NCBI GenBank assembly: GCA_028718745.1 | Contig: JAQULF010000010.1 | Span: forward strand, 1-34,828 | Reading direction: 5' to 3' | DNA length: 34,828 nt | DNA from: Patescibacteria group bacterium | Lineage (GTDB): Bacteria > Patescibacteriota > JACPGU01 | Part shown: in pieces, positions 1-34,828 of the stretch | Position numbering within the stretch: position 1 is the stretch's first letter | Layout of the letters: every line of letters begins with the position of its first letter | Notes under the pieces: model-generated | Seen by the model: only the letters and a program-made list of their open reading frames with translations | Database searches by the model: none | Told to the model about the DNA's origin: nothing | Position numbers and translations under genes: made by a program

Positions 1-60
1 AAAAGTTTGGAAAATTGGAACTTAGATATTGTTTAGGATTTAGAACTTAGGATTTAGGGT

Positions 61-483
61 TTACTGTATTTTATATACTCTATCTTCTTGTCTGACTTTC
101 TTGCCAACTTTGATCCCAACTTGTTTCTTGCCTTTTGCCACCATGACCTGTTTGCCATATTCCTGCATTGATTTTAATTCTTCCGCAAAATCGGTAGTGT
201 GGCCGGAATAATAAAGCGTTTGGCCAACCTTGATTTCTTTGCCTTTGACTACTTCAATCACGCCTACCTTAATCTTTCCGTAAAAATGAATGATCTTGCC
301 AACCGGTTTCTCTTTATTCAAATCAATCATCTTCCCGCCAATCTTTTTGATGTTTGGTACAGCAGCAGATTTTCTGGAAACCTTTTTAGTAGTCTTTTTG
401 ACCGCTTTTTTCGCCGGCTTCTTCTTAGCCGGAGATTTTTTTAGAACTTTTTTCTTCTTAACTGGAGATTTTTTTGTTGCCAT
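61..483 (-). CDS. EF-Tu domain-2-like (translation elongation factor-like) protein with Lys/Pro/Ala-rich histone-H1-like N-terminal tail
   Basis: C-terminal ~90 aa 'VGKIIHFYGKIKVGVIEVVKGKEIKVGQTLYYSGHTTDFAEELKSMQ...GIKVGKKVRQEDRVYKI' resembles the small EF-Tu domain-2-like family. N-terminus is KKSPVKKKK..KKSPAKKKPAKK. GGGAGGTC SD precedes the ATG. Confidence 0.8.
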   Translation of the reverse strand: MATKKSPVKKKKVLKKSPAKKKPAKKAVKKTTKKVSRKSAAVPNIKKIGGKMIDLNKEKPVGKIIHFYGKIKVGVIEVVKGKEIKVGQTLYYSGHTTDFAEELKSMQEYGKQVMVAKGKKQVGIKVGKKVRQEDRVYKIQ

Positions 484-614
484 AAGACCTCCCTCTTTTT
501 ACCCCATCAAATAGGATTTCATTTGACTGGGGTATATTTTGATATTTAAAGATGGTTATTTTTTGTTTTGGCCTAGTTTTATTTTAAACCAATGGTGGTA
601 CTTTGCAAGGGGGA

Positions 615-642
615 TTGTGAGGAGGAGGTTTTGTGGTAGAAT
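615..642 (+). promoter_or_regulatory. Putative promoter of the endonuclease gene (TTGTGA-N16-TAGAAT)
   Basis: TTGTGA 615-620, 16-nt spacer, TAGAAT 637-642, 41 nt before the start at 683. Confidence 0.4.
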
Positions 643-682
643 GTAACAGAGTGCTCAAATATAACTATAAAAACAAACAAAA

Positions 683-1600
683 ATGTATAAGTACCAACAT
701 CCGAAACCAATCATCATAAAGCTTAACGATGAGCTTGGCTTCAAGTTGAGACAAAAAGCATCAGAATATATTATAGCAAATCAGAACAGAACGGGGGCAG
801 AAAGAGGAAGCTCCGAAGAACAAGGATTTGGTGCTCTAGCCGAGATCGTTATACGTAATAAGTTAGGAATGCCGGAAATAAATCCCGAAGATCATCCGTT
901 GGGCTATGATTTGTTATTACCATCAGGTGTGAAAGTAGATGTGAAATGTCGTGGCGGGGCATTACCTTTTAAGGAAGAGTATGAGAGTAACGATGGTATT
1001 GCAAGAGAAGCAAAACATAATTTTTTCGCACGTCAACTTTATGATGAAAGGCTAGATGCTGATATATATGTAATGACTCATCTAGAAACTCCTAGTAAAA
1101 GAGAGCTTCCGGGAACTACCAGACAAAGAAAGTGGGTACTTTATATTTGTGGCTGGGTTTCAAAAGAAAGAGTCGCGCGTGAAGGTGTATATTTGCCACG
1201 TGGCTCACTAACTGAACAGGGGAGAACTTGGTTTACCTATCGTGGTCAAGAGATAGAATTTTATAATCGTAATCTCAACGGTCTAGAGAAGGTCGAAAGT
1301 CTTTTGGATATAGAACAATCTGATGTTGAAAAAGATAAAGTGCATAAGGGAGATTTAAATCTAACATCGGTTGATGCGATAAGAATCGCATATGATCTTA
1401 TTGGGCGCGGTGTGCTTTCAGAAAAGCATCTCAAATTTATACAAAAAGAGACCCAACTGGAGAAAATTGTAAAGCCAGTTTTACATTCTAACCAATACTT
1501 TCATTTATTAGAGTGGTTAAAAGAAAAGGGAGTTCTAGATGACAACGAGATAGAAAAAGCACATAAGGTTTTGCAGAAAGAACCATTTAGCGGGATTTAA
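683..1600 (+). CDS. Predicted PD-(D/E)XK restriction endonuclease-like protein
   Basis: 305 aa with motif order E (GALAEIVI), D (GYDLLLPSG), DVK (KVDVKCRG), consistent with a PD-(D/E)XK active site. Convergent with a DNA methyltransferase gene, 3' ends overlapping. Confidence 0.6.
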   Translation: MYKYQHPKPIIIKLNDELGFKLRQKASEYIIANQNRTGAERGSSEEQGFGALAEIVIRNKLGMPEINPEDHPLGYDLLLPSGVKVDVKCRGGALPFKEEYESNDGIAREAKHNFFARQLYDERLDADIYVMTHLETPSKRELPGTTRQRKWVLYICGWVSKERVAREGVYLPRGSLTEQGRTWFTYRGQEIEFYNRNLNGLEKVESLLDIEQSDVEKDKVHKGDLNLTSVDAIRIAYDLIGRGVLSEKHLKFIQKETQLEKIVKPVLHSNQYFHLLEWLKEKGVLDDNEIEKAHKVLQKEPFSGI

Positions 1601-3062
1601 AGAGTTTACTGCTATCAACCCTACACTGTTTCTCCGCCTCTTTAATGCGTTTTTTACAGATTTCTATGTAGTCTATATGATGTTTTCGATGAAGATATAC
1701 TTCTTGGTTTTTCTCAATCCCAATAAACTTTCTGCCCTCCAAAACTGCGGATACAAGAAAGCTCCCACTTCCACAAGTATTATCTAATACAATTTCACCT
1801 TTTTTTGTGAAGGTTCGGATTAAATATCTTCCCAATTCGACTGGTTTTTGTGTTGGATGAAAAACCTTTCCTTCGCTCTCTGCAGTTTTGAAGTAGACTA
1901 CATCTGTCGGATATCTTGCGCCATCACTTTTTACTTCGACAGTTTTGAAATCACCGTAGCTACCAGTTAATTGATTTTTTCTAAAACCTTTATTGTATGG
2001 TTCACCATAAGTCATTTGTGGATTATAAATTGGTTGGTTTCTATAGAAAATGCATATGTCCTCATGCTTGCGCAGAGGCTGTTTTTTTGCATTTAAGAAA
2101 TTAGTTGGCTTGGATTTTACCCAAGTTATCTTATATTTAAACCATTTTGGATTAGATAACATGAGATTTGCTGTAAAAAGTCCCTGGCTTGTTAGCACAA
2201 TAACCCCGGCATCTTTAATAATTCTTTCATAATGTTCCCAAAGTTGGTTCAATGGAATAATGCTATCCCAATGATTTTGCGTAATCCCATACGGCAAGTC
2301 ACACAAAATCATATCTATTGATTTTGAGGGAATCTTTTTCATTGCCTCCAAACAGTCTTCCTCAATAACTTTATCTATAAATCTCTTAATATCCCTCTCT
2401 TTAGTAGCGTCTCCATTTTGAGAGCCAACTGTTAAAATATTCTTTTGGGAAGATGAAATATTTTTAATAATATCTACAACAATGCCCTGCACCCTAATTT
2501 CATGCTCATTATTTTTTATAATTATTGGCTCCATTTTTTTGTTCGCAGGTTGAAGCCGAATTTGATTTTCTTCTTTATATAACGTTTTTAGGGTTGCTTC
2601 ATAATTATCGATTAGCGCAACGATTTTATCTCCATTATTGGCTGTTTCTTGTTGTTTCACTAAGACGATATCGCCATCATTGATATTTTCATCAATCATG
2701 CTTTGTCCGACAACTTTTAATGCGAAATAGTTGTTGTTTTGAGATATTTTTGACATTGGTACCGCAATGCTTTCATCGTGATCCACAATAGCCTCTATCG
2801 GTTGCCCAGCAGCGATATTACCAAGCAAGGGGATTTGTATCATTTCGCCTTGCTCAACTATTTCAATACCGCGAGAAACTAAATCTTGTTTCTTTATAAA
2901 ACCCTTATCGACCAACGCTTCTATGTGCTGGTGAACAGTGGAGTTCGCAGAGAGCTTAAACTTCTTTTTTACCTCACCAATGGTAGGGGAAAACCCTTTT
3001 TTTTCTATATATTTTTTCAGATAATCCAGGAGATCTTTTTGTTTTTTTGTTAGTGTAGGCAT
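1587..3062 (-). CDS. LexA-like repressor (wHTH + S24 autoprotease) fused to a beta-class DNA methyltransferase
   Basis: Start at MPTLTKKQKDLL (3062) rather than the longer ORF start at 3146. LexA part: SPTIGEVKKKFKLSANSTVHQHIEALVDKGFI wHTH, LLGNIAAG cleavage region, VVGQSMID Ser, VALIDNYEATLKTLY Lys. MTase part: motif IV DLPYG, HPTQKPVEL, motif I LDNTCGSGSF in beta order. Confidence 0.93.
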   Translation of the reverse strand: MPTLTKKQKDLLDYLKKYIEKKGFSPTIGEVKKKFKLSANSTVHQHIEALVDKGFIKKQDLVSRGIEIVEQGEMIQIPLLGNIAAGQPIEAIVDHDESIAVPMSKISQNNNYFALKVVGQSMIDENINDGDIVLVKQQETANNGDKIVALIDNYEATLKTLYKEENQIRLQPANKKMEPIIIKNNEHEIRVQGIVVDIIKNISSSQKNILTVGSQNGDATKERDIKRFIDKVIEEDCLEAMKKIPSKSIDMILCDLPYGITQNHWDSIIPLNQLWEHYERIIKDAGVIVLTSQGLFTANLMLSNPKWFKYKITWVKSKPTNFLNAKKQPLRKHEDICIFYRNQPIYNPQMTYGEPYNKGFRKNQLTGSYGDFKTVEVKSDGARYPTDVVYFKTAESEGKVFHPTQKPVELGRYLIRTFTKKGEIVLDNTCGSGSFLVSAVLEGRKFIGIEKNQEVYLHRKHHIDYIEICKKRIKEAEKQCRVDSSKLFKSR

Positions 3063-3102
3063 ATTTTTTGTATTGTCTTTGCTGGGTTTTATTGTTATAT
3101 TT

Positions 3103-3131
3103 AATATACCGAACAAAAGCCGAACATACAA
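3103..3131 (-). promoter_or_regulatory. Predicted promoter of the LexA-MTase gene (TTGTAT-N17-TATATT) with embedded LexA-box-like direct repeat GTTC-N7-GTTC
   Basis: Minus strand: TTGTAT (3131-3126), 17-nt spacer GTTCGGCTTTTGTTCGG, TATATT (3108-3103). GAAC at 3111-3114 and 3122-3125 on the plus strand. Confidence 0.65.
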
Positions 3132-3181
3132 TAGTGACTTATCCACAATATTAAAAATTAATAAAATTAAAGGAGGTCAAA

Positions 3182-3364
3182 ATGGCAATCAATAAACCAG
3201 TAGGTGATAACAAAAGAATAGGAATGGTTAAAGAACGATCTCAAGTTCTTAACCCAAAGATTCAAAGGTTTGTTAAACGAAACAAAGAAACGGGACGCTT
3301 CATGGATGTGAAGAGCGATAGTAAAAAATTCAAAGGTGTTAGAAAAGAGGGGAAAAATGACTAG
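3182..3364 (+). CDS. Small basic conserved-type hypothetical protein (60 aa)
   Basis: Strong SD AAAGGAGGTCAAA-ATG; MAINKPVGDNKRIGMVKERSQ...KRNKETGRFMDVKSDSKKFKGVRKEGK; overlaps the next start codon. Confidence 0.7.
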   Translation: MAINKPVGDNKRIGMVKERSQVLNPKIQRFVKRNKETGRFMDVKSDSKKFKGVRKEGKND

Positions 3365-4157
3365 AATAGAGCAAACGCAAGACGAGCTTCAAAAACAACT
3401 CAACGAACAATTAGAATTATTGAGTAAATTAGCTGATTTATATGATAATGGTATGGATGTAGCTGCAAAATCAATGGCTACCACCATTCGTGTTTTACTA
3501 CATGATAAGGGTAGTTCCAAGTCATTACTTGGTCAGTTGGGGTTGAAATCGAAAGAATTTTTTGATACCTCATTTGACTATAATACAAATGAAATTGGAG
3601 AAAGTTGTATCAGAACTGATGGATTTGCGGGTTTAATTGGCATTCCATTTGGTGCGGGAATTAATAAATATCTACCATATCTAGATGAAACAAAGCCAGG
3701 AGAAACTAAATTTGTATCTTTTGAAGATTTTTGGGGCAAAGAGATATTCTTAGATAAAGAGAAGAATTCATTTAGTCGCAAGGATATAGTATTATATGTT
3801 GCCGAGCAAGATGGGGGAGCGCATGTTGATCCGGGATTAGATGAAAAGTACAATAAACTTTCTAGAGGAAATTCGTTGGGATGGCATACAAGTAGTGATG
3901 GCAAGAACTGGGAATCGATGAAAGGAGCAGAGCTTGTAGCTATTCGCCAAATTGGTCATGAAATATTGCGCACATTTTTACCTAATTATCCTCATAAAAA
4001 ACCATTTCAAGGAAACGGCTTTATGATAGCTGGTGCAGGTATGATTATAAAAACGAGTTCGTCGAGTGACTTTAAGGAAACCAAAAATAAAGTTGGGCGT
4101 AATCAGCAATGCCCTTGTGGCAGTGATAAAAAATATAAGAAATGTTGTGGATTCTAA
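3357..4157 (+). CDS. Hypothetical protein with C-terminal SEC-C zinc motif
   Basis: Ends VGRNQQCPCGSDKKYKKCCGF, a classic SEC-C signature. In-frame ATG at 3357 is overlapped by the stop of the upstream gene; GAGGGG SD-like sequence. Confidence 0.75.
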   Translation: MTRIEQTQDELQKQLNEQLELLSKLADLYDNGMDVAAKSMATTIRVLLHDKGSSKSLLGQLGLKSKEFFDTSFDYNTNEIGESCIRTDGFAGLIGIPFGAGINKYLPYLDETKPGETKFVSFEDFWGKEIFLDKEKNSFSRKDIVLYVAEQDGGAHVDPGLDEKYNKLSRGNSLGWHTSSDGKNWESMKGAELVAIRQIGHEILRTFLPNYPHKKPFQGNGFMIAGAGMIIKTSSSSDFKETKNKVGRNQQCPCGSDKKYKKCCGF

Positions 4158-4187
4158 TTAACCATAAAGAATTTGCCACTAGTTATG

Positions 4188-4219
4188 CGGAGCGCAAAGC
4201 TCCGACGACGAAGTCGGGG
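4188..4219. repeat. Tandem small-hairpin element
   Basis: CGGAGC-GCAAA-GCTCCG followed directly by CCGAC-GACGAA-GTCGG (sharing CCG). Confidence 0.4.
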
Positions 4220-4232
4220 TAAGGAAAAACTT

Positions 4233-4270
4233 GAACCCGCCAAAAGAACCCGCTTTTGGCGGGTTCTTTA
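4233..4270 (+). terminator. Rho-independent-type terminator
   Basis: Perfect 14-bp stem GAACCCGCCAAAAG / CTTTTGGCGGGTTC, loop AACCCG, followed by TTTATCTT. Confidence 0.8.
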
Positions 4271-4286
4271 TCTTAAAAAATCCCCA

Positions 4287-4314
4287 TTGACACCATTTCC
4301 CAATATGCTATATT
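4287..4314 (+). promoter_or_regulatory. Putative rpoB promoter (TTGACA-N16-TATATT)
   Basis: TTGACA 4287-4292, TATATT 4309-4314, ~85 nt upstream of rpoB. Confidence 0.65.
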
Positions 4315-4398
4315 TAGAGTGTGCACAAATTGCGTAATCTAAATTAAGGTAAAACCTAACTTACCCCATTTATTTTTTTCTACGAGGGGATCTTTTTT

Positions 4399-7300
4399 AT
4401 GAGCTCAAAAACCATCTTAAAAAGAAAATATTTCCATCCCCTAAATGAGGCTATTACGCCTCCTAATTTGATTGAAATTCAGGTTGATTCTTACAAGTGG
4501 TTTTTGGAAGAAGGTTTAAAAGAAATTTTTGGAGAATTAAATCCGGTTGAAGATTTTATTGGAAAAAATCTGGAGCTCAATTTCATCGATTATAAAATTG
4601 AAGAACCAAAATACGACGAGGCGACAGTCAGACAAAGAAACCTCACTTATAAGGCGCCTGTGCGCTGCAAAATTCAACTGGTCAACAAAAATACCGGCGA
4701 AATAAAAGAACAAAATGTGTTCCTTGGTGATTTTCCTTTAATGACAACCCAAGGAACTTTTGTTATTAATGGGATAGAAAGAGTAGTTTCAACGCAGATC
4801 GTCAGAGCCCCTGGCGTTCTTTTTACCTCTGATAATAGTTCCGGTATAGATCTTTTTGGTGCCAAAATTATTCCGGAACGGGGAGCCTGGCTGGAATTTG
4901 AAACCTCTTCCAAAGGCATTATTTATGTGAAGATTGATCGCAAAAGAAAAATTCCTTTTACGACATTACTTCGCGCTTTTGGATACGGCAAGAATGACGA
5001 AATTTATAAACTTTTTGAAGAAGTAAATACGGATCCGGAAAGAAATTTCATTAAAGCTACTCTAGACAAAGATCCGGCTAATTCTGTCGATACAGGTATC
5101 TTGGAAATTTATAAGAGAATGAGGCCGGGGGATTTAGTAACCGTAGAAAATGCCCGAACGCTGGTAGAAAACACCTTTTTTAATTTTCGTCGATACGATC
5201 TTTCAAAAATCGGCCGTTATAAAATAAATAAAAGATTGGGACTTGATACTCCCAATAATATAGAGCATCGAGTTTTACAAAGAGAAGATGTGATTGCGAT
5301 ATTAAAGGAGATTATTTCTTTAAATAATGACCCTAGCGCTATCGCTGATGATATTGATAATTTGAAAAACAGAAGAGTTCGAGCGGTAGGGGAATTGGTT
5401 CAGAAAAAACTTCGCGTCGGATTTTTACGAGTAGAAAGAAATATCAAAGACCGAATGAGCGTAGCTGACATCGACACTGTTACTCCAGCTCAATTGATTA
5501 ATGTGAGACCGATTACAGCGGCTATGCAGCAATTTTTTGCCAGCTCCCAGCTTTCTCAATTCATGGATCAGGTTAATCCATTATCCGAACTGGAACATAA
5601 AAGAAAATTATCAGCTACCGGTCCGGGAGGATTAACCCGAGAAAGAGCTGGATTCGAAGTTCGCGATGTTCACTCCTCGCACTACGGCCGACTTTGTCCG
5701 ATCGAATCTCCCGAAGGTCCGAATATCGGTCTGATTTCCTATTTTGCGACTTTTGCCCGATTAAATGAATACAATTTTATCGAAGCTCCTTATGTTTGGG
5801 TGCAGAGAAAAGCGGCTAATGACGGCAAGGACGCGGTTGGGCTGTATGCTCGAGGAGATTTAGTGGATGAAAAAGGCAAGATTGTTGTAAAAGACGGAGA
5901 AAAAATAACCAAAGAAGCGGCCGATAAATTATCCAAAAACAAAGGTTTGGGAAAAATCTTAGTTAAACCTAGAGCAACAGGGGAAGTGGTTTACCTGGAT
6001 GCTGAAGATGAGGAAGGCTCTATTATCGCTCAAGCTAATGCAAAATTGGATAACAATGGATATTTTACGGAAAAGAAAATTGCGGTTAGAAATCATTATG
6101 AACCCGATCTGGTTGGTCCGGAAAGCATTGATTATATGGATGTTTCTCCTCGCCAGGTGGTATCTGTAGCGGCTTCCTTGATTCCTTTTATAGAACATGA
6201 TGAAGTAAAGCGCGCGCTGATGGGATCGAACATGTTGCGGCAAGCCGTTCCATTGGTAAAACCGGAATCTCCAATAGTTGGTACCGGTATGGAAGAGATC
6301 GTAGCCAAAAATTCAGGCGAATTGATAATTGCAACTAAACCCGGGGTGGTTAAACAAGCTTCCGGCGCCGAAATAATTATTCAAAATAGCGATGGCACTA
6401 CCAATTCTTATCAATTAAGAAAGTTTATCCGTTCTACTAAGGCTACCTGTATTAATCAGAGAGTTCTAACTAATGTGGGTGATAAAGTTGAAAAAGGAGA
6501 CCTTTTGGCGGATAGTTTTGCTACCGATAATGGCGAAATCGCTCTGGGTCAAAACATACTCGTCGCTTTCATGCCATGGGGAGGATACAACTTTGAGGAT
6601 GCTATTATTATTTCCGAGAAACTGGTTCACAATGACCGATACAGTTCCATTCATATAGAAGATTATCCGATTGAAGTGCGCGACACCAAATTGGGACCCG
6701 AAATCATTACTCGCGACATTCCAAATATTGGCGAAGAAGCTTTAAAAAATCTTGATGAAGAGGGCGTGATTCGAGTTGGGGCCGAAATAAAAGCGGGAGA
6801 TATTTTAATTGGTAAAATCGCTCCAAAAGGCGAAACCGAATTGACTCCGGAAGAAAGATTGTTGCGCGCAATCTTCGGAGAAAAAGCTCGCGATGTAAAA
6901 GATGTGTCTCTTCGACTTCCTCATGGCGAATACGGAAAAGTAGTGGCAGTAAAAGAATACAAACGCGATCTGGGCGATGAATTGCCAACCGGAGTGATTA
7001 AAAAAATAGAAGTTAGCGTAGCTCAATTTAGAAAGATATCGGTTGGAGATAAAATGGCCGGAAGGCATGGCAATAAAGGTATTGTCAGCAAAATTGTGGC
7101 GGTAGAAGATATGCCGATGTTAGCTGATGGTACGCCGGTTGATATGATTCTAAATCCGCTTGGTATTATTTCTCGTATGAATCTGGGACAGCTTCTAGAA
7201 ACTCATTTGGGTTATGCCGCAAAAATTTTAGGATACAAAGTAGCTACCCCGGTCTTTTCCGGGGCTTCGATCGAAGATATTGTAGGGGAGCTGAAGAAAG

Positions 7301-7989
7301 CTGGATTGGCTGAAGATGGTAAAGTTCAGCTTTACGATGGCAAGAGTGGAGAGCCATTCCAACAAAGAACTGTGGTTGGCTACAAATACTTTATGAAGCT
7401 GGAACATTTAGTCGATGATAAGATTCATGCCCGATCTATCGGACCCTACTCATTGGTTACCCAGCAGCCTCTGGGAGGAAGAGCTCAATTCGGCGGTCAG
7501 AGATTTGGAGAAATGGAAGTTTGGGCGCTTGAAGCTTATGGCGCGGCGCATACCTTGCAGGAAATGTTGACGATAAAATCCGATGATGTTTGGGGTAGAA
7601 GAAAGGCTTATGAATCCATTATCAAAAAGGAAGAAATCCGCAAACCGTCTATTCCGGAATCGTTTAATGTTTTAGTTAAAGAGTTGGAAGGTTTGGGATT
7701 AGCAATCGATTTAATCCGCAAAAATGAAACCGGAATGGAATTAATCGATGCTGAAAGAATAGTCGAGCTGGAAGAACAAAGACTTCAGGAGGAAAGTGGG
7801 GATTATACGGAAGAAGTGGCGGTTGAGTTGAAAGATATTGCCGGCGGAGATTTGCATGAAGAATTGCCAACAGAAGATGAAGCGGGCTTGAAAGATAACC
7901 AAGATGATGACCTGGAAGAAGATATTTTAACAGCGGAAGAGTTGAATTTGGATGAGGTAGATGAGGGAGATGTGCAGGAGGGAGAATAA
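4399..7989 (+). CDS. rpoB: DNA-directed RNA polymerase subunit beta
   Basis: 1196 aa; SQLSQFMDQVNPLSELEHKRKLSATGPGGLTRERAGFEVRDVHSSHYGRLCPIESPEGPNIGLI, VGDKMAGRHGNKGI, QFGGQRFGEMEVWALEAYGA; SD GAGGGGATC. Confidence 0.99.
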   Translation: MSSKTILKRKYFHPLNEAITPPNLIEIQVDSYKWFLEEGLKEIFGELNPVEDFIGKNLELNFIDYKIEEPKYDEATVRQRNLTYKAPVRCKIQLVNKNTGEIKEQNVFLGDFPLMTTQGTFVINGIERVVSTQIVRAPGVLFTSDNSSGIDLFGAKIIPERGAWLEFETSSKGIIYVKIDRKRKIPFTTLLRAFGYGKNDEIYKLFEEVNTDPERNFIKATLDKDPANSVDTGILEIYKRMRPGDLVTVENARTLVENTFFNFRRYDLSKIGRYKINKRLGLDTPNNIEHRVLQREDVIAILKEIISLNNDPSAIADDIDNLKNRRVRAVGELVQKKLRVGFLRVERNIKDRMSVADIDTVTPAQLINVRPITAAMQQFFASSQLSQFMDQVNPLSELEHKRKLSATGPGGLTRERAGFEVRDVHSSHYGRLCPIESPEGPNIGLISYFATFARLNEYNFIEAPYVWVQRKAANDGKDAVGLYARGDLVDEKGKIVVKDGEKITKEAADKLSKNKGLGKILVKPRATGEVVYLDAEDEEGSIIAQANAKLDNNGYFTEKKIAVRNHYEPDLVGPESIDYMDVSPRQVVSVAASLIPFIEHDEVKRALMGSNMLRQAVPLVKPESPIVGTGMEEIVAKNSGELIIATKPGVVKQASGAEIIIQNSDGTTNSYQLRKFIRSTKATCINQRVLTNVGDKVEKGDLLADSFATDNGEIALGQNILVAFMPWGGYNFEDAIIISEKLVHNDRYSSIHIEDYPIEVRDTKLGPEIITRDIPNIGEEALKNLDEEGVIRVGAEIKAGDILIGKIAPKGETELTPEERLLRAIFGEKARDVKDVSLRLPHGEYGKVVAVKEYKRDLGDELPTGVIKKIEVSVAQFRKISVGDKMAGRHGNKGIVSKIVAVEDMPMLADGTPVDMILNPLGIISRMNLGQLLETHLGYAAKILGYKVATPVFSGASIEDIVGELKKAGLAEDGKVQLYDGKSGEPFQQRTVVGYKYFMKLEHLVDDKIHARSIGPYSLVTQQPLGGRAQFGGQRFGEMEVWALEAYGAAHTLQEMLTIKSDDVWGRRKAYESIIKKEEIRKPSIPESFNVLVKELEGLGLAIDLIRKNETGMELIDAERIVELEEQRLQEESGDYTEEVAVELKDIAGGDLHEELPTEDEAGLKDNQDDDLEEDILTAEELNLDEVDEGDVQEGE

Positions 7990-8027
7990 TTTTTAGAAGA
8001 AGATATTTTTAGGAAAGAATTAGTAAA

Positions 8028-8098
8028 TAATTAAAGGATTAAATGAATAAAGGACTTAAAATATTTTTATTCATTTAATCATTTAGTCCTTTAATCAT
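8028..8098. repeat. Imperfect hairpin built from ~8-bp units between rpoB and rpoC
   Basis: Left arm ATTAAAGG/ATTAAATG/AATAAAGG/ACTTAAA; right arm ATTCATTT/AATCATTT/AGTCCTTT/AATCAT; arms imperfectly complementary. Confidence 0.7.
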
Positions 8099-8134
8099 AA
8101 ACACAACATTTTAAATAAATAACAAACCCAAAAC

Positions 8135-11100
8135 ATGGTTAACGACAATCTTAATGAAAAAATAATCGACTTCGACGCTATTCGAATATCATTGGCGTCT
8201 CCGGAGCAAATTCTTTCCTGGTCTCATGGCGAGGTTACGAAGCCCGAGACGATTAATTATCGTACTCAAAAACCGGAAAAAGACGGTCTTTTTTGCGAAA
8301 GAATTTTTGGTCCGACCAAAGACTGGGAATGTTATTGCGGAAAATATAAGAAAATTCGCTACAAAGGAATTATCTGCGACAAGTGCGGGGTTCAAGTTAC
8401 TCGCTCCTTGGTTCGCCGAGAGAGAATGGGGCATATCAAGCTAGCCGCTCCGGTAGCGCATATTTGGTACCTTCGTTCCGTTCCATCCAGAATCGGACTT
8501 TACCTTGGTCTTTCCATTCGCGATTTGGAAAAAGTGGTTTATTTTGCCAGCTTTATCGTAATGAGTGTTGATGGCAAGGCTAAAGAGCGCATTTTAAAAG
8601 ACATGAAGGAAGAATATGAATCTTTTGTAGAGGAAATTGGTGGAGAATTGGAGAAAAGAAAGAAGGGATTAGAAAAAGAAATTGATCAGGAGATGAAAAA
8701 GAATCCCACTTCCGATAAAAAGGACATCACTAAGAAAGTTCAGGATTCGTTCAAGCAATGGCAGAAAGAAATGGAGGAAAAGAAAACGGAAATGCAGCAG
8801 GCTTACGAAGAAGCCAAAGCGGAAATTTCTTCCATTAATAAATACTCCATCCTTTCGGAAGGCAGATATTTTGATTTAAATAAGAAATATGGAACATTTT
8901 TCGAAGCCGGCATTGGAGCGGAAGCAATTTTAAATTTAATCAAAGAATTAGATGTCAAAAAATTAGCGGATGAACTAGCTGAAGAAAGAGAAAAAGCGAT
9001 AGGACAGAGAAGAAAGAAAATTACGAAAAGACTTCGCTTTATGAAGGGCTTTGTTAAAGCAGGACTGGATCCGGCTTGGATGGTTATGACTCATCTGGCG
9101 GTTATTCCTCCTGATATTCGTCCGATGGTGCAGCTCGATGGCGGCCGTTTCGCAACGAGCGACATGAACGATCTTTATCGAAGAGTTATTAATCGAAATA
9201 ATCGTCTTAAGAAACTACAAGAACTTAGAGCTCCGGAAGTAATTCAAAGAAATGAGAAAAGAATGTTGCAGGAAGCGGTGGATTCGTTAATCGGCAATGA
9301 CTCGCAGAGAGGCAAAAACATTATTGCCGTAGGCAAAAAGAAATTAAAATCTCTCTCCGAAGTATTAAAGGGAAAGCAGGGAAGATTCCGCCAAAATCTG
9401 CTTGGAAAACGAGTGGACTATTCCGGCCGTTCAGTTATTGTTGTGGGGCCGGATCTAAAACTAGATGAATGTGGCGTGCCAAAAACAATGGCTTTGGAAT
9501 TATTCAAACCTTTCATTATTTCGGAACTTATCAGCCGGGGCTTTACTCATAGCGCGAAAAACGCGGCTAAATCAATTGATACAGGCGCTGCTGAAGTTTG
9601 GGATATTTTGGAAGATGTTACCAAAAAATACTATGTGTTATTAAACCGCGCGCCAACTCTTCATCGTCTCGGAATTCAAGCTTTTAAGGTCATTTTGATT
9701 GAAGGCAAAGCGATTCGCATCCACCCATTAGTATGCGCGCCTTTTAATGCCGACTTTGATGGAGACCAGATGGCGATTCACTTGCCATTATCTACCCCGG
9801 CGCAAGAAGAAGCTAGAGAGATGATGGTTTCTTCAAAAAATCTTTTGAAGCCTTCGGATGGTTCGCCGGCTATAACGCCATCTCAAGATATTGTATTAGG
9901 CTGTTATTATATAACTACTTTTGAAAATGGCGCATTGGGCGATGGGAAGACTTTTCCAAATAAAGAAGAAGCTTTATTGGCTTATCAATCCGGTAAAGTG
10001 CATATTCGAGCGAAGATTAAGGTAAGACTAGAGAATTTAGATATTGTCGAAACTACTATTGGCCGGCTTATGTTTAATGAAAAAATGCCGGCGGGCATTG
10101 GTTTTATTAATGAATCGATGGACAAAAAAGCGCTGGAAAGGGTGGTTGCCAAATCTTTTAAAGAATTGGGAATTGAAACCACGGCGCAGTTTGTAGATGA
10201 TATTAAAAACATTGGTATGTCGGCGGCTACGCTTTCGGGTATTACTCTTTCTATTTCCGATCTGGTTATTCCTGAAAGCAAGAAGGGCTATATAATGGAT
10301 GCCGACAAAAAAACCGACGAGCTGGATCAGCAATACAAAGGGGGATTAATCACGGCTAATGAAAAATATCTGAAAAATATCGAGCTTTGGACGCAAACCA
10401 AAGAAAATATTGAAAAAGATTTAATGACGGGACTAGATGAAAAAAATCCTTTGCGATTGATGTCTTCATCCAAAGCCCGAGGCAGCAAGGATCAAATTTC
10501 GCAACTTGTTGCTATCCGCGGACTTTTGATGGGACCATCCGGAAATATCATTGAATTGCCCGTAAAATCCAATTTTAAAGAAGGCCTAACCGTGCTTGAA
10601 TACTTTATTTCATCTCACTCTGCTCGCAAAGGTTTGACTGATACGGCGCTTCGTACTTCCGATTCAGGTTATCTAACTCGCAGAATGGTGGATGTAGCTC
10701 AAGACATTATCGTCAGTGAAGCTGATTGTGGGGCTCACGAGGGAATAGAATTTTTCAAAGATGAGAGTAATGATGATATCCGCAATGTTTTAATCAGAAA
10801 ATTAGACGGCCGAACATTAGTAGTAGATATAGTGGATAAGAAAGGCCAGGTTCTGTTTAAGACAGGCGAAGAGTTAAACATTGATAAAGTAGATGAGATT
10901 ATCAAACATGAAGATGTCAGAAGCGTTAAAGTAAGATCGGTTCTAAATTGTAAATCCAAATGGGGAATTTGCCAAATCTGTTACGGCAAAGACTTGGCGC
11001 GCGGTAGATTGGTAAAACTGGGTGAGGCGGTGGGTATTGTTGCGGCGCAGTCAATTGGTGAACCGGGAACACAGCTAACTATGAGAACCTTTCACTCCGG

Positions 11101-12004
11101 CGGTATTGCTAAAAGAGATATCACTCAAGGTTTGCCGAGAGTCGAAGAGCTTTTTGAGGCTAGAACTCCAAAGGGCAAGGCTTTGATCGCGGAGCTAGCC
11201 GGTACGGTGGAGCTATTGGAAGATAAAGCAGAGAGGTTGAGCATCCGAATTATATCTGATGAACCCAAGAAGGATATTATCAAGATGAAAGCCGGTTTCA
11301 AGGTATTGGTAAAAGAAGGCGAAAAAGTAGAAGAAGGCCAGGCTTTAATTGAAGTTTCCAAGAATAAACAGTTGAAATCTCACGGAAAAGGCACAATTAA
11401 GCTAGATAAACAAAACGACAGCTTAATCGTTATCTATAATAAGAAAGAAGAGAGAATCTATCCGGTGGAGCCGGATGCGGAGATCATGGTTGAAGACGGC
11501 GACAAGGTTGGCTTGGGCGATCAGTTGACTGAAGGTCATATTGATCTTCACCAGCTCTTGAGCATTAAAGGATCTTTGGCGGTAAAGCAATATGTTGTTA
11601 GAGAAATCCAAGACATTTATGATTCCCAAGGCCAATCGATTAATGATAAGCATATCGAAGTTATTATCCGTCAGATGTTTTCAAAGATCAGGATAATTGA
11701 TCCGGCCGAAAGCGAATTTGTCGAAGGAGAGACAGTTTCCAAGCTTATGGTTGATGAATATAATGAAGTAGCTAAAAAAGATAAAAAGAAAGAAATTATT
11801 TTTGAAGAATTGCTTTTAGGAATAACTAAAGCATCACTTTCCACTGATTCTTTCTTGTCCGCCGCTTCCTTCCAGGAAACCACTTCCGTTTTAATAGATG
11901 CGGCTACTACCGGTAAAATCGATTATCTGCGGGGCTTAAAAGAAAACACCATTCTTGGTAAATTAATTCCGGCTGGGACGGGGTTTAGGATAATACAGAA
12001 GTAG
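8135..12004 (+). CDS. rpoC: DNA-directed RNA polymerase subunit beta'
   Basis: 1289 aa; N-terminal zinc site CYCGKYKKIRYKGIICDKCGV, NADFDGDQMAIH, CKSKWGICQICYGKDLARGRLVKLGEAVGIVAAQSIGEPGTQLTMRTFHSGG. Confidence 0.99.
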   Translation: MVNDNLNEKIIDFDAIRISLASPEQILSWSHGEVTKPETINYRTQKPEKDGLFCERIFGPTKDWECYCGKYKKIRYKGIICDKCGVQVTRSLVRRERMGHIKLAAPVAHIWYLRSVPSRIGLYLGLSIRDLEKVVYFASFIVMSVDGKAKERILKDMKEEYESFVEEIGGELEKRKKGLEKEIDQEMKKNPTSDKKDITKKVQDSFKQWQKEMEEKKTEMQQAYEEAKAEISSINKYSILSEGRYFDLNKKYGTFFEAGIGAEAILNLIKELDVKKLADELAEEREKAIGQRRKKITKRLRFMKGFVKAGLDPAWMVMTHLAVIPPDIRPMVQLDGGRFATSDMNDLYRRVINRNNRLKKLQELRAPEVIQRNEKRMLQEAVDSLIGNDSQRGKNIIAVGKKKLKSLSEVLKGKQGRFRQNLLGKRVDYSGRSVIVVGPDLKLDECGVPKTMALELFKPFIISELISRGFTHSAKNAAKSIDTGAAEVWDILEDVTKKYYVLLNRAPTLHRLGIQAFKVILIEGKAIRIHPLVCAPFNADFDGDQMAIHLPLSTPAQEEAREMMVSSKNLLKPSDGSPAITPSQDIVLGCYYITTFENGALGDGKTFPNKEEALLAYQSGKVHIRAKIKVRLENLDIVETTIGRLMFNEKMPAGIGFINESMDKKALERVVAKSFKELGIETTAQFVDDIKNIGMSAATLSGITLSISDLVIPESKKGYIMDADKKTDELDQQYKGGLITANEKYLKNIELWTQTKENIEKDLMTGLDEKNPLRLMSSSKARGSKDQISQLVAIRGLLMGPSGNIIELPVKSNFKEGLTVLEYFISSHSARKGLTDTALRTSDSGYLTRRMVDVAQDIIVSEADCGAHEGIEFFKDESNDDIRNVLIRKLDGRTLVVDIVDKKGQVLFKTGEELNIDKVDEIIKHEDVRSVKVRSVLNCKSKWGICQICYGKDLARGRLVKLGEAVGIVAAQSIGEPGTQLTMRTFHSGGIAKRDITQGLPRVEELFEARTPKGKALIAELAGTVELLEDKAERLSIRIISDEPKKDIIKMKAGFKVLVKEGEKVEEGQALIEVSKNKQLKSHGKGTIKLDKQNDSLIVIYNKKEERIYPVEPDAEIMVEDGDKVGLGDQLTEGHIDLHQLLSIKGSLAVKQYVVREIQDIYDSQGQSINDKHIEVIIRQMFSKIRIIDPAESEFVEGETVSKLMVDEYNEVAKKDKKKEIIFEELLLGITKASLSTDSFLSAASFQETTSVLIDAATTGKIDYLRGLKENTILGKLIPAGTGFRIIQK

Positions 12005-12029
12005 TTTTTACCAACCACGAATTTTAAGG

Positions 12030-12058
12030 TTGCGAACAGAGTTTTATTGTGTTAAAAT
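12030..12058 (+). promoter_or_regulatory. Putative rpsL promoter (TTGCGA-N17-TAAAAT)
   Basis: TTGCGA 12030-12035, 17-nt spacer, TAAAAT 12053-12058; predicted transcript starts near the repeated leader. Confidence 0.5.
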
Positions 12059-12069
12059 AGAACAACATT

Positions 12070-12148
12070 AGCATGTAAGTAGTAAGCATGTAAGCAGGTA
12101 AGTTTTTTGACCTACTTACAACTTACTCACTTACAACTTAATCCTTAT
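12070..12148. repeat. 79-bp hairpin leader repeat, copy A (upstream of rpsL)
   Basis: 75/79 identical by hand alignment to copy B at 12569-12647; GTAAG-type units opposite CTTAC-type units around a T6 loop. Confidence 0.9.
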
Positions 12149-12150
12149 TT

Positions 12151-12564
12151 ATGCCAACTATCAATCAACTAGTCAGACGAGGGAGAAAAAACCCAATTAA
12201 GAAAAGCAAGGCGCCTGCATTGCTGAAGAATTTTAATTCCATAAAAAACAAGACGCTTTCTCTGAAAAAAGGTTCGCCTTTCAAAAGAGACGTTTGTACC
12301 AAGGTTACCACAACTACACCAAAGAAGCCGAATTCAGCTTTGCGAAAAATTGCCAGAGTTCGTTTGACGAATGGTATGGAAGTTACGGCTTATATTCCCG
12401 GAATCGGACACAACCTTCAAGAACACTCCGTGGTAGTTATCCGCGGCGGTAGAGTAAAAGATCTTCCGGGTTGCCGATACCATATTGTTCGCGGAGTATT
12501 GGACGCTACCGGAGTTGCCAATAGGAAACAAGGAAGAAGTAGATACGGAGCGAAGAAGAGTTAA
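12151..12564 (+). CDS. rpsL: 30S ribosomal protein S12
   Basis: [13 protein letters not shown]...[62 protein letters not shown]. Confidence 0.99.
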
Positions 12565-12568
12565 TATC

Positions 12569-12647
12569 AGCATGTAAGTAGTAAGCATGTAAGCAGGTAA
12601 GTTTTTTGGCCTACTTACAACTTACAAACTTACAACTTAATTCTTAT
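12569..12647. repeat. 79-bp hairpin leader repeat, copy B (upstream of rpsG)
   Basis: Near-identical to 12070-12148 (4 mismatches); ends 3 nt before the rpsG ATG. Confidence 0.9.
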
Positions 12648-12650
12648 ACT

Positions 12651-13127
12651 ATGCCACGAGGTAGCAATAAAAACTTTCAAAGAGAATTAAAGGCCGATGC
12701 TAAATACGGCTCTATTGTGGTTTCAAAGTTTGTCAATAATCTAATGTGGGGCGGGAAGAAATCTTTAGCGCAACATCTTCTTTATAAATCATTTGATATT
12801 ATCGAAAAGAAAACCGGCAAGAAAGCGATCGATGTTTTTAATAATGCGATCAAAAATGTTTCACCTACTTTAAAGGTTAGATCCCGCCGAATCGGAGGCG
12901 CAAACTATCAAATACCGATGGAAGTCAAAAAAGATCAAAAAATAATGTATGCGATCAAATGGATAATTACAGCTGTCCGCGCTAAGAAAGGCCGATCCAC
13001 CCCGGAAGAATTAGCTGAAGAATTGATGTTGGCAGCCGAGAGCCAAGGTGCCGCAATGAAGAAAAAAGAAGATACTCATAGAATGGCTGAAGCGAATAGG
13101 GCGTACGCGCATTACGCGAGATTTTAG
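12651..13127 (+). CDS. rpsG: 30S ribosomal protein S7
   Basis: Start at MPRGSNKNFQ (12651) rather than the longer ORF start at 12606; VSPTLKVRSRRIGGANYQIPMEV...ALKWII-type region, HRMAEANRAYAHYARF C-terminus. Confidence 0.97.
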   Translation: MPRGSNKNFQRELKADAKYGSIVVSKFVNNLMWGGKKSLAQHLLYKSFDIIEKKTGKKAIDVFNNAIKNVSPTLKVRSRRIGGANYQIPMEVKKDQKIMYAIKWIITAVRAKKGRSTPEELAEELMLAAESQGAAMKKKEDTHRMAEANRAYAHYARF

Positions 13128-13131
13128 GAAT

Positions 13132-13186
13132 TGTCATCCTCGAGCACTGATGCCCTCCGAATCGGAGGGTCAGTAAATCAAGGATC
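13132..13186. repeat. Intergenic repeat with TGTCATCCTYGAGC ... AAATCAAGGATC flanks and a hairpin core
   Basis: TGTCATCCTCGAGC - ACTGATGCCCTCCGAATCGGAGGGTCAGT hairpin - AAATCAAGGATC; flanks shared with the element at 14239. Confidence 0.7.
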
Positions 13187-13217
13187 CAATTCATCAAGAA
13201 TATATATTGAGCGAAAG

Positions 13218-13242
13218 AACTGCCGCAAGGTGGTTTTTTTTG
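13218..13242 (+). terminator. Rho-independent-type terminator after rpsG
   Basis: AACTGCC-GCAA-GGTGGTT stem (with G-T pairs) followed by a T run. Confidence 0.65.
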
Positions 13243-13258
13243 AATATCCAGCATTATA

Positions 13259-13287
13259 TTGACTTAAATTACCAATTATAGTATAAT
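13259..13287 (+). promoter_or_regulatory. Strong predicted promoter (TTGACT-N17-TATAAT)
   Basis: TTGACT 13259-13264, TATAAT 13282-13287, upstream of the orphan CDS at 13340. Confidence 0.75.
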
Positions 13288-13339
13288 TAGGGCATCCAAG
13301 GGGTCCGCCCCGCGGAAATACATGAAGGAGGTGAATGTT

Positions 13340-14098
13340 ATGGAGGGTACGCCCAACAACGACATTCGCTTTGATCTAGAAGCGCCGATTTCAGATGAAA
13401 TGCTCGAAATGCTTCTGAAGATTGGTGGTGATGGTCCGACGACAAAGCAGTGGTCGCAGATCTTTGCTCTGTTGTCACAAAGAATCAGACCGCTCTTTGA
13501 CAAATTTACGGCTCCAAGGCTGAAGAGTCTCAAATGCCTTCAGTCAAAGAGAAGGGGCGATGACCGGAGTGAAATCCCAAGGGCTGAGTTGCTTTCCTTG
13601 GATCAAACGGGATTTGACTGTGATCCGCAGTGTGTGGTAATTTCCGAAGATTTAAACTCGGCGAAAGCTGACGGGCTGAACACACAAGGGCTTTTTGCTC
13701 TTGTCGACGGTTTTCGAAGAGTACCTGGTGGGGGCTGTCTCAGTCAAAGAGGCTATTTTGGTATAATGCCAGATGGTCTCTGGATCATGGGCATAGTCCA
13801 GATGCAGACGACGCTCGAAGGAAAACAAAGGGCAACTGCATTTGAAATCAGTATTACCAACGACATCCATGATATATTTCTGTTTTTCGAAGAAGTGTAC
13901 GAGAAGGATCCGCTACATCTCTACGGATGCATTTCCGAAGCCATGGTGGAATGGTATAGCTCCATGGTAGATTTTGCGGTCGCTAGATTGAAGCGGCCAA
14001 AAGAAGTTGCATCGGCTCTTCGAGGGGACTTCGCTGTGCTTAACAAGCTTTGCAAGAATCCCCCTCCTCAAGATGGCGCTGTCGTAAAAGTCATCTGA
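13340..14098 (+). CDS. Orphan hypothetical protein (252 aa)
   Basis: AAGGAGGTGA SD 7 nt before ATG 13340 (MEGTPNNDIRFDLEAP...); own promoter and terminator; no family recognised. Confidence 0.75.
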   Translation: MEGTPNNDIRFDLEAPISDEMLEMLLKIGGDGPTTKQWSQIFALLSQRIRPLFDKFTAPRLKSLKCLQSKRRGDDRSEIPRAELLSLDQTGFDCDPQCVVISEDLNSAKADGLNTQGLFALVDGFRRVPGGGCLSQRGYFGIMPDGLWIMGIVQMQTTLEGKQRATAFEISITNDIHDIFLFFEEVYEKDPLHLYGCISEAMVEWYSSMVDFAVARLKRPKEVASALRGDFAVLNKLCKNPPPQDGAVVKVI

Positions 14099-14115
14099 AG
14101 TATGTTTTTTCATCA

Positions 14116-14148
14116 CGCCCACCGGCAAGTTGTCCGGCGGGCGTTTCA
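14116..14148 (+). terminator. Terminator-like hairpin after the 13340 orphan CDS
   Basis: CGCCCACCGG-CAAGTTGT-CCGGCGGGCG followed by TTTCATTT. Confidence 0.65.
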
Positions 14149-14238
14149 TTTCCAAAAAGTCATTGAGATTTTTTAGAAGACAGTATATAATCATAAAGCA
14201 ACACGAGATAGTGTTTGTATTTTTTGTTATGTTTAAGC

Positions 14239-14405
14239 TGTCATCCTTGAGCTCCTGTTGTACTCAACAGGAAATCAAGGATCTTTGGCAGGACACGAAA
14301 AGGTTTCAAAATAACTTATAGCAAACTAATAATAGATCCTTGATATTCTCTTCGTCTTTTTTATATATAATTTTGGTTAAGACGAATTAGAGTTCTGGGA
14401 TGACA
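14239..14405. mobile_element. MITE-like element with TGTCATCC / GGATGACA terminal inverted repeats
   Basis: Terminal 8-bp inverted repeats; internal ATCAAGGATC...GATCCTTGAT inverted pair; CCTGTTG-TACT-CAACAGG hairpin; no ORF. Confidence 0.55.
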
Positions 14406-14480
14406 ACCAAGATGGGATTACAAACCGAAATGTTTTATTTATAAAAATCAAAATTATTAAATTTTTAGAAAGAAAAATTT

Positions 14481-16583
14481 ATGGCAGACGCAGAACAAAA
14501 GTATCCATTAGACAAAGTTCGCAACTTCGGAACGATTGCTCACATTGACGCGGGCAAAACGACTGTAACCGAAGGCATTCTTTATATTACCGGAAAAAAG
14601 CACAAAATCGGCGCGGTGCATGAAGGCGAAGCGACGATGGACTGGATGGAACAGGAAAGAGAACGCGGTATTACAATTACTTCAGCGGCAACCACCGCTT
14701 TTTGGCATGATTGCCGTCTCAACATTATCGACACACCGGGCCATGTGGACTTCACCGTTGAAGTGGAAAGATCACTTCGCGTTTTGGATGGCGCCGCAGT
14801 CATATTCGACGGAAAAATGGGAGTAGAACCGCAGTCTGAAACTGTTTGGAGACAGGCGGATAAATATAAAGTGCCTCGAATTTGTTTCATTAATAAAATC
14901 AATCAAACCGGCGGAGATTTTTATAAATCTTTGGAGAGCATTAATAAAAGATTAAGAAAAAACGCTTTGCCGATTCAGTTGCCGGTCGGTTTTGAAAAAG
15001 ATATTTGTGGCGTAGTTGATTTGGTAAAAATGAAGGCTTTGACCTACAAAGAATTCAATGACAAGGCTTTGGTTGAAGGAGAAATTCCAGCGGATATGCT
15101 GGAAAAAGCCAAAGAATATCGCTCCAAATTAATTGAAAAAGTGGTTGAATACGATGAAAAATTAATGGAAAAATATCTTGGCGGAACGGAACTAACCGAA
15201 GCGGAATTGATGAGCGCGATTCGTAAAGCGACTATTTCCGGAGAATTTTCACCGGTTATGGGTGGAGACGGTAGGGGAGTTATTGTAGAGACACTGCTTG
15301 ATGCCGTAGTGGCGTATTTGCCATCGCCGCTAGACAAGCCGCCGGTTGTGGGAACTCATCCAAAAACAGGCGAGGAAATCGAGAGAAAGGCCGATCCTAA
15401 CGAACCGTTTGCAGCACTGGCTTTTAAAATCGCAACCGACCCATTTGTCGGAAAGCTTTGCTTTTTCCGCGTTTATTCCGGAACTTTGAAAGCCGGTTCT
15501 TATGTTTATAATTCCACCAAAAATGAGAGAGAAAGAATCGGAAGAATTGTCAGAATGCACGCGGCGCAAAGAGAAGATGTTTCCGAGGTAACGGCCGGAG
15601 AAATAGCGGCGGCTGTAGGACTTCGCTCAACCTTTACGGGAGATACTTTATGCGATGAAGATAAGCCGATAATTTTGGAAAACATTGTTTTCCCAACGCC
15701 GGTTATTTCGGTGGCGATTGAACCAAAGACCAAGGCCGATCAGGAAAAATTGGGAATCGCATTATCGAAATTAGCCGAAGAAGATCCAACTTTCAAAATT
15801 AACAGCGACGAAGAAACGGCTGAAACCATCATTTCCGGTATGGGCGAGCTTCACTTGGAAATTCTAGTCGATCGCATGAAAAGAGAATTCAAAGTCGAAG
15901 CCAATGTCGGCAAACCGCAAGTGGCTTACAAAGAATCAATCAAGAAATTTACCGAGTGCGAAGGCAAATTTATTCGCCAATCCGGCGGCCGCGGACAATA
16001 CGGCCATGTGCTTTTGAAAATTGAACCGCTGGAACGGGGCAAAGGTTTTGAATTTGTCAACGCGATTGTCGGCGGGGCTATTCCAAAAGAATATATTAAT
16101 CCGATTGAAAAGGGTATCAAAGAGGCGATGGATCGCGGCGTTATTGCCGGCTATCCGGTTATTGATATTAAAGCGACCGTCTATGATGGATCATTCCATG
16201 AAGTGGATTCATCTGAAATGGCCTTCAAAATCGCGGCTTCCATGGCCTTTCAAGACGGAGTTAAGAAAGCCGATCCGGCAATACTCGAACCGGTAATGAA
16301 AGTGGAAGTTTTGGTTCCAGAAGATTTCTTGGGTGATGTAATGGGAGATTTAAATGCCAAAAGAGGCCAGATTTTAGAATCAGGAGATAAGGGCGAACTA
16401 AAATATGTTGACGCCTATGTACCGCTGGGAGAAATGTTTGGTTATACCACAAATTTGAGATCTATGTCGCAAGGCCGAGCTTCTGCAGTAATGGAATTTG
16501 ACCACTATGCCGAAGTGCCGAAGAATGTGGCAGAGACAATTATTGGGGTTCGCGCTAAAGCTAAGGCGGAGGGGAATAAATAG
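14481..16583 (+). CDS. fusA: Elongation factor G
   Basis: 700 aa; [65 protein letters not shown]-type, GGRGQYGHV. Confidence 0.99.
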
Positions 16584-16638
16584 AGAGGGATGCTTGGGAC
16601 TTTTGGGAATATTAGGATTGTTGGGATGAATTTTGTAG

Positions 16639-16661
16639 GGGCGCGGTTTCCGCGCCCTTTT
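16639..16661 (+). terminator. Terminator after fusA
   Basis: GGGCGCGG-TTT-CCGCGCCC-TTTT. Confidence 0.85.
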
Positions 16662-16740
16662 GAATTTGCCAAAGAAAAAACCGTCATATCTCTATGGCGG
16701 TCTTTGTTCCGAATCACAGATGAAAGGTGCGGAGAGGGTG

Positions 16741-17154
16741 TTACGGTTGGGATGCCTTGGAGGCCTTACTTATTTTGTCTTGAATCTCGCCTTGTTGTCT
16801 GATCAAGTCGGCGGTTTCGCCCCACGAATGGCTCATGGCTTTGCCGATCTCAATCATTTTGGCACGGTATACCTCATACTCCTGAAGGTTATTCTTCTCG
16901 GCGCGAAAATCGTTGCTTGTATCGGAAAAGCTTTTCGCCATCTCGCGAAGAGCAACACGATCTTCGTCAAGCGATGTCGCCATCTCTTTGACAGAATCGG
17001 CAATCTCGCCATGGGGTTGGTCCTGAATCTCGGTCAGCGAGGTTGTTGCTGCATGAGTTGTTGGGCCGGTTCCCTTAATGTAGCAGTTGGCCGAAAAAAA
17101 CATCGATACGGCCAGTAAAAGCAACAGCAGAATACTTTCTCGAATCTTATTCAT
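16741..17154 (-). CDS. Predicted small lipoprotein / secreted coiled-coil protein
   Basis: MNKIRESILLLLLLAVSMFFSANC signal-like N-terminus with lipobox-like Cys, charged helical remainder; GGAGGTGAA SD before ATG. Confidence 0.65.
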   Translation of the reverse strand: MNKIRESILLLLLLAVSMFFSANCYIKGTGPTTHAATTSLTEIQDQPHGEIADSVKEMATSLDEDRVALREMAKSFSDTSNDFRAEKNNLQEYEVYRAKMIEIGKAMSHSWGETADLIRQQGEIQDKISKASKASQP

Positions 17155-17213
17155 CCTTTTTCACCTCCGGCATTGGCCGTAGTTTGTTTGCGAAGGTCAG
17201 ACCTTCGTAGTTG

Positions 17214-17447
17214 TTAAGTCTTCTTGTAGCGTATGCCATTGTCGTGCCACTGGTCACACTTGGCGACCGGCTTCTCTCCTTTTATTCTTAGGATTGTGAA
17301 GGTGGGCCACTTTATAGATATACACCGGCGTCTCTTTCCTCCCTTGATGGGATAAATCTGCTGGCATATGCAGGTATTGCAGAGCTCCTGACATCCCTTT
17401 CCATTGCCCAACAATATTAGGTTGAACCGGCTAGTTTTTTTGTTCAT
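17214..17447 (-). CDS. Small Cys-rich orphan protein (77 aa)
   Basis: Start chosen at MNKKTSRFN (17447) because CCGGAGGTGAAGTG precedes it; CQELCNTCIC cluster. Confidence 0.55.
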   Translation of the reverse strand: MNKKTSRFNLILLGNGKGCQELCNTCICQQIYPIKGGKRRRCISIKWPTFTILRIKGEKPVAKCDQWHDNGIRYKKT

Positions 17448-17531
17448 CACTTCACCTCCGGCATTGCCGTAGAATTTTGAATTCCAAAGGGAACCTTTTG
17501 GAGCATTTGAATTGACAATGTACCTAAACAC

Positions 17532-17560
17532 AATATACCAAAAAACAGCTTGGTTGTCAA
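17532..17560 (-). promoter_or_regulatory. Predicted promoter (TTGACA-N17-TATATT) for the 17447/17154 minus-strand genes
   Basis: Minus strand TTGACA (17560-17555), spacer ACCAAGCTGTTTTTTGG, TATATT (17537-17532). Confidence 0.75.
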
Positions 17561-17598
17561 TAATTTTTGGTAGGGGGTGTATAGTATATGATTCATTA

Positions 17599-17624
17599 TA
17601 GAGACGAACGGCCGTTCGTCTCTA
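17599..17624. repeat. 26-bp perfect palindrome
   Basis: TAGAGACGAACGG|CCGTTCGTCTCTA. Confidence 0.9.
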
Positions 17625-17670
17625 CGAATTTCACATTTCTTTTCTCTTGGCTTTTTGCTAAAATAAAACC

Positions 17671-18939
17671 ATGTTTGCCAAAAGATACTTCAATTATTTC
17701 AGCCAAAATCAACTCCTCAAGGGGAGCTTTCTTCTGTTCATTGGATCATTTGTTGCGGGTGTCTTAAACTATGTTTTTAATACATTGGTAAGTCGGATGT
17801 TGGGACCGGAAGGTTATGGATCATTCTCATCTCTAATCTCTTTAACTTACATTATAGGTGTTCCGGCAGGGACATTAGCGGTGGTGGTTGCCAAGCAGGT
17901 TGCCGGTTATCGGGCTAAAAACGAGATTGGTGCAGAGAAAGGATTTATAGGCTATATCTTAAAGAAAGCAATTTTGATTGGCTTCTTGATCTTCTTGGCT
18001 TTTTTGGCTCTTTCGCCAATTGCTAAAGAATTTTTTAAAATAAATACAATTTGGCCATTGGTTGTCTTGGCCTTAGACTTCTTTGTTGTTTTCGTTTTTT
18101 CCGTCCCTTTGGGGAGCTTGAGAGGACGGGAAAAGTTCCTTGATCTTTCATGGACGGGGATATTGGGTGTTATCTTTAAGATTATGGCCGTATTTTTGCT
18201 GGTTAATTTTGGACTTAGCGTTGTTAGCGCCATCGCCTCAATACTTATTGCCGACACCTTGTTTATGGGCATTTTATTCTTTATGGCCAGAATAAAAGAG
18301 ACAGCAGATCCGGTTCATGTGGAGAATTTAAAACTAACTTCTTTCGCGATTCCCGTTTTTTTCGCCTCGCTTTGCATCGCCGCGCTTTATAATGTGGATG
18401 TGATTTTGGCAAAACACTTTTTAGCTAGCACGGAAGCTGGTTATTATGCGGTTTTATCGCTGTTGGGCAAAATTATTTTCTTTGGCACTTCGGCTATCGG
18501 CGTTGTTATTTTCCCAATTACCGCCAAAAACCATGAATTGGGACTATCCAATAAGCGTATTTTAAAACTTTCAATTCTTTTGACCCTAATTGGTTCAGGG
18601 CTGGTTACCCTGGTTTATTTTCTATTTCCCGATCTTATTGTTCACTTGCTGTTTGGCGACTCTTATCTTCCCATAACCCCTTATGTCGGGTTAATGGGTA
18701 TTATCTTCATCTTTTACTCACTAATCAATCTTCTGGTCTCCTACGCCCTTTCCTGCAATAAAATCGGCATCACTTACATCTTAATTTTTGGAACAGCGCT
18801 AGAGATATTTTTGCTTTCAATGTTTCATGGTAGTATTGGCAATATAATTTATGATATGATACTGGTAATGGGAATTATTTTGGGAGGGCTATCCATATTT
18901 TTAATGTATGAAAAGAAATGCAAAACCTCCGCAAACTAA
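17671..18939 (+). CDS. Polysaccharide/oligosaccharide flippase (Wzx-like, MOP superfamily)
   Basis: 422 aa polytopic protein; GSFVAGVLNYVFNTLVSRMLGPEGYGSFSSLISL typical N-terminus. Confidence 0.85.
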   Translation: MFAKRYFNYFSQNQLLKGSFLLFIGSFVAGVLNYVFNTLVSRMLGPEGYGSFSSLISLTYIIGVPAGTLAVVVAKQVAGYRAKNEIGAEKGFIGYILKKAILIGFLIFLAFLALSPIAKEFFKINTIWPLVVLALDFFVVFVFSVPLGSLRGREKFLDLSWTGILGVIFKIMAVFLLVNFGLSVVSAIASILIADTLFMGILFFMARIKETADPVHVENLKLTSFAIPVFFASLCIAALYNVDVILAKHFLASTEAGYYAVLSLLGKIIFFGTSAIGVVIFPITAKNHELGLSNKRILKLSILLTLIGSGLVTLVYFLFPDLIVHLLFGDSYLPITPYVGLMGIIFIFYSLINLLVSYALSCNKIGITYILIFGTALEIFLLSMFHGSIGNIIYDMILVMGIILGGLSIFLMYEKKCKTSAN

Positions 18940-19886
18940 TTTCAATTGTTATTCCCGTTTTCAATGAAGAAGGGAATATCCCATTGCTTTACGCGGAACT
19001 TAGAGGTGTTCTAAATTCTTTGTGGAATAAATATGATTGTGAAGTAATTTTTATTAATGATGGCAGCAGCGACGCAAGCGCTTTGGCAATAAAAAATATT
19101 ACGAATCAAAATAAAAAGGTAAAATATATTGAATTTTCCCGTAATTTTGGCAAAGAAATAGCAACAACCGCGGGCTTGCATTTTGCAAAAGGGGATGCGG
19201 TAATAATGTTGGACGCTGATCTGCAGCATCCTCCGCGGTTAATTTCGCAATTTATTGAAAAATGGGAAGAGGGGAACGAGATAGTTATTGGGGTTAGAAA
19301 TTCCGTTCGCAGCCAGTGGTTAAAAAAATTTGGTTCCGCATTATTTTATAAAATAATGAATCTGATTGGCGATGATACAAAAATAATGCCTTTTGCAACC
19401 GATTTTTCTCTGCTTGATCGCAAGGTGGTAAATGAGTTTAATCGGTTCAGCGAAAGGAATCGCATGACGAGGGGGTTAATCAACTGGTTGGGATTTCGCA
19501 GAGATTTCATTTACTTTGACGCGCCGGAAAGAGCGGGCGGGGGAGCCGGATATAGCAATTTAAAACTGATAAAATTAGCCTTAAGCAGTTTTATTTCGCA
19601 TAGCCTTTTTCCTTTAAAATTTGCCGGATACCTAGGGGTTTTAATTACCTTGATTTCCGGAATCATCGGATTCGCAATTTTGATCGGAAAATATTTTTTA
19701 CATAACGCGTTTTTTTCCTCATTTACCAATTCCGCGCAATTAGCGATTTTAATTATATTTTTAGTCGGCTTGATTCTAAGCTGTCTTGGAATAATTGCCC
19801 TATATATCGGCAATATTCATAGTGAAGTATTAAACAGGCCGATGTTCGTAGTGAGAGAGAAGGAGAATATAGATGGAAATTTTTAA
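18918..19886 (+). CDS. GT2 glycosyltransferase, DPM1/GtrB-like with C-terminal TM helices
   Basis: ISIVIPVFNEEGNIPLLYAEL, FINDGSSDAS, DADLQHPP, two C-terminal TM segments. Confidence 0.9.
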   Translation: MQNLRKLISIVIPVFNEEGNIPLLYAELRGVLNSLWNKYDCEVIFINDGSSDASALAIKNITNQNKKVKYIEFSRNFGKEIATTAGLHFAKGDAVIMLDADLQHPPRLISQFIEKWEEGNEIVIGVRNSVRSQWLKKFGSALFYKIMNLIGDDTKIMPFATDFSLLDRKVVNEFNRFSERNRMTRGLINWLGFRRDFIYFDAPERAGGGAGYSNLKLIKLALSSFISHSLFPLKFAGYLGVLITLISGIIGFAILIGKYFLHNAFFSSFTNSAQLAILIIFLVGLILSCLGIIALYIGNIHSEVLNRPMFVVREKENIDGNF

Positions 19887-20706
19887 ACTCAAAGACGATC
19901 CAAAGATTTCAGTTCTAATGCCTGCATATAATGCCGAAAAATATATTGGCGAGGCAATCGAAAGTATTTTAAATCAAACTTTTACCAATTTTGAATTTAT
20001 TATTATTGATGATTGTTCCACTGATAAAACATGGGATATTATTCAGGAATATGTAAAAAAAAATAATAAAATCAGATCCTTTAAAAATGAAAAAAACCTA
20101 GGTATAGCCGGGAGCAGAAACAAGCTCCTTGGTTTAGCTGGGGGCAAATACATTGTCTGGCAAGACGCAGACGACATTAGTATGCTCGACAGACTAAAGC
20201 ATCAGTTTGAATTTATGGAGGCAAACAAGGATGTTGGAATTTGCGGGGGTTGGTTGCAGTTTTTTAGCGACAAAAAAGAAGGAAGCATTCGAAAGTATAA
20301 ACAAAATGATAAAGATATTAGAAGAACAATTTTTCGATATTCACCGGTTGCGCAACCCGGGGCGATATTAAGAAAAGAAGCAGTCGAATTTGCTGGTTTA
20401 TATGATCTCAATTATCCGCCGGCAGAAGATTTGGATATGTCTTTTAGAATAGGAAAAAAATATAAATTTGCTAACTTGCAAGAAGTTGTTGTTAAATACA
20501 GGGAGAATGATGGTAGCGCGACCTTTACGAAGCTAAGAACAATTGAGCTGAAAACTATCAGTATTCGGTTGAGATATTCCGACGGTATTTTTTATAAAAT
20601 GTCCAAAGCGGATCACCTATATAATATTGCTCAATATATTTCGATTTTTTTACCCCTAGGACGGGCAAAGATTTTCCTATTTAATTTATTAAGAAATTCA
20701 AGGTAA
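19873..20706 (+). CDS. GT2 family glycosyltransferase
   Basis: ISVLMPAYNAEKYIGEAIESILNQTFTNFEFIIIDDCSTDKT, WQDADDIS. Confidence 0.9.
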   Translation: MEIFKLKDDPKISVLMPAYNAEKYIGEAIESILNQTFTNFEFIIIDDCSTDKTWDIIQEYVKKNNKIRSFKNEKNLGIAGSRNKLLGLAGGKYIVWQDADDISMLDRLKHQFEFMEANKDVGICGGWLQFFSDKKEGSIRKYKQNDKDIRRTIFRYSPVAQPGAILRKEAVEFAGLYDLNYPPAEDLDMSFRIGKKYKFANLQEVVVKYRENDGSATFTKLRTIELKTISIRLRYSDGIFYKMSKADHLYNIAQYISIFLPLGRAKIFLFNLLRNSR

Positions 20707-21761
20707 TGAAGATCGCTTATCACATGCCCAATCCCGACTCTCTTAATGCTTATAGAACTATCTATAATGGTTTCAAAAATGCATTTTTTGATCTGGGTCA
20801 CGAATTCTCCACATTTACCGCCAACGATAATTTAGCTGACTTTTTAGAAAAGAATAAGCCCGACATATTTTTTACGGCTACTCACTTTTACTATAAAAAG
20901 TTTTTGGATTTTGATCTTTTGAAAAAATATCGGGATTTAGGCATGAAGGTTTTTGTAAAAATCGACTTCTGGGACTCACCAATGAACAAAGGTCGAATAA
21001 ATGAAGCTAAAAGTCTGAAAGACGATATAGACACGGTTAAGTTAATAAAAAAAGAATTGTATGGCGATATTTTTTATCATGTAGTTGAGCAGGGAGACGG
21101 GAGAATGAAGGGGTTTGAAGCAGAAACCGGATATAAATACCACACGATACCACTTGCGGCTGACAAAATAGTTTTAAAAGATATTTTTGAGGAAAGATTT
21201 AAGGTAGACATATCTTTTATAGGCACTTACTTGCCGCAAAAGAAAGATTTTTTTAACAGTTATCTTTTTCCTCTCAAAAATAGATATAACACCAGAATAT
21301 ATGGTCAAGATTGGAGCTTTGGGGATAGATTTATTGGACTTGTCCAAAAGATTGGCCAATTCTTTAATATCCCAATCGTTAAGTCCTTAAGAAAACCAAA
21401 GTTGCAATTGGAAGACGAAGGTAAAATATATAAGTCTTCATTGGTGTCGGTAAACATTCACGAAGATTATCAGAGAAAATTCGGCGGAGATTGCAATGAA
21501 AGAACTTTCAAAATTCCTCTTTGCGGTGGGTTTGAAATAGTGGACGGCGTAGCATGCATTGGAAAATATTTTAAAGAAGGCGAAGAAATTATAATTGCAA
21601 AAGATGAAAAAGATTGGTTTGAAAAAATCGATTATTATATTAAAAATCCAGAGAAAAGATTACCAATTATTGAGGCAGGTAAGAAGAGGGTTTTAGCGGA
21701 GCATACTTATCATAATCGAGTAGAACAAATTATGGGGATATATAATTCAATAAAAAAGTAA
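20706..21761 (+). CDS. CgeB-like glycosyltransferase
   Basis: C-terminal YKSSLVSVNIHEDYQRKFGGDCNERTFKIPLCGGFEI...CIGKYFKEGEEIIIA pattern of the Glyco_trans_1_2/CgeB type. Confidence 0.7.
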   Translation: MKIAYHMPNPDSLNAYRTIYNGFKNAFFDLGHEFSTFTANDNLADFLEKNKPDIFFTATHFYYKKFLDFDLLKKYRDLGMKVFVKIDFWDSPMNKGRINEAKSLKDDIDTVKLIKKELYGDIFYHVVEQGDGRMKGFEAETGYKYHTIPLAADKIVLKDIFEERFKVDISFIGTYLPQKKDFFNSYLFPLKNRYNTRIYGQDWSFGDRFIGLVQKIGQFFNIPIVKSLRKPKLQLEDEGKIYKSSLVSVNIHEDYQRKFGGDCNERTFKIPLCGGFEIVDGVACIGKYFKEGEEIIIAKDEKDWFEKIDYYIKNPEKRLPIIEAGKKRVLAEHTYHNRVEQIMGIYNSIKK

Positions 21762-21763
21762 AT

Positions 21764-22363
21764 ATGGATAAAAAAATACTTAACATCGGATGTGGCACAA
21801 CCAGGATCCCTGACAGCATAGGAGTCGACAGAACTTTTATAGATGGATTTGTTGATGTTGTTCACGATTTAAACATGGTGCCTTATCCGTTTGAAAATTC
21901 CAGTATTGACGAAATCCATATGTACCATGTTTTAGAGCATCTAGACGAGCCTATAAAAAAAATCGAGGAGATGCACAGAATATTGAAAGCGGGAGGGATT
22001 TTATACATAAGAGTTCCTCATTTTTCTTCGATGGGAGCATTTACGGATTTGACTCACATCAGGCCTTTTGGCTATTCCAGCTTTGATATTTTCAATAATA
22101 GTGATTATAAGCATTATTATGCAAATGTAAATTTTAAAATTGTTCATAAAGAAATAAAATATTTTGGGCTATATCCGAACGGGGGGATTTATGAAAAATA
22201 CATACATAGAAATAGATGTAATATTTTTTTAAGACCCATAATTAGAACTATTAATTTTTTTATAAAAGTATCCCCAACTTTTTTCGAAAGAATCTGGTGT
22301 TATTGGGTTGGCGGAGCAATGGAAATAGTTATAAACTTCAAAAAAGAAGAAGATGGACAATAA
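21764..22363 (+). CDS. Class I SAM-dependent methyltransferase
   Basis: KILNIGCGTTRIPDSIGVDR, HVLEHLDEPIKKIEEMHRILKAGGILYIRVPHF. Confidence 0.85.
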   Translation: MDKKILNIGCGTTRIPDSIGVDRTFIDGFVDVVHDLNMVPYPFENSSIDEIHMYHVLEHLDEPIKKIEEMHRILKAGGILYIRVPHFSSMGAFTDLTHIRPFGYSSFDIFNNSDYKHYYANVNFKIVHKEIKYFGLYPNGGIYEKYIHRNRCNIFLRPIIRTINFFIKVSPTFFERIWCYWVGGAMEIVINFKKEEDGQ

Positions 22364-23555
22364 GAAAAACATTTATATATCCGCCATCTATACCAGTCCT
22401 CCTAATTCAATGGGTGGGAATACTAAAATATCGCTTGAATTAATCAATGCTCTTTGTGACGAATACCAATTCACCATATTCACAACTGAACCAGAAACAT
22501 TTAAAAAAAACATTAAGAACATAGATGTTATTAAAATCATCGAGGTTCCACTTCACTTCAGAAAATTTAGTCTTTTAACACACTATAAAGAAGTAAAAAC
22601 GGTCTTTAAATTTTTAAGAAAATATTTTTTGCAGAACGAAATTAAAGAAAGTGATTATTTTTATTCTACTTCTGATTTTGCGCCGGATGTATTGCCAATT
22701 TATTGGTTAAAAAAACAATATGATTTCAAGTGGATTGCTTCTTTATATCTTTTTATTCCCAATCCGATAGAAAACTTGGTAAAAAAATATGGTTTTCCGT
22801 TTTTAAAATATGTCGTCTATTTTTTTTACCAAAAATTTTTGTTTAAAAAGATCTTGAATGGAATGGATCTTTGTTTAATTACTAATGATATTGATAAAAA
22901 GAATTTCCCTAAAAAAAAGCAAGACAAAGTTTTAGCTATTTATGGTGGTGTAAATATTAATGAAATTGAGAAGGCGAGCGAGGATGTTGCGGATCAAATA
23001 TTTGATGCGGTTTTTTGCAGCCGGCTTCATCCGCAAAAAGGAGTTAGTTCACTTCTTGACATTTGGGCAATGGTTGCAAAAAAATTACCAGATGCAAGAT
23101 TGGCTATAATTGGCAACGGAGATGAGAGCTACGAAAAATTTTTAAAAGAAAAAGCTCTAAAATTAGGGCTGGAAAAAAACATCTCTTGGCTCGGGTATAT
23201 AAATGGAGTTGAAAAGTTTAAGATATATAATCAGAGCAAGGTTTTTTTACACGCAACAATTTATGATAACAATGGCATGGTTGCCGCCGAAGCGCTTTGC
23301 TCCGGACTTCCTGTTATAATGTATAATTTGAAGAGCTTTAGAGAACTATATACTGATGGATGTCTTAAGATTAAAGAGGGGAGAAAGCAAGAATTCGCCT
23401 ATAATATCTTAAGATTATTAACGGATAGTGATTTTTATAGTAAGATAAAACCGGACAAAAATATAATTGATCGATTGCGAGACAAGTGGAAATGGGAAAA
23501 TAAAGCGGAGGTATTTAAGAATTTTTTAAAACAAAATGAAGAAGCAATTACTTGA
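22353..23555 (+). CDS. GT4 family glycosyltransferase
   Basis: AVFCSRLHPQKGVSSLLDIWAMVAKKLPDARLAIIGNGDE, HATIYDNNGMVAAEALCSGLPVI. Confidence 0.9.
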   Translation: MDNKKNIYISAIYTSPPNSMGGNTKISLELINALCDEYQFTIFTTEPETFKKNIKNIDVIKIIEVPLHFRKFSLLTHYKEVKTVFKFLRKYFLQNEIKESDYFYSTSDFAPDVLPIYWLKKQYDFKWIASLYLFIPNPIENLVKKYGFPFLKYVVYFFYQKFLFKKILNGMDLCLITNDIDKKNFPKKKQDKVLAIYGGVNINEIEKASEDVADQIFDAVFCSRLHPQKGVSSLLDIWAMVAKKLPDARLAIIGNGDESYEKFLKEKALKLGLEKNISWLGYINGVEKFKIYNQSKVFLHATIYDNNGMVAAEALCSGLPVIMYNLKSFRELYTDGCLKIKEGRKQEFAYNILRLLTDSDFYSKIKPDKNIIDRLRDKWKWENKAEVFKNFLKQNEEAIT

Positions 23556-24108
23556 AATCTATTCTTTCTTTCAATCGTTATCCGGATTTAAAAAATTTGG
23601 TAGTAGTTCTATTATCAAAAAACCGACCAAAATTTGGAATAAAAATTGTATAGAAATTGGCGATGGTGTTTTTGTCGCGGAAAATGGTTTTTTGGCAGTG
23701 AGTTGTGTTGATAGCAAAAAACCTTTATTAAAAATTGGAAACGGCGTTTGTATCGGTTCAAATTTCATGGCTGCTTGTGTTGACGAAATTGTAATTGAGA
23801 ATAATGTTTTAATTTCGGATCGAGTTTTTATTGCCGATCATATCCATGATTATCATGATACTTCAACCCCAATTATTAAACAGAAATTAGTACCAAAAGG
23901 TAAGGTCTTGATTCGAGAAGGAGCATTTATTGGAATTAATGCGGTCATTATGCCGGGTGTCACAATAGGTAAAAATTCGGTTGTTGGGGCTTCGTCGGTT
24001 GTTTTGCATAATATCCCGGACTTTTCGGTTGCTACCGGCAATCCGGCAAAAGTAGTAAAGAAATATGATATTGATAAAAAAGAATGGATAAAACAAGCCC
24101 ATGAATGA
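23536..24108 (+). CDS. Left-handed beta-helix (hexapeptide-repeat) O-acetyltransferase
   Basis: IGDGVFVAENG..., GVCIGSNFMAACVDEIVIENNVLISDRVFIADHIHDY, GAFIGINAVIMPGVTIGKNSVVGASSVVLHNIPDFSVATGNPAKVVKKY. Confidence 0.92.
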   Translation: MKKQLLEIYSFFQSLSGFKKFGSSSIIKKPTKIWNKNCIEIGDGVFVAENGFLAVSCVDSKKPLLKIGNGVCIGSNFMAACVDEIVIENNVLISDRVFIADHIHDYHDTSTPIIKQKLVPKGKVLIREGAFIGINAVIMPGVTIGKNSVVGASSVVLHNIPDFSVATGNPAKVVKKYDIDKKEWIKQAHE

Positions 24109-25051
24109 TCTTAGAAAAAAATGCCCCTTGTGCTTGAATGATGACATTAAATTAATAGAAAAGATCAAAACCAATGATTTGGAGAGTCTTTTTTTGAAGT
24201 CATTAAAGATTAACATCAGAAAACCATTAGATTTTAATCTGGGCTTTGTTAATTATCAGATTTGTAATGGATGCAAGCTCGGTTTCTTTCAACCAACAAT
24301 ACTTGATTCGGAGGAGTTGTATGCTTCGCTTCAAAGTCTCGGTTGGTATTACCCCGCAAATAAAGAAGAGTATGAATATGCAACTAGATTTATAACTCCC
24401 AATAATAAGGTTTTGGAGATTGGCGCGGGTAAGGGGGCTTTTGGTAAAATTATAAATGTATCGGATTATCTTGGCTTGGAACTAAATGCAGGGGCAGCTG
24501 AATCGGCCCAAAAAGAAGGGATTAATGTAATAGCCAAGAACATTTCTGATTTTAGGCGAGATCAAAAAGAAAAATTTGATGTGGTTTGCCTTTTTCAGGT
24601 ATTGGAGCATATTAGCGATATAAAAAATTTTCTAGCCGATACAATTGGATGTATTGGTCAGAATGGGAAACTTATCATTTCTGTTCCTGATAACGAAGGC
24701 TTTATTGGGAAATTGACAAATAATGTTTTAAATATCTCTCCGCACCACCAAACCAGATGGTCGTTTAGTTCTCTAAAAAAAATTGCCGATATATTCAGTT
24801 TAGATATTGTTGATGTCCACCGTGATAGGCTATCTCATCTTCATAAATCGCTATACTTTCAGGCAATGATATTGAGGCATGTGTTCCGACAAAAACAAAA
24901 ATTAGTTAATCTTGATTTTGTGTTCAAGATGGAAAGTACCGTAGCTTTGTTTATTGGGAAAGCTATCGGATTAGTAATATTTCCCTTAATGAGCGTTTCG
25001 AAAAAGCTTCCGGGAGGACACTCTATCACTGTAGTATTTTCTAAAAAATAA
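24101..25051 (+). CDS. Class I SAM-dependent methyltransferase with N-terminal zinc-ribbon-like CxxC pairs
   Basis: CPLCLND...ICNGCKLGFFQP; VLEIGAGKGAFGKII; VVCLFQVLEHISDIKNFLAD. Confidence 0.85.
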   Translation: MNDLRKKCPLCLNDDIKLIEKIKTNDLESLFLKSLKINIRKPLDFNLGFVNYQICNGCKLGFFQPTILDSEELYASLQSLGWYYPANKEEYEYATRFITPNNKVLEIGAGKGAFGKIINVSDYLGLELNAGAAESAQKEGINVIAKNISDFRRDQKEKFDVVCLFQVLEHISDIKNFLADTIGCIGQNGKLIISVPDNEGFIGKLTNNVLNISPHHQTRWSFSSLKKIADIFSLDIVDVHRDRLSHLHKSLYFQAMILRHVFRQKQKLVNLDFVFKMESTVALFIGKAIGLVIFPLMSVSKKLPGGHSITVVFSKK

Positions 25052-25054
25052 TTT

Positions 25055-26311
25055 ATGAAAGTTGCAATAATCAGCACATTGGATCTGAAGGGCGGCGCTT
25101 CAATAGCGGCTTACAATCTACATAGGGGTTTGTTAAATGAGGGCGTTGAATCAAAAATGTTTGTTCAGCGTAAATCAAGTCGAGACTCATCTGTGCTAGG
25201 GCCAAGAAACAAGTTTGAGCAATTTTGGGGCAATATCGTTTGTGCCGGTATAGATCATATTCCTAGATTATTATTTTTTCGTCGCGAACCAAATCTACAT
25301 TCTACGGCGATCATTTCTTCGTTTAGTTTTAAACAATTAAATAAATTTAAACCCGATATTGTAAATCTACACTGGGTTTGGGGAGGATTTTTCAAACCGG
25401 AAGATTTAAAGAAAATCAAAGCTCCTATAATTTGGACACTGCATGATATGTGGCCATTTTGCGGCGCAGAGCATTATCCGGACGAAGCTCTTGGAAGATT
25501 TAAACAAGGATACCTCAAATCCAATCGCAAAAAAGGGGAAAGGGGGATAGACCTTAACCGACTAATGTGGTTGAGAAAGAAAAAGATTTTCGATAAAATT
25601 TCAAGTTTGACCATAGTTACGCCAAGTAAGTGGCTATCAAATTGCGCCAAAGAAAGCGTACTTTTTAAAAATATTAGAATTGAAACCATTCCTTACGGGA
25701 TAGATACCAGTGTTTTTACGCCAGCAAATAAGGAGGAGGATCGTAAAAAGCTTGATCTTCCCCTTGATAAAAAGTTGATTCTTTTTGGCGCAACAAATGG
25801 AGTAGCGGATCCAAGAAAGGGTTTTAGATTTCTGAAAGAAGCATTAAATCTGCTAGAAAATGGTGATGATGTGGAACTTGTGGTTTTTGGTTCAAATGAA
25901 TCAAAAAATGATCTTGGAACAAAATTTAAAATGCATAATATGGGCATAGTTAAAGATCAGAATATTCTTTCGCAAATTTATTCCGCTTGCGATGTGTTTA
26001 TTATTCCTTCAACACAAGACAATCTACCCAATACCGTTTTGGAATCAATTGCTTGCGGTACGCCTGTCGTCGGTTTTGCAATCGGTGGAATACCGGATAT
26101 GATAGATCACCAAAAGAACGGATATCTTGCCAAGCCTTTCGAAGCAAATGATATTGCCAAAGGAATAGATTGGATTCTAAAGGATAAGAATAGGCATGAT
26201 TTACTTTGTCACGAAGCTCGGGAAAAATCTCTTCGCGAATATTCCCTGGATGTACAAGCTCAAAGGTATATCAAACTTTATCAAAGCTTATTAGAAGGGA
26301 AGAATATCTAG
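25055..26311 (+). CDS. GT4 family glycosyltransferase
   Basis: MKVAIISTLDLKGGASIAAYNLHRGL, IIWTLHDMWPFCGAEHYP, DVFIIPSTQDNLPNTVLESIACGTPVVGFAIGGIPDMI. Confidence 0.92.
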   Translation: MKVAIISTLDLKGGASIAAYNLHRGLLNEGVESKMFVQRKSSRDSSVLGPRNKFEQFWGNIVCAGIDHIPRLLFFRREPNLHSTAIISSFSFKQLNKFKPDIVNLHWVWGGFFKPEDLKKIKAPIIWTLHDMWPFCGAEHYPDEALGRFKQGYLKSNRKKGERGIDLNRLMWLRKKKIFDKISSLTIVTPSKWLSNCAKESVLFKNIRIETIPYGIDTSVFTPANKEEDRKKLDLPLDKKLILFGATNGVADPRKGFRFLKEALNLLENGDDVELVVFGSNESKNDLGTKFKMHNMGIVKDQNILSQIYSACDVFIIPSTQDNLPNTVLESIACGTPVVGFAIGGIPDMIDHQKNGYLAKPFEANDIAKGIDWILKDKNRHDLLCHEAREKSLREYSLDVQAQRYIKLYQSLLEGKNI

Positions 26312-27085
26312 ATGAAAGGATTTTTTAAGAAAACATTAGGTCATTATTCCGGGATTTGTTACTATGAATTTTCTCCTTCTTGCTGTATAAAAAACAGAGA
26401 GAAGCCGATGATTTGGCATGGAAACTATGTTGTTTTAAATTTTATTAATAAGAATATCAAAAAATTTCTCACGAGGTTTGATGGGAAAGATCTTTCGATT
26501 CTTGATTTGGGATGCGGCAACAAGCCCTACAAAAAAATATTAAAATATAAAAAGTATTTAGGAGTAGATTATTTTAATAATCTAAAGGCAGATTTGAATT
26601 TCGATCTCAATGAACCGTTAATTCTGGAGGAAAAATTTGATATTATATTGTGTCTTGATGTTATGGAGCATGTAAAAAACACCGGTAATCTACTCAAGAC
26701 TGTTGATAATAATTTGAAAAGCGGAGGAGTATTGCTGATTTCCGCGCCTTTTTTCTACGGTTTGCACGGCAGTCCCCACGACTATCACAGATTTACTCGT
26801 AATTTTTTTGAAAATCTGGATGATAGAGTGCTGAAATTAATGGAAATAAAAGAGTCAAACACATACTTTTCATCATTGATTTTACATCTTAATAATATTA
26901 TTTTTTATATTCCTATTCCTTATTTTTTAAAATACCCATTTTATTTTGTGAATAATATTTTTGCCATAACAATTGACTCCGTGTTTTTATTTTTCTTAAA
27001 AATACTTAATTATAAAAAAATTCGGGAGCTTATATTTAATGCGCCCATGGAGTACTTCGTTGTTTATGAAAAGATTGAAGAATAA
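26312..27085 (+). CDS. Class I SAM-dependent methyltransferase
   Basis: LSILDLGCGNKPYKKILKYKKYLGVDYF, FDIILCLDVMEHVKNTGNLLKTV. Confidence 0.85.
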   Translation: MKGFFKKTLGHYSGICYYEFSPSCCIKNREKPMIWHGNYVVLNFINKNIKKFLTRFDGKDLSILDLGCGNKPYKKILKYKKYLGVDYFNNLKADLNFDLNEPLILEEKFDIILCLDVMEHVKNTGNLLKTVDNNLKSGGVLLISAPFFYGLHGSPHDYHRFTRNFFENLDDRVLKLMEIKESNTYFSSLILHLNNIIFYIPIPYFLKYPFYFVNNIFAITIDSVFLFFLKILNYKKIRELIFNAPMEYFVVYEKIEE

Positions 27086-29282
27086 AAACTTTAAAGATAT
27101 TCTCTGCTGTTTTTTGATAATAGCTCTTTTTTCGATACCATTTTTTTGGTTTTCAGATGGCAAATACTTTCTCGGTGGTGAAGCCTATAATATCATTAAC
27201 CAAAAATTATTTCTTATCAAAGGATTTTCCCTTTGGAGCGATGGAATACTGGGTGGTCCCAATTCATATATCGCAGCTCAATTTTTTCATCTTTTAAATT
27301 ATGTTTTGGCTTTTGTATTTTCCAATTCAACCATTCAAAAGATCATCTTTGGATTCTTTTTGAGCGGAAGTTTTTTTACATTTCACAATTTATTAATATA
27401 TTTCTTTGGGAAAGAAAAAAAATGGTTATTGGTGATACCTGCTCTTCTATATGTGTTTAATCCCTTTTATATAATGATGTTTGGGTGGGCTCCGGTTTAT
27501 GGCTTTTTGTTTGTTTTTGCCCCTGTCATTTTCAAATTATTTGCCAGTATTTTTCTGGAACATAAAACCAATCGATGGGTTTGGTTGAAACTATTTTTAG
27601 CATTTTTATTTTTTTCTCCGGTCGCATTAAATATATCCCTGTTTGGGCTATTACTGCTCATTATATTTTTATTTTGGACTTATTGTGTATTTTTTACTAG
27701 ACCTCAATGGAAGGTTTTTATTAAAAAAACCATCATATCCATTATCATTATCATCATCGCAAACAGCTTTTGGTTATTCCCGATAGCAAAAAGCTATAAG
27801 TCTATATTCGGAGGCGCTACGGTTTATCAGACCAATTTTTATGATATTTCTCTCATGAAAAGCCCTATCATTGGCGCCCTTACTCTTAATGGATATTATT
27901 GGTTTGACAAAAAAACAGCCGAAGGAATTCCTTTTTATAAATATGCCTCACAGTATCAGTTTCCGAGCGAGATGATCCTTTTTGTGATGATAATTCTTTC
28001 GGTTCTTGGTTTGATATTTATAAAAAACAGAGGGAAAAAGAGGGCTGGGTTTTCTGTCTTTTTTCTATCATTGTTCTTAATTGGCGTTTTTTTATCAAAA
28101 GGTACCGCGCCGCCATTTGGTTGGCTTTATAAAGAATGTTTAACCAACATTAAAGCTTGTGGCATTTATCGGTCAAGTGATTTAAAGTTCCCTTATCTTG
28201 TCATTTTTTCTCTACCGTTTTTATTTTCTTATTTCCTTATAATTTTATCGAAATACAAAAGATTCCGGATATTTAATTTTGTATTCCTATCCGCATTTGT
28301 TGTCTATCTGGGGTGGCCATTTATCATTGGTTCGGTTATAGATAATCAATACAAAGTAAAAATACCCAACTATTGGTATACAACCGCAAAGGAGCTGGAA
28401 AGCACAAAAACAAATGGTAGGGTCTTACTTTTACCTAAAAATTTCTCACCTTTTGATGAGTTCAGTTGGGGCTATAACGGCGCATGGCTTACCACGCAAT
28501 TAGTTAATAGATCAAGCGTTGGATATACTTTGGGATATGGATCGTCCATACAGGAAAAAGGTTTTATGTCTGTCAATAAAGTTTATGATTATTTAGAAAA
28601 AGGTGATACGGAAGCATTTTTCAATTCTCTTGGTGATTTTGGTATTGATACGATAATACAGAGAAACGATCTGTTGGCGGAGAAAAATGTCGCCAGTGTT
28701 TCTGCTTATGGCGGTAATCTTGATTTTTACAAAAAAGAAAATCTGACACCGATTTTGGATAGCATTTTAGAAAATAAAAAAACCATAGGTGCGGTGGATA
28801 TTTATACTGTTCCGAAGAAATACATAAAACCGAAAATAAATTCAGACAATGCCACTTTTGAAAAAATAAATCCAACCAAATACATTGTCCATATAAAGAA
28901 TTTAAACAAAGATCAGGAAATCAAATTTCTCGAATCTTATGACGAAGGATGGAAATTGTTTTATACGAAAGAAAATTCGTCTTTATCTTTATATTATGAT
29001 TTGTTAAATTTAAGCAATAAGAGAGCGGTATTTGGCGAAACTCATAAAATGATTTATGACTATGCGAATTCTTGGACGATTAGTCCTGAATTTGTAAAAA
29101 GAAACCTTCCCTCCAGATCTTATCATCAAAATTCCGATGGGTCTGTTGATATTGATCTGATTATATATTTTCAACCCCAATCATATTTTTACCTGGGGAG
29201 TATAATTACTCTAGTGAGCTTACTGTCTGTTTTAATTATAACTTTATTTTTTAATAAAAAAGGAAAAGATGCTAAAAAATAG
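27066..29282 (+). CDS. Large multi-TM protein, possible GT-C-fold glycosyltransferase / YfhO-like
   Basis: Start chosen at ATG 27066 (MKRLKNKNFKDIL); ~12 hydrophobic segments then a soluble extracytoplasmic region (YWYTTAKELESTKTNGRVLLLP...). Confidence 0.65.
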   Translation: MKRLKNKNFKDILCCFLIIALFSIPFFWFSDGKYFLGGEAYNIINQKLFLIKGFSLWSDGILGGPNSYIAAQFFHLLNYVLAFVFSNSTIQKIIFGFFLSGSFFTFHNLLIYFFGKEKKWLLVIPALLYVFNPFYIMMFGWAPVYGFLFVFAPVIFKLFASIFLEHKTNRWVWLKLFLAFLFFSPVALNISLFGLLLLIIFLFWTYCVFFTRPQWKVFIKKTIISIIIIIIANSFWLFPIAKSYKSIFGGATVYQTNFYDISLMKSPIIGALTLNGYYWFDKKTAEGIPFYKYASQYQFPSEMILFVMIILSVLGLIFIKNRGKKRAGFSVFFLSLFLIGVFLSKGTAPPFGWLYKECLTNIKACGIYRSSDLKFPYLVIFSLPFLFSYFLIILSKYKRFRIFNFVFLSAFVVYLGWPFIIGSVIDNQYKVKIPNYWYTTAKELESTKTNGRVLLLPKNFSPFDEFSWGYNGAWLTTQLVNRSSVGYTLGYGSSIQEKGFMSVNKVYDYLEKGDTEAFFNSLGDFGIDTIIQRNDLLAEKNVASVSAYGGNLDFYKKENLTPILDSILENKKTIGAVDIYTVPKKYIKPKINSDNATFEKINPTKYIVHIKNLNKDQEIKFLESYDEGWKLFYTKENSSLSLYYDLLNLSNKRAVFGETHKMIYDYANSWTISPEFVKRNLPSRSYHQNSDGSVDIDLIIYFQPQSYFYLGSIITLVSLLSVLIITLFFNKKGKDAKK

Positions 29283-30963
29283 ATTTCTAAAAAACTATTT
29301 GTCATATTTTTTGGTTGTATTGGCTATTGTCTTGCCTTGGTTTTTTCATTCCGGCTATCTTTTTTTTACTGATAGTGTTTGGGGGCCGAAGGTTGGCTGG
29401 TATTGGCAAAACACTTGGTGGTTTTTACAAAACCTATTTCAATTTTTTGGCGGTTTTCTGCACGCCGGTTTTTCGGAAAAAGTATTGATCAGTCTGGTTT
29501 TGTTTACAGTTCTCCTCGGCGCCAAGAAATTGCTGGAATATTTTATCGATCAAAAATGGCTGGTTTTTATCATCTCACTATTTTTTCTTTTTAATCCATT
29601 TGTCTATGATCGGTTGATGTATGGACAATTTGGGGTTGCGCTTTCACTTGGGCTGTTAGCATGGGGTTTTGGTTTTTTCTTAGAATTTACCCGGGAGTTA
29701 AAGACTGGACAATTAATTTGGTCAGGAGCTCTACTGGGGCTCTCAATTGCTTTTTGTTTGCAAGCGATGTTTTTTGTCGGTTTGCTGATACTTATATGTC
29801 TTATAAGACTTATAGGATCCGACAATCACAATCGGGCAAAAACAATCTTTAAGAGCATTCTGATAATCGGAGCGTTGATTCTAGTTTTCAATCTCAATTG
29901 GATTCTTGGTTCTTTTATGGGGAAATCAAACTTAAACGGTTTTGTTAGACAAGGGATTAACCATCAGGATCTGGTTGCTTTTCAAACGACCGGCGAAGGA
30001 GAGTGGGGGACGATCGAAAATGTTGTGATGATGTCGGGGTTTTGGGGCAAAGAACAAAACCGTTACATTGATCTGACTAAGGTTAGAGAAAACTGGGGGC
30101 GGAGTTTTTATCTGTTGCTGCCGCTGATTTTACTGGGAATCTATGTTGGCTTAAAAGATAAAAAATATCGGGTTTTAAGTCTTAGTTTAGTTTTATTGTT
30201 TTTAACATCAGCCTTTCTGGCCGTAGGCATTAAAGTAACTGGCGCGCGAGAGGTTAGTATCTGGCTTTTTGATCATCTGTCTCTTTATCATGGTTTTCGC
30301 GAGCCGCAAAAATGGGTAATGCCAATTGTTTTGGTTTATGGAATCTTTTTAGTGCTTGGCGCAAAGCGTTTTTTTCAAACAAAAATTGTTGAAAAGAATA
30401 AAATCTTGATTGCGATAATATTAGGTATGGTGGTCATTTTGCAAACGCCCTTGTTGCTTTGGGGGTTTGGTGGACAAATAAAGCCCGTAAACTATCCAAG
30501 GGATTGGTATGAAGCCAACGACCTAATCCTTCATAATCCTCAAGCTACGCTTGATCAGGCGAAGCCCGACAATAATCCTAATACCCTCAAAAATCTCAAA
30601 AATCTCAATCCTTGTGCTAGTAAGATTCTCTTTCTCCCTTGGCATATGTACATGAGTTTTCCTTGGGATAGAACTGTTTCAATTAATCCGGCCGGAACAT
30701 TCTTCACTTGCGATGTAATAGTTGGTACCAATATGGAGTGGGGAGGCATTGAGGATAATAGTTTAAGTCTTGAGGGGAAAATAGTTCCAAAATGGGTGAC
30801 GACCGGAGGAAAAACGGACTTACTGAAAAACCCAGAACTTAATATTGGCTATATTGTTTTGGCCAAGACACTTGATTGGAATAACTTCGAATGGCTGGAC
30901 AATTATCCATTCGTTGAAAAGATTCAAGACACGGAGAATTTAAAAGTCTATCATGTTAAATAA
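29269..30963 (+). CDS. Large multi-TM protein, possible GT-C-fold glycosyltransferase
   Basis: FLFNPFVYDRLMYGQFGVALSLGLLAWGFG, SLYHGFREPQKWVMPIVLVYG; architecture like the upstream neighbour. Confidence 0.6.
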   Translation: MLKNRFLKNYLSYFLVVLAIVLPWFFHSGYLFFTDSVWGPKVGWYWQNTWWFLQNLFQFFGGFLHAGFSEKVLISLVLFTVLLGAKKLLEYFIDQKWLVFIISLFFLFNPFVYDRLMYGQFGVALSLGLLAWGFGFFLEFTRELKTGQLIWSGALLGLSIAFCLQAMFFVGLLILICLIRLIGSDNHNRAKTIFKSILIIGALILVFNLNWILGSFMGKSNLNGFVRQGINHQDLVAFQTTGEGEWGTIENVVMMSGFWGKEQNRYIDLTKVRENWGRSFYLLLPLILLGIYVGLKDKKYRVLSLSLVLLFLTSAFLAVGIKVTGAREVSIWLFDHLSLYHGFREPQKWVMPIVLVYGIFLVLGAKRFFQTKIVEKNKILIAIILGMVVILQTPLLLWGFGGQIKPVNYPRDWYEANDLILHNPQATLDQAKPDNNPNTLKNLKNLNPCASKILFLPWHMYMSFPWDRTVSINPAGTFFTCDVIVGTNMEWGGIEDNSLSLEGKIVPKWVTTGGKTDLLKNPELNIGYIVLAKTLDWNNFEWLDNYPFVEKIQDTENLKVYHVK

Positions 30964-31588
30964 ACTCAAAACAACTATCAAATTGCTCCTAACGGATATT
31001 GCGGAAATTTATCCGTATCTGTTTCTATTTTATGTAATTTCATATACAGTTTCATATTTTTTCCCTTCGATAGGATTATTTTTCTATTGGCCGGCATTCC
31101 ATATTTCCATAATAGTCCTTGGGGCGTTTTCCCTGATGAGCCCTAAAGTAGTAAAATTATTTTCCAGCGCGAGAAATAAGACTTTAGTTAAAGGTAAAAA
31201 AATTAAAGGATTTTTTTCTATTGTTGTTATGGCTATATTCCTAGTGATAAGCCCTTTTGTTGTAAAAAATAAGTTATTAAGGGTCTCTAATGTTATTAAG
31301 GCAATTTTAATAACCATGATAATGGCTTATGCATATTCAAAAAATGTAAATATCTATGATTTTGCGACCATACTTTTTGCGCTTATATCGGTTTTATTTG
31401 TTATTGATAGCAGAATTTCGGCGGGAATTGCTATTTTACTTCTGATAACTTGTCCCATATTAATGATATTAAAAAAAGATATTCTGGCTGAAAATGTTGC
31501 GGTGTATGCTTTTTACTTTTTAGTAATTACCGTTTTGACACAAATAATAGGAGAATTTCTTGACATCCGACATCAAGATAAATCTTGA
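30953..31588 (+). CDS. Hypothetical multi-TM protein
   Basis: 211 aa with several TM segments; start overlaps the upstream gene. Confidence 0.6.
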   Translation: MLNKLKTTIKLLLTDIAEIYPYLFLFYVISYTVSYFFPSIGLFFYWPAFHISIIVLGAFSLMSPKVVKLFSSARNKTLVKGKKIKGFFSIVVMAIFLVISPFVVKNKLLRVSNVIKAILITMIMAYAYSKNVNIYDFATILFALISVLFVIDSRISAGIAILLLITCPILMILKKDILAENVAVYAFYFLVITVLTQIIGEFLDIRHQDKS

Positions 31589-31600
31589 TGTCGGATGTCA
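31561..31600. repeat. 40-bp near-perfect palindrome / hairpin across the stop codon of the last operon gene
   Basis: TGACATCCGACATCAAGAT-AA-ATCTTGATGTCGGATGTCA, 19-bp arms with 2-nt loop. Confidence 0.95.
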
Positions 31601-31619
31601 GCTTATTAAATAAATGCCG

Positions 31620-31647
31620 TTGAAAAGCATTAAGGTAGTGGTATAAT
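31620..31647 (+). promoter_or_regulatory. Predicted extended -10 promoter (TTGAAA-N16-TATAAT with TGG) for the surface protein
   Basis: TTGAAA 31620-31625, TGGTATAAT with TATAAT 31642-31647. Confidence 0.7.
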
Positions 31648-31808
31648 TTAGCTAATACAGAAGGGGTATCTTTTGTAAAAAAGTAAAAATATCTAAGTTA
31701 AGCCAAAACTTTTCCACAGGTTTTCAGTTTTTAATCGTGAAAAAGAAAAATAGTCGTGCAAGAAGCACTTGAACATATTTTAAAAAAATTATAAATAAAA
31801 ATAAAAAC

Positions 31809-33404
31809 ATGATAAAAAACGCAAAAGGGTTTTTGTCTCGTGAACAAAATCTATCAAAGGTCATCTTTAGTATTGTAATGCTAATGGCCTTTGTTTTCAT
31901 TTTTGGGCCATCAATTAAAGCGCAATTTTTAAGACAAACTGGTAGTACCGGATGGGGTTATGGATATGGTTATGGTTATGGTTATGGTTATGGCTGGGAT
32001 GGCGGTACATTTGGTTATAGAACTGATGGGGGTAGTGTTAGTTCATATCTTTATGATTATGGCTATGGCAATATGGTTTCAGCGCCATCAGGTGGCGTTA
32101 CTACCGTTACACCTTCCGAGATGAGTTCATTGGTTGATGCAGGCATAATGTCGCCAAACGGTGCTAATCCGGCTAGCGCTACGGAAGTTACTTTCAATAG
32201 CGCGGTTGATATTTCGGTGGCAAGCGGTGTTACTATCAGTATTCCAAGCGGTACTACCTTTACGGCTGGTTCTGCGGGTAACTTTTCCAATCTAACTGCC
32301 GCTAATAATGTTACTACTGCCGGTTTAGTTGGCGTAAGCGTTGCTGGACAAGCTATGTCATTTGGTATCCCAAACTTGGATTTGACTGTAAATCCGGCGA
32401 TTACGCTCACAATAAATGTTGGCGCTAGTTATAATGGGACAAATCTAAATATTTATCGCAAAGATGCTGCTGGGACATGGAGCAATAGCGGTTCAAGCTG
32501 CTTGGTGGCTGCCGGTATTTGTACATTTACAACCACTCATTTGTCATCATTCGTAACAGGTACAGCTAGTACCGGCGGAGGAGGCGGAGGCGGTGGTGGA
32601 GGAGGCGATATCATCGCTCCTTCGAACGCTTCAATCGGGATTAACTCTGGCGCGCTAACTACTTCCTCAACAAGCGTGACGCTGACTCTAAATGCTTATG
32701 ACAGCAATGGCGTTTCTCAAATGGCCATTTCTAATACATCGGATTTTGCCGGTATTAATTGGGGAACATATGCAACCAGTAAGGCTTGGACTTTAACCGA
32801 AGGAAATGGAGTCAAAACCGTCTACGCAAAATTCCGAGACCCTGCCGGCAATGTTTCCGCTGTAGTTTCCGGTAGTATTACCCTAACTGGACAATCAACA
32901 GAACAGGTAGTTATCACCCCTCCCGCTCAATCCGGACAGTTTAGAACTCAAGAATTGGTCGTGCTTTCAGACACAGAGAAAGCCCGCCGAGCAAATCTTA
33001 TGAAAGGAACTTATGATTGGAAATTAATTTATCAATCTCCTTATCCAGCGGCTCTTGCGCCAAATGCAGAGACTGAAGTCTGGATTGAAGTAAGAAATAC
33101 CGGAACGGCTACTTGGTTTAATAATGGAGACAATGTAGTTCGTCTTGGTTCCGGTTCTTCTTATGGTAATGCTGGTCAACAAAGAGACTATAATTCTGAA
33201 TTCTCCAACCCTACATGGTATTCTGCTAATAGACCAACCAACATCATGCATCCAGAAATAATTCCTGGCTGGCATACCCGATTCCAATTCATCATCAAAG
33301 CGCCTTCAACTCCGGGTGTTTACAAGGCATATTTCACTCCGGTTGTTGATGGAATAGAGTGGATGAAGGATATTGGACTTTACTGGCAGATAACGGTACA
33401 ATAG
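31809..33404 (+). CDS. Secreted surface protein: Gly/Tyr repeat, poly-Gly linker, bacterial Ig-like module, C-terminal NBR1-like Ig domain
   Basis: Signal-like SIVMLMAFVFIFGPSIKAQF; GWGYGYGYGYGYGYGWDGG; (G)11; VTLTLNAYDSNGVSQMAISN...KTVYAKFRDPAGNVS; EVWIEVRNTGTATWFNNGDNVVRLGS...WHTRFQFIIKAPSTPGVYKAYFTPVVDGIEWM. Confidence 0.85.
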   Translation: MIKNAKGFLSREQNLSKVIFSIVMLMAFVFIFGPSIKAQFLRQTGSTGWGYGYGYGYGYGYGWDGGTFGYRTDGGSVSSYLYDYGYGNMVSAPSGGVTTVTPSEMSSLVDAGIMSPNGANPASATEVTFNSAVDISVASGVTISIPSGTTFTAGSAGNFSNLTAANNVTTAGLVGVSVAGQAMSFGIPNLDLTVNPAITLTINVGASYNGTNLNIYRKDAAGTWSNSGSSCLVAAGICTFTTTHLSSFVTGTASTGGGGGGGGGGGDIIAPSNASIGINSGALTTSSTSVTLTLNAYDSNGVSQMAISNTSDFAGINWGTYATSKAWTLTEGNGVKTVYAKFRDPAGNVSAVVSGSITLTGQSTEQVVITPPAQSGQFRTQELVVLSDTEKARRANLMKGTYDWKLIYQSPYPAALAPNAETEVWIEVRNTGTATWFNNGDNVVRLGSGSSYGNAGQQRDYNSEFSNPTWYSANRPTNIMHPEIIPGWHTRFQFIIKAPSTPGVYKAYFTPVVDGIEWMKDIGLYWQITVQ

Positions 33405-33455
33405 AGCAGAACCGGGATTAAATAGGATTAGAAAAGATTTTCAGGATTTTTTAAG

Positions 33456-33481
33456 GGGAGCTCCCATGTGGGCTCCCTTTT
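33456..33481 (+). terminator. Terminator after the surface protein
   Basis: GGGAG-CT-CCCA-TG-TGGG-CTCCC followed by TTTT. Confidence 0.7.
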
Positions 33482-33493
33482 GATAAAAAACTA

Positions 33494-33531
33494 TTGACCA
33501 ATAAAAATTTTTTGTATATTATGGTAATATA
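33494..33531 (+). promoter_or_regulatory. Promoter with overlapping palindromic operator for the toxin-antitoxin pair
   Basis: TTGACC 33494-33499, N17, TATTAT 33517-33522; palindrome TATATTA-TGG-TAATATA (33515-33531) covers the -10. Confidence 0.7.
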
Positions 33532-33548
33532 CATACAAAAATAAAAAA

Positions 33549-33839
33549 ATGATTGATTTATTACAACTAATTGAATTTAATTGGGATGAAGGAAATGTAA
33601 ATAAAAATTGGACGAAACACGGAGTAAGCAAGGAAGAATGTGAACAAGCATTTTTTGATTCCAATCTTAAACAATATAAAGATGTGATTCATTCTGAAAA
33701 GGAAGAGAGATTTATTATTTTAGGAAAAACAAATAAGGGCAGAATCCTTTATATTGTTTTTACAATAAGGGAAGAAAAAATAAGAATAATATCAGCTAGA
33801 AATTTAAATAGAAAGGAGATGCATTTATATGAAGAATGA
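33549..33839 (+). CDS. brnT: BrnT-family (DUF497) toxin
   Basis: FNWDEGNVNKNWTKHGVSKEECEQAFFD...ERFIILGKTNKGRILYIVFTIREEKIRIISARNLNRKEMHLYEE. Confidence 0.88.
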   Translation: MIDLLQLIEFNWDEGNVNKNWTKHGVSKEECEQAFFDSNLKQYKDVIHSEKEERFIILGKTNKGRILYIVFTIREEKIRIISARNLNRKEMHLYEE

Positions 33840-34101
33840 ATTAAAAATCCCAAAATTTAAAAATGAGGATGAAGAAAGAGAATTTTGGTCAAATACAAGT
33901 CTTGATAAATATTTTGATGCCAAAGATTTTCAAAAGGCTAGTTTTCCCAATCTTAAGCCATCTGTCAAAAGCATCTCTTTACGCTTAAGTTTGGGAATGT
34001 TAAATAATTTAAAAATGATTTCCAAGAAAAAAGATATTCCATACCAATCCTATATCAAAATGGTTTTGGATGAGAGAATAAACAAGGAATTAGCGAGATA
34101 G
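33829..34101 (+). CDS. BrnA/CopG-type antitoxin
   Basis: FKNEDEEREFWSNTSLDKYFD...VKSISLRLSLGMLNNLKMISKKKDIPYQSYIKMVLDERI, ribbon-helix-helix-like C-terminus; overlaps the toxin stop. Confidence 0.85.
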   Translation: MKNELKIPKFKNEDEEREFWSNTSLDKYFDAKDFQKASFPNLKPSVKSISLRLSLGMLNNLKMISKKKDIPYQSYIKMVLDERINKELAR

Positions 34102-34105
34102 ACCC

Positions 34106-34135
34106 GTCCAAAAAAAAGAAACGCTTTCGCGCTTC
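34106..34135 (-). terminator. Minus-strand terminator
   Basis: Minus strand GAAGCGC-GAAA-GCGTTTC followed by TTTTTTTT. Confidence 0.75.
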
Positions 34136-34179
34136 CGGCCCCACTGGGCCTTGTTGGGGAAATGGGATTGCGGGAACCG

Positions 34180-34236
34180 TCATTTGCGATCGGTATCCCT
34201 GGGTCTCGGCTTCGGCGCCGGCCGCCATTCAAACAT
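34180..34236 (-). CDS. Possible 18-aa small protein (MFEWRPAPKPRPRDTDRK)
   Basis: GAGGTGATCACG-ATG SD and a downstream minus-strand terminator; very short. Confidence 0.3.
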   Translation of the reverse strand: MFEWRPAPKPRPRDTDRK

Positions 34237-34263
34237 CGTGATCACCTCTTTCTTCTGGAGAAA

Positions 34264-34641
34264 CTAAGCAACGCGCACGATGACATCGTACCTTGATTCT
34301 GTGAACTTGCCCTTTCTGTCTTGTGGCGTATGCTTGAGTGAAAAGCTATTGCTTTTAGACCGACGGATAAAATCTCTTGTTTGCAAGAATGTGGCAGATG
34401 AAAGCCCTCCCAAGATGATTGTTTGATGTGTCATTCTTAACTCAATTTCATCGCGCCGTCTCTTTTTCTTGAAGTAATAGCCACAAAGATGAATCTTGTT
34501 TCCGGCGAGGCCATCCCATATTGATCGCCTCACTTTGAAGTGAAAGCACCCACTTTTGAAACTGTCCGGAATTTTTAAAGTTCGCCAAGCTATTCTTGCG
34601 CTGTCTGTACTTTTCACATGCAACCCAATCTGGAGTTTCAT
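34264..34641 (-). CDS. Orphan basic hypothetical protein (125 aa)
   Basis: AAGGGGAAACCAGC-ATG SD-like; MKLQIGLHVKSTDSARIAWRTL...; no family recognised. Confidence 0.5.
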   Translation of the reverse strand: MKLQIGLHVKSTDSARIAWRTLKIPDSFKSGCFHFKVRRSIWDGLAGNKIHLCGYYFKKKRRRDEIELRMTHQTIILGGLSSATFLQTRDFIRRSKSNSFSLKHTPQDRKGKFTESRYDVIVRVA

Positions 34642-34828
34642 GCTGGTTTCCCCTTTTTTTTATTTATTTTAACAAAAATAACACTACATAAATCGCTATT
34701 CATAACAAAATAATAGCATAAATCCAATCAAAATAAAATCTTTTTAAAAAATTGGCAACCTTAATTATAAAAACAAAAGGATAGAGGATCAGGGCAAAAG
34801 GATTGAAGCGATGCAGAACATGGCGGTT

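Follow-up and report, generated by a model that had tools for sequence, protein, structure and literature searches.

How restriction–modification (R-M) systems avoid killing their cells when DNA damage or replication yields unmodified sites is an old question. The window analysed here, a stretch of 34,828 nucleotides from a Patescibacteria contig, raises it in a particular form: it encodes a protein that joins LexA to a DNA methyltransferase (MTase), and the promoter of its gene holds a direct repeat resembling a LexA-binding site. Does this fusion control its own synthesis? M.EcoRII, M.SsoII and other MTases are known to repress themselves through an N-terminal helix-turn-helix (HTH) (PMC3874152, PMC3978073), and the LexA of alphaproteobacteria recognizes a GTTC-N7-GTTC direct-repeat motif (PMC8565304). 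From the sequence, its conservation and the covariation between operator and recognition helix, we infer both binding and repression, and hold that the repeat is very probably the operator by which the LexA-MTase fusion represses its own gene. Beyond the original prediction, the analysis adds a likely partner restriction endonuclease (REase), a DnaA box and a phylum-wide family of fusions.

The fusion protein and its promoter

The LexA winged helix and the LexA-type S24 domain are both present in the fusion, as the PF01726 and PF00717 matches lie above their cut-offs, and the NCBI equivalog model TIGR00498 (lexA) scores 191 bits against a cut-off of 111. In the AlphaFold model the LexA module (residues 1-200) is confident and the MTase mostly so, with a disordered linker (residues 203-220) between them. 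DLPY lies ahead of DNTCGSGSF in the MTase, which is the beta-class motif order. The cleavage bond of the window protein is predicted to be Ala85-Gly86, and the Ala-Gly site and Ser/Lys dyad are kept in all 22 fusions of the working set defined below. The start at 3062, which the original prediction had preferred to 3146, is favoured by the homologous protein of L015, which begins MPTLTKRQK and matches the MPTLTK... at 3062.

Table 1. Features of the LexA-MTase locus, with positions in the window
Feature	Position	Strand	Basis
Convergent partner ORF, 305 aa, carrying YDLLLPSGVKVDVK	683..1600	+	3' end overlaps that of the fusion by 14 bp
LexA-Peptidase_S24-N6_N4 MTase fusion, 491 aa, stop 1587-1589	1590..3062	-	Pfam; TIGR00498; start via L015
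N6/N4 DNA methyltransferase domain	1605..2381	-	PF01555; PADLOC MTase_II; PDB relatives CcrM, RsrI, MboIIA
Probable flexible linker, residues 203-220	2403..2456	-	AlphaFold pLDDT <50
S24 autoprotease/dimerisation domain, Ala-Gly cleavage site, Ser/Lys dyad	2475..2831	-	PF00717; alignment with solved E. coli-type LexA chain
LexA winged-helix DNA-binding domain, recognition helix SANSTVHQHIEAL	2868..3062	-	PF01726; covarying H-x-H position
-10-like hexamer TATATT, spacer 17 nt	3103..3108	-	5/6 to TATAAT
Putative operator, TGTTCGG direct repeat filling the -35/-10 spacer	3109..3126	-	Direct reading; shuffles; same period in 21/22 homologous fusion promoters
Weak -35-like hexamer TTGTAT	3126..3131	-	3/6 to TTGACA; homologues place theirs alike
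Perfect DnaA-box consensus TTATCCACA (TGTGGATAA in the direction of transcription)	3139..3147	+	7 bp upstream of the -35

Read directly on the minus strand, TTGTAT (3131-3126) is followed by GTTCGGCTTTTGTTCGG (3125-3109, 17 nt) and TATATT (3108-3103), with GAAC on the plus strand at 3111-3114 and 3122-3125, and this layout, together with its exact coordinates, agreed with the original prediction on re-reading. The full repeat unit is longer than GTTC and consists of two copies of TGTTCGG (3126-3120 and 3115-3109) at a period of 11 bp. Promoter calls throughout are consensus-based; a generic promoter scan neither listed nor scored the TTGTAT/TATATT promoter. The motif had been expected about once per window and rarely in the 119-bp gap upstream of the gene, and the figures bear this out: with 0.67 occurrences expected in the window, GTTC-N7-GTTC is found twice, and when the dinucleotides of the gap are shuffled 20,000 times it arises in 9 shuffles and TTCGG-N6-TTCGG in none. 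A 7-nt run of any sequence turns up at period 11 in 358 of the 20,000 gap shuffles (1.8%), which makes the statistic for the single site good, not overwhelming; when any period from 6 to 30 is allowed, about one third of shuffles contain such a run. The one site alone is suggestive, and the decisive evidence for its predicted function is conservation across the family.

A family of fusions across the Patescibacteria

When 380 genomes sampled from the phylum were searched, open frames of 494 aa or more gave at least 20 LexA fusions in at least 19 genomes from 19 families, and these 20 together with L015 and L095 form the working set of 22. LexA and S24 domains are present in all of them, and their C-terminal parts are N6/N4, D12 or C5 DNA methyltransferases. 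In a tree of LexA sequences the fusions fall into one well-supported set (22 fusions among 26 rows, 100/98), which also contains two stand-alone LexAs, L150 and L154, each directly followed by an MTase-like gene, a C5 MTase according to Pfam in the case of L150. These pairs are possibly a split version of the fusion, perhaps mobile. The two LexAs (L150 788-1411 and L154 544-1167) are closely similar and come from two different families. Several relatives have a stand-alone LexA in addition to the fusion, and among the viral contigs scanned for LexA-MTase fusions, L095 is the only clear full-length case.

Outside the LexA group, homologues of the window's MTase have no cap or bear an Xre-like cap, a MerR/excisionase-like cap (by our own reading of the sequences) or, in Patescibacteria, a cap some 95 residues long, which makes LexA one control module among several that can be exchanged. 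This pattern suggests repeated exchange of putative autoregulatory N-terminal modules on one MTase family. The homologues that show this pattern are L017-L028, L033, L035, L036, L041, L048, L053, L057, L074, L096 and L103-L105. We found no description of LexA-MTase fusions in a literature search conducted mostly outside subscription journals, nor is LexA mentioned in a 2025 review of R-M biology.

Conservation of the putative operator and covariation with the recognition helix

Within 120 bp upstream of the start, 21 of the 22 fusions contain a stretch of 5 nt or more that recurs at period 11. Other periods from 6 to 24 are found in only 1-8 of the 22 promoters, and dinucleotide shuffles of these promoters give period 11 in a mean of 3.57 and a maximum of 10. 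The exception, L139, has only a degenerate TTCG-N7-TTCG repeat. The original prediction, which stood to fall if homologous fusions lacked the repeat, thus withstood the comparison. Period 11 also occurs upstream of 46 of 65 stand-alone Patescibacterial LexAs. The -35/-10 spacer is filled by the repeat in most fusions; L095, L111, L113 and L114 have it in reversed orientation and downstream of the -10.

The half-site is TTCGG in the window and TTCGA or TTCTA elsewhere, shifting along with the recognition helix. Homologue repeats include CTTCGGG, TTTCGAT and TTTCTAT, and the window promoter has the literal GTTC-N7-GTTC. The label 'alphaproteobacterial' given to the repeat suits its 11-bp direct-repeat geometry, which is common to both groups, but fits less well with a half-site that is TTCGG in the window and drifts to TTCGA or TTCTA. 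Residue x of an H-x-H motif in the helix, the counterpart of Glu45 in E. coli LexA (numbering from the alignment), agrees with the half-site in 25 of 25 LexAs, several half-site classes having been assigned by eye: Q or E accompanies GG-type half-sites (12/12), and H, Y or F accompanies TTCGA or TTCTA (13/13), F being paired with TTCTA in six of six cases. Two LexAs outside the derivation of this rule fit it as well, namely L325 (HEH, TTCGG) and L320 (HYF, mixed TTCTA/TTCGA). On the tree, all three supported pairs of independent helix and half-site changes agree (the sign test is not significant), and because such events are few, the covariation is strong as a pattern and modest statistically.

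These comparisons bear on whether the repeat could be there by chance or as an element of promoters in general. The frequency of period-11 runs in the gap shuffles, and of runs at any period, leaves some room for such an origin, but it is very hard to reconcile with a period conserved in fusions as divergent as these 22 and in many stand-alone LexAs, with the helix covariation and with the lack of the repeat upstream of REases. Conserved repeat and matching helix together strongly support autorepression, which had been predicted from the LexA winged helix of the fusion, as the probable role of the site.

The probable partner endonuclease and the restriction enzymes beside other fusions

The 305-aa ORF opposite the fusion is absent from the annotation, and the two genes meet stop over stop. 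The same convergent pair occurs in L015 and L095 (74-82% identity). The YDLLLPSGVKVDVK of this ORF, which we read as a PD-(D/E)XK-like motif, and its conserved convergent position suggest that it is probably the partner REase, of the PD-(D/E)XK type. Searches against Pfam, NCBIfam and PADLOC, and a PDB profile search, gave no match, and its AlphaFold model is of low confidence (pLDDT 54), too poor for a structure search. Nine other fusions adjoin a Pfam-recognised REase, and these belong to eight Type II families: MamI (two), ScaI, HindIII, BglII, BsaWI, NgoFVII_C, MvaI/BcnI and EcoRV. Fusion and REase genes are typically convergent, with stop codons that touch or overlap. No period-11 repeat was found upstream of any of 12 REase genes or REase-position ORFs. 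In L136 (1454-1870) a gene for a Vsr-type mismatch endonuclease lies upstream of, and divergent from, a LexA-C5 MTase fusion.

Small HTH genes or frame ends of the Xre/C-protein-like kind directly precede the REase in L095 (3151-3360), L109, L133 and L138, so that REase and MTase may have separate regulators. Such genes, and the stand-alone LexAs in several host genomes, also raise the idea that the repeat is bound chiefly by another regulator, either a host LexA or an Xre protein of the C-like kind, and that the LexA cap serves for dimerisation or for target search by the MTase. We consider this quite unlikely: the source genome has no other LexA and no Xre gene was seen in the locus, and where both LexA forms coexist their operators and helices differ, as in G152, in which the fusion has HFH with TTTCTA and the resident LexA VAEY with TGTTTGG. 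Self-binding by the fusion remains the preferred reading.

Genome-wide sites and the SOS context

The fusion is the sole LexA found in the source genome (887 kb, 97% complete); a second S24 match, considered as another LexA, proved to be a signal peptidase. The fusion might thus be the cell's general SOS LexA, with the operator as one member of a genome-wide regulon, and in a scan by exact pattern and of targeted stretches, TTCGG-N6-TTCGG does occur 13 times in the genome against once for a reversed control. However, about seven of these 13 sites lie in a dispersed intergenic repeat and most of the others in coding sequence or a GC-rich hairpin, and we rejected them as a LexA regulon. GTTC-N7-GTTC, with which the original prediction had proposed to find a regulon, is not enriched (17 matches against 28 for the reversed control), and seven of the eight retrieved matches lie inside ORFs, so that the scan lends it no support. 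Moreover, no LexA-type repeat was found upstream of recA and no Y-family polymerase in the source genome, and in several relatives a stand-alone LexA coexists with the fusion. A general SOS role is accordingly unlikely, and a local operator of the fusion gene is the better reading. The TTCGG-N6-TTCGG motif may already have been published; a 2017 study covers the Patescibacterial SOS network.

The dispersed intergenic repeat, rich in ATTCGGGAT/ATTAGGGA units, mimics LexA-type TTCGG repeats (L214, L217, L218, L219, L223, L224 and others). The recA frame (L225, G000 C1:201472-202257) contains one in-frame TGA just before the IIEIFGPESSGKTT segment, which is either a sequencing or assembly error or a real lesion. 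As recA is interrupted and has no LexA-type repeat upstream, the SOS step may fail in the source genome.

A DnaA box upstream of the promoter

Upstream of the -35 lies TTATCCACA, which we take to be the DnaA-box consensus. An exact box occurs within 200 bp in nine of the 22 fusion promoters, against a shuffle mean of 0.05 and a maximum of 2; it almost always reads TGTGGATAA and in most cases lies 7-8 bp upstream of the -35. A weak -35 tends to accompany the box, whereas promoters without a box tend to TTGAC[ACT]. Fisher p values for this association, which ignore relatedness, are 0.0075 with automatic promoter calling and 3e-5 with our own assignments, and on the tree all, or almost all, of the only three supported independent pairs point the way expected. 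L118 is an exception, L016 has both features and L325 has neither. That DnaA activates the weak MTase promoter from just upstream, in a replication-linked manner, is a plausible suggestion to which we give slightly less than an even chance. Across the genome, TTATCCACA occurs 16 times against 3 for the reversed control (L196-L211, G000), with intergenic copies near mraZ (two, facing each other), ruvC and a TRCF-like gene.

A proposed mechanism and its significance

We hypothesize that a dimer of the fusion's LexA would occupy both TGTTCGG half-sites between -35 and -10 and block RNA polymerase, and that by this block the MTase of a probable Type II R-M system would repress its own gene, with the convergent REase gene lying outside the control of the MTase operator. 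Upon DNA damage, RecA-activated self-cleavage at Ala85-Gly86, which is expected because the cleavage site and the protease dyad are retained, would sever the DNA-binding cap. With the cap gone, the promoter would be derepressed, an S24-MTase fragment would remain, and methylation would rise during DNA damage. The REase, which has no such operator, would not rise, and modification would therefore be favoured when unmodified sites appear. The upstream DnaA box would add replication-linked activation to the weak promoter. Damage-induced, SOS-type derepression of the fusion is, in our judgement, an evenly balanced prediction. More tentatively, we envisage a phylum-wide modular device in which a self-cleaving LexA is placed on the MTases of unrelated Type II R-M systems, damage raises modification and not restriction through removal of the cap, and the DnaA box provides coupling to replication that offsets a weak -35.

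The modification enzyme appears to bear its own damage sensor. The design occurs together with eight or more REase families and in 19 families of the phylum, and because it recurs in this way the idea is testable with one construct. Also, the series of recognition helices and half-sites is a ready specificity code for studying change in LexA operators.

Relation to known systems

The fusion shares with alphaproteobacterial and stand-alone Patescibacterial LexAs a winged helix, an S24 domain and an 11-bp direct-repeat operator over the LexA protein's own promoter. In contrast to these LexAs, it is joined to a DNA methyltransferase in a probable R-M locus, its half-sites are TTCGG, TTCGA or TTCTA, and no regulon was seen here. 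With Type II R-M systems controlled by C proteins it has dedicated transcriptional control in common, and some relatives (L095) have a C-like gene before the REase; here, however, it is the MTase that carries the control, and the examined REase-position ORFs have no such operator upstream.

Further parallels are M.EcoRII, M.SsoII/M.Ecl18kI, M.MspI, M1.LlaJI and M.ScrFIA, likewise Type II MTases, in which an N-terminal DNA-binding domain represses the enzyme's own promoter (PMC3874152, PMC3978073, PMC12707154). An N-terminal DNA-binding domain and a putative operator over the MTase promoter are both found in the window. These autorepressors are C5 MTases with a short HTH, the N-terminal region of M.SsoII comprising 71 residues, whereas the window MTase is of the N6/N4 type and its cap a full LexA-S24. 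In the LexA fusions the cap is a complete LexA with its autoprotease, it is found on several classes of MTase and it could sense DNA damage. Judged by its sequence features, the fusion works like the M.EcoRII/M.SsoII autorepressors and is not a member of their family.
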